Source: Armatimonadetes bacterium 55-13 (GTDB lineage Bacteria > Armatimonadota > Fimbriimonadia > Fimbriimonadales > Fimbriimonadaceae). From it: a stretch of 64,000 bases of DNA. Position 1 is the first letter of the stretch, and each line of letters opens with the position of its first letter. The stretch spans positions 514,150 to 578,149 of the forward strand of contig MKRX01000006.1 of assembly GCA_001898035.1 (NCBI GenBank), in the 5' to 3' direction. The notes below the pieces were generated by a model. That model made no database searches and was not told the origin of the DNA. It worked only from the letters and a program-made list of their open reading frames with translations. This document shows positions 1-64,000 of this stretch, piece after piece. Made by a program: the position numbers and the translations under genes.

Positions 1-861
1 CACCACGCCTCGAACGTCGGGAAGATGTTTCGGCCCGACATGGCGCCATTACTACCGAATTACCGCCACTTGCCGATCGGATACAACGGCCGAGCATCTA
101 GCGTGATCGTCAGTGGAGAATCGATTACTCGTCCGAAGGGTCAAACCAAGGCTCCCGATGCAGATGCTCCCTCCTTCGGTCCCACTCGGGAGTTGGATTT
201 TGAACTGGAAATGGGGTTTTTCACGGGCCGCAGTAATGAAATGGGGGAACCCATCTCCATCGAGCAAGCGGAAGACTTCATGTTTGGCCTCGTTCTGGTC
301 AACGACTGGTCAGCCCGGGACGTTCAGCGTTGGGAGTATCAACCGCTTGGGCCATTTCTGGCGAAGAGCTTTGCGACTTCCATTTCGCCTTATGTCGTGA
401 CCTTGGACGCGCTCGAGCCTTGGAGATTGGAGGGAATGCCGCAAGAGCCGGGCGTCTTGCCACATCTACGCAACCCTGGTCCATCCCACTTCGATATCCA
501 ACTTGAGGTTTCGATTCAGAGTGAACAAATGACCAAACCCCAGGTGATTAGCCGTTCTAATAGCAAATATCTGTATTGGTCGTTCGCCCAGCAGCTTGCG
601 CATCAAACCTCGAATGGAACCCCAGTGGAGTCTGCCGACCTCTATGCCTCCGGCACCATTTCCGGGGAGTCTGAAGATTCGTTCGGCTCAATGCTTGAGC
701 TCTGCTGGAAAGGTACGAAGCCGATAACCCTCCATGAGACTGGGGAGACCCGAACGTTCCTTGCGGACGGCGACACGGTCACGATGACGGGCTGGGCTCA
801 GGGAGATGGCTACCGCGTCGGATTCGGCGATGTAAGCGCCAAGATTTTGCCAGCAAAGTAA
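1..861 (+). CDS. fahA: Fumarylacetoacetase, C-terminal part (gene enters from the left edge)
   Basis: Cleaves fumarylacetoacetate to fumarate and acetoacetate, the last step of tyrosine/homogentisate breakdown in the cytosol. The frame is open from base 1 and reads HHASNVGKMFRPDM before the first Met at 25, matching the family's conserved HATNVG(I)MFR stretch, so the true start lies outside the window. Visible family motifs are LPIGYNGRASSVIVSG, the metal-binding acidic stretch ELDFELEMGFF, and LVNDWSARDVQRWEYQPLGPF. The C-terminal half of a roughly 420-residue enzyme is present; only the N-terminal SH3-like domain and the first metal ligand are missing. Identity is secure; the whole-gene length is not visible. 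Confidence 0.93.
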   Translation, partial: HHASNVGKMFRPDMAPLLPNYRHLPIGYNGRASSVIVSGESITRPKGQTKAPDADAPSFGPTRELDFELEMGFFTGRSNEMGEPISIEQAEDFMFGLVLVNDWSARDVQRWEYQPLGPFLAKSFATSISPYVVTLDALEPWRLEGMPQEPGVLPHLRNPGPSHFDIQLEVSIQSEQMTKPQVISRSNSKYLYWSFAQQLAHQTSNGTPVESADLYASGTISGESEDSFGSMLELCWKGTKPITLHETGETRTFLADGDTVTMTGWAQGDGYRVGFGDVSAKILPAK

Positions 862-930
862 TCCTCATTAAAACGGGAACTCCAGAATGCACATTTTCGA
901 TAATATGTGTATTCCATTGAGGATTTACTT

Positions 931-2007
931 ATGTTTACACCCGTAGCTCTTGCATGCTTGCTTATTGGTTCTGGGATCAACTCGGCTTCGCCACAAACCC
1001 CAGCCACTGAATTCACCCTCGACAAAGCTTATCGAACCCAGACCATCGATGCCCTTTGCAAGGCGATCAATGATCGCTACGTGTTTCCTGAAGTCGCAAA
1101 GAAGATGGAAACCGACCTCCGGAAGAGGATGGCTGAGGGCGAGTTTGATACCCTGGAATCCGGCGCAGACTTTGCGATACGAGTCAACGAGTTGCTGAAA
1201 TCTCAGGTGACCGATGCGCATCTTCGATTTCGATTTAGTCCGGATGTCCTTCCCGTTCGAAAGAATCCAGGGCAACCTTCTGAGGATGAGATCAAACGCG
1301 CAAGTGAGCAATCGAGAGTTTCCAATGCCGGTTTTGAGGCCGTTGAGCGGCTGCCTGGCAACATTGGATACGTTCGTTTCAACTACTTTGACGATCCGAG
1401 TGAGATGAAGCGTCCGACTGCGGCAGTCTTTAGGTTCCTTGCCAATACGGATGCCCTCATCATTGATCTTCGCCAAAACGGAGGCGGTGATCCGGCCGGC
1501 GTTCAACTGTTCTGCAGCTATTTGTTCGGAGCCAAACCAGTCCATCTGAACAGCATTTACTTTAGAAACGGCGCCTCGGGGACCACAACCGATTTCTGGA
1601 CTCTTAAGACCATCGACGGACCTCGATATCTGAACAAGGATGTCTATGTCCTCACGTCCAAGAACACTGGTTCTGGGGCCGAAGAGTGCGCTTACGATCT
1701 TCAAAATCTCAAGCGCGCGACGATCGTTGGCGAACCCACCTGGGGCGGGGCAAATCCGGGAGGCACCGTGAGGTTGAACGATCACTTCTCGATCTTTATC
1801 CCGAGTGGCCGAGCAATCAATCCCTACACCAAGACGAATTGGGAGGGAACGGGGGTGAAGCCAGACATTGCAGAAAATCCCGACACGTCCCTCAAAGCAA
1901 CCCATATTCTTGCGCTGAAGGCTCTGCTGGCCAAGGCAAAGGATCCAGACGCCAAACAGCGTCTTGAGGCGAGCATTAAGCAAATCGCAGGTGAAACCTC
2001 GAACTAA
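931..2007 (+). CDS. Secreted S41-family (tail-specific/IRBP-like) peptidase
   Basis: A serine protease of family S41, probably exported. The ATG at 931 is preferred over a GTG at 907 because GAGGA lies 7 bases before it and the resulting N-terminus (MFTPVALACLLIGSG) is a signal peptide. An N-terminal helical region (about residues 30-120, with the IRBP-like 'INDRYVFPEVAKKM' pattern) is followed by the catalytic core: DALIIDLRQNGGGDP, then SKNTGSGAEECAYDLQ with the likely catalytic Ser, and IVGEPTWGGANPGG. No PDZ domain is evident between them, as in the retinoid-binding-protein-like subgroup. The substrate is unknown. It sits alone between fahA and a DapA-family gene. Confidence 0.85.
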   Translation: MFTPVALACLLIGSGINSASPQTPATEFTLDKAYRTQTIDALCKAINDRYVFPEVAKKMETDLRKRMAEGEFDTLESGADFAIRVNELLKSQVTDAHLRFRFSPDVLPVRKNPGQPSEDEIKRASEQSRVSNAGFEAVERLPGNIGYVRFNYFDDPSEMKRPTAAVFRFLANTDALIIDLRQNGGGDPAGVQLFCSYLFGAKPVHLNSIYFRNGASGTTTDFWTLKTIDGPRYLNKDVYVLTSKNTGSGAEECAYDLQNLKRATIVGEPTWGGANPGGTVRLNDHFSIFIPSGRAINPYTKTNWEGTGVKPDIAENPDTSLKATHILALKALLAKAKDPDAKQRLEASIKQIAGETSN

Positions 2008-2015
2008 GTCGTGTC

Positions 2016-2021
2016 TATACT
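2016..2021 (+). promoter_or_regulatory. Putative -10 hexamer for the DapA-family gene
   Basis: TATACT ends five bases before the ATG at 2027. GAGG also occurs in the gap, so a leaderless start is possible but not the only reading. Confidence 0.35.
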
Positions 2022-2026
2022 GAGGC

Positions 2027-2908
2027 ATGCCCCAAATCGGCGTCTATCCTGCCTCGGTGACACCCATGAATTCGGACGGCTCGGTGGATTCACCGAGCCT
2101 CATCCGACTCCTAGCTCACTTTAAGGCTTCCGGTTGCAAGGGCGCGGTATTGGCGGGTACGAACGGAGAGGGTCCCTCGCTCAGTTCGGTCGAGAAGCGG
2201 GACATGGTTCGTGTTTCCGTCCCCGTGTTCGCAGACTTTGAGATCATTGTCGGGATCGCTACCGCCTCTTTGCCCGATGCGATTTGGCTCTCCCAGCAGT
2301 CTCACAAAGCGGGAGCTTCCGCCGCTCTCGTCATGGCGCCCAGCTACTTTCGCGAAGCTTCTGTTGAAGGACTCTGCGCATGGTTTGAGTCCCTCTTCGA
2401 GGAGTCAGATCTGCCCGTGCTGGTTTATAACTTCCCGCAACGCACAGGCATCGAGATCGGGGCTTCTATGATTGAGCGGCTTGCGAAGCACCCTCAAATG
2501 ATCGGGCTGAAAGACAGCAGCGGCAACGCCGCCAATATCCGGGACTATGCCAAGGCTCTGGAGGGGACGGACAAAATGATGTACGTCGGAAACGAAACCC
2601 TTCTGTGGGATGCGTTAGAGGCGGGCTGGGCAGGGACCATCAGTGGCGCGGCCAACTGCATCGCTCCCTGGCTGGCAGCCGTGATCCAGGATTACTCAGA
2701 AGGCAACACCGAATCGGCACGAACCAAGTTTGAGCTAACCCTGAAGGGAATTGACGCGCTCAGAGGTGTTCCTCAACCCCAAATCAACAAGGCCGTACTT
2801 GAGCGAATGGAGATTCTCCCGAATAGCTCAGTCAGGCTGCCACTTCAGCAGGCGCCTATTGAACAAGTGACCAAGGCGTGGGCTGACTTGGAATCGCTAA
2901 GGTCCTAG
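2027..2908 (+). CDS. Dihydrodipicolinate synthase / N-acetylneuraminate lyase family aldolase
   Basis: A class I aldolase of the DapA/NanA (beta/alpha)8 family, 293 residues, the usual family length. It carries the N-terminal GVYPASVTPM, the pyruvate-carboxylate-binding loop GTNGEGPSLS, VLVYNFP with the active-site Tyr, and GLKDSSGN with the Schiff-base Lys. DapA proper normally has GTTGE in the loop. GTNGE and the lone context (no lysine genes nearby) make a sugar-acid or other 2-keto acid aldolase at least as likely, so no gene symbol is given. Its stop overlaps the stop of the convergent gene at 2905 by 4 bases. Confidence 0.85.
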   Translation: MPQIGVYPASVTPMNSDGSVDSPSLIRLLAHFKASGCKGAVLAGTNGEGPSLSSVEKRDMVRVSVPVFADFEIIVGIATASLPDAIWLSQQSHKAGASAALVMAPSYFREASVEGLCAWFESLFEESDLPVLVYNFPQRTGIEIGASMIERLAKHPQMIGLKDSSGNAANIRDYAKALEGTDKMMYVGNETLLWDALEAGWAGTISGAANCIAPWLAAVIQDYSEGNTESARTKFELTLKGIDALRGVPQPQINKAVLERMEILPNSSVRLPLQQAPIEQVTKAWADLESLRS

Positions 2909-3471
2909 TTGGATTCCAACTCTTCGCATGCCTTTTCGCCAAGGTGCTTCCACTCTTCGGCGGTCATGTCTTTTCGGATCCTATCGATGTCGATTCGGTA
3001 GACCTCAAGCATCTGCCGAATGGCTTCTCGATCTTCGGGAGTCTTAGCCTCCGCCAACTCCATTCTCAAGGCAGACATTCTTCTGAGCAGGGAGTCCAAT
3101 CGGTCGTGGATGGGCATTGCTCTTGCTCCGGCATAGGCGGGCATTGCAAGCGCAGGAAAAACCACGACGAGGCCGATCGCGGTCGCCAAGGTGGAAATCA
3201 GCACTCTGGCTTTAAACAAACGTCGCTTAATTGCCCCGCAAGGCTGGGTAAGAATCGTTCCATCCGCCCTTCGGTAGAAGCGAAGACATACCTTTCCGCC
3301 TGTGCCTTCAATGAACTTTACAGCCTCATCGCGACTCATGCCGGAAATGTTGTAAACATTGCGTTCGCACAGGGAGCAGTGGCGCACCCGCTCATCCCCC
3401 GACATAGTTTTCCAATCGGCGGGGCAATGAAAGGCGAGCTTGACTTCACTTAGCGCATCTGGACGGGCCAC
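2905..3471 (-). CDS. Uncharacterised cysteine-motif membrane protein
   Basis: Function not recognised. Residues 13-75 hold a compact cysteine-bearing segment (FHCPADWKTMSGDERVRHC, CERNVYNISGM, then KVCLRFYRRADG and TQPCGA). Similar segments occur in uncharacterised proteins of Planctomycetes-like and related bacteria. One transmembrane segment (about residues 90-110, VLISTLATAIGLVVVFPALAM) follows, then a charged helical tail with 'EDREAIRQMLEVYRID'. The four or five Cys could bind a metal. It lies 12 bases downstream of the ROK kinase gene on the same strand and is probably co-transcribed with it. Confidence 0.7.
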   Translation of the reverse strand: MARPDALSEVKLAFHCPADWKTMSGDERVRHCSLCERNVYNISGMSRDEAVKFIEGTGGKVCLRFYRRADGTILTQPCGAIKRRLFKARVLISTLATAIGLVVVFPALAMPAYAGARAMPIHDRLDSLLRRMSALRMELAEAKTPEDREAIRQMLEVYRIDIDRIRKDMTAEEWKHLGEKACEELESN

Positions 3472-3483
3472 TATAATCCCATC

Positions 3484-4383
3484 TTACGACAGGTTCAGGA
3501 GCGCGGCGCCAAAAACTCCCGCGCTATCGCCCAAGGTCGGTTTGACCAGATTAATCGAGGGTTCAGGGTTAAAAATCCAGGGCAGGGCGGCCCGCCCCCC
3601 TTCTATCGAGAGCTCGTCAATATTTCCGACACCGCCTCCGAGGATGATGACGTCGGGATCAAGGACGTTGACGATGGGGCCAATCGCTTTTCCGAAGGAT
3701 TCAAAAAGGTGCGTGAGCGTGGTCGCGGCATGAGGATCGTTCCCAGCGCGCCAACCGGCGACGATCTCGGGCAGACGCTTCCTCTGTCCAGAGAATGATT
3801 CATAGAACCGCTCGAGGAAGGGTCCCGACAGAACGGTTTCCACGCAACCCTTGCGCCCACAGTAGCAGTCCAGACCATCCGGTTCGAGCAGGTTGTGTCC
3901 CCATTCGCCGGCAATGCCTTGCCGCCCATTCAACACCTTTCCATCCACCACCAAGCCGCCGCCGACTCCCGTGCCCATGATGATTCCAAAGACGATTCGG
4001 CTTCCCTTTCCCGCGCCGAGGCGAGCTTCGGCCAGGGCAAAGCAATTGGCATCGTTGGCCATGTGGACGGGAATACCGAGCCTGGTTGAGAGGTCTGACT
4101 GAAGCGGTTGACCATTCAGGCTTGTTGTATTAGCTCCCCGCATGAGCCCACTTGCCGGATCGACGGTGCCCGGAGTTCCTATCCCGACCGATCTCGGTCG
4201 AGATTGAACCTCCTCAGAGACGAGATCGAGCAATTCGGCGATACGCCCTATAATGTGATCGTATCCCTGGTCTGCCTCCGTGGCGATCCTCTTGCGGCAC
4301 TTCACCTCCAGGTGATCTTCCGCAAGAGTCGCCACCGCGCACTCAATCTTCGTTCCGCCTAAATCAATGCCCCAAAGGTCCAC
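3484..4383 (-). CDS. ROK-family sugar kinase
   Basis: Phosphorylates a hexose or N-acetylhexosamine with ATP. GTG start at 4383. The N-terminal phosphate loop is GIDLGGTKIECAV; the hinge reads IIMGTGVGGGLVVDGKV; the ROK zinc site is complete (His in EWGHNLLEPDG, then CYCGRKGCVE). A second nucleotide motif, VIILGGGVGN, is near the C-terminus. At 299 residues it matches glucokinase, fructokinase and N-acetylglucosamine kinase members, and the sequence alone does not decide between them. No N-terminal helix-turn-helix is present, so it is an enzyme rather than a ROK repressor. It starts 6 bases after the Lon-N gene. Confidence 0.9.
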   Translation of the reverse strand: MDLWGIDLGGTKIECAVATLAEDHLEVKCRKRIATEADQGYDHIIGRIAELLDLVSEEVQSRPRSVGIGTPGTVDPASGLMRGANTTSLNGQPLQSDLSTRLGIPVHMANDANCFALAEARLGAGKGSRIVFGIIMGTGVGGGLVVDGKVLNGRQGIAGEWGHNLLEPDGLDCYCGRKGCVETVLSGPFLERFYESFSGQRKRLPEIVAGWRAGNDPHAATTLTHLFESFGKAIGPIVNVLDPDVIILGGGVGNIDELSIEGGRAALPWIFNPEPSINLVKPTLGDSAGVFGAALLNLS

Positions 4384-4389
4384 AGCCGA

Positions 4390-5061
4390 TTAGTTTGGCG
4401 TAATCCAGTCGCGCAGGTCTTCGCTACCGATTCGATAATGACTTGGCTGGGCAGATTCTAGATTCTGGAGTTGGAGGATGGGCATCAAGGTGTTTACACG
4501 CTCCAAAGTATCGGTCGTTTCCAACAGCCGTTGCTTAGCCAAGTTCTCCATGTGAAGCATGTTGGCAATGGTAAACGACAGCACCACGGGGTCAGTGGGC
4601 AGTTTGACCTTCACCTCAAACTCTTGGCGAGCAAAGATTTTCTGGATTAATTGTTCAAATTGATCGCGGGCCTCGATGAAAAGGGTGCGAGAGGGCTCAT
4701 CTTCATCCAGTTCCAACTCGATAACCGGCTCCACCTTGCCCACCAAATAGGGCTTTGAATCCTCGTCTAATTCCCGGATTCTGAACCTACGTTCGCCTTC
4801 GACGTGAATATCCATCCGTCCATCCTCGTAAGGAATAACACGGAGGATACGAACGACGGTACCCACCATATAGGGGGCAGCAATTCCGCCTACTTCCTCG
4901 CCCTCGCGAATGAGAACAATGCCAAAAGGTCGATCAAATTCGACGCAGGCGCGAACCATCTCGCGATATCTTTCCTCAAAGACGTGTAGCTGTAATTGAG
5001 CGTAAGGAAAGAGCACGGTGTGCAAAGGAAACAACGGGAGCTCTTCTAGGTGGCCGGACAT
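4390..5061 (-). CDS. Stand-alone Lon N-terminal (substrate-binding) domain protein
   Basis: A 223-residue protein consisting only of the Lon protease N-terminal domain (LELPLFPLHTVLFPYAQLQLHVFEERYREM at residues 6-36). No AAA+ or Ser-Lys protease domain follows. Such proteins are common in bacteria and may help substrate selection, but a role is not established. The GxVGTVVRI and GERRFRI strands of the fold are visible. TATAAT lies nine bases before the ATG and there is no Shine-Dalgarno sequence. It leads a short operon with the ROK kinase and the cysteine-motif protein. Confidence 0.88.
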   Translation of the reverse strand: MSGHLEELPLFPLHTVLFPYAQLQLHVFEERYREMVRACVEFDRPFGIVLIREGEEVGGIAAPYMVGTVVRILRVIPYEDGRMDIHVEGERRFRIRELDEDSKPYLVGKVEPVIELELDEDEPSRTLFIEARDQFEQLIQKIFARQEFEVKVKLPTDPVVLSFTIANMLHMENLAKQRLLETTDTLERVNTLMPILQLQNLESAQPSHYRIGSEDLRDWITPN

Positions 5062-5070
5062 CCCGTTTCC

Positions 5071-5076
5071 ATTATA
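5071..5076 (-). promoter_or_regulatory. -10 hexamer TATAAT before the Lon-N gene
   Basis: Perfect TATAAT on the minus strand, nine bases before the ATG at 5061. Transcription would start within a few bases of the start codon. No strong -35 is visible. Confidence 0.5.
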
Positions 5077-5166
5077 TCGCTCGTATTGCGGAAAATAAGG
5101 TTAAACCCGGTTCCCAACATCAATGCTGGGATGCATCGGAAGGCCGTTCGGAGGTAGATTCAGAAG

Positions 5167-6945
5167 GTGTCGTTGGGAGTTCCCGGAAACATGATTGAAG
5201 GTAGAGACGAGCCGCAGGATTTTGAAGCGCTGCGGAAGCAACTTGAGGAAACGAAGCGGCAGCTTGAGGAAGAACGCCAAAAGCGAAAAGACCTCGAGGG
5301 CCAGTCAACTCCTCAACCCGCCAGCGAAGCTGACAGTCGCGGCGCGGCGCGGTCAGGTGTGGATTCCAGTATGGAAGTCGCGCCGATCAACGAGGCTGAT
5401 GTCACCCTTCGCCGCCTCGTTCAACGCATCGCGATGATCCTCCAAGCTGAGAAGATCGCGATCATGTTCTATGACCGTGAGAAAGGTGAGTTGATCGGTA
5501 TCCCGCCCGCCTACGGCATCGACAATGAACACCTCGGAATTTTTCGAATTCGTGCCACTCACGGAATTTCGGGCCAAGTCTTCCGCGAAGGCGAACCCGC
5601 GATCTTCCACGATACGAGCGCCGATTCTCGCACGAAAGAAGATCCTTTTGGCCTCCTGCACGTGCAAAACGGCATTACCGTACCGCTGGTTATTGAAAAA
5701 CGCGACGAAGAGAACCGCGTTATCGATCGAACGACGATCGGCGTTCTTCACGCGTTCAACAAACGACACGGAGAAGACTTCAACGAAGAGGACGTCCGGC
5801 TCCTTGAGCGAATGGCCCGCAATGTGGGTTCCATCATTGCAAACCTTCAGATGTACCGAGAGGTCTTGGAGGAGCGTGAGGAACTCGCTCAAACGTTTGA
5901 GTCGCTAACCGCCGGTTTGATTCTGGTTTCGCCGGATGGACGACTCAGCCAGATGAATGCGTCCGCTCGCGCCATCTTCGACGCGCCCGCCGACTCGATT
6001 GGAAAGAATTATCGCGACGTCCTCAAGAATGAGGAAGTCGAGAAAATCTTCTTGGCAAACCAGCGCGGCGAGGAAACGCCTAAAACGGAAATTCACGTCA
6101 GCGTTCACAGCTACGACCGAATTTATGAAGTTCAGTCCGCTCAAGTCAAGAATGAAGAAGGACGGGGCCTTGGCATCGTCGCCATCTTTAACGATGTGAC
6201 GGACATGAAGAACATCGATAAGATGAAGTCTAGCTTCGTCGCAATGGCGTCCCACGAACTTCGAACGCCGCTCACGGCGATCAAGGGATTCTCCAGCACC
6301 CTCTTAGAAGGACTGGACGAGGACATGTATGGCAAGGAAGATCAACGCGAGTTTCTTGGCATCGTCGTCCAGGAATGCGACCGACTTCGACGACTTATCG
6401 ATGACTTGCTGAACACCAGCCGAATTGAGGCGGGCGAGTCGCTCAAGCCGAACTATAGCCGGTTCGACCTTCTTCCGTTGCTTGAGAAGTCCGTCATGGT
6501 TCAGCAACAGGCTTCTAATCGCCACAAGGTGAGCCTGGATGTTCAGGGGCCGCTACCCGCGACGATAGTAGGCGACCAGGACAAGCTCGATCAGATTCTG
6601 ACCAACTTGTTGAACAACGCCATCAAGTACTCACCGAACGGAGGCGACGTCATCGTCCATGCGAAGGTGGAGGGCGACTATCTGCTGGTGGGAGTTGAAG
6701 ACCAAGGTCTTGGTATTCCAAAGGATCATCTCAGCAGGGTCTTCGAGAAGTTCCACCGTGTGAATAACGAGGACAACCGAAAGATCTACGGCACGGGTCT
6801 GGGCCTGTTCTTGGTAAAGCACCTTGTTGAAAAGGTCCACATGGGCGAAATTTGGGCAGAATCGGAAGTCGGAAAGGGATCTACCTTCTTGTTCCGAATT
6901 CCATTAGAGCTCGACATCGAAAAGGCTAAAGCCTCCAACGATTAA
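5167..6945 (+). CDS. Soluble sensor histidine kinase (GAF-PAS-HisKA-HATPase)
   Basis: A cytosolic two-component sensor of 592 residues. It has an N-terminal coiled coil (about 15-50), a GAF domain (about 85-235), a PAS domain (about 245-360), then HisKA with the H-box VAMASHELRTPLTAIKGF (phospho-acceptor His near 363) and the ATPase domain. The latter shows the N-box ILTNLLNNAIKYSPNGG, the G1 box VEDQGLGIPKDH and the G2 box GTGLGLFLVKHLVEK. No membrane segment is present, so the GAF or PAS domain probably senses an internal signal. The GTG at 5167 is chosen because GGAGGT lies 11 bases upstream; an ATG at 5191 is an alternative. No response regulator is adjacent. A terminator follows directly. 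Confidence 0.92.
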   Translation: MSLGVPGNMIEGRDEPQDFEALRKQLEETKRQLEEERQKRKDLEGQSTPQPASEADSRGAARSGVDSSMEVAPINEADVTLRRLVQRIAMILQAEKIAIMFYDREKGELIGIPPAYGIDNEHLGIFRIRATHGISGQVFREGEPAIFHDTSADSRTKEDPFGLLHVQNGITVPLVIEKRDEENRVIDRTTIGVLHAFNKRHGEDFNEEDVRLLERMARNVGSIIANLQMYREVLEEREELAQTFESLTAGLILVSPDGRLSQMNASARAIFDAPADSIGKNYRDVLKNEEVEKIFLANQRGEETPKTEIHVSVHSYDRIYEVQSAQVKNEEGRGLGIVAIFNDVTDMKNIDKMKSSFVAMASHELRTPLTAIKGFSSTLLEGLDEDMYGKEDQREFLGIVVQECDRLRRLIDDLLNTSRIEAGESLKPNYSRFDLLPLLEKSVMVQQQASNRHKVSLDVQGPLPATIVGDQDKLDQILTNLLNNAIKYSPNGGDVIVHAKVEGDYLLVGVEDQGLGIPKDHLSRVFEKFHRVNNEDNRKIYGTGLGLFLVKHLVEKVHMGEIWAESEVGKGSTFLFRIPLELDIEKAKASND

Positions 6946-6949
6946 GCCC

Positions 6950-6994
6950 AAAAAAAGACGGCTCGTTTGCATCATCGCGAACGGGCCGTCTTTC
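6950..6994 (+). terminator. Rho-independent terminator after the histidine kinase
   Basis: AAAGACGGCTCGTTTGC pairs with GCGAACGGGCCGTCTTT (two G-U pairs) around a short loop, followed by TTTC. It lies just after the kinase stop codon and rules out translation starts inside it for the next gene. Confidence 0.75.
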
Positions 6995-7035
6995 ACTATC
7001 TTATCGGTCCATGCTCCACAAAAGATAGGTTTTGC

Positions 7036-7041
7036 TATTCT
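7036..7041 (+). promoter_or_regulatory. Putative -10 hexamer before the 7048 gene
   Basis: TATTCT, six bases before the GTG at 7048. No Shine-Dalgarno sequence lies between them. Confidence 0.4.
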
Positions 7042-7047
7042 ATTGAA

Positions 7048-7515
7048 GTGAAAACGGTTTGGATTATCCTTTGGGTTTTGGTCGGCCTCGCGCTGGTTTG
7101 CTGCGGCGGCGTTTTCTTCATGGGAAGAGGCCTCTTTAATGCCGTTGCCGAGAATAACAACGCGGCGGATGCCTTCTCGCTGAAGGTGTTCAAAGAAGTC
7201 TCTGCCGAGTGGGATCCCTCAGTTCTCACGTCCTATGCTTCACCGGAATTCAAGCGAGACGTATCCGAGTCTCAACTCAAAAACCTGATGAAGACTCTTT
7301 CCCAAAAGCTGGGCAAAGGAAAGAAGGCGGCCGAATTTTCCGCCACTAACACGTCGTCCCGCATCGAAAACGGGGACTCTTATATCTTGATTTCAACGGA
7401 ATCTACCGCTGAATTTGAGAAAGGCACGGGAAAGGTCCGGATGCAGGTGATCAAACGAGACGACAAGTGGAGCGTTCTTAGCTTCTATGTCGATTCGGAA
7501 GCGCTCAAGAAGTAG
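7048..7515 (+). CDS. Uncharacterised membrane-anchored protein
   Basis: Function not recognised. The GTG at 7048 (reading MKTVWIILWVLVGL) is chosen because the longer reading frame would start inside the terminator at 6950-6994. One N-terminal membrane segment (residues about 3-25, including a CCGG stretch) anchors a 130-residue extracytoplasmic domain. That domain's pattern (FKEVSAEWDPSVLTSYASPEF, then a strand-rich C-terminal half ending DDKWSVLSFYVDS) recalls small NTF2-like or DUF4019-like domains, but this is only a resemblance. Its 3' end overlaps the convergent amidotransferase gene by 11 bases. Confidence 0.7.
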   Translation: MKTVWIILWVLVGLALVCCGGVFFMGRGLFNAVAENNNAADAFSLKVFKEVSAEWDPSVLTSYASPEFKRDVSESQLKNLMKTLSQKLGKGKKAAEFSATNTSSRIENGDSYILISTESTAEFEKGTGKVRMQVIKRDDKWSVLSFYVDSEALKK

Positions 7516-8119
7516 CCGCCGTGGCGGACTTTTGAACCCGAATCACGAAATTCTTCACGATAGTGAAGCCTTCTTCGGTTAGCACGGATTCGGGATGAAA
7601 TTGGACGCCCTCGATAGGCAACGATTCATGACGCAAACCCATGATTTCCCCGTCGTCGTCAGCTGTGGCGGTGACGATGAATCCGGGCGGCACCGAGTCC
7701 TTTGTGACCACTAACGAATGATATCGAATGGCGCGGAAGGGATTTGGCATTCCTTCGAACAATCCTTTTCCGTCATGGCTGACCATGGACGCTTTGCCAT
7801 GCATGATATTGCGCGCTTGCTTGACAACCCCTCCGGCAACCTGTCCAATGGCCTGATGGCCCAGGCAGACTCCAAACAAGGGCACCTCAAGAGCCAGGCT
7901 CCTTTGATTAAGGGCGGCCTTGAGAATGTCGAGGCAAACCCCGGATTGGTCTGGCGTACATGGTCCCGGCGAAAGCATGATGCCAGCAGGGCGCAATCTC
8001 TCGATCTCTTCGAGCGTGATTTCATTGTTGCGTCGAACAACCACCTCGACATCGCACAGCCCCAAATACTGCACAAGGTTGTAGGTGAAGGAGTCGAAGT
8101 TGTCGATGACGAGGATCAC
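7505..8119 (-). CDS. trpG/pabA: Anthranilate / aminodeoxychorismate synthase glutamine amidotransferase subunit
   Basis: A class I glutamine amidotransferase that supplies ammonia to a chorismate-using synthase for tryptophan or folate. Hallmarks are MILVIDNFDSFTYNLVQYL at the N-terminus, the oxyanion motif LSPGPCTPDQSG, the nucleophile GVCLGHQAIG, RYHSLVV, and the His-Glu pair in GVQFHPESVLT. At 204 residues it is full length. The large subunit (TrpE or PabB) is not in the window, so whether it serves tryptophan or folate is undecided; many bacteria use one subunit for both. GTG start at 8119, with TAAACT three bases upstream. Confidence 0.92.
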   Translation of the reverse strand: MILVIDNFDSFTYNLVQYLGLCDVEVVVRRNNEITLEEIERLRPAGIMLSPGPCTPDQSGVCLDILKAALNQRSLALEVPLFGVCLGHQAIGQVAGGVVKQARNIMHGKASMVSHDGKGLFEGMPNPFRAIRYHSLVVTKDSVPPGFIVTATADDDGEIMGLRHESLPIEGVQFHPESVLTEEGFTIVKNFVIRVQKSATAATS

Positions 8120-8150
8120 AGAGTTAGTTTATCGCCCTCCGACATCTCAA

Positions 8151-9194
8151 ATGGGTCCAGACGGTGGGAGTCGATCTGATTCGGGTTCAATCTACGAAGA
8201 CGTGGATTATCAAGTCCTTCTCTACTATATGTTCGTTCCTCTGGACGACCCTGAGGCGATCGCTCGAGAGCAGCGATCGTGGTGTACCGAGCTCGGGTTA
8301 CACGGCCGCATCATCGTAGCTTCGGAAGGCATAAATGGAACTCTTTCTGGGTTAAAAGCCGCTACGGACGAATATCGCGCTCGAATGTCTAAACATCCCT
8401 CTTTTCGGGCCACTGAGTTCAAAGTTGACGAGCATGATGGCCATGCCTTCAAGAAGCTCTCGATCAAGGTCCGGGATGAGATCGTGACCCTGGGAGTCCA
8501 AGCGGATGCAATCGGCAATACAGGAACTCATCTTAGCCCGCGAGAATTTCAAGCAAAACTTAATGATCCGCAGGCATTGGTATTGGACATTCGGAATGAC
8601 TATGAATACGACATGGGCCGCTTCCGAGGCGCCGTGCGCCCCGACGTCCAGTCATTCAAGGAGTTTCCTCAGTGGTTACGAGACAATTTTTCCAACGACA
8701 AAAAGCGCCCGATCTTGACGTACTGCACCGGAGGAATTCGGTGCGAGAAACTGACGGCCTTCCTCAAAGACGAAGGGTTTGAGGACGTCTACCAATTGCA
8801 TGGCGGGATTGTCACCTATGCAAAAGACCCGGTGGTGCAAGGCGAAGGATTCGATGGCGACTGCTTCATGTTCGACGACAGGCTCTCCGTCCCCGTTGGA
8901 AAACCTGTAAGCCAGTGCGAGGAATGTGGTGAGCCTTGTGCACGCTACGTGAACTGCTCGAACGTCGACTGCAATCGACTCTACTTTCTTTGCCAAGAAT
9001 GCGAAGATCACCGGGGTGTCGCTTGCTCCGAATCTTGTCGAGACAATGATCGCCAGCGCGAGAGGAACGAAAAACTTGTTCCCACTCTCCGAAGGGAAGG
9101 AAAGCGACTGCGTCGGCAAAGACATCGGGCGAAGGTTCGCGAGAGGGCCAAAGCCTTGGCGAGCCCAGATACGCAAAAAGACCCCTCCGCTTAA
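8151..9194 (+). CDS. trhO: tRNA uridine(34) hydroxylase (rhodanese-fold, UPF0176/YceA)
   Basis: Catalyses oxygen-dependent hydroxylation of the wobble uridine in certain tRNAs. The ATG at 8151 starts ahead of the conserved N-terminal domain (VLLYYMFVPLDDPEAIAREQ, GRIIVASEGINGT). A rhodanese domain follows with LVLDIRNDYEYDMGRF and the active-site loop YCTGGIRCEK. The C-terminal cysteine cluster typical of the family is complete: CEECGEPC, NCSNVDC, FLCQECEDH, CSESC. A basic tail ends the protein. At 347 residues it is slightly longer than the Escherichia coli homologue. It is divergent from the amidotransferase gene with a 31-base gap. Confidence 0.92.
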   Translation: MGPDGGSRSDSGSIYEDVDYQVLLYYMFVPLDDPEAIAREQRSWCTELGLHGRIIVASEGINGTLSGLKAATDEYRARMSKHPSFRATEFKVDEHDGHAFKKLSIKVRDEIVTLGVQADAIGNTGTHLSPREFQAKLNDPQALVLDIRNDYEYDMGRFRGAVRPDVQSFKEFPQWLRDNFSNDKKRPILTYCTGGIRCEKLTAFLKDEGFEDVYQLHGGIVTYAKDPVVQGEGFDGDCFMFDDRLSVPVGKPVSQCEECGEPCARYVNCSNVDCNRLYFLCQECEDHRGVACSESCRDNDRQRERNEKLVPTLRREGKRLRRQRHRAKVRERAKALASPDTQKDPSA

Positions 9195-9208
9195 GCAAGA
9201 GAGGTCTT
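9177..9208. terminator. Possible bidirectional terminator between convergent genes
   Basis: AAGACC and GGTCTT pair, with a further CTC/GAG pairing inside, across the stop codon of trhO. The facing PEP-CTERM gene ends 12 bases later. Stem quality is moderate. Confidence 0.4.
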
Positions 9209-9219
9209 CGATTTGAGGC

Positions 9220-10143
9220 TTAGGCCTTTTTGGCCTTGCGTCGTCGAATCAAAGCAACGACTCCCATTCCAAGTGCGGCCATGGAAGCAGGCTCAGGAAC
9301 GGGAGCGCTGCCGGTGAAGCCCCACCGGTGGAATTCGCCACCATTCAACTGAGTTGCCGACCCAACAACAACCTTTCCGTCGATGGATCCGCCGCTGATT
9401 GTGAGGTTGGCATTCGGCGCCAAGACGCTGCCAAGAACTTCGATATTCGAGAGGTTCAGGGAAGTTGCCTCAGAGAAGTTCAAGATGATATTTGTATTCT
9501 TGAGACCGAAGTCGTGCAGCCAGCTATCCGCATGCATGCCGTTTTGCATGGAAGCAGACGCGCCCGAAATGTTAATCAGAACGGTTGAACCACTTGGGGC
9601 ATGGATCTGTCGGTCAGAAGCCGCCGCCCAGTCCGCAGCATTTACATTGAACACATTGAGGTTGGCGTCTGTCCCGGTCAAGGTGTAGGTCGTCCACTGA
9701 TAGAGCTGCGTTCCGTTATCAGAGAATCCGGCGAGGTAGTTGGACCACCAATTGGCGCCCACATAGATATCGCTGAAATTGACAACGTTTGACTGCTGCT
9801 GAATCGTGTAACCCGACTCCATTGAGGGCAGATTCGTGCCATTCGCGTACTTTGCGTTACCGTTAAACACCTGCCAATTGAGGGACGCATTGAGCGTACC
9901 GCCGACAACGAGGCTGTTCTTCGTATTGTCGTCAGGTGCTCGATCTCCAACGCTGTAACCGCTGGTGGTGGTCATGTTTCCGCCCACCGCGAGGCGTCCT
10001 TCAACGTCACCGCTATTACCGTTCAAGTTGTTAAACACCAAGGCGTCGAAATAGCCAATGGGCTCAAACGGGTCGCTCGCGTGGGCGGCTCCAGCCAGGC
10101 CCAAAACAGCGGCAGACGTCAAAAACGAAGCTTTAAGATTCAT
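9220..10143 (-). CDS. Choice-of-anchor A domain protein with PEP-CTERM sorting signal
   Basis: A secreted surface or matrix protein of 307 residues. It has a signal peptide (MNLKASFLTSAAVLGLAGAAHA), a choice-of-anchor A-type beta-rich domain (YFDALVFNNLNGNSGDVEGRL with AVGGN close after), and a C-terminal PEP-CTERM tail: VPEPASMAAL, a hydrophobic stretch, then RRRKAKK. Proteins with this tail are processed by an exosortase and often end up in the envelope or extracellular polymer; no exosortase gene is in the window. A clear GAGGAG Shine-Dalgarno lies six bases before the ATG, unlike many neighbours that appear leaderless. The mature function is unknown. Confidence 0.85.
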   Translation of the reverse strand: MNLKASFLTSAAVLGLAGAAHASDPFEPIGYFDALVFNNLNGNSGDVEGRLAVGGNMTTTSGYSVGDRAPDDNTKNSLVVGGTLNASLNWQVFNGNAKYANGTNLPSMESGYTIQQQSNVVNFSDIYVGANWWSNYLAGFSDNGTQLYQWTTYTLTGTDANLNVFNVNAADWAAASDRQIHAPSGSTVLINISGASASMQNGMHADSWLHDFGLKNTNIILNFSEATSLNLSNIEVLGSVLAPNANLTISGGSIDGKVVVGSATQLNGGEFHRWGFTGSAPVPEPASMAALGMGVVALIRRRKAKKA

Positions 10144-10326
10144 CAGATCTCCTCAGAGGGTATCAAAAAATAAGGACTTGGGGCCGCTCATGGCGACCAC
10201 CTCTAGTTATGACGTGCTCAAAATGCACCATTTCTGGTGGTCTGGGCACTAACGCGGGTAAATGACGTGAAATCCGGTAATTGAACTGGGTCTAGAACTC
10301 GAGAGTCCTAGGCCCGTGCTCAATGT

Positions 10327-12159
10327 CTACACTAAGACTTCGCTTCTACGCTCGGCAACACGCCGTTCGCTGTGGTCAAGAATCTTCTTCCGGAACCGAA
10401 GCTGCTTAGGAGTGACCTCCAAAAGCTCATCCTCACGCAGCCAGCTAAGAGCTTGCTCAAGTGAGAACTCTTTGTGAGCATCTAGAACCGTCGTGGCATC
10501 GGCGGAGGCGGAACGCATGTTATTTGCCGCCTTTTCCTTCGTGGCGTTGACGATCATGTCCTCGTCTCGGGAGCATGCGCCAACGATCATGCCGCCATAG
10601 ACGTCCGTTCCGACCGGATAGAACAAGGTTCCGCGCTCTTGTACATCCTCGTAGGCGTACCGAGTGAGCTTGCCTGTGTCCTTGTTGATGAGCGAGCCCT
10701 GAGTTCGGGAAACGATTTCTCCCTTGTAGAGTCGATAACCATCAAACAAAGATGAGATCAGGCCCAAGCCACGAGTCATCGTCAAGAAGTTTGATCGGAA
10801 GCCGATCAGACCGCGGGTCGGAATGCTGTAGTCCAACGAAGTCGTCTCGTTGTCATTCTTTCGCATGTCGACCAACTCGCCTTTTCGGCGGCTCAGATCT
10901 TCCATGACCGCGCCAACTGAATCCTCAGGGCACTCCAAGGTCGCGAGTTCATACGGTTCCTCGACTTGCCCCTGTTCATTGCGGCGGAAGATAACTTGAG
11001 GTCGCGAGATTTGAATTTCGTAGCCCTCGCGGCGCATCGTCTCAACGAGGATGGCAAGCTGCAGTTCGCCGCGTGCTTGCACCTTTACGGTATCCGCCGG
11101 AGCATCCGGGTCGATCTTGACGCTAACGCTGACCGCTTCTTCCTTCTCTACGCGTTCTCGAATCTTATGGATCGTTAGGAACTTTCCGCCGTCCTTTCCG
11201 GCAAGCGGAGAATTGTTCGCGTAGAAGTTCATGCTCAAGGTTGAGGGCTCGACCTTGATCGATGCCAATGCAGGCGACGTGTCAACGTGAGCGATGGTGT
11301 CGGAGATGAGGACATTATCCAATCCGGCCAACATCGCTATCTCTCCTGCTTTGACTTCCTCTGTTTCCTTCAGCTGAAGACCTTCATAGGTCCACAGTTT
11401 GGTGACGTTAAACCCTGCCTTTTTGTCGGTTCCTTCACGCAACATCTCGACACGGTCTCCAACCTTTACGCTGCCCCGCAAGACCTTTCCGCCAAACATG
11501 CGGCCAAGGTAGTCGTTATAGTCGAGGTTATTGACTTGGAGCAAGAAAGCGCCGTCGTCCTCCACTCGAGGCGGAGGAACCGAGTTCACGATCATCTCGA
11601 ACAGTTCTCGCATGTCCTTCTCCGATCCATCGGGAGCCACACGAGCGAATCCACCCGCGCCGCTGGTGAAAAGATGGGGAAAGAACAGGTCGTCTTCTTC
11701 GGCGCCAAGGTCGATAAAAAGATCGATCGTCTTATCGTACGCATGAAGCGGACGGGCGTTGTCTCGGTCGATTTTGTTGATGCAGACGATTGGCTTCAAT
11801 CCGTTCTCAAATGCCTTCTTGAGAACGAACCGAGTTTGAGGCATCGGACCTTCGTTAGCATCGACGATCAGAAGGACGCCGTCAACCATCGACAGAACGC
11901 GTTCGACTTCGCCGCCAAAATCGGCGTGGCCCGGAGTGTCGACGATGTTGATCTTGTAATCTTTGTAACGGACGCTTGCGACCTTCGAAAGGATGGTGAT
12001 TCCTTTTTCACGCTCAAGATCGTTGGAGTCCATGACGCGCTCAGCCATTTGCTGATTCTCGCGAAATAAACCGGACTGCTTGAAGATAGCATCCACCAAC
12101 GTCGTCTTGCCGTGATCGACGTGCGCAATTATCCCGACGTTGCGGATATTTGAGGGCAT
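10327..12159 (-). CDS. typA: Translational GTPase TypA/BipA
   Basis: A ribosome-associated GTPase involved in stress and cold adaptation and in 50S assembly. At 610 residues it is full length. The G domain shows [12 protein letters not shown] (G1), the switch region with [19 protein letters not shown] (G3) and [10 protein letters not shown] (G4). The EF-G-like domains follow, with [19 protein letters not shown] and the TypA-specific C-terminal part ([18 protein letters not shown]). TAAAAT lies six bases before the ATG and there is no Shine-Dalgarno, so a leaderless message is likely. No other translation gene is adjacent. Confidence 0.96.
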
Positions 12160-12165
12160 TTTATG

Positions 12166-12171
12166 ATTTTA
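12166..12171 (-). promoter_or_regulatory. -10 hexamer TAAAAT before typA
   Basis: TAAAAT on the minus strand with six bases to the ATG at 12159. No Shine-Dalgarno sequence is present. Confidence 0.45.
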
Positions 12172-12214
12172 CCTTTGGCTCTTGCTGGTCCCAGTGAGGA
12201 CTGTGGCCGGTCCT

Positions 12215-12958
12215 TCAGTCCCCTTCACCTACCTCGGAAAGCTTGACGAGTCGCCCTCTCCGCACCCGATAGACTCCGTACAGTTCGCCCCAGGGGTCCT
12301 TGACGGCATGAACAAATTCGAATGTGCCGTCTCCGTCATAGTCGGCGAAGCCAACAAATTCAGATTCAAAGGGACCGTACTGTTGCCGGTAATTTGAGTA
12401 GTAGCCCAATTCAATCGTTTTCATGGCCTGACCCACGCGTGCGCGGAGAAGGGCCACGCAATAGTCGTCCTTGCTCTCGATCGTCGGATTCGTTCGCGAC
12501 CGCGCCGAGATCAAGACCTCTTTCATGCCATCTCGATCCAGATCCACGGCCAATGCCTGATCAATCACAACCTTGGGATTAGTAATGCCTTTCGAGCGGA
12601 CATAGAAGCGAACAAAGTCCAGGAGGGCCCGATCTCTAGGATTGAGAGCCACAAGCTTAGGAGTCTTTGGCTTACTTCCGGCAACCCTCACGCGGAACGT
12701 TGGACCAAGGTCGATATCGGTCACGTTTTCGCCTAGATACACGTGATCGGGAAACGAGCCTCCCCCTTGTACCAACTTAAACGTCTCCGGCGTTCCCAGA
12801 CCGTTGGCAAGTACTTGACGCCATTCAAGCTCCTTGCCTAGGTGCCTTCTTCCTGGCTTGTCCGTCCAGACCTTTCCCGCACACTCACCCACGATCAGAC
12901 GGTTCACCGACACGATGGATGTCTGTGCCATGAGCACAATCAAAGCCGCAATCATCAC
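12215..12958 (-). CDS. Secreted FG-GAP/VCBS-like repeat protein of unknown function
   Basis: Function not recognised. An N-terminal hydrophobic stretch (MMIAALIVLMAQTSIV) serves as a signal peptide or anchor. The C-terminal half carries two calcium-loop-like motifs, AVDLDRDGMKEVLIS (about residues 143-157) and GFADYDGDGTFEFVHA (about 202-217). These are the DxDxDG signature of FG-GAP/VCBS blades, as seen in integrin-like propeller proteins. With only two visible blades it is too short for a full propeller. Start is GTG 12958 or ATG 12955; TAAAAT sits five or eight bases upstream, so it probably has its own promoter. Confidence 0.7.
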   Translation of the reverse strand: MMIAALIVLMAQTSIVSVNRLIVGECAGKVWTDKPGRRHLGKELEWRQVLANGLGTPETFKLVQGGGSFPDHVYLGENVTDIDLGPTFRVRVAGSKPKTPKLVALNPRDRALLDFVRFYVRSKGITNPKVVIDQALAVDLDRDGMKEVLISARSRTNPTIESKDDYCVALLRARVGQAMKTIELGYYSNYRQQYGPFESEFVGFADYDGDGTFEFVHAVKDPWGELYGVYRVRRGRLVKLSEVGEGD

Positions 12959-12963
12959 CCGTA

Positions 12964-12969
12964 ATTTTA
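12964..12969 (-). promoter_or_regulatory. -10 hexamer TAAAAT before the FG-GAP-like gene
   Basis: TAAAAT on the minus strand, five bases from the GTG (eight from the ATG). Confidence 0.42.
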
Positions 12970-12985
12970 CTGGCGATTGTGTTAA

Positions 12986-13402
12986 CTAACCTTGAAGAAG
13001 GACTCGTTCGGCAAGGATGAGGGCAACAAAGTCGTCAACTGGTTCCGGGGGCGTTTGCATCGTACTGGGTAAAAGTCTGCGCCATCCACGCCGCTTGTGG
13101 TGCTCCCAATATCGCTCGCGAGCCTGAAGGGTTGTATCCTTCTCGTCCACGACCAGAATCCCCATACTAGGAAGGTGTTCTCGCACCCTATGAACCGCAT
13201 TCTTGCCGCTGGTTCCTGACCCAATGATAATCAAGGAAAAAGGAGCCATTTCATGAGCTTCGTCGATTTGGGACGTCAGGTTCTCCGTCGGAGCAATTCC
13301 TCGCCAGAGCAGTTCAAGATGATCTTGTTCTACTCGACGCACCAGCGCCATGCCGCACTTGGACGTGCCAGGATCAATCGCAAGGACGGTCTTATCGGTC
13401 AC
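12986..13402 (-). CDS. YqgF/RuvX-like RNase H-fold protein
   Basis: A 138-residue protein with a RuvC-like RNase H fold, related to YqgF/RuvX, the nuclease linked to pre-16S rRNA end processing. Visible acidic positions are the Asp in VLAIDPGTSKCGMALV near the N-terminus, the acidic pair in VVDEKDTTLQARERYW, and the Asp pair in PVDDFVALILAERVL at the C-terminus. These match the catalytic spacing of the family. The linker before the last motif (HHKRRGWRRLLPS) is unusual for RuvX. GTG start one base after the stop of the DUF3084 gene, so it is translated as the last gene of the lpt operon. Confidence 0.78.
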   Translation of the reverse strand: MTDKTVLAIDPGTSKCGMALVRRVEQDHLELLWRGIAPTENLTSQIDEAHEMAPFSLIIIGSGTSGKNAVHRVREHLPSMGILVVDEKDTTLQARERYWEHHKRRGWRRLLPSTMQTPPEPVDDFVALILAERVLLQG

Positions 13403-13403
13403 A

Positions 13404-14957
13404 TCAATATTTTATTCGGAAAGTGAGTTCCAATTGGTCGCCTGCACGCGTGGCGCTCTTGGCGAGTGCCTGCAAACGGACAATCTTGTTTTCATATTTC
13501 AGATCACGGACCATATTGAGGATTTCTTCGCCATCGACTTTGCCAAGGGAACTGTTACGTCCACTCGGAGGCACCATACCATCGCTTAATGCCTTGGCCC
13601 GGACGTTAACGCTGATGAACTGCTGCACGGCCTGGAGAATTTCTGATTCTAGTTTTCTCCCATCAATCCTTGTTTCGATGATGACCTGCCCCGGAGTGTA
13701 GACATCCTTGTTTCGGTAGGCCACAAACTCGAGTGGCACAAACTCACCCTCAAATGCGTTGTAGCCTGCCTTCGCGATAAAGATCAGTTCTGATCGCTGA
13801 GCGATAAGGCCACGGATGATGGCGTCTTCCTGCTCTTCCGTGGAGACAAATCTCTTCTTGCCGTTACTGTCAGTGATGTTCCTTGGTTGAATGCCAGCTG
13901 GCGGCAGCGTCGCTAGGTTCCTGGCGCCATGCTCAAGCGCCACCGCCTTGGACCTTTGCAAAAGGTCGAAGTAGGCGTTTTTGGCGGCAGCCGGAGGCAG
14001 CGACGGGGGAAGCTGAATACGGGACAGTTCTTCCTGGTACTCGAAGATCATTGGTCGGTATCGGGTCACGATGAAGTTCGCACCGGCCTGACTTTGTATG
14101 TACTCAATGTCGTTTTGAAGGCGCGTCTGTGTCTCTTGTAGGTCCTTCAGGTTTGTCTGTAAGCCTTTGATTGTCGAGTCGTATGAGTTGACTTGATCTT
14201 GCAGAGTCTGTTTTTGGGCTTGGAGGATCTTGAGGTCACCCTTCAACCCATCCACTTGAGACTCAAGGGCGGCATTCTGCTGGTCTAATTCAAGGGCGTT
14301 CTTCTTGTTTTCGTTGAGCTCGCGTATTGCCACCCTTGAGGTGATTTCAACTTGACGGAGCGTCTCTCTTGCCTTAGAAAGCTCTTTTTGGCTCGCCACT
14401 AACTCAACTTGTTTGGTCTGAATCTCTTTCTGCTTGGCCCTAATTTCAGAGTCCTTCTTCGCCACTTCCCTGCGCTTAGCACTAACATCAGCCTTTGCGT
14501 CCGCCAGGAGCTTTTTGGTCCCCGTGAGTTCGCCTTTAGTCTGTGCAACTAGAGTCTTCAATTGACTCAAATTGCCTTTCAAGGATTGATAGCTCTTCTC
14601 CAGATCTTTGTTTCGCAACTCAAAGTTCGCAGCTCTTTGCTCTTCCTTGGCCGCCTGATCTTGATATTTCTTAGCATCGGCTTGGGCCTCTACCGCGGCC
14701 CGGCGACCCTTGATAATCCACTCCCGCACATCGGAACTCAGGACGTACATCGCGGCAATGGTGATGATGGGAACCAGAATTCCCGCGAGAATGATAATCA
14801 GAGTCGCTGTATGTCGCGGGCGAAGCCCCATGAAGGAGAGCCGCTTCTTGCCAATCCGACGGCCCAGGCTATCCGCCACCCACGCAATGACACCGCCAAC
14901 AATGACGAGTATCGAGAGGAATAGGTAGGGCGTGAGATCCGTTCGCAAACTAGGCAT
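13404..14957 (-). CDS. DUF3084 membrane-anchored coiled-coil protein
   Basis: A 517-residue envelope protein with two N-terminal membrane segments (about residues 10-32 and 50-73) separated by RRIGKKRLSFMGLRPRHTAT, the signature of DUF3084. A long coiled coil follows (about 85-290). The C-terminal domain (about 300-517) includes the conserved NFIVTRYRPMIFEYQEELSR region and VNVRAKALSDGM. The family occurs in cyanobacteria and related phyla, with an unknown role. It overlaps the lptF-type gene by 8 bases and is in the same operon, which suggests an envelope function. Confidence 0.85.
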   Translation of the reverse strand: MPSLRTDLTPYLFLSILVIVGGVIAWVADSLGRRIGKKRLSFMGLRPRHTATLIIILAGILVPIITIAAMYVLSSDVREWIIKGRRAAVEAQADAKKYQDQAAKEEQRAANFELRNKDLEKSYQSLKGNLSQLKTLVAQTKGELTGTKKLLADAKADVSAKRREVAKKDSEIRAKQKEIQTKQVELVASQKELSKARETLRQVEITSRVAIRELNENKKNALELDQQNAALESQVDGLKGDLKILQAQKQTLQDQVNSYDSTIKGLQTNLKDLQETQTRLQNDIEYIQSQAGANFIVTRYRPMIFEYQEELSRIQLPPSLPPAAAKNAYFDLLQRSKAVALEHGARNLATLPPAGIQPRNITDSNGKKRFVSTEEQEDAIIRGLIAQRSELIFIAKAGYNAFEGEFVPLEFVAYRNKDVYTPGQVIIETRIDGRKLESEILQAVQQFISVNVRAKALSDGMVPPSGRNSSLGKVDGEEILNMVRDLKYENKIVRLQALAKSATRAGDQLELTFRIKY

Positions 14958-16089
14958 TCCTTCGCCAAATGATGATGACGGAGCAAACTAATCCTATCGC
15001 AATTGGAGTGAAACTTGCCACGAATGGCGGGAAGGACCCATTCAGCGCCCACACATTCATGAAGTTCGCAATGGTGAAGTAAGCAAAGATGATCGCCACC
15101 GCCAACGCGAATCCGGCCGCTGTTCCCGTGCGGTGATTGCGGATACCGAGGGCGGCGCCGAGGGTTCCAAAGATGAAAGCGGCGAGGGGGAGCGCAATCT
15201 TGTTCCAGTAACCATACTCATAGTTACGAAGCTCTTTTGCCCTCATCGTCTTGATCGTCGCCGCCCGCTCCCGGTCGATGAGTTGCTTCAATTCCCGCAT
15301 GCTCATCGCTTCAAACGACTTCAATCCCTTGGAAAGAAGATCGGCAATTGAGACATTCACGCTGGGAACGTCGGGTGGCCAAGCGCCTTCCTCAATATCG
15401 AGGAGTTGAGAACCGTCGGCTTTCAGAAGTTGAGCGCCGCCATTGATGCGCCACCCTGAAGACTGATCTTTCTTAAACTGGCTCGGATCAAGTTTGAGTT
15501 CGGTCGCGTACAGGTAAGCAGTTGGCTTGCCGTCCGCACCATAACTGATGACGGTTGCACCTCTCAAGACTCCTTGGCTGGGCGAGAAGTCTTTGGCCAC
15601 GAGCATTCCCTTGAGGACTCCCTTTTCAGAGAGGGGATAACTTGTGCTCTGTTCCGAGGTCTTATCCAGGTTTCGGGCGATTTGATCGGTCAGGGAAAGC
15701 GACTTCTTAGCTGCCGCAGGAACAATGGTCTCGTTGGCCAGAAACGCCACCGAGGCAATGCAGAGCGCAAAAACAGAGACGGGCGCGATAATCCGAAAAA
15801 GACTAACGCCCGCCGCCCGCAACGCCACGATCTCGCTATCCGAACTCAACCGACCAAACGCCAAGAGCGCCGCCAGCAGGATCGACATGGCAAAGGTCTG
15901 GACTAAGATGGCTGGCAGAATGAGGATCGTAACTTGCCCGATGAGATCAGCCGGGACACCCTTGGAGACGTATTCGGCCACTCGACCAAGATAGGTCGCG
16001 GCGAACAGCAACGCGCCAAAAAGCGCGACCCCAAACATCCACGGGCCGATGATCTCCTTGATGATCAGGCGGTCAATTCTTCGAATCAA
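14950..16089 (-). CDS. LptF/LptG-family lipopolysaccharide export permease
   Basis: A membrane subunit of the Lpt ABC transporter, which pulls lipopolysaccharide out of the inner membrane. At 379 residues it has the YjgP/YjgQ layout: three N-terminal membrane segments (FGVALFGALLFAATYLG; VTILILPAILVQTFAMSILLAALLAFGRL; IIAPVSVFALCIASVAFLA), a periplasmic beta-jellyroll region (about 125-265) and three C-terminal segments. MSMRELKQLIDRE precedes the last group, as in known members. Only one permease gene is present, so the transporter may be a homodimer or its partner is encoded elsewhere. It lies 18 bases after lptB. Confidence 0.9.
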   Translation of the reverse strand: MIRRIDRLIIKEIIGPWMFGVALFGALLFAATYLGRVAEYVSKGVPADLIGQVTILILPAILVQTFAMSILLAALLAFGRLSSDSEIVALRAAGVSLFRIIAPVSVFALCIASVAFLANETIVPAAAKKSLSLTDQIARNLDKTSEQSTSYPLSEKGVLKGMLVAKDFSPSQGVLRGATVISYGADGKPTAYLYATELKLDPSQFKKDQSSGWRINGGAQLLKADGSQLLDIEEGAWPPDVPSVNVSIADLLSKGLKSFEAMSMRELKQLIDRERAATIKTMRAKELRNYEYGYWNKIALPLAAFIFGTLGAALGIRNHRTGTAAGFALAVAIIFAYFTIANFMNVWALNGSFPPFVASFTPIAIGLVCSVIIIWRRNA

Positions 16090-16107
16090 CCGCCCACCTC
16101 TCTCAGA

Positions 16108-16923
16108 CTAGTCGGCAAGTGGCGGCTCCTCGTCATCGGGGGGAAGTTCCGAGCCCTCTTGAGCCTCAATCGCCACATCTTCATCCTTCGGTCCTTCGAA
16201 TGGCTGCGTGCCAAATTGCTGTCCGAGATAGTGCTTACGCACGATATCGTTGCCAGCAATCTCACGCCCCGTTCCCTGAGCGATGATCTTTCCGTCAATC
16301 AAGATGTAGTTTCGATCCGTGATGCGTAGGGTCGCGGAGACGTTGTGGTCGGTAATGAGGATGCCGATGTTTCGATCTTTCAATCGAAAGAGGATCTCCT
16401 GAATCTCTTCGATGGTCACCGGGTCGATGCCCGTGAATGGCTCGTCAAGCAAGATGAACTTGGGTTCGGTTGCCAAGGCTCGAGCGATTTCCACGCGTCG
16501 GCGCTCGCCTCCCGAAAGAACATTGCCCTGGCTCTTCAAGATCTTCGTGATATGCAGTTCGCCGGCCAGTTCTTCGATCTTGGCTTTGATCTCAGATCGG
16601 CTTTTCTTCGCCAACTCCAAGACCAGCCGCAGATTGTCCTCAACCGAGAGTTTGCGGAAGACACTCGCTTCTTGAGGCAGGTAACCGACTCCAACTCGGG
16701 CGCGTCGGTACATCGGCCAAGAAGTCACGTCTAATTCGTCAAAGAAGACTTTGCCCGCAGTGGGGCGAACCAGGCCAGTGGTCATGTAGAACGTGGTGGT
16801 CTTTCCCGCACCGTTCGGTCCGAGGAGCCCCACGATCTCCCCCTGACTAATCTCGAAGTTCACGCCGTTGACAACGGTCCTTCCCTTGTACTGCTTCTTA
16901 AGGTCCTTTCCCTGGATCTTCAC
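16108..16923 (-). CDS. lptB: Lipopolysaccharide export ABC ATPase LptB
   Basis: Powers lipopolysaccharide extraction with the LptF/G-type permease. It shows the Walker A GLLGPNGAGKTTTFYM, the Q-loop GYLPQEASVFRKL, the signature LSGGERRRVEIARAL, Walker B FILLDEPFTGIDP and the H-loop ITDHNV, all typical of LptB. The GTG at 16923 is chosen over an upstream start at 17037 because it overlaps the stop of the OstA-like gene (GTGA), matches the usual LptB N-terminus and has GGGGAAA before it. A 40-residue acidic C-terminal tail (ending DDEEPPLAD) extends beyond the standard 240-residue core. Confidence 0.95.
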   Translation of the reverse strand: MKIQGKDLKKQYKGRTVVNGVNFEISQGEIVGLLGPNGAGKTTTFYMTTGLVRPTAGKVFFDELDVTSWPMYRRARVGVGYLPQEASVFRKLSVEDNLRLVLELAKKSRSEIKAKIEELAGELHITKILKSQGNVLSGGERRRVEIARALATEPKFILLDEPFTGIDPVTIEEIQEILFRLKDRNIGILITDHNVSATLRITDRNYILIDGKIIAQGTGREIAGNDIVRKHYLGQQFGTQPFEGPKDEDVAIEAQEGSELPPDDEEPPLAD

Positions 16924-17840
16924 TTCGTTTCCCCGCCCGAGCGCTTTTGGCGCGTGCTGCTCTCTGCCGGGCTCCCCTCCAATTGAATGCGTATCGGCTT
17001 GAGATTCTCGTCTAAGTAGAGAATTGCCCGGTCGCATGAAGTCTTACCCACCAACGCGCTATTCTCGCCGGTGACTTCCACATCCCCGGTCAGAGTGATC
17101 GTTCTGTCGGTCTTCAGATCAATCAATGCTTGTTTAGCGGTGGCATGGATCTTCGTGATCTCCGGCGCTTTTCCCTCGCTCACTTCGGATCGGCTCAGGT
17201 CGAAGACAAGCGGTCCTTCCAGAGTCCCCGACTGCAACGCCTTCTTCTTCACCGTTTCAGAGGGGCTCAACACAAATTTGCCAGACGTTCCCGTCGCCTT
17301 GATGGTTTGGGTGTAGGTGATAGGAACCGTCTTCTTGTCCTCGATCTTGTTCGTCGTCCCCTCCGAACTGGAGTTCAAAACGAAGGAGGTCGGAACGGTC
17401 AGGGTGCCCATTTCCCGGCTGCCTAAGTAGTCGAGCTTATCGGTTACCAGGCTCATCAAGTCTTTTGATGTGGGCTTGGCGGGCGCTTCTTGTCCGTTTC
17501 GCTCCGCCTGCTGGAGTTGGGCCGCATAAGCGATTTCGCTGTCAGATGTGAGACTCATCCCTCCCGCCGCATGGACCTCTTTGATATAGGCCGGTTCCGC
17601 TGCCCCTGGCTTCTTCGGAACCAAAATGCCTTTCATCGATGGGGCTTCAATCTTTAAGCCATCTTCGAGTGACTCAACGATCAAGGGCTTTCCGACGCCA
17701 TCAAATTCAAATCCATCCGGGCTGCTGCTCCCACCGCCCTTCTCAAGATTCGAAACGCGCAGGGTCCCGGTCACGTCTTGATAAAAAACACGCCCTTGAG
17801 AAAGGGCGAGCAGACAAATCACTCCCGTGATGGCCTTCAC
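16920..17840 (-). CDS. OstA/LptA-like periplasmic protein (larger copy)
   Basis: A predicted periplasmic lipopolysaccharide-bridge protein. A signal peptide (MKAITGVICLLALSQG) is followed by 290 residues rich in beta strands. The clearest family feature is near the C-terminus: RTITLTGDVEVTGENSALVGKTSCDRAILYLDENL, close to the LptA strand pattern in which an added-LPS-groove strand precedes a 'D..ilyld' turn. The middle (about 90-230) is longer than LptA. It overlaps the upstream OstA-like gene and the downstream lptB by 4 bases each, so the genes are translationally coupled. Confidence 0.75.
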   Translation of the reverse strand: MKAITGVICLLALSQGRVFYQDVTGTLRVSNLEKGGGSSSPDGFEFDGVGKPLIVESLEDGLKIEAPSMKGILVPKKPGAAEPAYIKEVHAAGGMSLTSDSEIAYAAQLQQAERNGQEAPAKPTSKDLMSLVTDKLDYLGSREMGTLTVPTSFVLNSSSEGTTNKIEDKKTVPITYTQTIKATGTSGKFVLSPSETVKKKALQSGTLEGPLVFDLSRSEVSEGKAPEITKIHATAKQALIDLKTDRTITLTGDVEVTGENSALVGKTSCDRAILYLDENLKPIRIQLEGSPAESSTRQKRSGGETK

Positions 17841-18571
17841 TTTCCACCGCCGGTTCGGAAACTAAAGGAGGTCATCTTTTGATCCTTGAGGTTAATCACC
17901 AACACGTCGACGTTTCCGAGGTTGCCCAAGCCAGTCGAGTTCTTCCCTTGCGCCTTGACATGCCCCGTAAGCGTGATTTTGCTGGGGTCCATGGTCAGTT
18001 TGTCTCCTGTGAACACCACTCGGGAGCTCTGATTGCCTGACTCAATGACCTCGACTCGAACTCCGTTGGTAAGAGTCGCCGTTCTCAGTCCAAACCCGCC
18101 TTCGGCTTTTCGGTCCAACATGGCGGTCCCTGAGGCGCCCTTTGCGTTGAGTGACTCTTTCTTTGCCGAGTCAAAGCTCTGGATCGTTACCCCTCCGCTT
18201 GTATCAAGTTGCGCCGTCTCGCCGAGGCTCTTGTAGTTGGCAATCGCGCAAGTCAAAGTCGTCTTTCGAGCCCCCGCCGATTGGTCGAATTTGACCGATC
18301 CCGTCGCCTTGGCAGTCTTCACTTCATCAGGGGACTTTGAGCCCTTTGAAGCAACGGCTTCGACAGTGATCTGATTCGCCGAGAGGCTCATTCCTTGCCG
18401 CTTGGAAACAACGCTGGCCCCGCCCTTAAGGTCAAATCGATAGCCGCCTTTGATTTGAGAACCTTGAGCATCTTTGGCTCTTACCCGAAGGTTCCCTGCC
18501 GAATCCGAGTAGTTAAAGATCGTCTGAGCAAAGGCGATGCCCACCAAACCGAATATGCCGAGCCATCTCAT
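17837..18571 (-). CDS. OstA/LptA-like periplasmic protein (smaller copy)
   Basis: A second predicted bridge protein of 244 residues. The ATG at 18571 overlaps the stop of the LptC-like gene (ATGA) and gives a good signal peptide (MRWLGIFGLVGIAFAQ); the frame extends further upstream but that would overlap the previous gene widely. The body is a string of short beta strands (YRFDLKGGASVVSK, VTIQSFDSAKKESLNAKG, DKLTMDPSKITLTGHVKAQG). The 'ltGhVkaqg' element resembles the LptA beta-jellyroll repeat. The family call is by pattern and operon context rather than by a strong motif. Confidence 0.7.
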   Translation of the reverse strand: MRWLGIFGLVGIAFAQTIFNYSDSAGNLRVRAKDAQGSQIKGGYRFDLKGGASVVSKRQGMSLSANQITVEAVASKGSKSPDEVKTAKATGSVKFDQSAGARKTTLTCAIANYKSLGETAQLDTSGGVTIQSFDSAKKESLNAKGASGTAMLDRKAEGGFGLRTATLTNGVRVEVIESGNQSSRVVFTGDKLTMDPSKITLTGHVKAQGKNSTGLGNLGNVDVLVINLKDQKMTSFSFRTGGGK

Positions 18572-19161
18572 TGAGCGTAATATCCCGGCGTCCCCGCCTT
18601 TTTGAGATCGGGAAGACACCACAATTCGTCTACGGGACCAATTCGGCCCTCGGCCAAATCGATGGAGACGGCTCCATCTGCCTTCAAGAGTTTCTCTTCG
18701 GTCTTCCATGACAAGTGATCGCAATTCAGTGTTGCGGGACCTTCTTTCGCTATCACTTTGACCTGCTGTTCCAAGCGAAGCGTTTTCTGTGTTTCGTTGG
18801 CATAACCGTATTCCGCGGCGAAGGTACTGGCAACCTTTCCATCCTGGTAAAGCTCCCCGGATACTTTATCCAAACGCCCCGTTTGTGCCCCCTGCTCCCG
18901 AGTGTAATCCACTTGAGACTTCTCCCAGTTAATCTTGTAGCGGATCACCAGCGATTTTGGGTCGCGGATAGTCAAGCTCCCCGGACCGGTGTAAATACGC
19001 TGAAGATCTTTGGCGGCGGCGTCCTCATCAACCTTCTCCTTTCCGGAAACCTGCTTTCCCAGGCAGCCCACGCAAAGTAATGCTAGGAGAGGACCGGCAA
19101 GACGGATGATGGCGCCCTCCTGGCGAACTTCCCTTGGTGCTGACCGGCCAATTGACCGCAA
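18568..19161 (-). CDS. LptC-like lipoprotein
   Basis: Probably the membrane-anchored LptC-type link between the LptB-permease complex and the OstA-like bridge. LLALLCVGC is a lipobox-like sequence (Cys at about residue 33). The rest is strand-rich with GELYQDGKVASTFAAEYGYANETQKTLRLEQQVKV, the typical 'G...l....l.l...v.' LptC/OstA pattern. The ATG at 19161 makes a 79-base overlap with rlmN; a shorter unusual start nearer the hydrophobic stretch, after an AGGAGG-like sequence at about 19119, cannot be excluded. Confidence 0.65.
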   Translation of the reverse strand: MRSIGRSAPREVRQEGAIIRLAGPLLALLCVGCLGKQVSGKEKVDEDAAAKDLQRIYTGPGSLTIRDPKSLVIRYKINWEKSQVDYTREQGAQTGRLDKVSGELYQDGKVASTFAAEYGYANETQKTLRLEQQVKVIAKEGPATLNCDHLSWKTEEKLLKADGAVSIDLAEGRIGPVDELWCLPDLKKAGTPGYYAQ

Positions 19162-20159
19162 GCGGCGGCGATATCGTGACCGCGTTCCACTCGCTGGGTG
19201 ACGTTAATGCCTCGCTTGGCGAGAATGCCACGGAAGGTACGAACGCGCTCTGCCTCCGGGCGATGGAATCCTTCGCCCGTGTCGACCCAGTTGAAGGGTA
19301 TGAGGTTGACGACGCTGGGCGTGCCCTTCATGATTCGGGCAAGCTCGACCGCCTGCTCCGAGGTGTCCGTCACGTCTTTGATCAACAGGTACTCAATCGT
19401 GATCTTTCGGCCGGTCGCCCGTTGATACTCCTTCATCGCGCCGACCACTTCCTTCACTGGCCACTTGTGGTTCACCGGCATCAGACGATCTCGGATCTCG
19501 TCAATCGGGGAGTGCAGGCTCAGGGCGAGATGGATCGGCAATTGCTCCTTGGCCAAATCCAGGATTTGGGGAACCAAGCCGACGGTAGAGACGGTGAGGT
19601 GTCGGTAGCTCAAACCCACTTCGTCGTGCAGGAGGCGAAGACTGATGAGCAGGTTCTTGTAGTTCAGCAGCGGCTCACCCATTCCCATAAACACAACATG
19701 ACTTACCCTTCGCTGCGAGATTCGTTGGAGCAGCAGGTACTGTCCGACGATCTCACCAGGCGTCAGGTTTCGGTCAAAACCGCCCAAACCGGTGGCACAA
19801 AACTTACACCCCATAGGGCAGCCAACTTGGCTTGAGATACAGCAGGAGACGCGGTCTTCGTACGGCAACAGCACGCACTCATAGACTTGGTGGTCTCCGT
19901 TGTGAACGAGCAACTTTTCGACGCCGTCGGTCGAAGTTCGGTGGGCCGCGACCTCTAAGGGTTGGACCGCAAAGTGTTCAGCCAACTCATCTCGAAGCTC
20001 TTGCGGGAGATCGGCCATGTTGGCAAGATCAGCCTCGGCGCGCTTGTAAAGATGAAGGGCGAGTTGCTTGCTCCGGAGGTTGGCGTCAGGGCGTGAGACG
20101 AGCGCTTCCTTCAGCTCGCCGCGGGTCATCCCGACTAGGCTGGGTTTCGCCTCTGACAC
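19083..20159 (-). CDS. rlmN: Dual-specificity rRNA/tRNA adenine-C2 methyltransferase RlmN
   Basis: A radical-SAM enzyme that methylates A2503 of 23S rRNA and A37 of some tRNAs. The iron-sulfur motif CPMGCKFCATG, the preceding SSQVGCPM, the SAM-binding MGMGEPLLNY and the C-terminal ERGHDIAAACGQL (with the catalytic Cys) are all present. At 358 residues it carries about 20 extra C-terminal residues. The start is GTG at 20159; TACAAT lies seven bases upstream and there is no Shine-Dalgarno, so the message is probably leaderless. It heads the operon that runs into the lipopolysaccharide transport genes. Confidence 0.95.
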   Translation of the reverse strand: MSEAKPSLVGMTRGELKEALVSRPDANLRSKQLALHLYKRAEADLANMADLPQELRDELAEHFAVQPLEVAAHRTSTDGVEKLLVHNGDHQVYECVLLPYEDRVSCCISSQVGCPMGCKFCATGLGGFDRNLTPGEIVGQYLLLQRISQRRVSHVVFMGMGEPLLNYKNLLISLRLLHDEVGLSYRHLTVSTVGLVPQILDLAKEQLPIHLALSLHSPIDEIRDRLMPVNHKWPVKEVVGAMKEYQRATGRKITIEYLLIKDVTDTSEQAVELARIMKGTPSVVNLIPFNWVDTGEGFHRPEAERVRTFRGILAKRGINVTQRVERGHDIAAACGQLAGQHQGKFARRAPSSVLPVLS

Positions 20160-20166
20160 AGCCCCT

Positions 20167-20172
20167 ATTGTA
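20167..20172 (-). promoter_or_regulatory. -10 hexamer TACAAT before rlmN
   Basis: TACAAT on the minus strand with seven bases to the GTG start. It is probably the promoter of the rlmN-lpt operon. Confidence 0.45.
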
Positions 20173-20199
20173 CCTTTGGCCCTTTTTGGAGCCGTAGGC

Positions 20200-20871
20200 T
20201 CAGGTCAAGGTTAAACCCTTCTTGTGAGCCAAGAGGGCCGCCTCGGTTCGGTCGTTGACCTGTAGCTTCTTGAGGATCGCGGTGACGTGGGTCTTCACAG
20301 TTTTCTCCGAGAGGCAGAGCTTGTCGGCGATTACCGCATTCTTCATCCCCGCTGCGATGCAGTCGAGCACCTCGACTTCTCGCCTTGAAAGCTCCTGGAA
20401 GACTTGTCGCGTCTCCGTAGCCGCCCTGGTTATGCGATTGAACTCGCCAAGGACACGGGCGACCAGGGCAGGACTGAGGGAGCCATCGCCATGATGCGCG
20501 GCTTTTACGGCGTCTCGGATTTCATCCAGCCCCGCGTCCTTAAGGACATATCCAATGGCGCCTGCCTTGATCGCGGCGAACACGTTCTCGTCGTCGCCAA
20601 ACTTAGTGAGGATCACAACTTGGATCTCGAGAAACGTCTCCTTGAGTTTTCGGGTTGCCGAGATGCCGTCGAGCCGAGGCATCTGAATATCCATCAGGAC
20701 GACTTGGGGCTTGACGATATGCGCTTCCGCTACTGCTTGTTCCCCATTGGGAACGGCCGAGACCAGATTCAATTCCGGGTCGAGGCGTAGCAGTTCGGAG
20801 AGGGTACTTCGCAACAGCGAATCGTCCTCGGCAACCATGACTCTGATCTTTTCTTCCATTGAGATACTCAC
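20200..20871 (-). CDS. NarL/FixJ-family response regulator
   Basis: A DNA-binding output protein of a two-component system, 223 residues. The receiver domain (about 9-130) has VAEDDSLLR, the phospho-acceptor Asp in VVLMDIQMPRLDG and the Lys switch in VILTKFGDDE. A LuxR-type helix-turn-helix follows (LSRREVEVLDCIAAGMKNAV, with IADKLCLSEKTVKTHVTAIL completing it). It overlaps the sensor kinase gene by 4 bases, so the pair is co-translated. Target genes are unknown. Confidence 0.93.
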   Translation of the reverse strand: MSISMEEKIRVMVAEDDSLLRSTLSELLRLDPELNLVSAVPNGEQAVAEAHIVKPQVVLMDIQMPRLDGISATRKLKETFLEIQVVILTKFGDDENVFAAIKAGAIGYVLKDAGLDEIRDAVKAAHHGDGSLSPALVARVLGEFNRITRAATETRQVFQELSRREVEVLDCIAAGMKNAVIADKLCLSEKTVKTHVTAILKKLQVNDRTEAALLAHKKGLTLT

Positions 20872-22019
20872 TTCGCCACGCTTCGCAGCCTTCGTGGCAG
20901 GCTGATTTCTAACTTCGTTCCTCGGGGGATATTGGGACCAATTCGGAAGCTCCCACCGTTTTCTTCCGCGCGAAGTTTCATGCTATCCAGACCGCTATGA
21001 TCCAGTTCGGACTTCATCAGATCGTCCGGCAGACCTACTCCGTCGTCTTCCAGGCAAAGCTCCACTCGTTCAGATCCGAAGGTCAACACCACCCGAACGT
21101 TCTGAGCTTGAGAGTGCCGAAGGATGTTGTTCAATCCCTCCTGAGCAATCCGGAACATCGCGTTCTCGGCTTCTGCCGAGAGCCGGATCGGAGTTCCTTC
21201 TACCTTAAAGTTGAGCGCAACATCGTTCCGCTCGCAAATGTTGTTGGCGTATTGACGTAAAGCGGGTTCAAACCCTCCCGTCAATTCGTGAGACCGCATG
21301 CGTTGAACCAGGAACCGGAGTTCGTCAGTCGTCTGCCGTACCAGGAGCCGACAGTCTCCGGCAATCTGGGCCGTGCGCTCGGGATTGCTCTTGGCGAGCA
21401 TCTGCGCCAACTCCATTTGCTTCGCGGCGGTAATCAAGCTCCCTTGCAAGCCATCGTGCATTTCCAGCGCAATTCGGTTTCGGTCTGCCTCTACGCTCAG
21501 ACGTGACCGAATCTCCGCCGCTTGTCTGGCCAGGATCGTGAGCAAAGAACTCATCAAGATCAGAAAGAAGAATCGAAAAGCGATGTTGAACGGCGTCCAC
21601 TCCGGGATCGGCGCGTGAATCGAGGCAGTGATAGAGCCAAGGATGGTCATCACGGCGACGGAGGCGGCCCATTTGACACTCAACGTCTGCGCCGCTTCCG
21701 CGATGGGTAGGAAGTAGAGGAGGGCGATGTTGCTGAGCGGGTTACTGTCGGCAAAGTAGAGAAAGAGGCTAACGATGGTGACGTCGATCGGCGGATAGAC
21801 ACGGTCCCATTTGAGCCACGCCGGGTCCTTGAAGGCGAGATAGGTTCGGATGCCGAGGTAAGCCATCACGATCATCACGCAGATCCAGAGATTGCGCGCG
21901 GCATCATCCGTCAGGTGACGTCGAACCTCCGGCATTTTCACCCAGAGCAGAGCAAAAGGGGTGCAAACCCAGAGATGGGCCAAGAAGATCAGATGTCGCT
22001 GCCGGCTACCCAAGCCCAT
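20868..22019 (-). CDS. NarX/DesK-type membrane sensor histidine kinase
   Basis: Partner of the adjacent response regulator. The N-terminal 170 residues contain about five hydrophobic segments (for example HLIFLAHLWVCTPFALLWV and VTIVSLFLYFADSNPLSNIALLYFL). The HisKA_3 dimerisation box follows with the phospho-acceptor His in RNRIALEMHDGLQGSLI. The ATPase domain shows AQEGLNNILRHSQA (N-box) and LCLEDDGVGLPDD (G1). There is no large periplasmic sensor domain, so it may sense the membrane itself as DesK does. TACACT lies nine bases before the ATG. Confidence 0.92.
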   Translation of the reverse strand: MGLGSRQRHLIFLAHLWVCTPFALLWVKMPEVRRHLTDDAARNLWICVMIVMAYLGIRTYLAFKDPAWLKWDRVYPPIDVTIVSLFLYFADSNPLSNIALLYFLPIAEAAQTLSVKWAASVAVMTILGSITASIHAPIPEWTPFNIAFRFFFLILMSSLLTILARQAAEIRSRLSVEADRNRIALEMHDGLQGSLITAAKQMELAQMLAKSNPERTAQIAGDCRLLVRQTTDELRFLVQRMRSHELTGGFEPALRQYANNICERNDVALNFKVEGTPIRLSAEAENAMFRIAQEGLNNILRHSQAQNVRVVLTFGSERVELCLEDDGVGLPDDLMKSELDHSGLDSMKLRAEENGGSFRIGPNIPRGTKLEISLPRRLRSVAK

Positions 22020-22028
22020 TTGCTATCG

Positions 22029-22034
22029 AGTGTA
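22029..22034 (-). promoter_or_regulatory. -10 hexamer TACACT before the sensor kinase
   Basis: TACACT on the minus strand, nine bases from the ATG at 22019. No Shine-Dalgarno is seen in the gap. Confidence 0.4.
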
Positions 22035-22049
22035 ACACCCGGAGGAGGG

Positions 22050-22895
22050 CTAGGCAGTCGCGGTTTTTTCGGACTCCGGCTTCATCTCAGACTTAACCTG
22101 TTTCAACCACGCCACCACGATGTAACTAATGATGACCAGCAGGAACCATGAGGAGATCTTGGATTGATGGACCATCGACCAGGCTTGGTGCTGATCTGGA
22201 TACTGCCAGGCCCCTAGAAACGTGGCGATGTTCTCCGCCACCCAGATAAAGAGACCAATTAAGACGAAGGCGATGGATAACGGTAGCCAGAGTCGATGCT
22301 CACCAACGGTAAAAGAGCAACGAGTCCTGGTGTAGAGAACCATCACAATGGCGGCCAGCCCCCACCGAATATCTGGGAGATAGTGGCTCGTAAAGAAGTT
22401 GACGTAGATTCCGGTTGCCAGTGAAATTGCTAACCAGCCTGGTGGCAGAGGCTCCATCTTGAGATCGAATCTTCTCCAAGCTTGCGTGATATAGCTGGCC
22501 ACGGCCGCGTACATAAACCCACTATAGAGAGGAACTCCCGCAATCTTCAAATAGGCGTCTTCGGGATAGGACCAAGACCCTTGATGGGTCTTGTATATCT
22601 CCAAGACGAGGCCGATGACGTGAAAAAGTGATATGACCTTAACTTCGTCCCACGTCTCTAGTTTCGATCTCACCATGAGCCACTGGACAGTAAGGCAAAG
22701 CGCAAAGATAAAGTCGTACCTGGGAATTCCTGGAAGATGAACGACGCGGGTGAAAGCCAGAATCAAGAAAACCGATATGCCGAATAGGCTTGAGAGCGCC
22801 TGGAACCACGCGAATCGACCAAAGTCTCTGAGGAAAATTTTTACAAAGGACTCCTTTGCCGTCGTCTCAAACTCGCCCATTTCGTCAGCAACCAC
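22050..22895 (-). CDS. DUF817 family integral membrane protein
   Basis: A 281-residue membrane protein with about eight hydrophobic segments. DUF817 hallmarks are the GSWSYPEDAYLKIAGVPLYS segment followed by GFMYAAVASYITQAWRRFDL, and a late GAWQYPDQHQAWSMVHQSKI. The family is widespread in bacteria and has no established function; the conserved charged and aromatic residues between helices suggest a transporter or an enzyme. GTG start at 22895. It lies 30 bases upstream of the sensor kinase gene on the same strand and may be in that operon. Confidence 0.88.
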   Translation of the reverse strand: MVADEMGEFETTAKESFVKIFLRDFGRFAWFQALSSLFGISVFLILAFTRVVHLPGIPRYDFIFALCLTVQWLMVRSKLETWDEVKVISLFHVIGLVLEIYKTHQGSWSYPEDAYLKIAGVPLYSGFMYAAVASYITQAWRRFDLKMEPLPPGWLAISLATGIYVNFFTSHYLPDIRWGLAAIVMVLYTRTRCSFTVGEHRLWLPLSIAFVLIGLFIWVAENIATFLGAWQYPDQHQAWSMVHQSKISSWFLLVIISYIVVAWLKQVKSEMKPESEKTATA

Positions 22896-23056
22896 CCGGT
22901 TTAAGGGACGGTTCCCAGGATAGGGCTTATGAAATTTCGGCCTTTCCTATTCCACTTTTTGAATCTAAATTGGGGTGTTTCGGGCCAAACCTAAAGTAGA
23001 TTGCGAGGTTTCTGCCCTAAACCCGGCAAACATGCCTGCCGACAACTGATGGTGGG

Positions 23057-23803
23057 ATGAACCGTGGAATTTACAGCACCGCGATCGGAATGATCGGAGC
23101 GCAACGCGCGCTGGATGTGACGGCAAACAATCTTGCCAACGCATCGACCAGCGGCTTTAAGCGCGATGGGCTGATTTTCCAAGACACACTCCAACGCGAA
23201 ATGTACGCCAACGGCGGGACGGGCGCAAAGGTCGGAGTTCTCGGATCAGGCGCTCAAGCGGTTGAGGAATATTCGGTTCAAGAACTAGGGGTCATCTCTT
23301 CCACCAACAATAACTTCGACATGGCGATCAACGCTCCGGTCGGGATGTTCGCGGTCAAAGTAAGCGATACGCAGACTTCTTACACTCGAGACGGCGCACT
23401 GGCTCTGGACGATCAGCGTAGATTGGTCACCAAGACCGGCTATCCCGTTTTGGACAAGGATGGAGCAGAGATCACGATTCCAAGTGGCCCCATGCACGTC
23501 GAAGCGAATGGCGAAATCATTGTGGATGGTAAGCCTGTAGCCCAGGTCGGTGTGTGGGTTCCCAATAGCGGTGCCAAGTTCATGAAAGAAGGGGAAAACC
23601 TCTTCTCAATTTCGGGCGGAACGGCTCGTGCGCTGGATGAAAGTCCGATCGCACCGGCTTCGCTTGAAGGCTCTAACGTCAACGCGGTCGAGTCCATGCT
23701 GGACATGATCAAAATCGGCCGCCTCTTCGAACTCTCGCAGAAGTCGATCCAACAACAGGACGACCTAATGCAACGACTCATATCTAGCCTTAGCGAGCAA
23801 TAA
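23057..23803 (+). CDS. flgF: Flagellar basal-body rod protein FlgF
   Basis: A proximal/distal rod subunit, 248 residues. The N-terminal rod motif GAQRALDVTANNLANASTSG and the C-terminal helix (GSNVNAVESMLDMIKIGRLF, then ELSQKSIQQQDDLMQ) are diagnostic of the FlgE/F/G family. The middle domain (SYTRDGALALDDQRRLVTKTG) is intact. Length and position ahead of flgG indicate FlgF. It opens the plus-strand flagellar cluster; a 175-base gap separates it from flgG. Confidence 0.92.
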   Translation: MNRGIYSTAIGMIGAQRALDVTANNLANASTSGFKRDGLIFQDTLQREMYANGGTGAKVGVLGSGAQAVEEYSVQELGVISSTNNNFDMAINAPVGMFAVKVSDTQTSYTRDGALALDDQRRLVTKTGYPVLDKDGAEITIPSGPMHVEANGEIIVDGKPVAQVGVWVPNSGAKFMKEGENLFSISGGTARALDESPIAPASLEGSNVNAVESMLDMIKIGRLFELSQKSIQQQDDLMQRLISSLSEQ

Positions 23804-23914
23804 GAAAGCCGGCCCCTCGGCCAGGAAGGTCAGGGAGGCAATGTGACGTGAAGGATCGATCGTCACAGTAAACGCTCAAGGAAGGCGACAATCGGGCACA
23901 CGATAATCGGGTTT

Positions 23915-23933
23915 AACTCAACTCCGTTGAGTT
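23915..23933. repeat. Small perfect inverted repeat between flgF and flgG
   Basis: AACTCAAC and GTTGAGTT flank a 3-base loop (TCC), 46 bases before flgG. It could be an operator or a weak attenuator. The rest of the 23804-23978 gap shows no gene and no clear sigma-28 promoter. Confidence 0.4.
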
Positions 23934-23978
23934 GGCCATCGCACTTATCGCGTTCCCATCCGCAGGAATACGCCGACT

Positions 23979-24767
23979 ATGATGCGATCATTGAATACCG
24001 CCGGAACCGGAATGGTGGCCCAGCAATATAACCTGGACATCATCTCGAACAATTTGGCGAACGTGAACACGACCTCCTTCAAGCAGCAGAGGGCGGAGTT
24101 CCAAGACCTGATGTACCAGACTTTTAAGGCATCGGGCGTTACAACGGGCAGCACGACCGTCAATCCAGTTTCACTCCAGATCGGTTTGGGCGCGGCATTC
24201 TCCGCGAACGCCAGCAACTTTGCTCCCGGACCTCTTCAAGCCACGGGCAATCCTCTTGACGTTGCGATCAATGGCGAAGGTTTCTTCCAGGCGCAGCGAG
24301 CGGATGGCCAGATCGCTTACACCCGCGATGGGAGCCTTAAGCGCGACGCCAACGGCCTGTTGGTGACCAGCGATGGTTACCCCATCATACCGGAAATCAC
24401 GATTCCGGCCAACGCCACGGCAATCGACATCGCGAACAACGGAGTCGTGAGCGCCATCCTTTCCGGCGATACCGAGCCGACTCAGTTGGGGCAGATCCAA
24501 ATCGCCACCTTCAGCAACCCCGCCGGTCTGAGCCGAATTGGCCAGAACATGTACTTGCAGGGTGGCGCCAGTGGCGACCCCGTATTGGTCAATCCAGGCG
24601 AAAGCGGCTCTGGCGACCTCAAGTCTCGCTTCTTGGAGGGATCTAACGTCTCCGTCGTGGACGAAATGGTCCACATGATCTTGGCCCAACGCGCGTACGA
24701 AATCAATTCGAAGGCGATTCAGACAGCCGACGACATGCTCGGCCAACTCAACCAGCTTAAGCGATAA
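23979..24767 (+). CDS. flgG: Flagellar distal rod protein FlgG
   Basis: The main distal rod subunit, 262 residues, the usual FlgG length. It has the N-terminal rod helix MVAQQYNLDIISNNLANVNT, the FlgG hallmark INGEGFFQAQRADGQIAYTR followed by DGSLKRDANG, and the C-terminal LEGSNVSVVDEMVHMILAQR with AYEINSKAIQ close after. An AGGA element lies upstream of the ATG. It is followed after 10 bases by flgA. Confidence 0.95.
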   Translation: MMRSLNTAGTGMVAQQYNLDIISNNLANVNTTSFKQQRAEFQDLMYQTFKASGVTTGSTTVNPVSLQIGLGAAFSANASNFAPGPLQATGNPLDVAINGEGFFQAQRADGQIAYTRDGSLKRDANGLLVTSDGYPIIPEITIPANATAIDIANNGVVSAILSGDTEPTQLGQIQIATFSNPAGLSRIGQNMYLQGGASGDPVLVNPGESGSGDLKSRFLEGSNVSVVDEMVHMILAQRAYEINSKAIQTADDMLGQLNQLKR

Positions 24768-24777
24768 GGAGTAACGA

Positions 24778-25926
24778 ATGACTAGCGCCCTTCTCATCGG
24801 ACTGATCCTCGCGGCCCCTTCTCCTCTCAAGGTGAAGGTGGACGGTGACGGCTACCTTCGCTTTGTGCGAGACGGCCGAATCGTCTATGCCAAGGAGACT
24901 CAACTTCAGGTCGCCCGTGGCGTATTGGTGGGGACTCAGGGAGTGGCCTTGTTACCCCAGATTTCAGTGCCTAGCAACGTCGCCGACTTGAGTGTCTCGC
25001 TGGATGGATTCATTTCTGGGAAATCGGGCGCAAAGGTTATCGACCTGGGTAGGCTCGTTATCGCACTCTTCAAACCAGGGACTGCCCTGAGCCCGAAGGA
25101 AGGCTACTTAATTGCGACCGACCGCGCCAACCTTACCAACCCGGGTGAGGGTCTTGCGGGAGTCATTCGCAGTGAATTCGGCGGGGCGCCATTGGAACAA
25201 CCAACCACTCCTGCTGCATCAACCAAGCCCCACACCGGCAAGCCGGAGATCAAGATTCGAGCCCTCAGCGAAGTGGCTGGTCCAACGGTCACGCTAGGTG
25301 AAGTCGCAGAGATTAGCGCTTCTGCGGAGGATCGAACCAAGCTTGAGGCGATCGTTCTGGGTGACGCTCCAGTTGCCGGAATCCCTCGCCCGCTGGTTCA
25401 ATCACGCCTACTCTTCTTAATCCAGCAGGCTGGCTTTAAGTCAAAAGATATTGAGATATCGATTCCTCTGGAGGCGAAGATCGCCCTCAAGATTCAAAAG
25501 GTTACGGCAACCCAATTCATCGCGGCGGCAAAGGACGCAGTAGCGCAGCAACTTGGTGTAAATCTCCCGCTCACCTGTAGTCAGAGTATCAGCGATTTCA
25601 ACGCTCCCGTCGGCGAACTCAAACTCGAGGCCGGTCAGGCGACAAAGAATCAGGCCGGATTCACGGTACTGGTAAGTATTCTCGTCGATGGTAGACGCCT
25701 TAATTCCCGACTAGTAGCGCTCAACCTCGACTCCGCTTCTATCGTCGCAATCAAGTCTGGTGATCCCGTTCGAATCCATCTCAAAAGCGCGGGAGCCTCT
25801 ATCGAAGTGACGGGAAAAGCGCGAACCAGTGGGTTTCTCGGCCAGCAAATTACCGTCGTCTCCTCAACAGGATCGGTTCATCTTGCCACGGTCGTTTCGG
25901 CAGGCGAAGTTGAGGTGAAGCTGTGA
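24778..25926 (+). CDS. flgA: P-ring assembly chaperone FlgA with an extra N-terminal FlgG-like domain
   Basis: FlgA helps assemble the FlgI P-ring in the periplasm. The C-terminal 220 residues are a standard FlgA: a SAF domain with GPTVTLGEVAEISASAEDRT and, at the end, SGDPVRIHLKSAGASIEVTG and GFLGQQITVVSSTG. The N-terminal 130 residues are unusual. They read like the middle domain of FlgG: VDGDGYLRFVRDGRIVYAKE, LLPQISVPSNVADLSVSLDG, IDLGRLVIALFKPG, and LTNPGEG. This suggests a fusion or domain acquisition from the adjacent gene. A short hydrophobic N-terminus (ALLIGLILAAPSP) looks like a signal peptide. The stop overlaps flgH by 4 bases. Confidence 0.85.
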   Translation: MTSALLIGLILAAPSPLKVKVDGDGYLRFVRDGRIVYAKETQLQVARGVLVGTQGVALLPQISVPSNVADLSVSLDGFISGKSGAKVIDLGRLVIALFKPGTALSPKEGYLIATDRANLTNPGEGLAGVIRSEFGGAPLEQPTTPAASTKPHTGKPEIKIRALSEVAGPTVTLGEVAEISASAEDRTKLEAIVLGDAPVAGIPRPLVQSRLLFLIQQAGFKSKDIEISIPLEAKIALKIQKVTATQFIAAAKDAVAQQLGVNLPLTCSQSISDFNAPVGELKLEAGQATKNQAGFTVLVSILVDGRRLNSRLVALNLDSASIVAIKSGDPVRIHLKSAGASIEVTGKARTSGFLGQQITVVSSTGSVHLATVVSAGEVEVKL

Positions 25927-26612
25927 AGATCCTTTTGACTCACGACATAACTCGTTCAGGCGATCAGCGCCCTTCGAATTCGATTCACTGGCTCCGAGCC
26001 GTCGCCAGCCTTTTGCTTCTGAGCATTGCCGCCTTGCTTCACTCGCAGAGTGGCCCCACCGATCAAGACGCGGGCTCTCTCTTCAATAAGGGGATCAAGA
26101 ATCCATATTTGAGCCGCACCGCAAAGGGAGTGGGAGACATCTTGATGATTGTCGTGAGCGAGTCGACGTCCGCAAACTACACGGTCAATACGACGGCGAC
26201 GAAGAAAGACGACAATAGCGTCGCTAGCGCCGTGATTCCCTTCTTGACTGGCCTGAAGATTCCGCTCATCGACCAATTACTGGGCGGCCTCTCTACCGGC
26301 GCTAACTCAAGCAACGCTGGCTCTGGCTCAACCAGCCAGCAGGGCAAATTCAGCGCCAAGGTCACGGTCGTAGTGAAGGAAGTTCTTCCGAACGGCAACA
26401 TGGTTGTAGAAGGCGTCCGCAACATCAAGGTTAATAAAGAGGAGCAACAGATCACCTTCTCTGGCATCGTTCGGGTCGACGATGTGAAAGCCGACAACAC
26501 CGTTTTGAGCGAGAACGTAGCCGAGGTGAAAATCACCAATCTGGGCAAGGGACTCGCCGCCGATCGTCAACGCCGAGGCATCCTGACCCGCCTTCTGGAC
26601 TGGCTGTTCTAA
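25923..26612 (+). CDS. flgH: Flagellar L-ring protein FlgH
   Basis: Forms the outer-membrane L-ring around the rod, showing that this flagellum crosses an outer membrane. At 229 residues it carries GDILMIVVSESTSANYTVNT, FSAKVTVVVKEVLPNGNMVVEGVRN, IKVNKEEQQITFSGIVRVDD and a C-terminal LL-rich end, all typical of FlgH. A hydrophobic segment at about 25-42 (VASLLLLSIAALLHSQSG) is the signal; the usual lipobox Cys is not evident, so this may not be a classical lipoprotein. GTG start at 25923 overlaps the flgA stop. Confidence 0.93.
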   Translation: MKILLTHDITRSGDQRPSNSIHWLRAVASLLLLSIAALLHSQSGPTDQDAGSLFNKGIKNPYLSRTAKGVGDILMIVVSESTSANYTVNTTATKKDDNSVASAVIPFLTGLKIPLIDQLLGGLSTGANSSNAGSGSTSQQGKFSAKVTVVVKEVLPNGNMVVEGVRNIKVNKEEQQITFSGIVRVDDVKADNTVLSENVAEVKITNLGKGLAADRQRRGILTRLLDWLF

Positions 26613-26615
26613 CCC

Positions 26616-27893
26616 ATGAGATTTGAGATGAAACCGATAATCAGCACCCCGTCCCACTCACCCAAAGCCCTTTTCGCTGCGTTGGCCCTGGTTTTCCTCA
26701 CGGTCAGCCCCTTCGCTCAAGGCGGAGGCTCTCCGGCCACCCAAGGCGGTGGTCCAGGCGCCAAAGGAAACGCCGGTCCGGTCAACATGACCCCAGAGCA
26801 GGTCAAGAACGCCGCCGACAAGCAAGAGAAGATTCTTCGGGGCGAGCAAGAAGGCGTCGAAGTTCGACTCAAAGACATCGCGCGATTCCGCGGTATCCGA
26901 GCCCAGCAGCTTAAGGGCGTGGGTTTGGTCACAGGTCTGGCCGGAACCGGAGACTCGAAGAAGTCTGCGGTAACCCGGGAACTGTTCGCCAACTACTTCA
27001 AAGAGATGGGGATAAAAATCGATCCCGCCGAAGTGGACAACAAGAATTGCGCCGCCGTAATGATCACGGCCGAGTTACCCCCCTTCGCCACCAGCGGCCA
27101 ATACATCGATATCAGTGTGGAGACCATTGGCGACGCCAAGAGTTTGGTCGGAGGCACGCTCGTTCAGTCTTTCATGTACTTGGTGGGCGATAACCAGACC
27201 GTGTACGCGGCAGCCCAGGGCCAGATCACAGTTGGCGGATATGACGTAAGCGGCGGCGGTAGTTCAGCGAGTAAAGGGCACGTAACTGCGGGAACGATTC
27301 CCAGCGGAGCGATTGTCGAAAAATCGCTTCCGGCGAAGTTCGTTTTCGACAATCGGATGTATCTAGATCTGGACGATCCGGACATCACAACCGCCCAGCG
27401 CGTAACCGAGAAGTTACGGGATATGTTCCCCCAGTTCCTTCCCCATGCGGATAACGCAGGAACGATCTCGATGACGCTTCCGGAAGGCGTTTCCCCTATC
27501 CTCGCGATGAGCCAGATCGAGCCGGTAAAGGTCAAGAGTGATGCCCAGGCCACCATCGTAATCGATGAAAAGACCGGCACTATCGTCTTTGGCGCGAATG
27601 TAAAGGTAGGACCGGCGGCCATTGCCCAAGGAAGTTTAAACGTTCGAATCGATACCGTCTTCGACGTCAGTCAACCGGCGCCTCTTTCCAAGGGAGAGAC
27701 GGTGATTATTCCGACTTCCAACATCACCGTCGACGAGAAAACGGCCCAAATCGCGACTCTCGCCCCGAATACGACGGTCCAAGACCTCGCGAAGATGTTC
27801 CAGGCCCTTCAGTTGAAGCCCAAAGACATCATCTCTATCCTTCGAGCTCTTCGAACCCAAGGCGCCCTTAAGGCAAGGATCATCTCCCAATGA
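26616..27893 (+). CDS. flgI: Flagellar P-ring protein FlgI
   Basis: Forms the periplasmic P-ring, 425 residues. After a signal peptide (ALFAALALVFLTVSPFAQG) comes a Gly-rich insert and a short helical linker (about residues 33-80) not found in typical FlgI. The conserved body follows: VRLKDIARFRGIRAQQLKGV, GLVTGLAGTGDS, PPFATSGQYIDISVE, GTLVQSFMYLVG and the C-terminal LAKMFQALQLKPKDIISILR with GALKARI at the end. The stop overlaps the next gene by 4 bases. Confidence 0.95.
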   Translation: MRFEMKPIISTPSHSPKALFAALALVFLTVSPFAQGGGSPATQGGGPGAKGNAGPVNMTPEQVKNAADKQEKILRGEQEGVEVRLKDIARFRGIRAQQLKGVGLVTGLAGTGDSKKSAVTRELFANYFKEMGIKIDPAEVDNKNCAAVMITAELPPFATSGQYIDISVETIGDAKSLVGGTLVQSFMYLVGDNQTVYAAAQGQITVGGYDVSGGGSSASKGHVTAGTIPSGAIVEKSLPAKFVFDNRMYLDLDDPDITTAQRVTEKLRDMFPQFLPHADNAGTISMTLPEGVSPILAMSQIEPVKVKSDAQATIVIDEKTGTIVFGANVKVGPAAIAQGSLNVRIDTVFDVSQPAPLSKGETVIIPTSNITVDEKTAQIATLAPNTTVQDLAKMFQALQLKPKDIISILRALRTQGALKARIISQ

Positions 27894-28342
27894 GCATGGA
27901 CTTAACCGGTATGGGAAAGGCGATGGCCGTTGCGAAGGTCGCCAATCACGACTTAAAGGAGTTAAAAAAGGCGACTCAGGGATTCGAGAGCATCTTCCTC
28001 AAGAAACTGTTTACCGAACTCCGATCGACGGTGAAAGACAGTCAGTTTGGGCAGGGGCTCGGAAAGGACATTTACGAAGATATGTTCACCCAAGCTCTAG
28101 CCGATTCGGCGGCCAAATCGAACTCTCTCGGAATGGGTCAGATCCTGTACAAGCAATTTGCCCCCCGGATTGTTGACCAAGCCCGCCAAACGTTTGAAGA
28201 AGCGACGAAGCTCGCTCGAACTCAACAAAAGATTTCATCCGCAACCGCCCCAGAGGCGCAATCAACGACTCAACCCGAAGCTCCAACTTCGGATTCCGAC
28301 ACGAATACCGAAGAAGGACAACCTCTTCCATCCAATAGGTAA
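27890..28342 (+). CDS. flgJ: FlgJ-type rod-binding protein without muramidase domain
   Basis: Caps or guides rod assembly. At 150 residues it has only the rod-binding domain: LKKATQGFESIFLKKLFTEL, then GLGKDIYEDMFTQALADSAA and SNSLGMGQILYKQF. The tail is low-complexity (T, P, E, S). The C-terminal peptidoglycan hydrolase domain of enterobacterial FlgJ is absent, as in many phyla, so wall cutting must be done by another enzyme. It sits between flgI and the flgN-type gene, overlapping the former by 4 bases. Confidence 0.88.
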   Translation: MSMDLTGMGKAMAVAKVANHDLKELKKATQGFESIFLKKLFTELRSTVKDSQFGQGLGKDIYEDMFTQALADSAAKSNSLGMGQILYKQFAPRIVDQARQTFEEATKLARTQQKISSATAPEAQSTTQPEAPTSDSDTNTEEGQPLPSNR

Positions 28343-28344
28343 CT

Positions 28345-28818
28345 ATGAAAACACGTGAACTGCAAACACTCTGGTGGGATTGGCTCAGCACATCTGAGCG
28401 ACTCCTGCGATCTCTCTACGAGCAGACGGCAGCTTTGACCTTGCGAGATGTCGCACGCGTCGAACGCATTCAGCCCGAACTCGATTCGATGATGGCGAAA
28501 ATTCGCGAACTGGACACCAAAGCTGTGGCGTGCGCCCAAAAACTGGCCGAAGAGCTCGACACTGAAGCGAGTCTTCGAGGTTTGCTGCGCGTCCTGGATA
28601 AGGCCGAAGCACAGCAACTCCAGGGACTGGGGAACCGCGTGACCGTCGCCGCTCGAAACGTTCAAGCGGTCTTGAAGAAGAACCGTACATTGATCGAGAA
28701 CGAAATGACCTACATCAATGGCTCGCTGACGCTCATCGCAAAAGCAGCCGTCGATGCCAAGGGGCCCTTCAGGAACGCGGGAGTGCCATCGGCCGTTTTG
28801 GTCGATCAAGCCGCTTAG
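28345..28818 (+). CDS. flgN: FlgN-like export chaperone
   Basis: A predicted cytosolic chaperone for the hook-filament junction proteins FlgK and FlgL, 157 residues, almost entirely helical (for example TSERLLRSLYEQTAALTLRD and LQGLGNRVTVAARNVQAVLK). The FlgN family has weak sequence conservation. The call rests on length, helical content with the late 'N..l......l' segment, and the position directly before flgK. It begins 2 bases after the flgJ-type stop. Confidence 0.7.
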   Translation: MKTRELQTLWWDWLSTSERLLRSLYEQTAALTLRDVARVERIQPELDSMMAKIRELDTKAVACAQKLAEELDTEASLRGLLRVLDKAEAQQLQGLGNRVTVAARNVQAVLKKNRTLIENEMTYINGSLTLIAKAAVDAKGPFRNAGVPSAVLVDQAA

Positions 28819-28827
28819 GGGGAGTAC

Positions 28828-30216
28828 ATGCCAGGCGCATTTAACGGTCTAAACATGTCCTCAAACGCATTGCGCGCCTTCCAGCGGGCGCTCGATGTGA
28901 CGGGACACAATATCGCGAACGTCAACACTACTGGCTATACACGCCAGACGATCGACTTTAGCGCAACCGAACCGACCCTCTTTCATCAGGGCGGCACCTA
29001 CGCGCTTGGTAATGGCGTTACGATCTCATCTCTCAACCGCATTCAAGACACGTTCCTGACTCAGCGACGGCTGGCCGCGAGTGGTGATACGGGTCGCTAT
29101 GCTCAGATGGCGGATGGCCTGAAGAACGTTCAGAGCCTGTTCCTTGAACCAGGTGGCAGTGGGATTTCTGATGCGATGGACAAGTTCTTCAATTCTTGGT
29201 CCTCCCTTGGATCCAATTCGAACGAGCCGACAGCGCGAATGCAAGTGCAGCAAGCGGGTTCGACTCTTGCATCTCGCATCCGAAGTACCTATCTCTCGCT
29301 TAACGATCAGCTAACGAATACGAACAAGCAGATAAACGAGACCCTAACTCAGGTCAAGAATCTTTCTCAACAGGTCGCCGATCTTAACGGCCAGATCCGG
29401 CAAAAGATGGCTGAGGGCGCTCAGCCAAACGACTTGATGGACTTGAGAGACCAGGCTATTCAACAACTTGGCGAGTTGGTAGACGTTCACACGTACGCAC
29501 AACCGGACGGTTCCATCAACGTCTACATGAACCAGCTCACGCTGGTCGATAGCGCGGGAGCGGTTCCAACACCGATGACCTACGATACCGTCGCGAGTAC
29601 GATTTCCGACTCCACGGGCACCTTTGACGTTCGTGGTGGAAAGCTAAAGGCCCTCTTCGACTCGGCAGAGCAAATCAAGACCTACCAGACCAATCTGGAT
29701 AACCTCGCCAATACTTTACGGACGTCGATCAACTCCATTCACACCACCGGAACGAACCCGCTGGGCGCTACGGGAGTGAACTTCTTTAACGACGTCACAC
29801 CCCCGGCGACCCAAACCGGCGCCATCGACTTTGACCTCGATCCGGCGATCGCCGCCGATCCTCAGGCCATCGTCACGAGCGTTTCCGGTACTGCCGGAGA
29901 TGGGGGCCTTGCCCTTTCCGTGGCGGCCGTACGCAATCAATCTCAGGCATCCCTTGGCAACGTCACCCTCAACGGTTACTTCAACAATCTCGTTTCCGAC
30001 GTGGGAAGGCAGTCCCAATATTGGGACGCCCAGTTAAGCACCCAGCAGGCGATGAATGCTCAAATCGACAACCAGATTCAAGCCGTAAGCGGCGTGTCTC
30101 TCGATGATGAGATGGCCAACATGCTTAGGTTCCAAAGAAGCTACCAAGCAGCGGCAAAAGCTCTGTCAATCTTCGACCAAGTTACCGAAGATTTAATTAA
30201 CCTCATTAGGAGATAA
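28828..30216 (+). CDS. flgK: Flagellar hook-filament junction protein FlgK
   Basis: The first junction protein (HAP1), 462 residues. The N-terminal rod-like motif ALDVTGHNIANVNTTGYTRQ and the C-terminal helix SGVSLDDEMANMLRFQRSYQ with AAAKALSIFDQVTEDLINL are diagnostic. The middle coiled region (about 160-240) carries the FlgK-specific LNGQIRQKMAEGAQPNDLMD and LRDQAIQQLGELVDV. GGGGGAG-like Shine-Dalgarno upstream of the ATG. It is followed by flgL after 25 bases. Confidence 0.95.
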   Translation: MPGAFNGLNMSSNALRAFQRALDVTGHNIANVNTTGYTRQTIDFSATEPTLFHQGGTYALGNGVTISSLNRIQDTFLTQRRLAASGDTGRYAQMADGLKNVQSLFLEPGGSGISDAMDKFFNSWSSLGSNSNEPTARMQVQQAGSTLASRIRSTYLSLNDQLTNTNKQINETLTQVKNLSQQVADLNGQIRQKMAEGAQPNDLMDLRDQAIQQLGELVDVHTYAQPDGSINVYMNQLTLVDSAGAVPTPMTYDTVASTISDSTGTFDVRGGKLKALFDSAEQIKTYQTNLDNLANTLRTSINSIHTTGTNPLGATGVNFFNDVTPPATQTGAIDFDLDPAIAADPQAIVTSVSGTAGDGGLALSVAAVRNQSQASLGNVTLNGYFNNLVSDVGRQSQYWDAQLSTQQAMNAQIDNQIQAVSGVSLDDEMANMLRFQRSYQAAAKALSIFDQVTEDLINLIRR

Positions 30217-30241
30217 CAGGCACTTTAACCAGGTTTGAACC

Positions 30242-31126
30242 ATGAGAATCAGCACGGCTTACCAATTCGATACCTACACCAATGATATGCGCCTCGCTCA
30301 AGAGCGGTTGGCGGCCGCTGGTCGTCAGGTCTCAACGGGCAAGCGCATCACTGCTCCAAGCGACGATCCTCTCGGAACGTCTCAGTCACTGACCATGCGC
30401 AGCTATAAGTCTGCGACCGAGCAATACCAAAAGAATCTCCTAACTGGCAAGGGCTATTTGGGCTACACCGAGGACGCCCTTGCGAACATCTACGATAGCG
30501 TTAAAAAGGCATATACCCTTGCGGTTTCTGGCGCCAACGATACTGCGGACCAATCCGCCCGAGACGCGATGGCCGCGGAAATCGGAACGATCCAAGAGCG
30601 CATTGTCCAGTTGGCTAACACTCGCGGACCGAGCGGTCAATACATCTTTGGCGGTCAGCAGAACGGTACCGCCGCCTACACACTCTCCGGTTCTAGCCTG
30701 ACCTACAACGGGGACTCAAATCCCATCAACGTAGAGGTTGGTCCGTCCGAGATGATGAAGGCAAACACCCAGTCCGAACCCGTGTTGAGCGACCTCTACA
30801 CGAAGTTGGAGACTCTGAAAAACAATTTGCTAGGAGGCAATGCCGGCGCGATCAGCGGCGTGAGCATCAACGAGATGCAAGACGCCATGAAAAGCGTGAG
30901 TGCTCTCCGAAGCGATGTCGGCGCTCGATTACAGAAAATCGAGGATTACCAAACTCAGTACACCAGGAGGGTGGACGACTTAACCGAAGGGATATCTGAC
31001 ATCGAGGAAGTCGATATCTCTCAAGCAATTATGAAGTACCAGTTGGCGCAGACCGCCTACCAAGGCGCGCTAAGCATAGCCAGCAAGGGCTTCGGCTTGA
31101 GTTTGATGGACTTTATTCAAGGTTAG
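30242..31126 (+). CDS. flgL: Flagellar hook-filament junction protein FlgL
   Basis: The second junction protein (HAP3), 294 residues, of the flagellin-like family. The N-terminal part has LAAAGRQVSTGKRITAPSDD and PLGTSQSLTMRSYKSATEQY. The middle shows TRGPSGQYIFGGQQNGTAAY, a FlgL hallmark, and the C-terminus EVDISQAIMKYQLAQTAYQG with ALSIASKGFGLSLMDFI. No flagellin gene is in the window. It is followed after 8 bases by fliW. Confidence 0.95.
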   Translation: MRISTAYQFDTYTNDMRLAQERLAAAGRQVSTGKRITAPSDDPLGTSQSLTMRSYKSATEQYQKNLLTGKGYLGYTEDALANIYDSVKKAYTLAVSGANDTADQSARDAMAAEIGTIQERIVQLANTRGPSGQYIFGGQQNGTAAYTLSGSSLTYNGDSNPINVEVGPSEMMKANTQSEPVLSDLYTKLETLKNNLLGGNAGAISGVSINEMQDAMKSVSALRSDVGARLQKIEDYQTQYTRRVDDLTEGISDIEEVDISQAIMKYQLAQTAYQGALSIASKGFGLSLMDFIQG

Positions 31127-31134
31127 AAATAGCA

Positions 31135-31593
31135 ATGACCATTCTAGGCACCCGTTTCGGTGACATCGACTACTCCGCCGACGACATCATCACATTCGAA
31201 GATGGCATGATCGGCTTTCCCAAGCATCATCGGTACATCCTGCTGAACACGAAGCCGGACACCGCGTTCCGCTGGCTCCAGAGCCTGGACGAACCGACTC
31301 TCGCGTTTCTCGTGGCCTTTCCTGAGATGTTGGTCTCGGGCTATTCGCCCCTGATTGATGATCGGAGCGTAAGCGAATTGGAACTCACGGAGGAGTGTCC
31401 AAAACTGTTGCTAACGACAGTAACGATTCCCCCCGGCAAACCCAACGATATGACCACCAATCTTTTGGGGCCAATCATTGTCAACGGTGCCACAATGAAA
31501 GCAAAACAAGTCGTTCTTCAGGACGATGCGTATACTGTAAGACACCGGGTGTTTGCCGTGACCGAGAAAGTAGCTGAGCGCGCCGTCGCGTGA
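31135..31593 (+). CDS. fliW: Flagellar assembly factor FliW
   Basis: Binds flagellin and antagonises CsrA, coupling filament assembly to translation. At 152 residues it has ITFEDGMIGFPKHHRYILLN, FRWLQSLDEPTLAFLVAFPE, the variable ECPKLLLTTVTIPPG and NLLGPIIVNGATMKAKQVVL, as in the family. It lies directly before csrA, the conserved pair order. Confidence 0.94.
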   Translation: MTILGTRFGDIDYSADDIITFEDGMIGFPKHHRYILLNTKPDTAFRWLQSLDEPTLAFLVAFPEMLVSGYSPLIDDRSVSELELTEECPKLLLTTVTIPPGKPNDMTTNLLGPIIVNGATMKAKQVVLQDDAYTVRHRVFAVTEKVAERAVA

Positions 31594-31649
31594 AGCCCAC
31601 AGACTCTTAACACAGCGTTCGTCACCAGGCCACGGAGGGCATATCGAGC

Positions 31650-31859
31650 ATGCTGGTGCTCACTAGAAAATTACATCAGAGCATCGTAATCGGTGATCAA
31701 ATAGAGGTAGTCGTGCTCGAAGTTCGGGGGGAACAAGTACGTCTGGGCATCAAGGCGCCCAAAGATGTTACGGTCCACCGAAAGGAGATTTACGAGCAGA
31801 TTCAGGAAGAAAACAAGAGTGCGTCGAACGTACGGCCGGAGGACATTCCCGGCACGTAG
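31650..31859 (+). CDS. csrA: Carbon storage regulator CsrA
   Basis: An RNA-binding homodimer that represses translation at GGA sites, in this phylum most likely flagellin. At 69 residues: [40 protein letters not shown] and IYEQIQEEN, with the RNA-contact residues LTR near the start and VHR-EI later. The C-terminal eleven residues are a variable tail. A GGAGGGC sequence lies 11 bases before the ATG, so it uses an ordinary ribosome site. FliW, just upstream, would sequester it. Confidence 0.96.
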
Positions 31860-31867
31860 GAGGCCCT

Positions 31868-32317
31868 ATGGGTCTACAAGAACGCTTTCGGATTGTCTCT
31901 GCCGCCTCAAACTACTTAGTGGTCAGCAGCTTCTTGGTGCTGCTGGCTCTTTTGTTGCGTTCCGGAGGTGTCAGCCTGGCAAATGTGGCCATTGGCACTG
32001 GAATCATCTTGATTGCCAATTTTGTGTTCGTGATGTCTGGATTGGTTGCTCCAGAAATGATGGGTAATGGTCGCATTCAGTTCCCGATGACCCTCACTCT
32101 ACCAATCGTTTTTACCGCTTGGCTCCTCGTGGTCTTCTTCTTAGCCGGTCGAACCGGAAATCCTCTTGAATCCACAGTGGAACCCATCAAAAAGTTCGAG
32201 AACTGCTTTCGAGTTTATGACTTGGCAATCTTACTTATTGCCCAGTTTCTGTCCTTTGCTGTCGGTCGGCGGCGGCATCCCGACGATCCCGCACCCAGAA
32301 GTGTAGACTCCCAATGA
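31868..32317 (+). CDS. Uncharacterised four-helix membrane protein
   Basis: Function not recognised. Four hydrophobic segments (about 15-30, 38-60, 74-92 and 117-132) span most of the 149 residues. The C-terminal tail is charged (GRRRHPDDPAPRS). An AGGAGGC lies 6 bases before the ATG. It sits between csrA and ribF and overlaps ribF by 4 bases, so it is translated with them. It may be a small inner-membrane protein of unknown role. Confidence 0.7.
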   Translation: MGLQERFRIVSAASNYLVVSSFLVLLALLLRSGGVSLANVAIGTGIILIANFVFVMSGLVAPEMMGNGRIQFPMTLTLPIVFTAWLLVVFFLAGRTGNPLESTVEPIKKFENCFRVYDLAILLIAQFLSFAVGRRRHPDDPAPRSVDSQ

Positions 32318-33225
32318 TGCAGGTCCACTTCGGTATTGAACTGCTCAAAGCGGAGTGGCCCAGCGCCGTTGCCTGCCTGGGAACTTTCGATGGCGTTCAC
32401 CGTGGTCATCAAACGGTCATCTCGGCGGCCGTCCAACACGCTCGCGAGCGTGGACTACCCTGCGTTCTTGTAACCTTCGATCGTCACCCGGCATCCGTAT
32501 TGGCTCCAGACCGCTGCCCCCCTTCCATTGCGCCACTGTCACTCAATCTTCGACAAATCGAGTCTCTGGGTATCTCCGCCGCCGTCATTCTTCCGTTCAC
32601 CCACGAGCTGAGTCAAACCACGGCAACCGACTTTCTCGCTCAGGTCCTAATCGAGAAAGCGCACGCAACCGAGCTTGTAGTCGGTCATGACTTTGCTTTT
32701 GGTAGGGGACGTGAGGGGACAACCGCATGGCTCAAAGACAGAATTGCCACTTCCGTGGTGCCGCCGTTCGAAATTGACGGGCAACGAGTCAGCAGCACGA
32801 TTATCCGATCGGCCATCGAAAGAGGTGATATGGAACAGGTGGCTCACTGGCTTGGTCGACCATTTGAAATTGAAGGTGTTGTGGTTGGCGGCCAGCGCCT
32901 CGGTCGCGAACTCGGCTTTCCCACGATTAATCTCGCGAGAGCCTACGACGGCGTCGTTCCCGCAGATGGCATCTATTCCGGAAAGGCTCACACGTCTTTG
33001 GGTTCTTTCGATGCCGCAATCAGTATCGGCATGCGCCCGACGGTCAACGGCTCCAACCGTACGATTGAAGCCTATCTCCTAAACTTCCCGCCAACTGAGA
33101 TTTACGGGTACTCCGTTCGGCTTGAGGTTCGCCGGTGGATTCGAAATGAGCTCAAATTTGATTCGCTCGAGGCTCTGAAAGAGCAGATGGCCCGGGACGT
33201 GGAAATGGTTGCAAACTCCCGCTAG
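32314..33225 (+). CDS. ribF: Bifunctional riboflavin kinase / FAD synthetase
   Basis: Makes FMN from riboflavin and then FAD. The N-terminal adenylyltransferase has CLGTFDGVHRGHQTVISAAV and VTFDRHPASVLAP, then VVGHDFAFGRGREGT. The kinase half shows RVSSTIIRSAIERGDMEQVA, IEGVVVGGQRLGRELGFPTI and the flavin-binding GIYSGKAH and MRPTVNGSNRTIEAYLL. At 303 residues it is full length. Start at ATG 32314 or the adjacent ATG at 32317. It overlaps the preceding membrane-protein gene by 4 bases. Confidence 0.95.
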   Translation: MMQVHFGIELLKAEWPSAVACLGTFDGVHRGHQTVISAAVQHARERGLPCVLVTFDRHPASVLAPDRCPPSIAPLSLNLRQIESLGISAAVILPFTHELSQTTATDFLAQVLIEKAHATELVVGHDFAFGRGREGTTAWLKDRIATSVVPPFEIDGQRVSSTIIRSAIERGDMEQVAHWLGRPFEIEGVVVGGQRLGRELGFPTINLARAYDGVVPADGIYSGKAHTSLGSFDAAISIGMRPTVNGSNRTIEAYLLNFPPTEIYGYSVRLEVRRWIRNELKFDSLEALKEQMARDVEMVANSR

Positions 33226-33246
33226 CTATGCAACGTCGTTAACAAT

Positions 33247-33732
33247 ATGAAGCGCCCGATTCTGATCGTTGCCGTCATCCTGGTTGTGCTGGTGGGTATT
33301 CGAACCATCATGAGTCTGGGTGGACCAGACGACAAGCAACTCGTGCGCGAAGCTCTTAAGGAATCTATCGTCGCCAGTAAAGAAGGGCGCCCTGGAGGAG
33401 TCTTGGACAAGCTCTCCAAGAATCTGACCGTGGACGGGCAATCGGTCGGCAGTTCGTCCCAGATCAGCCAATTCATCAAATCATCCAAGCCTGATATTGA
33501 AGTTGTAAATACTGAACCGGTCGTCATTGGTGACGAAGCCAAGATCACTTCGCCCGTGAAGGTTAAGTTCAGCCTTCCAGGCGGCAACTCGATTGATCGA
33601 ACCATTGAGGACGTCACCCTGACTTTTGCCCGCGAAGACTCTATGAAGTGGCTCATATTCCCTTCAAAGCAATGGCGGCTCCGTGAGGTGACGACTTCCA
33701 GCGACATCACGAGTCTGGTCAATCCTTGGTAG
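33247..33732 (+). CDS. Uncharacterised single-pass membrane protein
   Basis: Function not recognised. One N-terminal membrane segment (residues 4-24, PILIVAVILVVLVGIRTIM) anchors a 135-residue extracytoplasmic domain. The domain begins with a helical region (DKQLVREALKESIVASKEGR) and ends in strands (ITSPVKVKFSLPGG, MKWLIFPSKQWRLREV). That layout suggests an NTF2-like cone fold, though this is only a resemblance. It lies 21 bases after ribF. A possible terminator at 33787-33809 follows. Confidence 0.65.
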   Translation: MKRPILIVAVILVVLVGIRTIMSLGGPDDKQLVREALKESIVASKEGRPGGVLDKLSKNLTVDGQSVGSSSQISQFIKSSKPDIEVVNTEPVVIGDEAKITSPVKVKFSLPGGNSIDRTIEDVTLTFAREDSMKWLIFPSKQWRLREVTTSSDITSLVNPW

Positions 33733-33786
33733 GACCATCGACCCATAGCCGCCACCAACCCCACGCAGATATAGTTGCCTACGTTG

Positions 33787-33809
33787 AGCCCGGAACAAGA
33801 GCCGGGTTT
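33787..33809 (+). terminator. Candidate terminator before the small lipoprotein gene
   Basis: AGCCCGG and CCGGGTT form a 7-bp stem (one G-U pair) with an 8-base loop and TTT at its right end. It would end transcripts from the ribF side. Confidence 0.5.
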
Positions 33810-33828
33810 AACCTAGGAGGTTCATGAA

Positions 33829-34068
33829 ATGAAAAAGCTACTGAGCATGCTTGCTCTCGGCACTATTCTCAGCGTTATGATGATCGGCTGCAGTGGCCAG
33901 CAAGAGGGCGATACCGCTCCTGCGACCACCCCTTCGACTTCGACGGAAGGCACAACTAAGCCTGCCGATACCCCTGCCACCACCTCGGAGACTCCGGGAA
34001 CGACCAGTGGTACACCGGCCGCTGGTGGAGAGACCGCTCCGGCAACCACGCCTGACGCCGGTAAATAA
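33829..34068 (+). CDS. Small Thr/Pro-rich lipoprotein
   Basis: A predicted lipoprotein of 79 residues. The signal sequence (MKKLLSMLALGTILSVMMIG) ends with a lipobox (MIGC, Cys 21). The mature part is almost wholly low-complexity Thr, Pro, Ala, Ser, Glu and Gly (for example STSTEGTTKPADTPATTSE), without a fold. The strong AGGAGG is 8 bases before the ATG used here. An earlier ATG at 33824 reads only ATG-AAA-TGA, overlapping the true start. Function unknown; it may be a surface linker. A perfect hairpin terminator follows. Confidence 0.75.
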   Translation: MKKLLSMLALGTILSVMMIGCSGQQEGDTAPATTPSTSTEGTTKPADTPATTSETPGTTSGTPAAGGETAPATTPDAGK

Positions 34069-34080
34069 CTAAACTTACGT

Positions 34081-34113
34081 AAAAAGCCCGCGCCTTCATT
34101 GGCGCGGGCTTTC
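34081..34113. terminator. Strong bidirectional terminator
   Basis: A perfect 12-bp stem, AAAGCCCGCGCC with GGCGCGGGCTTT, around a 6-base loop (TTCATT) and with A and T runs at the two ends. It serves the lipoprotein gene on the plus strand and the OsmC-type gene on the minus strand. Confidence 0.85.
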
Positions 34114-34117
34114 TGAC

Positions 34118-34531
34118 TTACAGTTTGTAAGTGCCCTCAAGCGTAATCTCAAGGTTGAGCACCTTTGAGATTGGGCAGCCAGCTTTAGCGGCGGCCACAG
34201 CTTCTTCTACCTTCGCCTGATCGGCTCCGGTCGCGACCACGGTCGTCTCCAAATGAGACTTCGTGAGAACAAGATTCTCCATCGTAATCGTCGCTTTTGT
34301 TTCGATGGACTCTGGCGTAATCCCGCGCTCACCCAATTGTGCGCTCAAGGCCATCGAAAAACAGGAAGCGTGAGCCGCTGCAATGAGTTCCTCGGGATTG
34401 GTGCCCGGTTCATCCTCAAACCGCATGCGGAAGTCATACTTCTGATCCTTAAAGGCGCCACTCTGGGTGGAAATCGAACCCTTCCCATCCTTGAGTCCGC
34501 CTTGCCAAACTGCACTTGCATTTCTCGTCAT
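34118..34531 (-). CDS. osmC: OsmC/Ohr-family peroxiredoxin
   Basis: A thiol peroxidase that reduces organic hydroperoxides. The ATG at 34531 has AGGAG nine bases upstream and is preferred to an ATG 24 bases earlier. The protein is 137 residues with the redox Cys in AAHASCFSMALSAQLGERG and the second in AAAKAGCPISKVLN, plus MRFEDEPGTNPEEL at the start of the central helix. These match OsmC. It sits opposite the small lipoprotein gene with a shared terminator. Confidence 0.9.
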   Translation of the reverse strand: MTRNASAVWQGGLKDGKGSISTQSGAFKDQKYDFRMRFEDEPGTNPEELIAAAHASCFSMALSAQLGERGITPESIETKATITMENLVLTKSHLETTVVATGADQAKVEEAVAAAKAGCPISKVLNLEITLEGTYKL

Positions 34532-34634
34532 CTGCTTTCTCCTAATCGATCCCAACTATCGAAGGTCCGATAGGTTCATTTTGATTCCATGAACTCGCCA
34601 AGAGGCGATCTAGATAGGATAAAGTCAGAAAATC

Positions 34635-35651
34635 GTGACACTCGACGAATCTCAGGACCGCCGGCACCAGCTTGCCCAGATGCCGAAAGTGGAACTCCAC
34701 GTCCACCTCGAAGGCTCCATACGTCCGGAAACGGTTTTGAAGTTAGCAGAGCGAAATGGCGTCTCGCTGCCAGCGAAAGACATCTCTGGCCTGAGGGACT
34801 GGTACCGATTCCGCAACTTTCCCCACTTCGTTGAGGTCTACGTCGCGATCTCTAAGTGCATTCGAACGCCTGAAGATCTCGAACTGATTGGGCGAGAATT
34901 CCTGGAAGGTCAAGCCGACCAAAATATCCTCCATAGCGAAGTTACTTACACGGCCATTACGATAGCCAAGCATGTGGGCATCCCGTTCGATGAGCAGATG
35001 GCGGCTCTGCGGTCTGCGATGGACTATGGACGTCGAAATCTTGGAACGTCGATGAATCTCATTCTCGATATTGTCAGGGGGCATTCCCTCGAAGACGCAA
35101 TGCAGGTAGCTGAATGGACCGTTGAAAGCTTTGGCAACGGCGTTTGCGCCCTTGGTCTCGCTGGTGAAGAACGGCTGGGAACCAGTCAATACGCCCCAGC
35201 GTTCGCGCTTGCGCGCCAATACGAAATACCGGTAGTGCCTCACGCCGGTGAGACATGCGGCCCCGAGGTCATTTGGGATTGCATCAATCTCGCAAACGCC
35301 GTCCGTATTGGTCACGGCGTTCGCAGTATCGAAGACCCTGAGCTGATCGCCGTTCTTCGAGAGCGACAAATCCCCCTGGAAGTCTGCCCCACCAGCAATA
35401 TCTGCTTGGGCGTATATCCCGATTGGACTTCTCACTCTCTAAAGCAGCTTCTCGATGAAGGGCTGTACGTCACCCTTAACTCAGACGATCCACCTATGTT
35501 CAATACAACCTTGACCGACGAATACACTCAACTCTGCGAGAATCTTTCATTGGAATTTGGGGACTGCCGTAGCCTGGCGATCAACGCGGCCAAGGCAGCC
35601 TTGCTTCCCGAGGCGGATAAAGTCTTGCTAATCGAGCAAATCTTAGGCTAA
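34635..35651 (+). CDS. add: Adenosine deaminase
   Basis: Converts adenosine to inosine in purine salvage. It has a (beta/alpha)8 metal-dependent fold with KVELHVHLEGSIRPET (zinc HxH), the catalytic His-Gly-Glu region PVVPHAGETCGPEVIWD, IGHGVRSIEDPEL, EVCPTSNICLGVY and TLNSDDPPMFNTTL (zinc Asp). GTG start at 34635. At 338 residues it is full length. It may equally act on related bases (adenine deaminase type), as the subfamilies overlap. The convergent oligoendopeptidase overlaps its 3' end by 4 bases. Confidence 0.92.
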   Translation: MTLDESQDRRHQLAQMPKVELHVHLEGSIRPETVLKLAERNGVSLPAKDISGLRDWYRFRNFPHFVEVYVAISKCIRTPEDLELIGREFLEGQADQNILHSEVTYTAITIAKHVGIPFDEQMAALRSAMDYGRRNLGTSMNLILDIVRGHSLEDAMQVAEWTVESFGNGVCALGLAGEERLGTSQYAPAFALARQYEIPVVPHAGETCGPEVIWDCINLANAVRIGHGVRSIEDPELIAVLRERQIPLEVCPTSNICLGVYPDWTSHSLKQLLDEGLYVTLNSDDPPMFNTTLTDEYTQLCENLSLEFGDCRSLAINAAKAALLPEADKVLLIEQILG

Positions 35652-37459
35652 GCCGAGAACTCGGCCCAAAGCCGCTCGAATTCCGCCACCAACTTCTCCA
35701 TCGCATCAAAACCACCGTCCCAGAATTCCGGAGACTTCAAATCGACGCCGACGATGTCCATCAGTTGCTGAGGGCTTTTCGATCCGCCCAACCTTAGTAG
35801 TTCGACATACTTCGATTCAAAGCTTGGTCCTTCAGTTTTTGCCTTCTGATAAAGAGAAAGAACGAGTAGCTCTCCAAACGAATAAGCATAGACATAGAAC
35901 GGCACCGAAATGAAATGTGATACATAGCTCCACCAGCATTTATGCTGATCGCCAAGTTTCACACTCTCACCGAACATCGCTTGAAGTTCTTCTTGCCAAA
36001 TTTGACCAAACTGGTCTGCCGTCAATTCTCCTTCGTTGCGGCGGGCCTCATGGCATCGGCGTTCAAAACTGAACATTGCGGCTTGACGAAATACTGTCGC
36101 GAAGACACCCTCGATTTTCTCGGCATAAAGAGCCAGCTTATCCTTGAGAGTTGCCGATGCTACTAGCTTTTCGAAGACCAGCATTTCGCCGAAGGTAGAA
36201 GCGAGTTCCGCCAGAGGCAATGTTCCGTGGTAATTAAAATACGTTTGCGCCCGACTCAATGAAGCATGAACTCCATGCCCCAACTCGTGGGCAAGCGTCA
36301 TGACGTCATCCGGCATATTCATGTAGGACTGAAAAACGACCGGGTGGGTGTCTGGAGTGTTATAGGCGCAAAACGCTCCTCCACGCTTTCCTTTCCGTGG
36401 CTCGGCATCGATCCAGTGAGAGTCGAAGAACTCGCGCGCTCGCGACTCCAACTCACCGCTGAACGATCCAAATGCTTCCAACACTATTTTTCGAGCCTGG
36501 TCCCACTCGACCTTCGCCTCCGTATCGAACAGAGGCGCATAGCGATCAACATGGGTCAGCTCAGATAAGCCCAGTATCTGGCGCTTAACGTCATAAAACC
36601 TTTCGACAAGACTATATTTCGCTTGGCACTTCGAGATGACCAAGTCGACCGTCTCTTTGTCGAGCTCATTGGCTAAGTGTCGGCTATGTTCGGGATATTC
36701 ATACTCCCGCAGGCGGTCATCTACGGCTTTATCTTGGATGAGGTTGTTGTAGGTGAACACCAAAACCCTCTCCATATCCTTCAGGCCAGCCGTAAAGGCA
36801 TCCGACGCTGCCTGCCGAAGTTCCCGATTGGAGTCTCTCAGCAGGTTTAGAACTTCTTCTTGAGATACTTCTTCTGATTTGTCTTGGCCAGGCCGGACTA
36901 ACTTGTACGTGTAGTTGGAGGTAACTTCTTCGAACAGTCTTTCCCACGCGCGACTACCCGTATTGGCCGTTTCTTCGAGAATAACTTCCTCTGCTTCGGT
37001 CAAGCGGTGCTTGGAAAACGTACGAGCGACGGTCACATAGTGAACGTAGTTTGCCATCACGGGATCATTGATCGCCCTTTGGATGACTTCGTCCGGCGCT
37101 GCTTGAAGTTCAAGGTCAAAGAACATCAGTTTGACGCTCAGCTCCGTACTCTTCTCCATTTGCTTCTGAAGGAAAGCTCCCAGGGCGGCATTGCCTGTAT
37201 CGCAAGCGAATTGGAGGTGAGCAAAGTTAATAGGTTTACTCGCCTGTGCAACGAGATCTTCAAGTTCTTTTAAGGCGGTTGCTAAAGTCGCTGGGCTAAG
37301 ATCGGGAACATCAATCTGCCCGCGATACTTGGCAGCAAAAGTATCGGCCGCCGCGTGCGCCCTCTCCCAACTCTCCTGAATCTTCGGATCGTCGTTGCCG
37401 GAGAAAAGAGCGGACAGATCCCATCGGACCTGAGGAGGTGCGGATGCAGAAGCAGACAT
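35648..37459 (-). CDS. pepF: Oligoendopeptidase F (M3 metallopeptidase)
   Basis: A cytosolic zinc peptidase for short peptides, 603 residues. The zinc motif is MTLAHELGHGVHASLS (HExxH), with the third ligand Glu in LASTFGEMLVFEKLV. FCAYNTPDTHPVVFQSYM and the C-terminal RLGGSKSPQQLMDIVGVDL are typical of PepF. No signal peptide is present. CATAAT lies six bases before the ATG and no Shine-Dalgarno is visible, so it is probably leaderless and separate from the lpx genes upstream on the same strand. Confidence 0.94.
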   Translation of the reverse strand: MSASASAPPQVRWDLSALFSGNDDPKIQESWERAHAAADTFAAKYRGQIDVPDLSPATLATALKELEDLVAQASKPINFAHLQFACDTGNAALGAFLQKQMEKSTELSVKLMFFDLELQAAPDEVIQRAINDPVMANYVHYVTVARTFSKHRLTEAEEVILEETANTGSRAWERLFEEVTSNYTYKLVRPGQDKSEEVSQEEVLNLLRDSNRELRQAASDAFTAGLKDMERVLVFTYNNLIQDKAVDDRLREYEYPEHSRHLANELDKETVDLVISKCQAKYSLVERFYDVKRQILGLSELTHVDRYAPLFDTEAKVEWDQARKIVLEAFGSFSGELESRAREFFDSHWIDAEPRKGKRGGAFCAYNTPDTHPVVFQSYMNMPDDVMTLAHELGHGVHASLSRAQTYFNYHGTLPLAELASTFGEMLVFEKLVASATLKDKLALYAEKIEGVFATVFRQAAMFSFERRCHEARRNEGELTADQFGQIWQEELQAMFGESVKLGDQHKCWWSYVSHFISVPFYVYAYSFGELLVLSLYQKAKTEGPSFESKYVELLRLGGSKSPQQLMDIVGVDLKSPEFWDGGFDAMEKLVAEFERLWAEFSA

Positions 37460-37465
37460 GTCTGG

Positions 37466-37471
37466 ATTATG
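37466..37471 (-). promoter_or_regulatory. Putative -10 hexamer CATAAT before pepF
   Basis: CATAAT on the minus strand, six bases from the ATG at 37459. It overlaps the last codons of the upstream lpxB gene's surroundings. Confidence 0.4.
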
Positions 37472-37475
37472 ACGA

Positions 37476-38819
37476 TTATTTGAATAAGTTAATCGCCAAG
37501 GCCGCCGTCTTCGAAATAGCGTTAGCTGGCCCCAGAAGAGTATCTAGCTCGTCGAAGTCGGCGAGCTGTTGCCGACGTACAGCATCATTGTTTAGCAACT
37601 CCGCAAGAGCTTTCTGCACCTGTTCTTTGGTAACGCCCTCCGCTTCGGCCAATTCGGGAACGCTCATGCGGTTGAGAATGATGTTGGGAAGGGCGATGAA
37701 CTGCGGGCGCTTCATTCTCAAGAGCTTTACTTCTCGCTGCATCGCCTTGGAAATCTGATAGACCACGATCATAGGGCAACGGCACAGCGCCGCCTCCAGC
37801 GTCGCCGTGCCAGAACAGATTATTCCCACCTTGGCTCGCTTCAGGACGCCATACGTGTCCCCTACGGTAAAGATGTCAGAACGCCCAGGCGCTAACCGAT
37901 TCCACTCTTTCCTAAACTCTTGCACGTCCAAACTAGGGGCAAGACCAAATTCCAGGGGATCTGTGGTTATTCCTTGAACGGAAGCCGCAATGAGCGGCAA
38001 GTTCATCTCCAATTCATGCTGCCGACTCCCTGGCAGAACAGCAATCGTCTTGCGCTCCTGCTCCCCAGATTGGTTTTCGGCAATCAACTGCTTGATAGGG
38101 TGGCCGAACCAATAAGCATCCGCGCCCATTTTCGTCAGCGTATCAGCGGACCAGGGGAACGGGGTAACGACAGCGTCCGAGATAATAGGAATGTCCTTAC
38201 CTTGCCGGTCCCGCCTCCAAGATCCCGGAGGCACGAAATAAAGAACTTTCCAACCATTCTTCTTGGCAAACCTGGCAAGGCGAATATTGGCAAAACCAAA
38301 ATCGATCGGAATAAACAGTCCACTGGGCCCTTTCCGAAGATGCTTTTTTGTACGTATCAAACTCGACCAAACGCGAACAAACACCCGGACGGCTTGGGCG
38401 ATTGATATGGCCCCCCACTTCGAGGAGTCTGCGTAGAGTTGGACGCCTGCCGCGCGCATTCGCGCGCCGCCGATTCCCTCAAAGTGGGGCGAAAACGTTT
38501 CTGACACTCTTGATCGCACGGAACGCACGACATCTTCGTTGGTCATCCACCGACTGATTTCATCTTCAGGAATGCTGACGCCAAACTCGGATTCCAAGAC
38601 AAGGAGGAATTCAAGGTCTTCCATCGAATCGACGTCCCAACATCTCCGGAATGAGCCCTCAGGAGTAAAGGGTTCCAGTGGCCCCAACTCTCTGTGCATG
38701 ATCTCGAAGACTCTTTTCCGAACGTCAACCCGAGCTTCGCTCATACGCGTGAGATTCTGGACCAGGGAAGCGCCGTAGGCGTCTCCAGAAGCTTCACCTG
38801 CGGAAATGAAGACGCGCAT
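37476..38819 (-). CDS. lpxB: Lipid-A-disaccharide synthase with an inserted acyl-carrier-protein-like domain
   Basis: LpxB joins UDP-2,3-diacylglucosamine and lipid X into the lipid A disaccharide at the inner membrane. The GT-B fold starts as usual with FISAGEASGDAYGASLVQNL, but the expected next strand (FEGIGGARMRAAGVQLY) comes only at residue 113. Between them, residues about 28-110 read like an acyl carrier protein: VRKRVFEIMHREL, FTPEGSFRRCWDVDSMEDLE (DSM, Ser65, in place of DSL), then FLLVLESEFGVSIPEDEISR and TNEDVVRSV. The rest is a normal LpxB: IPIDFGFANIRLARFAK, YFVPPGSWRR, FGHPIKQLI, VLPGSRQHELEMNLPLIAAS, GTATLEAALCRCPMIVVYQ. At 447 residues it exceeds the usual 370-390 by about the size of the insert. 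Confidence 0.88.
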   Translation of the reverse strand: MRVFISAGEASGDAYGASLVQNLTRMSEARVDVRKRVFEIMHRELGPLEPFTPEGSFRRCWDVDSMEDLEFLLVLESEFGVSIPEDEISRWMTNEDVVRSVRSRVSETFSPHFEGIGGARMRAAGVQLYADSSKWGAISIAQAVRVFVRVWSSLIRTKKHLRKGPSGLFIPIDFGFANIRLARFAKKNGWKVLYFVPPGSWRRDRQGKDIPIISDAVVTPFPWSADTLTKMGADAYWFGHPIKQLIAENQSGEQERKTIAVLPGSRQHELEMNLPLIAASVQGITTDPLEFGLAPSLDVQEFRKEWNRLAPGRSDIFTVGDTYGVLKRAKVGIICSGTATLEAALCRCPMIVVYQISKAMQREVKLLRMKRPQFIALPNIILNRMSVPELAEAEGVTKEQVQKALAELLNNDAVRRQQLADFDELDTLLGPANAISKTAALAINLFK

Positions 38820-38830
38820 AACGCAGTTGA

Positions 38831-39619
38831 CTAAGGCTGGTCGCCACGCCCGTTCTTGCCCTTAAACCGGCGTAATTCAAAATCGATAAGCGTTTGCACT
38901 TCTGGAGTCACCGCAACCTCTCTCTTTACGGTTTCAATGGCATTTGTAAGCCCGAGTTGAGATTTGTACAGAAGCTTGCACGCTTTATGAAGCGCCATTC
39001 GCCCCTCCGAGGAGATTCCGTATCGCCGCAAACCAACCGCGTTGATATCGCGAACTTCACAATCGCGACCTTCCACAATCATAAAGGGGGGTACGTCACG
39101 AGTAATTCCGCTCATGCCCCCAACCATCGAGACTTTGCCTACGCGGACCCACTGATGAAGCCCGACCATACCTCCGAGGGTCGCCAACTCTTCGATGGTG
39201 CAATGCCCCGAAACTCCGACGCTGTTCGCCATGGTCACGCCATCTTCAACGACAACGTTATGCCCTAGATGCACGAACGCCATAAAATAGCAATGATTGC
39301 CAACCCTGGTCGACTGTCCTTCACCGGTAGCACGATGAATGGTTACGTATTCCCGAAAGAAATTGTCGTCTCCAATCGTGAGATACGTCGGTTCGCCTTT
39401 ATATTTCCGATCTTGAGGATCACCCCCAATGATCGATCCTTGTCCGAAGTAGTTTCGCTCGCCAATGGTGGTCCCGCCCTTGATCGTAACGTGAGAGTCA
39501 AGTTTGGTGCCTGCGCCAAGGATCACACCCGCCTGCACATCGCAGAAGGGGCCGACGATAACGTCATCGGCCAATTCGGCCATCGGATCAACGACAGACA
39601 GAGGATGAATCTGGGGCAA
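38831..39619 (-). CDS. lpxA: Acyl-ACP--UDP-N-acetylglucosamine O-acyltransferase LpxA
   Basis: First step of lipid A synthesis: transfers a 3-hydroxyacyl chain from acyl carrier protein to UDP-GlcNAc. At 262 residues it is full length. The left-handed beta-helix hexapeptides run from IHPLSVVDPMAELADDVIVG to about residue 185. The family motifs GGDPQDRKYKGE, FREYVTIHRATG, and VHLGHNVVVEDGVTMANSVG (with the catalytic His) are present, plus the helical C-terminal domain. It sits between fabZ and lpxB. Confidence 0.95.
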   Translation of the reverse strand: MPQIHPLSVVDPMAELADDVIVGPFCDVQAGVILGAGTKLDSHVTIKGGTTIGERNYFGQGSIIGGDPQDRKYKGEPTYLTIGDDNFFREYVTIHRATGEGQSTRVGNHCYFMAFVHLGHNVVVEDGVTMANSVGVSGHCTIEELATLGGMVGLHQWVRVGKVSMVGGMSGITRDVPPFMIVEGRDCEVRDINAVGLRRYGISSEGRMALHKACKLLYKSQLGLTNAIETVKREVAVTPEVQTLIDFELRRFKGKNGRGDQP

Positions 39620-40060
39620 TTAGCTATCCCTGTCCAGTAATTTAAAGGTCATTTCCATTTGACAAGCAAGCTCGCCATCGACCGTGCCAATGGCCTTGAG
39701 ACGTCCAATGGTTCCTCGAATCCACTCCAGCGTTACATCCGATTGGAGTTGGTCGCCGGGGACCACCATTCGCTTGAACTTCACGTTGTCGATAGCGCCA
39801 ATAACCGGAATCATTCCCTTATATTGAGGCTCACTCAGCAACATAATGCAACCAGCTTGTGCAAGAGCTTCGACAATCAAAACTCCAGGCATGATGGGCT
39901 TCCCAGGGTAATGCCCTTGGAAGAAGGGTTCATTGATGGATACGTTCTTTATTCCAATGCAGTGCTTGCCCGGCTCCATCTCCAAAATCCGATCAACGAG
40001 AAGCATCGGATATCTGTGGGGCAAGCTTTTAAATATCTCTTCGATATGGATCAAGGGCAC
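39620..40060 (-). CDS. fabZ: 3-hydroxyacyl-ACP dehydratase FabZ
   Basis: Dehydrates 3-hydroxyacyl-ACP in fatty-acid elongation and competes with LpxA for the same substrate. At 146 residues it has the hotdog-fold catalytic His in LPHRYPMLLVDRILEMEPG and the Glu in GVLIVEALAQAGCIML, plus NEPFFQGHYPGKPIMPG. GTG start at 40060 with GAGG seven bases upstream. It abuts lpxA (1-base gap) in the fabZ-lpxA-lpxB order seen in many diderm bacteria. No lpxC lies upstream here. Confidence 0.94.
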   Translation of the reverse strand: MPLIHIEEIFKSLPHRYPMLLVDRILEMEPGKHCIGIKNVSINEPFFQGHYPGKPIMPGVLIVEALAQAGCIMLLSEPQYKGMIPVIGAIDNVKFKRMVVPGDQLQSDVTLEWIRGTIGRLKAIGTVDGELACQMEMTFKLLDRDS

Positions 40061-40091
40061 TATCCTCTTAACTTATTAAGAGAGGGTACCT

Positions 40092-40112
40092 GCTGACGGT
40101 CCGTTCGCGGCA
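40092..40112. repeat. Short dispersed element, copy 1 (upstream of fabZ)
   Basis: GCTGACGGTCCGTTCGCG matches a stretch at 41451-41468 at 16 of 18 positions. Both copies lie just before minus-strand start codons (fabZ here) and contain a near-palindrome around GACGG-T-CCGTY. Confidence 0.4.
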
Positions 40113-40135
40113 GCCAGAGGCTCTCGACATAGAAC

Positions 40136-40170
40136 AATTCCCTCTCCTGTCTTTTGTCGGAGAGGGAATT
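40136..40170. terminator. Strong hairpin between gdhA and fabZ
   Basis: A perfect 12-bp stem, AATTCCCTCTCC with GGAGAGGGAATT, around an 11-base loop. On the minus strand it follows the glutamate dehydrogenase stop (40190) by 20 bases, which suits a terminator for that gene, and it precedes fabZ. Confidence 0.65.
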
Positions 40171-40189
40171 GAGTCATCGAGGCACATGT

Positions 40190-41443
40190 CTAAGGATAGA
40201 TACCGCGCTTGATCGTCGCCTCGGCAACGCGCTTCACACCAATGATATATGCGGCCGTTCGCATATCCGTCTTATGCGATTTCATCGATCCTTCAACAGC
40301 GGCATAGCTATGTTTCATGATACGAGTGAGCTTGTTGTTAACCTCATTTTCCTCCCAAAAGAAGTTCTGAAGATCCTGAACCCACTCGAAATACGAGACA
40401 ATCACGCCACCTGCGTTTGCAAGCACGTCGGGAACAACCAAAACGCCCTTGTCTGAGAGAATGTGATCGGCTTCCGGCGTACACGGACCATTTGCGCCCT
40501 CCACAACCAACTTCGCCTTGATCTTGTCGGCGTTTTCGCCTGTAATTTGAGCGGAGATGGCGGCCGGTATCAGGACATCGCAAGGCAACTCAAGAAGATC
40601 CGAGTTAGAAACCTGCTCGGCATCTTTGTATTCTCGAATGCCACCTTCGCGATTCGAGTATCGATGCACCAGCTCCGCGATTGGCAACCCATTTGGATTG
40701 TAGATTCCACCCAAAGCGTCGCTAACTCCGACAATAGTCGCGCCATTTTCTTCCGCTAACTTTGCCGCAACCGATCCTACGTTTCCAAACCCTTGGACGA
40801 CGATTTTCGCGCCATTCAGATTGATGTTCAGAGATCGAGCCGCTTCCTCGGCGGCAACGACGACGCCTCGGCCGGTAGCTTCAACTCGTCCCTCTGACCC
40901 ACCTAACTCAATTGGCTTCCCCGTCACACATCCTGGAACAGTGTGCCCCGTGTGCATTGACACGGTGTCCATTATCCAAGCCATCACCTGTGCGTTGGTT
41001 CCGATATCAGGTGCCGGAATATCACTTCTTTCGCCAACCAAAATTCCGATATCGGAAATGAAGCGTCGAGTGAGTTTCTCGAGTTCGCGCTTGGAAAGTT
41101 GCTTGGTGTCAACCTTGACCGCGCCCTTGGCTCCGCCGTAAGGAATATTGACTACGGCACACTTCCACGTCATCCACATGGCCAAGGCGGTCGTCTCTTC
41201 GACGTCCACATCGGGATGATATCGAATGCCACCCTTTGTGGGACCTCGGCTCGAGTTGTGATGAACGCGATAGCCCTCAAATACTTGGACTTCGCCATTG
41301 TCTAAGACAACCGGAAAGTGGACGACGAGTTGTCGAATGGGTTGGGCGAGGACGGCGTGGAGCCCCTCATCTAGATCGAGATATTTGGCGGCGACCGCGA
41401 GTTGTTCGCGGGCCATTTCTAAAACATTGACGTGTTGACTCAT
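40190..41443 (-). CDS. gdhA: Glu/Leu/Phe/Val-type glutamate dehydrogenase
   Basis: Interconverts glutamate and 2-oxoglutarate. The ATG at 41443 is preferred because it leads into the normal N-terminus (MSQHVNVLEMAREQLAVAAK); the frame is open 255 bases further but that stretch looks non-coding and overlaps mreD. Protein of 417 residues with RVHHNSSRGPTKGGIRYHPD, MTWKCAVVNIPYGGAKGAVK (catalytic Lys), DIPAPDIGTNAQVMAWIMDT, and the NAD(P)-binding VVQGFGNVGSVAAKL. VEGANGPCTPEAD is also present. It is followed by the hairpin at 40136-40170. Confidence 0.95.
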   Translation of the reverse strand: MSQHVNVLEMAREQLAVAAKYLDLDEGLHAVLAQPIRQLVVHFPVVLDNGEVQVFEGYRVHHNSSRGPTKGGIRYHPDVDVEETTALAMWMTWKCAVVNIPYGGAKGAVKVDTKQLSKRELEKLTRRFISDIGILVGERSDIPAPDIGTNAQVMAWIMDTVSMHTGHTVPGCVTGKPIELGGSEGRVEATGRGVVVAAEEAARSLNINLNGAKIVVQGFGNVGSVAAKLAEENGATIVGVSDALGGIYNPNGLPIAELVHRYSNREGGIREYKDAEQVSNSDLLELPCDVLIPAAISAQITGENADKIKAKLVVEGANGPCTPEADHILSDKGVLVVPDVLANAGGVIVSYFEWVQDLQNFFWEENEVNNKLTRIMKHSYAAVEGSMKSHKTDMRTAAYIIGVKRVAEATIKRGIYP

Positions 41444-41450
41444 GAGGGCT

Positions 41451-41468
41451 GCCGACGGTCCGTCCGCG
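41451..41468. repeat. Short dispersed element, copy 2 (upstream of gdhA)
   Basis: GCCGACGGTCCGTCCGCG, seven bases before the gdhA start, differs from copy 1 at two positions and contains the palindrome GACGG-T-CCGTC. Confidence 0.4.
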
Positions 41469-41478
41469 AGAACCCATA

Positions 41479-41961
41479 CTAGGCGCCCTGGGGACCGAGA
41501 ATCCTTCTCAGTAACGCGTACACAGGCACCGCGAGGACGCCATTGTACATCGCTGAACCTATTGTAGCCCCCACGAACGCGGTGATTCCTGACGGTGGGG
41601 CAAAAAACATCAGGATCATTTGTGCGATGATGGTCACAAGCGCCGCGTTTACAGCGGCCACAACGAAGTTGGCATCGAAGCCAAAGTTCCTCGACCAAGC
41701 GTCCAAGAATCCGGTGAGGCTGCGGCTAAACACGTATTGCGTTAGATTCGCGCCAATCGTAGCTCCCGCTGCGAGCCCCGCAAAGAAGCCGATGACTGCG
41801 CCGCCAACTCGACTTGCGTAAAGGCATAGGCAAGCCACAAAAGTGAGCAGAAAGTCTGGACTAAATCCAAGAATTCCCAGCCGGTGAGCAACCGCTTGCT
41901 GGAGCGCGGCGCCGAGCCAAATCAGTAGACCGCAAATCGTATAGAAACGTATGTCGATCAC
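41479..41961 (-). CDS. mreD: Rod shape-determining membrane protein MreD
   Basis: A small integral membrane partner of MreC in the elongasome. At 160 residues with about five hydrophobic segments ([57 protein letters not shown]; and others). Sequence conservation in MreD is weak; the call uses length, topology and position after mreC, with a 4-base overlap. It ends 36 bases before the gdhA start. Confidence 0.82.
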   Translation of the reverse strand: MIDIRFYTICGLLIWLGAALQQAVAHRLGILGFSPDFLLTFVACLCLYASRVGGAVIGFFAGLAAGATIGANLTQYVFSRSLTGFLDAWSRNFGFDANFVVAAVNAALVTIIAQMILMFFAPPSGITAFVGATIGSAMYNGVLAVPVYALLRRILGPQGA

Positions 41962-42764
41962 TTGAGAACCACGACCTCTCTCACACTCCCCAATGCCACA
42001 TTGGGAAAAACCTCAACCCGTCGGGTGCCCGTATTGGGATCGTCGTAGACCTGATTCACTCGACCAATCGGAACCCCTCGTGGCACGCGTTTGCTGAATC
42101 CAGACGTCGAAACGAGGTCGCCATTTTGGACGGGTGCGTTCGCATCGAGAGATAGAATAACTGTCGAAGTCGTCTCCCCACGAATAATTCCCAATGGCGA
42201 TGGCTTTCGACTTTCCACCATTGCCCCGATCTTCCGGTTAGGGTCCGAAATGAGACTGACTTGGGACTCCGTGGCGTCAACGGTTTGAATGACTCCAATG
42301 AGGCCATCTCCGTTAACGACGGCGAGCCCGGCCGTAATTCCCTGTCTTGATCCGGCCGAAATCGTCACTCGATTTTCAGTAGGTGCGTATCCGATGACGG
42401 TGGCAGCAATCTTGGTTCGTCCTCCGATTGCCGGTAGGTCGACGATTGCCCGAAGGGAATCGATTTCTCGATTGAGACGATCAACCGTTTCAGTGTATTG
42501 GTTGACCAGCCTTTCGAGTTGCTTGAGTTGGCGATTCTCTTGGGTAAGAGACCTGGCGGAAAATATGCCGGTAAAGAAGTCGGAGCAACCGTTGGCAATG
42601 TTGGTAAATAAGATTTCAGGTGGCCGAACCGCCGATTTTACGATGCCATCGAATGTTCCCGAGCGCCCGGCGGCACGAGCTGTTGACTGAGAACGGCCGA
42701 GCATGACTCCGATGACGCATAACGCCAAGAGGACCAAAAAATCTCGACCGTTCGACTTCTTCAC
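41958..42764 (-). CDS. mreC: Rod shape-determining protein MreC
   Basis: Links cytosolic MreB to periplasmic wall synthases. At 268 residues it has an N-terminal membrane segment ([16 protein letters not shown]), a coiled coil (about 75-112, [20 protein letters not shown]) and the beta-barrel domain with [20 protein letters not shown] and [39 protein letters not shown], typical of the family, comes near the C-terminus. Overlaps mreB and mreD by 4 bases each. Confidence 0.93.
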
Positions 42765-43831
42765 GTTCTGGAGGACTTCTCTAACATCTTTCGAATCAGA
42801 GGATTCTCATGCATCCCTTCAACAACGATTCCCGTGCCGATTACCACGCAACTGAGAGGATCCGGGGCAATGTGGACAGGCATGGAAGTCTCTCGGTGGA
42901 TCAGTTCGTGGAGTCCTCTGAGTAATGCTCCCCCACCCGCAAGCACAATTCCTCGATCCATGGCGTCGGCAGCCAGTTCGGGAGGAGTCGCCTCTAGAGT
43001 AAGTTTGACGGCTTCAACGATCGCGTTAAGCGGCTCGGAAATGGCCATCCGAACCTCCTCGCTTGAAATCGTAGCGCTTCTCGGCAGGCCAGTCACCAGG
43101 TCGCGCCCCTTAACCTGCATTTCGAGTTCCTGCTCCAGAGGAACCGCACTCCCGATTTCAATCTTGGTCTGCTCAGCCGTCCTATCGCCAATATAGAGAT
43201 TGTAAGCTCGGCGTACGTAGCCGGCGATTGCCTCGTCCAGTTCATCGCCAGCGACCCGGATTGATCGCGAATGGACAATTCCTCCAAGCGAAATCACGGC
43301 GACCTCGGTCGTTCCTCCGCCGATATCGACGATCATGGAACCACTCGGCTCGTCCACGGGCATACCCGCGCCGAATGCGGCTGCCATCGGCTCCTCGATC
43401 ACGTATGCCTGACTTGCCCCCGCATTCTTGGAGGCCTCAATAACGGCTCGCCTCTCGACTTCAGTAACGCCGCTCGGAATTCCTACGACGACCGTCTTTC
43501 TTAGCAAAAACCGCGTGCTGACCTTGCCAATAAAATGTTGGAGCATTTTCTCGGTCTGGTCATAGTCGGCAATGACACCGTCTTTGAGCGGGCGCGTCGC
43601 CACGATATTGGCTGGCGTGCGGCCAAGCATTCTCTTGGCTTCTTCTCCCACGGCGACGACCTTTCCGTCGTCTTTGTTGATCGCCACCACGCTAGGCTCT
43701 CTCAACAAGACCCCGCGTCCGCCAACGTGAACGAGCGTGTTGGCCGTGCCTAGATCGATACCGATATCGCGGCCGAAGCGATTAAAGAACCGTGTGAATG
43801 CGTTTGACCGATGACTATTCCTCATCAACAT
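42761..43831 (-). CDS. mreB: Cell-shape actin homologue MreB
   Basis: Forms membrane-associated filaments that guide lateral wall synthesis. At 356 residues it has [20 protein letters not shown] (phosphate 1), [40 protein letters not shown] (phosphate 2) and [20 protein letters not shown] (adenosine). The N-terminal [19 protein letters not shown] is basic and amphipathic, fitting a membrane contact. Start at 43831 or Met 3 at 43825. It overlaps the 3' end of the remA-type gene by 17 bases. Confidence 0.95.
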
Positions 43832-44081
43832 TGATCTCCCCCGTATTGAGCCGTTTGGCTAGAGTCTCCTGGGAGATCGCAGACAAGATGATCGCGGAAT
43901 CGGTGGTAAAGATAACCGACTTGGTGCGCCTTCCTTGCGTTGCGTCGATGAGGTTGCCGGACTTACGCATGGTTTGCACCAACCGTCGCATTGGAGCAGA
44001 CTCGCTGCTTACCAACGCGACGATCTTGTCGGTCATCACGTAATTGTAAAACCCCACGTTCAGAACAACCGGGGTGGGCAT
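43815..44081 (-). CDS. remA: RemA/DUF370-family regulator
   Basis: A small DNA-binding-type regulator of 88 residues. It matches the RemA/DUF370 family known from Bacillus, where RemA activates matrix and osmoprotection genes: [40 protein letters not shown], and [25 protein letters not shown] lies 10 bases before the ATG. Here it heads the mreBCD operon, so it may tie cell-shape genes to the same control or simply be co-transcribed. Confidence 0.88.
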
Positions 44082-44152
44082 GTGTAGGTACTCCTAGTCA
44101 ACGGACTGACCTACAAGTGTGACCTATTCAAACCCGTGGTCGCAACAGAGAC

Positions 44153-44467
44153 TTACTTTGGAGCCATCGGCGAAGCCGCAGCAGCGCCAATTCCGCCCTT
44201 GCCGCCTCTGGGACCACCCATCGACGGACCGCCAGGACCGCCGGGGCCACGTCCGCCACCTAACCCACCGGAGTTTCCACCACCGGCGCCAGGCAAGGAG
44301 TTATCCCACTTAATATCACCATTCGGAGTTTGCAATTCACCCAAGTTGACTACTTCCGGAGGAGACATAGTGAGCGGCTCTCGCTTCGTCCCGATGCAAA
44401 CGCCCATGATGATGAGGGCGAGCACGATGGCTACTACGGAAATGATGATGTCGTTCTGGTTCTTCAT
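44153..44467 (-). CDS. Gly-rich membrane-anchored small protein
   Basis: Function not recognised. One N-terminal membrane segment (about residues 7-25, IIISVVAIVLALIIMGVCIG) is followed by a short linker and a long Gly/Pro/Arg-rich tail (GGGNSGGLGGGRGPGGPGGP) that looks disordered. No catalytic motif is visible. The plausible coding features are the membrane segment and an intact frame. It stands alone between remA and purH. Confidence 0.55.
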   Translation of the reverse strand: MKNQNDIIISVVAIVLALIIMGVCIGTKREPLTMSPPEVVNLGELQTPNGDIKWDNSLPGAGGGNSGGLGGGRGPGGPGGPSMGGPRGGKGGIGAAAASPMAPK

Positions 44468-44507
44468 GGCGCTTTGTTTTCTAGACGCGACTTCTAAGAC
44501 TATAGGT

Positions 44508-44547
44508 TACACCCGGTTTGTCTTCAAACATTCAAACCGGGGGGTAA
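44508..44547 (-). terminator. Hairpin downstream of purH
   Basis: CCCGGTTTG and CAAACCGGG form a 9-bp perfect stem around 12 bases, with further partial pairing outside. It lies 13 bases past the purH stop on the minus strand. There is no T run, so the terminator call is moderate. Confidence 0.5.
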
Positions 44548-44559
44548 CTTTGGCGAATT

Positions 44560-46089
44560 CTAGTGTCGGAAATGTCGGACGGAGGTCAAAACCATCGCGA
44601 TGCCGAGTTCGTCGGCGGCGGCAATGACATCGGCATCCTTCTTGCTTCCGCCGGGTTGGACCACAGCAGCGATGCCAGCGGCGGCGGCGGTTTGGATGCT
44701 GTCAGGGAATGGGAAGAAGGCGTCACTGGCGAGAACGGCGCCTTGGGCTCCTTCACCGGCTTGCTCAAGGGCGAGGCGGACGGATTGGACGCGGTTCATT
44801 TGGCCAGCGCCGACGCCAAGGAGTCGATTTTCCGTACCGACGACGATGGCATTGGACTTCACGTGCGGAATGATGCTCCATTGGAACTTGAGAGCGGCCA
44901 TCTGCTCGGGAGTGGGAGCTTTCTTTGTCACAACCTTCCATTCAATTCCCGGATCTTCATCGGAATCCTGGATGATGGCGCCACCTCGGATGGTCTTGAC
45001 CATGAGAGTTGCTTTCTCGGGAGGAAGCGGGGCGGCGAGGAGGCGGACGTCTTGGCCCCAGCCAGATCGGTTCTTGAAGATTTCGACGGCTTCTTCGGTA
45101 AAGCTCGTGCCGATGACGACTTCGAGGAAGTTGCCTTTCTCGGTCATGGCGTTGGCGGCGTCGGCGTCGATTTCGGTGTTGAAGGCGGCGATGCCTCCGA
45201 AGGCGGAGATGGGGTCGCTTTGGCGGGCGAGGCGGTAGCTATCGCCTAGGGTCTGGCCATGGGCGGCGCCACAGGGGTTGCCGTGTTTGATGATGGCGCA
45301 GGCTCCCTTCGGGAGGTCGGCTACCAGTTCCCAGGCGCCGTCGGCGTCGTTGAGATTGTTGTAGCTGAGTTCCTTGCCCCAGAGCTGTTTGGCTTGAGCG
45401 ATTCCGGGGGCAGCGAGGGGGTCTGCGTAGAGGGCGCCGGTCTGGTGGGGGTTCTCCCCGTAGCGAAACCCCATGATCAAACGGTAACCCATAGAGAGGG
45501 TTTCGGAGAGGGGGTTCTCGTTTGCCGCTTCGGTAAGGTAGCGGCTGATCATCGAATCGTAAAAGGCGGTGTGGCGGAAGGCTTTGGCGGCGAGTCGGCG
45601 TTTCAGTTCTTGATCGTCTTCCGTCGCCTTTTCGAGAACGGCGGGATAGTCGGCGGGGTCCACGACGACGTAGAGATTCGGGTGGTTTTTGGCGGCGGCG
45701 CGGATCATGGCAGGGCCGCCGATGTCGATGGACTCGATGGCCTCGTGGAATTCGTGGGGGCCGGTGACGGTTTTTTCGAAGGCGTAGAGGTTGACGCAGA
45801 CGACGGTGATCGGTTCGATGCCGGCTTCTGCCATGGCTTGCCGGTGAGAATCGAGTCGAATGTCACCCAAGAGTCCGCCGTGCACGAGGGGATGGAGCGT
45901 CTTGAGGCGGCCATCCATCATTTCAGGGAATCCGGTGACTTCGCTCACGTCTTTGACGGTGAGGCCGGCATCCCGAAGCGCCTTGGCGGTTCCGCCGGTG
46001 CTGACCAGTTCGAATCCCTTGGCGGCGAGCCCCTTGGCGAAGTCTACGACACCGGATTTATCGGTTACGGAAAGCAGGGCGCGCTTCAT
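44560..46089 (-). CDS. purH: Bifunctional purine biosynthesis protein PurH
   Basis: Catalyses the last two steps to IMP: AICAR formyltransferase and IMP cyclohydrolase. At 509 residues it is full length. The N-terminal cyclohydrolase has LLSVTDKSGVVDFAKGLAAK, TGGTAKALRDAGL and GRLKTLHPLVHGGLL. The transformylase has RYGENPHQTGALY, KELSYNNLNDADGAWELVAD, AIIKHGNPCGAAHGQ and SDAFFPFPDSIQTAAAAGI. The ATG overlaps the stop of the upstream gene (ATGA), so the two are coupled. The stretch 44,560-47,700 looks visibly richer in G+C than the flagellar region. Confidence 0.96.
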   Translation of the reverse strand: MKRALLSVTDKSGVVDFAKGLAAKGFELVSTGGTAKALRDAGLTVKDVSEVTGFPEMMDGRLKTLHPLVHGGLLGDIRLDSHRQAMAEAGIEPITVVCVNLYAFEKTVTGPHEFHEAIESIDIGGPAMIRAAAKNHPNLYVVVDPADYPAVLEKATEDDQELKRRLAAKAFRHTAFYDSMISRYLTEAANENPLSETLSMGYRLIMGFRYGENPHQTGALYADPLAAPGIAQAKQLWGKELSYNNLNDADGAWELVADLPKGACAIIKHGNPCGAAHGQTLGDSYRLARQSDPISAFGGIAAFNTEIDADAANAMTEKGNFLEVVIGTSFTEEAVEIFKNRSGWGQDVRLLAAPLPPEKATLMVKTIRGGAIIQDSDEDPGIEWKVVTKKAPTPEQMAALKFQWSIIPHVKSNAIVVGTENRLLGVGAGQMNRVQSVRLALEQAGEGAQGAVLASDAFFPFPDSIQTAAAAGIAAVVQPGGSKKDADVIAAADELGIAMVLTSVRHFRH

Positions 46090-47672
46090 CTGCCACCTCC
46101 CATTGCGGGGCCGCCGATGGGCGGGGTGGCGCCGGGGTCTCCGGGGCCGAGAGGGGGTTCGACGGGGTCGGCGACATCGACCTTGAGGGTCTTGGATACC
46201 GATTTGCCATTGGCGTCAATGGCTTTGATGGTGAACGTGGTGGTCTTATCAATCATGAATTCTTTGCTGCCGGGTGCATTGGGATCGTCCGGTACGGTGG
46301 TATCGACGCCGTTGGTGATTTCGACGCGAGCGGCGTTAGAGACCTGCCAACTCACGGTGGCGTATCCGCCGTTCGAGTCGAACTTATTTGGGCTGATGGA
46401 GAAGGCGAGGATGACGACTTTCGCCTTGTCAATCACCGTCACCGTGACCTTATCGCGCGCCACCGATTTGTCCTTGCCGGTCGCCACGATTTCATAGGTA
46501 AAGGTCCCTTCGGTGGAAGGTTGGACGACCACGGAGTTAAGGCTGAGCGGGAGCTTTTGGCCGGTGGGCTGGAGATACGCTTCCTCAGCATTTTCGACGG
46601 TGTAGTTCAGTTCCACCGTTTCCCCGAGGTTGATGCTTCGGCGTTTGGCCTTGATGCTCACAACGGGTTTGGGGACGGGAGGCGGCTCATCCACATGGAG
46701 GACCGAGGTTACGCCCTCACTCGGTTTCTGGTCCCGGAAGGCCTGCGCTTCGATGGTGAGATCGCCGGTTCTTGCGGGAACGTAGTCGATGCCCTGATCG
46801 GTTCCTGGCCCATCGTAGGCACTTTCTCCGTCCACTTTGATCAACACCCGCGTGGAATTTTGGGTGTGCCACCCGATCTTGACGGATTCGCCACGGTAGA
46901 CGGAGCTTCGGCTCAGATTGAGGCTAATCGAGGGTGGTTTGGGAAGGAGCGCGAACCAGGCGATCCCGACCAAGAAGACCAGGATCAGCGAGATCAGGGT
47001 CGCCGGGGTTAGCAGGGGCCGCTGCTCGATCTGCGCCTGGGACGAGGTCATGACGTTCGGGAGTTCCACGCTGCGCGCGCTGACCGAAAATCCGAAGAGG
47101 CGGGAGCTGGACAAAAACGGGGTACTGGAAGGCGCGACTTCCAATTCGACCGACTTTTGCTGACCGGGACTGACGCTGAGCTGTTCATGCTCGAAGTCGT
47201 AGGCAAGGGCCTCATCCGGGTCGTTTCCAAACAGTTGGAGGGTGTGATCGGTGTTTCCCAGATTCAGGATGGTGACCGTATAGGTGTTCTGTTTCCTTCC
47301 TGGCGAGTAGAAACCCTTTTTCGGGCTGATTTCGGTGGTCAGGTAGTGGAACGGCTTAACCTGGACGACCCCTTGAGCGGTACGGGCGTCGCCTGAGTTG
47401 AGCGAGCGCACCTTGACGACAAAGGGGTAATTCCCGGCCAGGCTCTCGCTGGTGCGGGGGACCTTAAAGAAGACCTTTTCCGTGTGAAGTTCGCCTGAAT
47501 CGACGACGAAGACGGCCTCCGGCACGGCCGTCCATTCGGCATCAATGCCCTCGATTTGGAGCTCATAGCGATCCGTCTCGGTCCCTTTGTTCGAGACTTC
47601 GATGGAGAGGGGCACGGTGGCGCCGGCCTCTACCGCGATCAGGTCGGTGGATAGTCGGACGCTGAAGCTCAT
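46086..47672 (-). CDS. Membrane-anchored protein with tandem Ig-like/beta domains
   Basis: Function not recognised. At 528 residues it has an N-terminal pair of NEW3/CARDB-like beta domains (VPLSIEVSNKGTETDRYELQ, and NTYTVTILNLGNTDHTLQLF), a central membrane segment (about 225-245, LISLILVFLVGIAWFALLP), then three further Ig-like units (YRGESVKIGWHTQNSTRVLI, NLGETVELNYTVENAEEAYL, SNGGYATVSWQVSNAARVEI). The C-terminal tail is Gly/Pro-rich. There is no signal peptide, so the side on which each half lies is uncertain. It is translationally coupled to purH, an odd partner. The nearest upstream feature is the CRISPR array. Confidence 0.72.
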   Translation of the reverse strand: MSFSVRLSTDLIAVEAGATVPLSIEVSNKGTETDRYELQIEGIDAEWTAVPEAVFVVDSGELHTEKVFFKVPRTSESLAGNYPFVVKVRSLNSGDARTAQGVVQVKPFHYLTTEISPKKGFYSPGRKQNTYTVTILNLGNTDHTLQLFGNDPDEALAYDFEHEQLSVSPGQQKSVELEVAPSSTPFLSSSRLFGFSVSARSVELPNVMTSSQAQIEQRPLLTPATLISLILVFLVGIAWFALLPKPPSISLNLSRSSVYRGESVKIGWHTQNSTRVLIKVDGESAYDGPGTDQGIDYVPARTGDLTIEAQAFRDQKPSEGVTSVLHVDEPPPVPKPVVSIKAKRRSINLGETVELNYTVENAEEAYLQPTGQKLPLSLNSVVVQPSTEGTFTYEIVATGKDKSVARDKVTVTVIDKAKVVILAFSISPNKFDSNGGYATVSWQVSNAARVEITNGVDTTVPDDPNAPGSKEFMIDKTTTFTIKAIDANGKSVSKTLKVDVADPVEPPLGPGDPGATPPIGGPAMGGGR

Positions 47673-47828
47673 TACTTGGAATTTTAGCAGACTAGGGGTC
47701 TGGCGGGGCGGGCCCGCTCGTTTGCTCCGCTTTGCTTTGCTTGGCCTAGCTTAGCTTTGCAATTGCGCCTTGGCACGACGACTCGGCCCGGGCTACGCGA
47801 TTACGCGTTATGCCTACCCCCAAATCAA

Positions 47829-47855
47829 CAACAACCTCGCCGTGCGAGGTTGTTG
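47829..47855. terminator. Perfect hairpin at the distal end of the CRISPR array
   Basis: CAACAACCTCGC and GCGAGGTTGTTG form a perfect 12-bp stem with a 3-base loop, 17 bases beyond the last degenerate repeat. On the minus strand it follows the array transcript and is succeeded by TTGATTTGG. It could terminate the precursor crRNA. The rest of 47673-47871 holds no gene; 47730-47760 is a GCTTTGC-rich low-complexity stretch. Confidence 0.5.
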
Positions 47856-47871
47856 CGACCAGTTGCTAAGA

Positions 47872-50554
47872 TCAGGTGCCCCTAAGAGTGCTTCTCGCCT
47901 CATGCGACCGACTTCTATGACTGGAAATTTGTTTGCCCTATCTGTAACTTTCATTCCCTAAGAGTGCTTCTCGCCTCATGCGACCAGGATGTAAGTCGCC
48001 GCCGAGTTCGAAATGTTCTGCCTTTCATTCCCTAAGAGTGCTTCTCGCCTCATGCGACGGCCTGGGAGTTGAGATGAACATCGACGAACTACTAGCTTTC
48101 ATTCCCTAAGAGTGCTTCTCGCCTCATGCGACATAAAACACCGCAAGATCAGCCCCACTTACAGACGTTCTTTCATTCCCTAAGAGTGCTTCTCGCCTCA
48201 TGCGACCCAGGTTGTTCCCAACGATGTAGCCAGCCTCTCCACTTTCATTCCCTAAGAGTGCTTCTCGCCTCATGCGACGACCAGAGTCGACGAGGGCAAC
48301 GATCTTCGTTTTGCTTCTTTCATTCCCTAAGAGTGCTTCTCGCCTCATGCGACGTAGCGATCAAAGGTGAGCCCTCGCTGCGTCATAACTTTCATTCCCT
48401 AAGAGTGCTTCTCGCCTCATGCTACGCTTGCGTCCAACAACTTAGACACTGAGGTCCAACTTTCATTCCCTAAGAGTGCTTCTCGCCTCATGCGACACAG
48501 ACTTTTTGCAGGCACGTCCACAGGTCGCAAGTTCTTTCATTCCCTAAGAGTGCTTCTCGCCTCATGCGACTCGGCATCCCCGCTTGATTCTAGCCCGAGT
48601 TGTGCGCTTTCATTCCCTAAGAGTGCTTCTCGCCTCATGCGACGGACACCGAGTTCCTTGGCCATGGCCTTGATCGAGCCTTTCATTCCCTAAGAGTGCT
48701 TCTCGCCTCATGCGACAGGAAGCGAGACCGGGGGCATAAACGTTTTGCGTGAGGCTTTCATTCCCTAAGAGTGCTTCTCGCCTCATGCGACGCCATAAGC
48801 AGTCCAGGGGATGCACCTGGCGGCACAATCTTTCATTCCCTAAGAGTGCTTCTCGCCTCATGCGACCTCGCTCAAGGACCCGGAGCGGGAGCGCTTCCTC
48901 CCTTTCATTCCCTAAGAGTGCTTCTCGCCTCATGCGACTTTTCGATATCATCGACGTGACGACTGGACGAAAAGTTCTTTCATTCCCTAAGAGTGCTTCT
49001 CGCCTCATGCGACCAACCCAGGAGATCGGCACACGCCCGGACTGGTACAACTTTCATTCCCTAAGAGTGCTTCTCGCCTCATGCGACGTCATGTTCCACC
49101 GCTACCACGAAGACGACTTCGCGCTTTCATTCCCTAAGAGTGCTTCTCGCCTCATGCGACTAGAAACAACTGGCGACCAAGCAAGCGTAGGTCTTTCATT
49201 CCCTAAGAGTGCTTCTCGCCTCAAGCGACGGATGGAGCTACTTTGGACAGGCCGCATCGCTCTCTTCTTTCATTCCCTAAGAGTGCTTCTCGCCTCATGC
49301 GACTACCGACTGTTTTCTTGACTCCACCATCGGTGACCACCTTTCATTCCCTAAGAGTGCTTCTCGCCTCATGCGACCTTGCGAGAGATGGGGCTCTTTA
49401 CCGCCTCTTCGGGCTTTCATTCCCTAAGAGTGCTTCTCGCCTCATGCGACGCTGGAGTCCGGAGGGGCAACGGGTCGGCGGCTGCTCTTTCATTCCCTAA
49501 GAGTGCTTCTCGCCTCATGCGACAATGCTGAAGATGTCGCAAGTCCTGCCTGAATCTGCGAAACACTTTCATTCCCTAAGAGTGCTTCTCGCCTCATGCG
49601 ACTTTCTCAATTGTCAAGTAATCCTTGACAACTCGATTTCTTTCATTCCCTAAGAGTGCTTCTCGCCTCATGCGACGACCGCCGCGCGTCCATCGTCATG
49701 GCATTCTCACCTTTCATTCCCTAAGAGTGCTTCTCGCCTCATGCGACATCAGTCTCAAGAAGCTCTACTGCCGGTTGCTCGTTCTTTCATTCCCTAAGAG
49801 TGCTTCTCGCCTCATGCGACGATCCAGTTGTCACAATCCTTGCGAGTGCATTTGATCATCTTTCATTCCCTAAGAGTGCTTCTCGCCTCATGCGACTGAT
49901 ACTGACCTGGAAGCGGCCAAAGCTCAAGAGCTTTCATTCCCTAAGAGTGCTTCTCGCCTCATGCGACACTGCCATTTAAGCAGCGCGACGTTCAGATCTT
50001 CCACTTTCATTCCCTAAGAGTGCTTCTCGCCTCATGCGACATGGACACTCCTAAAGAGTGTCCGGGGATCATTGATTCTTTCATTCCCTAAGAGTGCTTC
50101 TCGCCTCATGCGACGGGCAAAGCCCAAGGACGATCTCGAACCGATCTCGCTTTCATTCCCTAAGAGTGCTTCTCGCCTCATGCGACGAAGTTTGGACCCC
50201 TCGGGCACCGATGGACGATGGAACTTTCATTTCCTAAGAGTGCTTCTCGCCTCATGCGACGTCAGCACCAGAACCGCGTAGTAATAGCGCGAATCTTCTT
50301 TCATTCCCTAAGAGTGCTTCTCGCCTCATGCGACGGGCGGCGAAGTACTCGTCTGATGCCTTCTTGAACTTTCATTCCCTAAGAGTGCTTCTCGCCTCAT
50401 GCGACAATTCCCCGAGCTTCTGAATCCTGAGGAGGAATGGCCTTTCATTCCCTAAGAGTGCTTCTCGCCTCATGCGACTGACCGCCCACAACTCGGGGGC
50501 ATGGCACGCCAAGAGCGCTTTCATTCCCTAAGAGTGCTTCTCGCCTCATGCGAC
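47872..50554 (-). CRISPR. CRISPR array, 37 repeats of 37 bp and 36 spacers
   Basis: The repeat, written on the plus strand, begins CTTTCATTCCCTAAGAGTG and ends CTTCTCGCCTCATGCGAC. On the transcribed (minus) strand it begins GTCGCATGAGG and ends GGGAATGAAAG. Spacers are 34-39 bases and I see no repeated spacer. The array is read on the minus strand: the repeat at 47872-47908 is degenerate in its first eight plus-strand bases (transcript 3' end), the tail resembles the common ATTGAAAG handle, and the cas genes share this strand. So the leader is on the 50555 side and the newest spacers are near 50518. Three inner repeats carry single changes: 48389-48425 (GCTAC for GCGAC), 49193-49229 (CTCAAG for CTCATG) and 50224-50260 (CATTTCC for CATTCCC). 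It sits 296 bases from cas4. Confidence 0.98.
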
Positions 50555-50850
50555 CGTTCTCATTTGAACTGAGGCGTCATACAAACTCTCGCCCAACTTG
50601 TCCCTAACAAGTAGAAGGGCGAATTTTCGAAATCCACAATTAACCTATCAAGGTGCCTTGATGTGCGAAGCCAACAGTTGGTTCGATATTAGGATACAGC
50701 ATAGAATCAAAGAATTTGACGTTAGGAAAGCTCGAACATCAGGCGAACTGATCTACCTGGGAGCGCTCACGAGGCTCAATTCGCAGAACGATGTAGTTCA
50801 GATTCGCACATCTGCCGATGCAATCGGCCATCAACAAGGTTTCGAAGGTC
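50555..50850 (-). promoter_or_regulatory. CRISPR leader region
   Basis: The 296 bases between cas4 and the first repeat contain no believable gene. They hold a nested inverted repeat at 50589-50622: TCGCCC pairs with GGGCGA, and inside it ACTTGT pairs with ACAAGT around a TAGGG loop (minus strand). An A/T-rich stretch with TATCCTAAT-like sequence near 50680-50700 could hold the promoter. Leader function is inferred from position and array polarity. Confidence 0.6.
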
Positions 50851-51516
50851 TCACCAAACGTCGTTGCAAAATCGACGAAACTCGCAGTTTTGACACTTGC
50901 CCGAGTGCGGGGTGGGCCTGGGAAGTTCATCCGACACCAAGCCTCTTTGAACTTCTTCGATTAAGAAGTCGAGTGACCGCTTGATCTCGGAACTTATCTC
51001 AATCTTAAGAACCTCTTCTTCGGGCAGCATCACAATGAATCCGAACGGCACGGCAGTTCCTGTTAGACTCTCCAGCATTCGGGCATAAGCCGCAAGCTGC
51101 ATGACGTTGTGCTTTTGTTGAACCCGGAACGTTGTCTTGTACTCCACGGGCACAAAGAGAGGATCATCCCAATTCCATTCGTTGGGGCGTAGGCCCGCTT
51201 GGGCTTCCTCAAAAGTTACATCGGTTGTCTCGATCAGGCAATCTATTCTTCCGGCAAGCCCAAGCGAATCCGAACGAACTGAAAACTGGAATCTTTTGTC
51301 AACGGCGGTGATCCCATACTGCGAAAAACCTCGGCGAGTTTCCAACCTTTGACGCTCTGCCTCTGCATCAATGCCTGCTTTCATAGCTCCGCTTGTTGGG
51401 CGGTAATCGCCCATTGAACGGCCATACCAAACGACCCGGGGACAATAGCTCCACTGCCTTAATTCACTGACACTAACAATATCCGCCTGCGCGTAGGGAT
51501 GAGTTTCATTTACCAT
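50851..51516 (-). CDS. cas4: CRISPR adaptation nuclease Cas4
   Basis: A RecB-type exonuclease with an iron-sulfur cluster that trims prespacers and selects PAM-bearing ones. At 221 residues the four cluster cysteines are visible: one in QWSYCPRVVWYG near residue 25 and three in GKCQNCEFRRFCN at the C-terminus. The nuclease motifs are AGRIDCLIE (Asp), FVPVEYKTT (Glu and Lys) and QLAAYARML. The ATG overlaps the last codons of cas2 by 11 bases. It is the last cas gene before the leader, a stand-alone Cas4 rather than a Cas4-Cas1 fusion. Confidence 0.95.
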   Translation of the reverse strand: MVNETHPYAQADIVSVSELRQWSYCPRVVWYGRSMGDYRPTSGAMKAGIDAEAERQRLETRRGFSQYGITAVDKRFQFSVRSDSLGLAGRIDCLIETTDVTFEEAQAGLRPNEWNWDDPLFVPVEYKTTFRVQQKHNVMQLAAYARMLESLTGTAVPFGFIVMLPEEEVLKIEISSEIKRSLDFLIEEVQRGLVSDELPRPTPHSGKCQNCEFRRFCNDVW

Positions 51517-51784
51517 TGCTAGGCTTAACTCCCATGTAGTTGCCTATCTGAATCCGAAAGGTCTTTTTCCAATCACGGTCGCAGATAGGAATAAATCGGA
51601 CTTGACCTGGATGATCACCCATTCGACGACGAATCTGAGCGGCGAGATCAAACGCCAACGTTTGATTCATATCGCCCAGGAAGACGCTGTACTGGACACG
51701 TTCGAGTCCTTTATCCAGACAAAAGTCGGCAATCTTCTGCCGAACGCTGTCCTTTTCGATATCGTAACAAACGAGCCACTTCAT
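51506..51784 (-). CDS. cas2: CRISPR adaptation protein Cas2
   Basis: Forms the integrase complex with Cas1. The ATG at 51784 gives the standard N-terminus MKWLVCYDIEKDSVRQKIAD with the conserved Asp, followed by CLDKGLERVQYSVFLGDM and VRFIPICDRDW. The protein is 92 residues. A longer frame exists upstream but overlaps the end of cas1. It starts 4 bases after the cas1 stop, so the two are co-translated. Confidence 0.95.
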   Translation of the reverse strand: MKWLVCYDIEKDSVRQKIADFCLDKGLERVQYSVFLGDMNQTLAFDLAAQIRRRMGDHPGQVRFIPICDRDWKKTFRIQIGNYMGVKPSNGK

Positions 51785-51788
51785 CTCA

Positions 51789-52814
51789 TTACCACCTTTG
51801 TCGAAAAGCACGATATTGGGCGCGACCGAGGAAGTGGCGAGCGGCATCTCTGGCTTGAAGTTGAAGCACACTTCTCAGGCGAATTTTTCGTCCTTGATAG
51901 TTAACGCGTGCATCCCACCGCTCGGAAATCGCTTTAAGCAGTCTCTGCTTGGTGGCAAAATCCAGCCATCCGTTCTCCTCTTGACCGATTTTCCAACCCT
52001 TAGCCGCAAGACCAAAGACGAGGCGATCCGCGATAATCGGGCGAAACTCTTCCATCAGGTCCAAGACAAACGAAAGTCTTCCGGGCCGGTCAACGTGCAA
52101 CAATCCGGCGTATGGCTCTAGCCCAGCCAGGACCACGGCGTTCCACACCTCGCCATTGAGTACTCCATAGGCGTAGTTGAGCGCGGCGTTTACGGGGTCT
52201 CTCGTGCCTCTTTGCTCCCGCCGAGCGAATCCGGATCTTGTCCCATAGAGGCGCGAGAGGGCGGACCAATAGATACGAGCGCCTTCGGCTTCTAAGGTCA
52301 TCAACGGCAACCGTGCTGTATTCGCGCACTTTTCAGAGATACAGGAAGCTCTTTTTGAAATCTCATTGATATCATCTGCCGAGGTCTCAAGCAGTTCGTG
52401 TTGCGCGGGGTCGCGAGTCTTTCGATTTTTGCCAAAATATCGAAGATTGTCAGCTTGATTCAAGAGCTTCCCGCAGACGACTTCCCGAGCGAACTCAGCG
52501 CCTAAATTGGCGTCAAAGGCCTCGAGCTGAGCTCGGCGAATATGGGCGGAGCCGTGAAGCGCGGGGCTACCGAACCTTCCTACGGGACGCCCCCTCCAAT
52601 CGACAACCGTAACGGGAATACCTCGCTCGCAGCATAAGGCAAGGGCATCGCTCGATACGAGCACTCCCTTTGTCCCCACAAGCAGATGGTCCAGATGGAG
52701 GACAGGCACTTCCCGCTTAATATTCTTATCTAGGGCAGAAGGGATGCGAAGTACGAGACGCTCGCTATGCTTGAGGACCTGGCTACCATAACCATCAACA
52801 ATTTCGTAACGCAC
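51789..52814 (-). CDS. cas1: CRISPR integrase Cas1
   Basis: Inserts new spacers at the leader end of the array. At 341 residues it shows MTLEAEGARIYWSALSRLYG (catalytic Glu), AALNYAYGVLNGEVWNAVVL, EPYAGLLHVDRPGRLSFVLD (catalytic His) and DLMEEFRPIIADRLVFGL (acidic metal ligand). The N-terminal beta domain is present (PVLHLDHLLVGTKGVLVSSD). GTG start at 52814. It follows the putative tracrRNA spacer after the effector gene. Length and motifs are those of a stand-alone Cas1. Confidence 0.96.
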   Translation of the reverse strand: MRYEIVDGYGSQVLKHSERLVLRIPSALDKNIKREVPVLHLDHLLVGTKGVLVSSDALALCCERGIPVTVVDWRGRPVGRFGSPALHGSAHIRRAQLEAFDANLGAEFAREVVCGKLLNQADNLRYFGKNRKTRDPAQHELLETSADDINEISKRASCISEKCANTARLPLMTLEAEGARIYWSALSRLYGTRSGFARREQRGTRDPVNAALNYAYGVLNGEVWNAVVLAGLEPYAGLLHVDRPGRLSFVLDLMEEFRPIIADRLVFGLAAKGWKIGQEENGWLDFATKQRLLKAISERWDARVNYQGRKIRLRSVLQLQARDAARHFLGRAQYRAFRQRW

Positions 52815-52864
52815 AAATTAGGTTAACGTCACCTTTTCTTAATGGAACTCGTGATTCTGCCAGA

Positions 52865-53000
52865 TTGTGAAGGAGGTGGGTGGCTTAGGGATTCCACCCA
52901 CCAGCACTCTTAGAAGTCCACCGCCTGAAAGAGGCTTGTCATACGGACTTAGGGGCGAACCCCGCAGGGCTATCACTCGTGTCGTATAGACTACAGCGTA
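52865..53000 (-). ncRNA. Putative tracrRNA between cas12 and cas1
   Basis: The 219 bases between cas12 and cas1 hold no gene. On the minus strand the bases at 52903-52913 read CTAAGAGTGCT, complementary to an 11-base run (positions 17-27) of the crRNA repeat. Directly after it is a perfect 9-bp hairpin (GGTGGGTGG with CCACCCACC, 52875-52902) whose loop contains TCCCTAAG, also complementary to the repeat. Upstream lie GCCT/AGGC (52923-52935), a GGGG-TTCG-CCCC tetraloop hairpin (52952-52963) and a closing stem of ATACG with CGTAT (52941-52987). A third short repeat-complementary CCCCTAAG is at 52948-52955. The partial anti-repeat plus stacked hairpins, on the cas strand, match a tracrRNA. Ends are not determined. 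Confidence 0.62.
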
Positions 53001-53033
53001 GTATCCGTTCCGCATCGAGATGGAACTTAGAAA

Positions 53034-55598
53034 CTATATCACAATCCTTCTCAGCGCGGCACGAGAATTGTCGTTCTCAGCGATAAATTCGTAAACCGGG
53101 ATCTTGCAACGGATCTCAAAGGTCGGGTTCAACTTGACATGTGCTTCCGCCATCATCGCGGTGGTGAAACCTTTGCCTTTGCCGTCGTTGACTAGTGGCC
53201 GAAGGGCAATGTTTAGGGCTCCCACAAAATCAGCATCCAACACAACGCCTTGAGAGAAGGACTTTCCTTTAAATTCCTTTTGATAGGGATCCCAGAAAAG
53301 TTCACTTCCCCAACTGAACCTTCTGGGTTGTGCAGGGTCCAAGTCTTCCGGCTGAACCACAAACCGACTTCTTCCGTAGGCCTTTCCTTCTTCATTTCTG
53401 AGTTTCATCCATCTGCCCTGCCGATAGATAGTCGAATGACTTTCTATTTCATCGTCCTGCGGACCTTCATATCCCTCGCCAATCTTGCGGCCAATCGCCA
53501 TGCTTTTATCTTGTTTCTTGGCCTTCTCCACTTCATCGCGCTTGGCCCACCAGCCAAACGGAGAAACTTGACTTGTATAGCGTGCGGCTTCCCAACGAAC
53601 ACCATCCACCCGGTTCGATCGGGAGTTGTAGAAGTAGCCTCTTTTCCGCATCTGATAGATCAATGCCTCTTCCATGGAAGCGAGATGTTTAACTCGGTTA
53701 TTTCTTTTTAAGTTAAGAGCACCTAACTCAAGGTTCTCCAACACGAAGCAGTAGTTTCCTTCCCCAAATCTCTCGCTGCAATTCTGAACAAGTTTTGCAA
53801 CAGCCTCAACCGTCTCTGTCTTGCCCAAGCTGCGATCTTTCCTACGAGCTTTGGCAAGCGCAACCACATAGCGGTTCCTTTCTTGGGCACTCTTGGAGAG
53901 GTCCCGCATGCGCTGAAAGTACGCGATCTCTTGCCGAATGGCTCGCCACTCCCGCTTTCGACCCGGTAGAGGGATGTCGTCGATTACGGCTTTCTCTTCA
54001 GTATCTACAACAACCGCTCGTAGCACGTAGTTGATGCCCCGATCAATGCCGATAAGGTATCGACACTGCGGTTTGCACCAGGGGGCGTTACTGTTCTGTA
54101 TTGTCTTATTAGAGTCATAGAATTTGAAGACAGGTCGGATGAACAGCCGAGGATGCTTTCCTTCTGGGTCGACGATGACAAACTGCGTTGTGTTATGAAT
54201 GCATCGCCGTTCCAAAGGGGCCTCGGCCACGTGATTTTCGACGTGTTTCGTATACCATCGAAGAAAGGCATGCTTAAATCGTAGAGGCATCAAGGCACAG
54301 TCCTTACCCTCGGACTTGGTCTTGGAAGTAATTTGCCGATCCGAGAGAAGGGAGGTGCCATCTTGATACATATATCGCTGCACGTCAATTTTCGGCATGC
54401 CATCTAATGGGATGGCGAGAGCCAAACCGTTCTCCGTTCGGTGACCATCCCAAACGAGGGAAGCCTGCCTTTTCCTGGTAATGGTCCCTTGGAGATACGA
54501 GTGGCCAGCCCACCTGCTACGTTCCTGCTCCAACCTTACACGTGGTTTGGCTTGGCCTAGCTCCTTTTGCAGAGCCGTCACTCGGTGGCGTTTCTTGTCG
54601 TCAACCTTCGCAATCGTGTATCGATCCTTGTCCTCCAGATCGAGGAACTCAAGCACAGAGTCGACAACTGATTCAAAGTTCGCGGACGGTTTCTCCGATG
54701 TCAAATAGGGAAACTGGGGATTCGTGTGTTTTCCTGAATTTGCCGCAGAATGGAATGCTTTTAAGCCACTCCGCAGGCGACGATCCAAAGTGTCTTTATC
54801 TACGCCCTTAGGCGCCGAGTCCTTGATCGACTTCGCGATTTGATCCACCCAATTCTTTTGGGCTAGGAGCTTCACCGTCCGCCACGCTTTTTCATCGCGA
54901 ATGAGTTCCTCATCGCTCAAACTCCCCCAGGGGTCAATATTCTGGAGGAAGCCTCTCATGATTTCCGGCTCTCTTTGCAGCAAAGCTCCTGCTAGCAGGA
55001 CTTCTCTGGCGGCCTCAATGCTGCCAAACTTGGTCACAGCCCATGTTCGGACAACCGAACGCTCGTCTTTCTGAACGAATCGCATCAACGCCTTTATGAC
55101 TCGATGGGCATTAAGCATAGGCAGCTCAACTTCGATGAAAGGCGCTGAAGTCCAAAATCTGCCTTCTTGATCCGATTCGGACTTTTGATCCGATTTACCG
55201 AATCTATTGATCAATCGTGGGAGATTGATTCCAGGTACGGGCTGGGGAATCACATAGCGACTCTTTTTGGGCCGGGGCCCTTTCTTCTCATCAGGTGGAG
55301 ACGGTAACTCTGTGGATGGCAAAGAAAGTTCTTTCCTATGTTTCGTCTTACCTGGCTTTGGCACATACGACTCGTGCCCTTCGTTCTGGTAAAGATTTCG
55401 GTACAGATCGTTTCGTTCAACTTCAATTTTATGAAGAAGAAAGTGCAGCGATTGAAAGTCACGCCGCCCGCGCTCCGACTCCAGGTGACGACGAATCTTC
55501 TCTTCGCGCTGTCGCAACCTTTGAAGTCGCTTCTCTCCAAGTTCGCGCAAGCGAATATCTCTGGGTGACAGAGCGACCGTCGATGTCTTTTTGGGCAT
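53034..55598 (-). CDS. cas12: Compact type V effector, Cas12l/Cas-pi-like, lacking a zinc ribbon
   Basis: Predicted RNA-guided DNA nuclease of the Cas12 class, 854 residues, small for an effector that travels with cas1, cas2 and cas4. The split RuvC nuclease is complete: Asp519 in YLIGIDRGINYVL, Glu621 in YCFVLENLELGAL and Asp788/Asp790 in GVVLDADFVGALNIAL. A basic, helical N-terminus (residues 1-70) and a Pro/Lys-rich linker (80-125) come first. In the region where Cas12 and TnpB have a CxxC...CxxC ribbon after 'ysSq', this protein reads ARYTSQVSPFGWWAKRDEVE with no cysteine; only scattered Cys occur elsewhere. Size, adjacent tracrRNA candidate and probable phylum suggest Cas12l (Cas-pi), but this comes from memory of the family and was not checked by search. 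Start is ATG 55598. Confidence 0.9.
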   Translation of the reverse strand: MPKKTSTVALSPRDIRLRELGEKRLQRLRQREEKIRRHLESERGRRDFQSLHFLLHKIEVERNDLYRNLYQNEGHESYVPKPGKTKHRKELSLPSTELPSPPDEKKGPRPKKSRYVIPQPVPGINLPRLINRFGKSDQKSESDQEGRFWTSAPFIEVELPMLNAHRVIKALMRFVQKDERSVVRTWAVTKFGSIEAAREVLLAGALLQREPEIMRGFLQNIDPWGSLSDEELIRDEKAWRTVKLLAQKNWVDQIAKSIKDSAPKGVDKDTLDRRLRSGLKAFHSAANSGKHTNPQFPYLTSEKPSANFESVVDSVLEFLDLEDKDRYTIAKVDDKKRHRVTALQKELGQAKPRVRLEQERSRWAGHSYLQGTITRKRQASLVWDGHRTENGLALAIPLDGMPKIDVQRYMYQDGTSLLSDRQITSKTKSEGKDCALMPLRFKHAFLRWYTKHVENHVAEAPLERRCIHNTTQFVIVDPEGKHPRLFIRPVFKFYDSNKTIQNSNAPWCKPQCRYLIGIDRGINYVLRAVVVDTEEKAVIDDIPLPGRKREWRAIRQEIAYFQRMRDLSKSAQERNRYVVALAKARRKDRSLGKTETVEAVAKLVQNCSERFGEGNYCFVLENLELGALNLKRNNRVKHLASMEEALIYQMRKRGYFYNSRSNRVDGVRWEAARYTSQVSPFGWWAKRDEVEKAKKQDKSMAIGRKIGEGYEGPQDDEIESHSTIYRQGRWMKLRNEEGKAYGRSRFVVQPEDLDPAQPRRFSWGSELFWDPYQKEFKGKSFSQGVVLDADFVGALNIALRPLVNDGKGKGFTTAMMAEAHVKLNPTFEIRCKIPVYEFIAENDNSRAALRRIVI

Positions 55599-55607
55599 GG
55601 AGAATGT

Positions 55608-55635
55608 ACTATCACAGAAGGGCCAACGGTGTCAA
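55608..55635 (-). promoter_or_regulatory. Putative cas12 operon promoter
   Basis: A consensus -35 TTGACA (55630-55635) is 16 bases from GATAGT (55608-55613), which matches four of six -10 positions. The -10 ends nine bases before the cas12 ATG and there is no Shine-Dalgarno, so the message would be nearly leaderless. Confidence 0.55.
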
Positions 55636-55730
55636 TGCCGGATCAAAGGCACTGAAAAATTGGATCGATGAGCAGTCGATACTATTGCCGAAAGGCTCAG
55701 TCTGGGCGCCGATGGTGAAAGAATGGGGGG

Positions 55731-56072
55731 ATGGTTGATGGTGGTGAGGGGGATGGGGGGTTGTTGGTGGTGGATCGGACGATGTCGACGGACATTGGGA
55801 TTCGCGATCTCTACCTTCGGGTGGACGATTGGCCGGAGGAGACGTTGGCGTTTGGCGAGTCGTTTGAAGCTCCGTTAGAGCCGGGAGAGCACCGCATCAA
55901 GGTGACGAATCGGCTTTACTCGCTTACGGAGACCTTCGAGATTGCGGCGGGGGAGACGGTGCGGTTTGAGGCGGGAAACGTTCCGGGGAAGGGGCTGCTG
56001 ACGGTCCTAATGGCGATTACGGGAAGCGGCGCGTATCGTGTGGCGCTGGTCCGCGATCCGGGTGAGCGGTGA
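55731..56072 (+). CDS. Uncharacterised small protein, possible PEGA-like fold
   Basis: Function not recognised, 113 residues. After a Gly-rich start the body is beta-rich: LYLRVDDWPEETLAFGESFE, PLEPGEHRIKVTNRLYSLTE, and FEIAAGETVRFEAGNVPGKG. The 'pGeHrIkv' pattern is that of PEGA-like or transthyretin-like surface domains. The hydrophobic C-terminal stretch (LLTVLMAITGSGAYRVALV) may touch a membrane. The ATG at 55731 is the first in frame; an ATG at 55782 is a possible true start. It begins 132 bases past the cas12 start on the opposite strand. Confidence 0.55.
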   Translation: MVDGGEGDGGLLVVDRTMSTDIGIRDLYLRVDDWPEETLAFGESFEAPLEPGEHRIKVTNRLYSLTETFEIAAGETVRFEAGNVPGKGLLTVLMAITGSGAYRVALVRDPGER

Positions 56073-56083
56073 CGGAAAAAGGG

Positions 56084-57301
56084 TTAGCCCCAGATGCGAT
56101 AGCCCAGCGTGAACAGAGCGCCTTTGATGGTCTTGGTGGTTTGTTCGGTGAGGGTTTGGACGGAGGTCTTTAGGTTGGCGGCGTCATCCGGGGTGATGTC
56201 CAGCAACGGGCGGAAATTGTAGAGGACCTGGCCCTTTCCTTCAGTGACCTCGATCATTTGGGGGACCTTGTCAAAGAAGGCGTCTAACTTCTCAGCGGAC
56301 GCATCGGCCCGGGCCAAGGCGTCTGTCCCGGCAAAGGTATAGAGTTTGTGACCGCTGAACCAGGCTTCGACGGTTCCGGCGTCTCCCGGCTTAATTTGGA
56401 CTCGGAACGAGGTGGTGACGGCGCTGCGGTGGATGGGCAGATTTCGCTCTTCCATGTCCGCAATCAAGTCTTGGGCGCGTTCCTTGCTGGGCGGGTGAGT
56501 GCGGTAGATGCCCCAATCCAGGCTAGGACGGCTCTTTTCGTCGCGGGCCAACCGCTCCATCATGGTGATCATGCCGGTGGGGTCGTACTTGCTTTTGAGC
56601 ATGTACTGGAACCCGCCGAAGTCGGCGGCTTTTTCCGCGTCCACGCCCCATGTGCTGATCATGCTCTGCGCGCCCAACTGGACGCCCTGCATGACGTTGG
56701 TGGCGTCTTTGGAGCGGGTCATGGCGGCGACGATGACGGCCAGGATTTGAGCGATCTGAAGTTTCTCGGATTTGCGCTGAAGAGCCCAGACGTGACGAAA
56801 CGCGGCGTGGGAAATCTCGTGTCCCATGACCCCGGCCAGTTCATCGTCCGATTCCACGTACTTCACCAAGCCTTCATAGACGTAGATGATGCCGCCAGGA
56901 AGGGAGAACGCGTTGACGTCTTCTCCTTCAACGACGCGGAACTCGTAGGGGAACTTGGAAGGACGAGTATCACCCCAGAGCGCTTCGGCCTGGGTGGAAT
57001 TGGCGATGCCGGACATTTCGGCGCCGATCTTCTGCACCCGCTTGATCATCTCTTCGTTCTTGCTGGCCTTGAGCTGCTTATCAACCTCTTTGGCGTATTC
57101 CTTTCCGAGCGCGATGTCTCGATCGAGATCCTTCTGGCGGGTGGGGTCGATCTGAATCTCATCGGCCTTTTTCCAAGCCATGAGGACGAGCTTTTCGACC
57201 TGATTTTGGGGAGTGAAATGGTGGCAGTCGCACCCATCGGTATGCCCATGACTCCCGGTGGACGAAGCGAGAACAGCGGTAAGGAGCAGGGCGTTGAACA
57301 T
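56084..57301 (-). CDS. M48-family metalloprotease
   Basis: A zinc protease for envelope or membrane-protein quality control, 405 residues. After a signal-like start (MFNALLLTAVLASSTGS) there is an unusual His/Cys cluster, HGHTDGCDCHHF, at about residues 19-30, which could bind a metal. The catalytic motif is GVMGHEISHAAFRHVWALQR (HExxH) and the third ligand Glu is in WGVDAEKAADFGGFQYML. The M48 context segment GGIIYVYEGLVKYVESDDEL is present. The C-terminal 130 residues are a novel-looking domain. It is convergent with the small gene at 55731. Confidence 0.88.
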   Translation of the reverse strand: MFNALLLTAVLASSTGSHGHTDGCDCHHFTPQNQVEKLVLMAWKKADEIQIDPTRQKDLDRDIALGKEYAKEVDKQLKASKNEEMIKRVQKIGAEMSGIANSTQAEALWGDTRPSKFPYEFRVVEGEDVNAFSLPGGIIYVYEGLVKYVESDDELAGVMGHEISHAAFRHVWALQRKSEKLQIAQILAVIVAAMTRSKDATNVMQGVQLGAQSMISTWGVDAEKAADFGGFQYMLKSKYDPTGMITMMERLARDEKSRPSLDWGIYRTHPPSKERAQDLIADMEERNLPIHRSAVTTSFRVQIKPGDAGTVEAWFSGHKLYTFAGTDALARADASAEKLDAFFDKVPQMIEVTEGKGQVLYNFRPLLDITPDDAANLKTSVQTLTEQTTKTIKGALFTLGYRIWG

Positions 57302-57375
57302 CGGATGGTTACTTTTATGACGCGCCGAAGCCGATAGGGTTATCTTTCAAAACTATCGGAGACTTCGCACAGGCG

Positions 57376-57528
57376 ATGGTTCTGGCCAAATCGAAAGAGC
57401 CAAAGCAAGTTTACATGCAACGCGAGAACGGAATGGTTTCGGCCGCTATCAAGTTTCAACGTCCGAACTTCAAGAATTGTTCTCCGGTACACCTCCCAAT
57501 GGGGACTTTTTCACGATTTAGACCGTAG
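57376..57528 (+). CDS. Possible 50-residue small ORF
   Basis: A short frame (MVLAKSKEPKQVYMQRENGM, then VSAAIKFQRPNFKNCSPVHL, ending MGTFSRFRP) lies in the 241-base gap between the M48 gene and the START-like gene. It is basic and has no recognised motif or clear ribosome site. Its end lies 2 bases before the TAGAAT promoter hexamer of the next gene. It is as likely to be chance as real. Confidence 0.2.
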   Translation: MVLAKSKEPKQVYMQRENGMVSAAIKFQRPNFKNCSPVHLPMGTFSRFRP

Positions 57529-57529
57529 G

Positions 57530-57535
57530 TAGAAT
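57530..57535 (+). promoter_or_regulatory. -10 hexamer TAGAAT before the START-like gene
   Basis: TAGAAT with seven bases to the ATG at 57543; no Shine-Dalgarno sequence. Confidence 0.45.
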
Positions 57536-57542
57536 CCGAACG

Positions 57543-57983
57543 ATGCCCACGGTAGAGACCACCTGCTTCATCAACGCGCCGCTTTCCAAGGTGTATGAAA
57601 TAGCCAAGGACAGCCGCTCCTTCCCCGACTTCATGAAGGATGTCAAATCCGTTACGTTGGTGGAATCGGATGGGAATCGGTTCGTGTGCGACTGGGTCGG
57701 CGTAGTTCCCACCTTTGGTCTCAAGATTCGTTGGCGGCAAGAAGACCTTTGGGACGATTCCACTTTCACCTGCAACTTTAAGCAGTTAGAGGGAGACTAC
57801 GACCGAATGGACGGGGTTTGGACCTTTGCCGAGGAAAATGGCGGCACTCGATTCAACCAGTCGCTGGAGTACGAATACAACGTACCAACCCTGGGTCCTT
57901 TGGTCAAGAAAGTCATTCACGCCATCGTCGTGAAAAACTTGGAAGGGATCAACGAGGCCTTTACCAAGCGCGCTGAAGGTTAG
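57543..57983 (+). CDS. SRPBCC (START-like, polyketide cyclase/aromatase family) protein
   Basis: A small hydrophobic-ligand-binding fold of 146 residues: PTVETTCFINAPLSKVYEIA at the N-terminus, strand pattern VTLVESDGNRFVCDWVGVVP, then WTFAEENGGTRFNQSLEYEY, and a long C-terminal helix ending VVKNLEGINEAFTKR. Such proteins bind lipids, quinones or polyketides, or act in coenzyme Q transfer; no partner gene here points to a ligand. It is convergent with the 102-residue genes with no gap. Confidence 0.85.
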   Translation: MPTVETTCFINAPLSKVYEIAKDSRSFPDFMKDVKSVTLVESDGNRFVCDWVGVVPTFGLKIRWRQEDLWDDSTFTCNFKQLEGDYDRMDGVWTFAEENGGTRFNQSLEYEYNVPTLGPLVKKVIHAIVVKNLEGINEAFTKRAEG

Positions 57984-58292
57984 TCACTCGCCCGTGTCTT
58001 TCCAGTGATAGTACATGGCCTGGGTAAAGGCATGGCCGGCATTTTCTTGGGAGAGCATGGGCCACTCCTCGCGCAGAGCGTCGATGGCGTTATTCATCAG
58101 GCCCGCTTTGATCTTTCCGGCATAGTCATAGGCGCGTTCCGTTACCATTCGGCATTGGCTAACCAGGGCCTCTCTTTCTTGCGCGGTCATCTCCGGCAGC
58201 CGATGGGCGAGCCGCTCATGCACAGGCGCGAGGGCCTGGGCGCCCCATTCTAGGACCACTTCCATGGCCACATTCCATTGTTGGGAAGTCAC
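57984..58292 (-). CDS. Uncharacterised 102-residue protein, paralogue A
   Basis: Function not recognised. It has the same length as the next gene upstream and aligns along the whole length: both have AME.VLEWG near residue 10, R..(YD/YE)YA.K.K.G in the middle and AL(R/RK)EEWP.LS.ENA...(T/S)QAMYYHW(K/R)(D/E)TGE at the end. The fold is probably all helical. The two arose by tandem duplication. It lies 7 bases after paralogue B and is probably co-transcribed with it and the gene at 58605. Confidence 0.7.
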   Translation of the reverse strand: MTSQQWNVAMEVVLEWGAQALAPVHERLAHRLPEMTAQEREALVSQCRMVTERAYDYAGKIKAGLMNNAIDALREEWPMLSQENAGHAFTQAMYYHWKDTGE

Positions 58293-58299
58293 TCTCTGG

Positions 58300-58608
58300 T
58301 CACTCGCCCGTTTCTCGCCAGTGGTAGTACATGGCTTGGCTTACCGCTCGGCTGGCATTCTCTGAGCTTAGTCCTGGCCACTCCTTTCTCAGCGCCTTGA
58401 TCACTAAGTGCGTCCCGCCGGACTTTGCCTTGGCCGCGTACTCATAGGCGCGGCTGGTGACTTGCCCGCAAACGCGAATGGCCTCCGCTCGTTCTTTGGG
58501 CGACATCCCTGGACAGCGGACGGCGAGCCGCTCGTCATCTGTTTTCATCCGTTCCGGGCCCCACTCCAGGACAGTCTCCATCGCGGAGTTGAATTGGTCA
58601 GTGGTCAT
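58300..58608 (-). CDS. Uncharacterised 102-residue protein, paralogue B
   Basis: The second member of the tandem pair (MTTDQFNSAMETVLEWGPER at the start, AVSQAMYYHWRETGE at the end). Compared with paralogue A the first half differs more than the last 35 residues, so the C-terminal AMYYHW segment is probably the functional part. The ATG overlaps the stop of the 193-residue gene upstream by 4 bases (ATGA), so the three genes form one operon. No annotated family is recognised. Confidence 0.7.
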   Translation of the reverse strand: MTTDQFNSAMETVLEWGPERMKTDDERLAVRCPGMSPKERAEAIRVCGQVTSRAYEYAAKAKSGGTHLVIKALRKEWPGLSSENASRAVSQAMYYHWRETGE

Positions 58609-59186
58609 TGGATGACTTGCAGGGAGCGCAACATCACTTCCACCATGTTCATGGTGCGAACGGTTGCTTCCGGGTCACAGGTGATTCTGATGAGCATGGC
58701 GGCGTTCTCCCTTTCCGGGCGGTCCATCACCATAAATATCTGATCGACATAAACGTCTTCAATGGGGATTCCGCGGAAGCCAACCGTCTTCATTCCCGCC
58801 AACTCCATGGTGATCCACTTGGCTTCCGGATAAGCTTCGGCAATCTGGGCGATGACCTGCTCGATCATCTGCTCGTCCGAGAATTCACCTCGGTCGTGCA
58901 GGTCAAAGTTGATCTGCACGGTGTTCTCTTCGTTGAACACCAAGGTCCGCTGACCATCCTCAAAAATGTGCCAACCCATCGGAATCGTCAGGTAAGCCCA
59001 GATGCATCCGCAGGCAAACGTGCCCGAAAGATCCTGGATATCGATTCCCGCCATGTTCGGCACCAATCCGACCCCGTTGTCCCGGAGATTCGCGTTCATC
59101 TCCTGGTCTTGCATAAAGCTCTCGGGAGTATTCGCCGAGGCAAAGTCTTTGAACGTGTATTCGAGTTCGGGTGTCTCCGTAGACAT
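58605..59186 (-). CDS. Uncharacterised 193-residue protein
   Basis: Function not recognised. A cytosolic-looking protein without signal peptide or membrane segment. It has an N-terminal acidic region, FACGCIWAYLTIPMGWHIFE (about residues 57-76), TLVFNEENTVQINFDLHDRG, and a C-terminal strand-helix pattern (IFMVMDRPERENAAMLIRIT). It heads the three-gene operon with the 102-residue paralogues. The pattern in the last 100 residues suggests a small alpha/beta fold with a ligand pocket, but nothing more can be said. Confidence 0.65.
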   Translation of the reverse strand: MSTETPELEYTFKDFASANTPESFMQDQEMNANLRDNGVGLVPNMAGIDIQDLSGTFACGCIWAYLTIPMGWHIFEDGQRTLVFNEENTVQINFDLHDRGEFSDEQMIEQVIAQIAEAYPEAKWITMELAGMKTVGFRGIPIEDVYVDQIFMVMDRPERENAAMLIRITCDPEATVRTMNMVEVMLRSLQVIQ

Positions 59187-59256
59187 GGCAGGGTTACGGT
59201 ACCCATCGCAATCTTCTATTTTTAAGCTATTGCATTAAAATGCCGACTTTGGACCT

Positions 59257-60732
59257 TTACCGAGCTTTGCGAATCGCTTCCGTCAGCGCCTTGCCCCACA
59301 ACTCGTACCCACCCGCAACGGGATGAATGGTGTCGCTGGAGATCAGGTTGTAGTCCAGCGTCCCATCGGCCTTGATAAAGTGGCTTTCTAAGTTCAGGAA
59401 GTGCACCCTCTTTCCGTCCGCGAACTTGCCAATCAGCGCATTGACTTGCTGGGCCGCCATGCGTCGGGGTGTTGTCGGTTCGCCACCGGTGCCAAAGAGC
59501 CCCATCAAAATGATCTTCGCCCGGGGAGCTTCCTTCTTGATCTGACCTAGAACCGATTGAATGCCTTTGGCAATATCCTCCGGCTTATCGTCGGCCAAGT
59601 TGTTCGTGCCGATGTGCAGCACCACGAACTTGGGATCGAGTCCCTTCAGCGCGCCCTCTTGAATTCGCCAAGCCACGTTTTGAACCCGATCTCCGGCAAT
59701 GCCCATATTCGCTGCATGGAGGGGGGCCAAATACTGCTTCCACGCCGCAGATTGGCCCGCAGAAATGTGACGATGGCCATCGCCAAAGTTCTGGGTAATC
59801 GAATCGCCCAGCAGGATCACCTCTGCTTTTTCTTCCCGCGCGAATTGCTCGGCTTGCCGATGCTGTTCGAGCCAAGACAGCCCTTGCCAACCCGCCAGGT
59901 TGTAGCGAGACTCCGTGCTTGGGGCCGGGATCAGCGGCGCGGCTGGAGAGCGACGTGTATCGTCCTCATGTTTCTGGACAAACTGCACCAGCGGTGTCGG
60001 ATCGTCCAGCCCGTGAGGATGATGTTTGCCCCCCGGCTTGTGGATGACCTCCATCGTTCCGCCCAGCGCCTTGTATCGCTTCTCCACAATGCCGGTGTTC
60101 TCCGGCATCGGCACCGCCTCGTCCGCATCTCCAACGATGTGGATGATCGGAATTTTTGCTTTCGCCAAGGGCGCTAAGTTATCGATAGGATTGAAGGGAA
60201 ACTCTAGCGCCGCCTTCTCATCCGGAAATCCGTAGTCGTCGATCAGCTTCTTCCAATCGTCATCGCTCCGCTGACCACCGCGCGCCCCGTAGGGCCAAGT
60301 CTTGAAATCGCAAACTGGCGCGTCTCCGTACAACACCGCCACCTTATCGGGGTTTCGAGCCGCAAACTGGTAAGCGTAAAGCCCTCCCCGGCTCAGCCCC
60401 TCCAAAATCGCCTTTGGCTTGAACTGATACTTGCCGGTCAACTCCCGGTAGAACTGCCCCAAGTTGTCACACGCGCTCGGGCACCCAAAAGTGTTGCCGA
60501 CGTTGATGTACGCCAAGAAATAGCCCCTTCCCAGCATCGCCAGATCGAATTCGGGCCGGTGGTCAAAGAACTCCATCCGCCACACCCACGGGTTTCCTTT
60601 CGCCGCCTGCTTCGGCTCCACCACCAAAGCGGGTAGCCCGTTCACCGTAAAGTCGTGACGAACGAATCCGTGGTAGTCGGAAGTCTGGCCGGGCCAGACC
60701 TGGGCAGCGAGGACGAGGGAGAGAAAGAGCAT
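59257..60732 (-). CDS. Secreted fusion of an alpha/beta-hydrolase and an SGNH/GDSL esterase
   Basis: Two esterase-type domains in one 491-residue protein. The N-terminal (about 20-265) alpha/beta-hydrolase has ILEGLSRGGLYAYQFAARNP (nucleophile Ser), IIHIVGDADEAVPMPENT (Asp) and GKHHPHGLDDP (His). The C-terminal (about 275-491) is an SGNH hydrolase with ILLGDSITQNFGDG (block I), VVLHIGTNNLADDKP (block III) and ISSDTIHPVAGGY (block V Asp-His). A signal-like start (MLFLSLVLAAQVWPGQT) suggests export. This pairing suits deacetylation or ester cleavage of plant polysaccharides or acylated sugars, though no glycoside hydrolase is adjacent. Confidence 0.88.
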   Translation of the reverse strand: MLFLSLVLAAQVWPGQTSDYHGFVRHDFTVNGLPALVVEPKQAAKGNPWVWRMEFFDHRPEFDLAMLGRGYFLAYINVGNTFGCPSACDNLGQFYRELTGKYQFKPKAILEGLSRGGLYAYQFAARNPDKVAVLYGDAPVCDFKTWPYGARGGQRSDDDWKKLIDDYGFPDEKAALEFPFNPIDNLAPLAKAKIPIIHIVGDADEAVPMPENTGIVEKRYKALGGTMEVIHKPGGKHHPHGLDDPTPLVQFVQKHEDDTRRSPAAPLIPAPSTESRYNLAGWQGLSWLEQHRQAEQFAREEKAEVILLGDSITQNFGDGHRHISAGQSAAWKQYLAPLHAANMGIAGDRVQNVAWRIQEGALKGLDPKFVVLHIGTNNLADDKPEDIAKGIQSVLGQIKKEAPRAKIILMGLFGTGGEPTTPRRMAAQQVNALIGKFADGKRVHFLNLESHFIKADGTLDYNLISSDTIHPVAGGYELWGKALTEAIRKAR

Positions 60733-60738
60733 AGGTAA

Positions 60739-62280
60739 CTACAATCCGAGTTTTGGCCAAAGGCCGTCGATCTTGGTGCGGACGTCATCCGACATCTTGA
60801 TCAGCTTGGGATAGTGACGATTGAATCCGTTTTCGCCGGGCCATTTGTGCGTGCAGTCGAACCCGATCTTCCCGCCAAACCCCTCTTCAAGGGAGGCGTG
60901 GTCCAACTGGTCGACCGGACCCTTGCTCACCAAGGTATCGCGGAGTGGGTCGCAATTTGCGCCCAACCGGAATAACACTTCGTCCACGTTCTGAACGTTG
61001 CAGTCCTCGTCGAAGATGAACACCATCTTCGTAAACGCCAATCCACCCAGTCCCCAAATCGCGTTCATCACCTTGTAGGCGTGCCCGGGATACTTCTTCT
61101 TTATGCTGACAAACGCGACGTTGTGGAACGTGGCCTCCACCGGCAGATTCATGTCCACAATCTCGGGAACGGTCAACTGAATCATCGGAAGGAAGATCCG
61201 CTCCACCGCCTTACCCATCCATCCGTCTTCCATGGGCGGCTGTCCCACGATGGTCGCCGGATAAACCGCTTTCTCTCGCATCGTCACCGCCGTTACGTGG
61301 AGGACAGGGAAGTCTTCGGCCAGCGAATAGTAACCGGTGTGGTCGCCGAACGGCCCCTCAAGACGTCGCTCGGAAGGATCGACATAGCCCTCGATCACCA
61401 TCTCGCAGTCGGCAGGTACCATCACGTCCACCGTCTTCGCCTTCACCATCCGCACGTTTTCGCGTCGAAGGAAGCCCGCAAACAGCATCTCGTCGATTCC
61501 CGGCGGCAGGGGAGAGATCGCTGCAAAGTTGTAAACCGGATCACCGCCTAGACAGACGCAGACCTCCAGGTTCTTCCCCTTCTGCCCGGCCTCTTCCATC
61601 TGTCGCATGCCTGTCTTGTGCATCTGCCAATGCATGCCGCAAGTGTTCTTATCGTGAAGTTGAACGCGGTACATGCCCACGTTGCGCTTCCCAGAATTAG
61701 GATCGTGGGTGAAGACCAGAGGCAGCGTCACAAACGGACCACCGTCTTCCGGCCAGCACGTCAAGATCGGCAGTTTGGTCAAGTCGATCTCGTTGCCCTG
61801 CATCACGATCTGTTGACAAAGCCCTTGCCCGACTTCCTTGGGCTCCGTGGTCTTGACCTCTTTCAGCAGATCCATTCCAAACCGAGCCTTATCCAACAGC
61901 CCTTTGGGCACGTCCGGTTTGAGAAGTTTGGCAATCCGCTGGGCATGTTCCTCGAAGTCGTCGCAACTCAGCGCCATGGACATCCGCTTGCGGGACCCCA
62001 TTGTGTTAATCGCCACCGGAAAGTCGTACTTGACCGGCGAAACCGCTTCGGTCTTGTGGATGCTCCCGTGCCCAATCACCGCGCTCAGCGGATCGGGAGT
62101 GCCCAATCGATGGGGACGACCGACGACGTTCTCAAAAAGAAGCGCCGGGCCATCTGCCTTCATCACCCGATCGGCCACCTCCGTGATCTCCAAATAGGGA
62201 CTCAGCGGCTCCTGAATGCGCTTGAGTTCACCTTTGGATTGAAGGACGTCGAGGAAGTGCTGAAAATCGCGGTACGCCAT
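60739..62280 (-). CDS. ubiD: UbiD-family decarboxylase
   Basis: A prenylated-FMN-dependent aromatic or alkenoic-acid decarboxylase, 513 residues. The ATG at 62280 matches the family start (MAYRDFQHFLDVLQSKGELK, then RIQEPLSPYLEITEVADRVM); a longer frame begins 37 residues earlier but would run into the divergent lipoprotein gene. Hallmarks are GPFVTLPLVFTHDPNSGKRN, CGMHWQMHKTG and DPSERRLEGPFGDHTGYYSL. The cofactor-making UbiX is not in the window. It may serve ubiquinone/menaquinone synthesis or aromatic catabolism. It is 7 bases upstream of the esterase fusion gene. Confidence 0.92.
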   Translation of the reverse strand: MAYRDFQHFLDVLQSKGELKRIQEPLSPYLEITEVADRVMKADGPALLFENVVGRPHRLGTPDPLSAVIGHGSIHKTEAVSPVKYDFPVAINTMGSRKRMSMALSCDDFEEHAQRIAKLLKPDVPKGLLDKARFGMDLLKEVKTTEPKEVGQGLCQQIVMQGNEIDLTKLPILTCWPEDGGPFVTLPLVFTHDPNSGKRNVGMYRVQLHDKNTCGMHWQMHKTGMRQMEEAGQKGKNLEVCVCLGGDPVYNFAAISPLPPGIDEMLFAGFLRRENVRMVKAKTVDVMVPADCEMVIEGYVDPSERRLEGPFGDHTGYYSLAEDFPVLHVTAVTMREKAVYPATIVGQPPMEDGWMGKAVERIFLPMIQLTVPEIVDMNLPVEATFHNVAFVSIKKKYPGHAYKVMNAIWGLGGLAFTKMVFIFDEDCNVQNVDEVLFRLGANCDPLRDTLVSKGPVDQLDHASLEEGFGGKIGFDCTHKWPGENGFNRHYPKLIKMSDDVRTKIDGLWPKLGL

Positions 62281-62366
62281 AGAGCCGATAGAGTCTACGC
62301 GGTTCGAGCCCTTTTCGACCGCATTCCCGCATCCTTCCGCCATTGGATTCAGTACTAACTTCTGGG

Positions 62367-63599
62367 ATGAGGAAATGTGTCTTTGCTTCATTAGGTATTG
62401 CAGTGCTTGCCGTCGGGTGTTCTCGCACAGTGAATCTCAGTGACGACTGGGAAACCGTTAAGAAGGACGCAAGGAGCGCGGGAGTCCCTCTGACGATCTC
62501 AGAGTCGCTGAAGGACTTTCCGAAGGTGGCTCAAAAGGACAATGCGGCCGTGGCCTTTAAGAAGGCCATGACCCCCGCGTTGGAACCTCTCGCACCAGGA
62601 AAGCTCCTTTTCCAGCAGGGCTATATGCCTGTCGTTGAGCGAGCCCACCAGAACATTTCCTCGTCCCAAGCCAGGTGGTTCATCGCGGGGACTCGCCCCA
62701 ACTGGACCGCGCTACGGCAAGACTCGAAGACCCTGCGCCCAATCTTGAAGGCGGTCGCTCGAGCGTTGGATCCGCCAAAGTGGGATTTCCATCGAGACTG
62801 GGCTCAGGGGCTGGCGCTTCTGTATCCCGACTTGGCGATGTCGAAGAACCTGGCGAAGTGGTATCGAGCCGAAGCCTTGCTCGCCGCTTATGAACACCGA
62901 GACCAAGATGCGCTTCAAGCAGTTCAGGCCCCGTATCGACTCGCCGCTCACTTACGAACCGAACCTAGCCTCATCTGCCGCCTCGTGGCGATCGCCATCG
63001 ACGTGATCAATGACCGAACGGCGCAAGACGTTGCCCGATTACGACCTGGCAAATCGGCGCTCCTGAGTCGCCTTGAAAAACTCGTCAGCGCTTCGAGCCG
63101 TTCTGGTGAATGGCAATCGATTTGGGACTTCGAATATGCCTGCATAATCGAGGCCCTCAACCCAGCGTCTCCGGCAAACTTGACCGAGTTTGCCGGAGAC
63201 GCTCAAAAGGTAACTCCTCCCACGCCTGAACAAATTTCAAAGGGACGCACCGAAACCGTCAAGTTGTTGATCGAAGCGAAGAGGGCAATGAAAGCAAAAC
63301 CGACGGATGTCAAGGCCATGCTTGCCGTCGTTCCTTTTGACTCAAAGATTCAGCAGATGCTCGGCAGAACGATTCCCATTCTTAAAGAGCCAATGGGAGA
63401 CACCGGGCTTGAAAGCATCTATGCCCAGGCCTCTAACGCCGAACTGTCCAGCATCGCCCGTCAGCGCTTAACTCGACTGTTCTTACGGATGGTTGGAAGC
63501 GGGGGCAAGGGAGGTTGGCATCTTCCTGCGGAGGCTTCCCGACCGGAGTTTGCCGACCCCTTCACCGGCAAGCCCATGAAACTCAAGTCCGAGGGATAG
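62367..63599 (+). CDS. Uncharacterised lipoprotein
   Basis: Function not recognised. The ATG at 62367 gives a lipoprotein signal (MRKCVFASLGIAVLAVGC, lipobox AVGC); an upstream TTG at 62343 is less likely. The mature part is mainly helical (RPNWTALRQDSKTLRPILKA; SRLEKLVSASSRSGEWQSIW) with a typical C-terminal end, PEFADPFTGKPMKLKSEG, seen in many uncharacterised lipoproteins of Planctomycetes-like and related bacteria. The stop TAG is followed at once, in the same frame, by a different protein fragment (63600-64000). It is divergent from ubiD. Confidence 0.75.
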   Translation: MRKCVFASLGIAVLAVGCSRTVNLSDDWETVKKDARSAGVPLTISESLKDFPKVAQKDNAAVAFKKAMTPALEPLAPGKLLFQQGYMPVVERAHQNISSSQARWFIAGTRPNWTALRQDSKTLRPILKAVARALDPPKWDFHRDWAQGLALLYPDLAMSKNLAKWYRAEALLAAYEHRDQDALQAVQAPYRLAAHLRTEPSLICRLVAIAIDVINDRTAQDVARLRPGKSALLSRLEKLVSASSRSGEWQSIWDFEYACIIEALNPASPANLTEFAGDAQKVTPPTPEQISKGRTETVKLLIEAKRAMKAKPTDVKAMLAVVPFDSKIQQMLGRTIPILKEPMGDTGLESIYAQASNAELSSIARQRLTRLFLRMVGSGGKGGWHLPAEASRPEFADPFTGKPMKLKSEG

Positions 63600-64000
63600 G
63601 GGCTTCCCAAGCCGACCGACAGCGGAACAACATTTTTGGTTGAGAGCGGGGAAGGTTCTGAACAGGGACCCGCCTTCCTAACCCTCAACACGAACGCCAC
63701 TCTCAAAGGTGTGGTGATCTACTACCCCAGGCAGGATCCCGCCGAGATCCCGAAACCGTACCCTTACGCTGTGGCGATGCGCGGTAAAAACCCGGCGATC
63801 CTCGATGTCGAACTACTGAACCCATACAACGGCATCGATGCCACCCAAAACGAAAGACACCTAATTCGTAATGTACAGGGTCAGCCCCTTCGACGAGGAA
63901 TCTATGTCGACGCCATCTATGACATTGGCCGAATCGAAAACGTCCACTTCAATCCCTGGTGGAGCATGTCCCCCAAAGTCTTCAAGTGGCAGCAGGAAAA
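63600..64000 (+). pseudogene. 5'-truncated right-handed beta-helix protein fragment (runs off the right edge)
   Basis: The frame straight after the lipoprotein stop is open to the end of the window and clearly codes. It reads DSGTTFLVESGEGSEQGPAF, LTLNTNATLKGVVIYYPRQD, NPAILDVELLNPYNGIDATQ, HLIRNVQGQPLRRGIYVDAI and YDIGRIENVHFNPWW. This is the middle of a pectate-lyase-like parallel beta-helix protein (GH28/GH55-like surface proteins have 'l.g.a.lkGv.iyyp' and 'iriEnvhFnPw' patterns). No start codon suited to a complete N-terminus lies in this frame; the first candidate is a TTG at 63636. So the 5' part has been lost, replaced or is out of frame. Unless there is readthrough of the TAG, it is a remnant. 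Confidence 0.6.

Follow-up and report, generated by a model that had tools for sequence, protein, structure and literature searches.

A predicted acyl carrier protein domain within the LpxB of a Fimbriimonadaceae bacterium

The lipid-A-disaccharide synthase (LpxB) encoded in the 64,000-nucleotide stretch of Armatimonadetes bacterium 55-13 DNA analyzed here, referred to as the window, is interrupted near its N-terminus by 89 residues that, as judged from sequence comparisons and a structural model, are an acyl carrier protein (ACP) domain. LpxB, which is essential and widely conserved, couples the two halves of lipid A to each other. Homologous domains occupy the identical position in six related LpxBs, and the serine expected to bear phosphopantetheine has been lost from three of the seven. 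No description of an ACP domain inside LpxB was found in the literature searched. Both component families are well known; what is unusual is that the host is LpxB, that the serine has been lost more than once, and that a single loop has taken up inserts of different kinds. By a narrow judgment, the captured domain is held to be for the most part a structural addition that the enzyme tolerates, with docking, if it occurs at all, confined to particular lineages.

The LpxB host and its inserted domain

The lpxB gene, which encodes a protein of 447 residues, lies on the minus strand at positions 37476-38819 of the window. Immediately upstream, on the same strand, are lpxA (38831-39619; PF13720, E 2.4e-21, together with hexapeptide repeats) and fabZ (39620-40060; PF07977, E 1.3e-31), both of which encode ACP-using enzymes and had been named as neighbors in an earlier sequence-only reading of the DNA. 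A search of the host genome, which comprises 27 contigs and is 99% complete, identified the lpxB product as the sole LpxB. Also present are LpxC and LpxK in addition to the LpxA of the window, AcpS, and one copy of a normal, separate acpP. LpxD is probable, given that its profile score is below the cut-off but the gene adjoins lpxC. Two other minus-strand reading frames in the window were noted: one of 854 codons (53034-55598) that matched nothing in Pfam at E 1e-5, and one of 528 codons (46086-47672) for which the sole match was an Ig-like FixG_C domain near its start.

The match of the window LpxB to PF02684 is strong (E 5.4e-48; 164.2 bits with a gathering cut-off of 22.6). The active site of the Escherichia coli enzyme is formed by Glu 15, Ser 17, Asp 98, Pro 198, Gly 199, Ser 200, Arg 201, Thr 277, and Glu 281 (PMC5785501). 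The equivalent residues in the window LpxB, namely Glu 9, Ser 11, Asp 173, Pro 263, Gly 264, Ser 265, Arg 266, Thr 338, and Glu 342, are all retained and are invariant across a ten-member LpxB alignment. On sequence grounds the LpxB core is thus intact despite the insert, as the earlier reading had proposed. The protein scores 141 bits with TIGR00215 and therefore misses the NCBIfam equivalog cut-off of 190. This cut-off is likewise missed by insert-free relatives (153 and 133 bits) and by the window LpxB from which the insert has been deleted (153.5 bits), and hence the shortfall reflects family-wide divergence rather than an effect of the insert.

The E. coli enzyme is both the best sequence match in the Protein Data Bank (E 1.7e-18) and the best Foldseek match of the window LpxB. 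The two share the GT-B fold and all of the active site residues listed above (PDB 5W8N, 5W8S, and 5W8X; PMC5785501), but where the window LpxB has its 89-residue domain the E. coli enzyme has a linker of ∼7 residues. The Foldseek matches listed for the complete model were all whole-length GT-B-like folds. Ranked directly after E. coli LpxB was a Tetrahymena respiratory complex I subunit (8b6f_A0, 8gym_T1, and 7tgh_T1; TM ∼0.6), which suggests that ciliate complex I subunits may include a predicted LpxB-like glycosyltransferase fold.

On the basis of an alignment of relatives, the portion of LpxB ahead of the insert extends to residue 23 (38751-38819, minus strand) and contains strand 1, the AGEASGD loop, and helix 1. 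The insert itself, delineated from Thr 24 to His 112 (38484-38750, minus strand), separates helix 1 from strand 2 of the N-terminal domain and is in frame, as had been stated, with SLVQNL preceding it and FEGIGG resuming at residue 113. Its earlier assignment as an ACP is borne out by several searches. With PF00550 (PP-binding) the insert alone scores 23.8 bits, above the gathering cut-off of 20.8, whereas within the whole protein the score is 20.3 bits. An NCBIfam ACP model matches it with E 7e-8, and a search of the Protein Data Bank returned the ACP 2ehs with E 1.9e-8, all of the matches listed being ACPs. Against a profile built from the AcpP sequences of relatives, the insert scores 37.1 bits versus a maximum of 7.6 for 479 scored shuffles.

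A model of the window LpxB was built with AlphaFold2 using 51 LpxB sequences. The mean pLDDT is 91.9, and blocks within the insert fall at about 74-91. The predicted helices of the insert are formed by residues 33-44, 66-79, 85-88, and 94-108, and adopt the four-helix topology of an ACP, the outcome anticipated in the earlier reading. When Ser 65 is set equal to Ser 36 of E. coli ACP, these become helices 4-15, 37-50, 56-59, and 65-79, which coincide with the helices of E. coli ACP. Ser 65 (codon TCG, 38625-38627, minus strand) lies in the sequence Asp 64-Ser 65-Met 66 at the start of helix II, the position of the phosphopantetheine serine, and the motif is equivalent to the Asp-Ser-Leu site, in agreement with what had been suggested. 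Helix II is acidic, and the counterparts of E. coli Glu 41, Glu 47, Phe 50, and Ile 54 are kept. From these residues, Ser 65 and its surroundings look modifiable in the window copy.

Distribution and divergence of the insert

Eighty-five genomes of the Fimbriimonadaceae (Armatimonadota) were searched, and an LpxB match was found in 79. Approximately 65 of the LpxBs in the family have a short linker at the insertion point, and 15 have 60-90 extra residues exactly there. The bimodal distribution of linker lengths marks this site as a length hotspot. ACP-type inserts occur at the identical site in seven of about 80 family LpxBs, those of genomes G000 (the window), G001, G002, G064, G018, G006, and G035; the search for further examples that the earlier reading had called for thus yielded six. 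The seven score 17.5-45 bits with the AcpP profile, each exceeding every shuffle of its own sequence, and the five tested with the NCBIfam ACP models all match with E below 0.005. When 291 genomes of the phylum were searched with the N-terminal half plus the insert, strong full-length matches were restricted to the same seven and G067, the score of the latter being approximately what the LpxB ends alone would yield. No ACP insert beyond the seven was found among these 291 genomes, and none outside the family among 80 loci obtained from a scan of genome contigs.

Eight further LpxBs carry an insert at the same position with no ACP signal (0 bits or less with the AcpP profile). The NCBIfam ACP models gave no ACP match for four of these eight, and hhalign comparisons of the non-ACP inserts with ACP gave a probability of at most about 1%; that every insert at this site is an ACP is therefore not supported. 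Six of them, in genera g16, g10, and g7 (genomes G008, G017, G080, G081, G082, and G090), resemble one another. They belong to another clade, are 73-88 residues long, and in most cases finish with a conserved GLIDxxRLRxE-like end; the loci carrying this insert include L121:4001-5302 (CP075364), L129, and L139. One of these six was modeled as a helical bundle (residues 31-46, 53-64, 68-71, and 78-90). At two loci, L033 (G061) and L041 (G067), the same loop holds long inserts of no recognizable family. That of G061 may derive from an ACP that has decayed until it is no longer recognizable, since G061 adjoins ACP carriers in the LpxB tree.

Among the seven homologous inserts the serine is kept in four, as DSM in the window (G000) and as DSL in G001, G018, and G006. 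In G002, which belongs to the same genus as the window, the site reads DVDDLE, with Asp-Asp in place of Asp-Ser, and the serine is likewise lost from G035 (LSPLD, Ser-Pro) and G064 (DFGS-ED, Gly-Ser and then the deletion of one residue); where exactly the last two motifs fall depends on the alignment. Helix IV is absent from the G001 insert. Glu 70 is the only residue invariant within the insert across all seven. Judging from these alignments, conservation of the serine is evidently not maintained by selection across the ACP-type inserts.

The insert diverges far faster than either the LpxB core or AcpP. Pairwise identities range over 16-35% for the insert, 48-75% for the core, and 73-96% for AcpP. 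The corresponding values are 34, 66, and 89% for G000-G002, 25, 63, and 96% for G000-G001, and 16, 48, and 73% for G000-G006. For G006-G035, the sole pair with an unsaturated synonymous distance, dN/dS is 0.22 (0.13-0.35) for the core and 0.56 (95% range 0.27-1.03) for the insert; this last range, from one species pair, spans both weak selection and none.

A tree of the inserts, dominated by very long branches, groups G000, G002, and G064 (95/99) and, weakly, G018, G006, and G035 (80/81). The inserts of the first group share Trp-Asp before the serine site and a tryptophan at the start of the loop between helices III and IV. In the LpxB tree the ACP carriers are scattered, and a single clade is mildly rejected (p-AU 0.034). 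As they do not form one clade, repeated losses or gains are called for: either the insert was acquired once, long ago, and lost many times, or it was acquired several times at the same position. A recent duplication of the acpP of the same genome is rejected, in that the insert is only 29% identical to the host's own AcpP.

Possible roles of the domain

In the explanation we prefer, a copy of an acpP gene would have been inserted in frame into the N-terminal Rossmann domain, in the loop that leads from helix 1 to strand 2. By the logic of the Rossmann fold, this loop should lie on the side of the domain that faces away from the substrate cleft, which is formed at the C-termini of the strands. 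In E. coli LpxB, membrane contact is made by the loop at residues 62-71 and the helix that follows (PMC5785501), a segment different from that bearing the insert. A folded domain in this loop could thus be carried without spoiling catalysis, and synthesis of the lipid A disaccharide would presumably continue with the domain hanging from the enzyme. The ACP fold would be kept because a misfolded insert would harm the sole LpxB; the fold would then be under selection, while phosphopantetheine attachment would not be maintained across the lineage. Given that close relatives have lost the attachment site, the domain probably persists more as a folded appendage than as a carrier in use. The length hotspot, the loss of the serine in three inserts and of helix IV in one, the fast divergence, and the separate, normal acpP together tip the balance, if only just, toward this explanation. 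Set against it is the retention of Asp-Ser-Leu/Met in four of the seven inserts, including that of the window. In addition, helix II of the G001 insert is very AcpP-like despite the lost helix IV, so that this face could be selected, and the features common to the G000, G002, and G064 inserts suggest some constraint.

That the fold persists where the serine does not is also what would be expected if the domain had a docking or allosteric function independent of phosphopantetheine, connecting LpxB with LpxA, FabZ, or the membrane. Helix II, the usual interaction face of ACPs, is the best-preserved part of the inserts in G001 and G006, and there is a precedent by analogy in E. coli glucan (MDO) synthesis, for which the prosthetic group of ACP is dispensable according to the statement in PMC6158461. 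This role is nevertheless unlikely, albeit credible, for no surface is conserved across all seven inserts beyond Glu 70, the domain is patchy in its occurrence, and unrelated inserts occupy the same site.

The earlier reading had supposed that the insert could tether acyl chains. As a working carrier, Ser 65 would be loaded with phosphopantetheine by AcpS, and the tethered acyl-ACP would serve LpxA or LpxD or report the supply of fatty acids to LpxB. The Asp-Ser-Met site, the acidic helix II with its retained E. coli-equivalent residues, the lipid A and AcpS genes of the host, and the adjacency of lpxA and fabZ are all consistent with such a role. It is regarded as improbable, however, given the loss of the serine from an LpxB of the same genus and from two others, the fast divergence of the insert, the existence of a separate AcpP, and the absence of the domain from most LpxBs of the family. 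To our knowledge, moreover, LpxB does not use ACP-bound substrates in the established pathway. A general acyl-carrier role for the inserts is not supported, in view of the serine losses, the missing helix IV of G001, and a divergence exceeding that of LpxB and AcpP alike. Slightly more doubtful still is the proposal that this LpxB has a working carrier of its own, holo-ACP at Ser 65 coupling the fatty acid supply or LpxA to disaccharide synthesis, with the serine-less sister species retaining docking only. Finally, although many of the relatives are metagenome assemblies, an assembly or binning artifact or a misread reading frame is so improbable as to be rejected, with site and frame identical in seven independent assemblies, a GC content of 0.52 for the insert versus 0.54 for the core, one LpxB in a 99% complete genome of 27 contigs, and inserts at this site in single-contig genomes such as CP075364 as well.

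Relation to known systems

The insert resembles AcpP (PF00550) in its fold, helix lengths, and Asp-Ser motif, but is embedded in a glycosyltransferase, diverges quickly, and does not conserve its serine among homologs. Of known ACPs, the partner of the E. coli MDO synthase is similar in that an ACP serves a glycosyltransferase reaction and does so independently of phosphopantetheine (Therisod and Kennedy 1987, as cited in PMC6158461); in that system the ACP is a separate protein, the enzyme is another one, and there is no fusion. AcpXL, the dedicated lipid A ACP of rhizobia (PMC11901934), is likewise a specialized ACP tied to lipid A, yet it is a free-standing carrier of a very long fatty acid rather than an insert. 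Extra sequence is also found in the long, Chlamydia-type LpxB (NCBIfam NF002173, 610 residues). The match to that profile begins near position 230-250, which places its additional part at the N-terminus, as opposed to an ACP after helix 1.

If the domain described here is functional, it would provide a physical link between fatty acid synthesis and lipid A assembly. If it is not, it still illustrates clearly how an enzyme can capture, in nature, a carrier domain to which it is unrelated, with the attachment site lost in parallel lineages and the fold kept.
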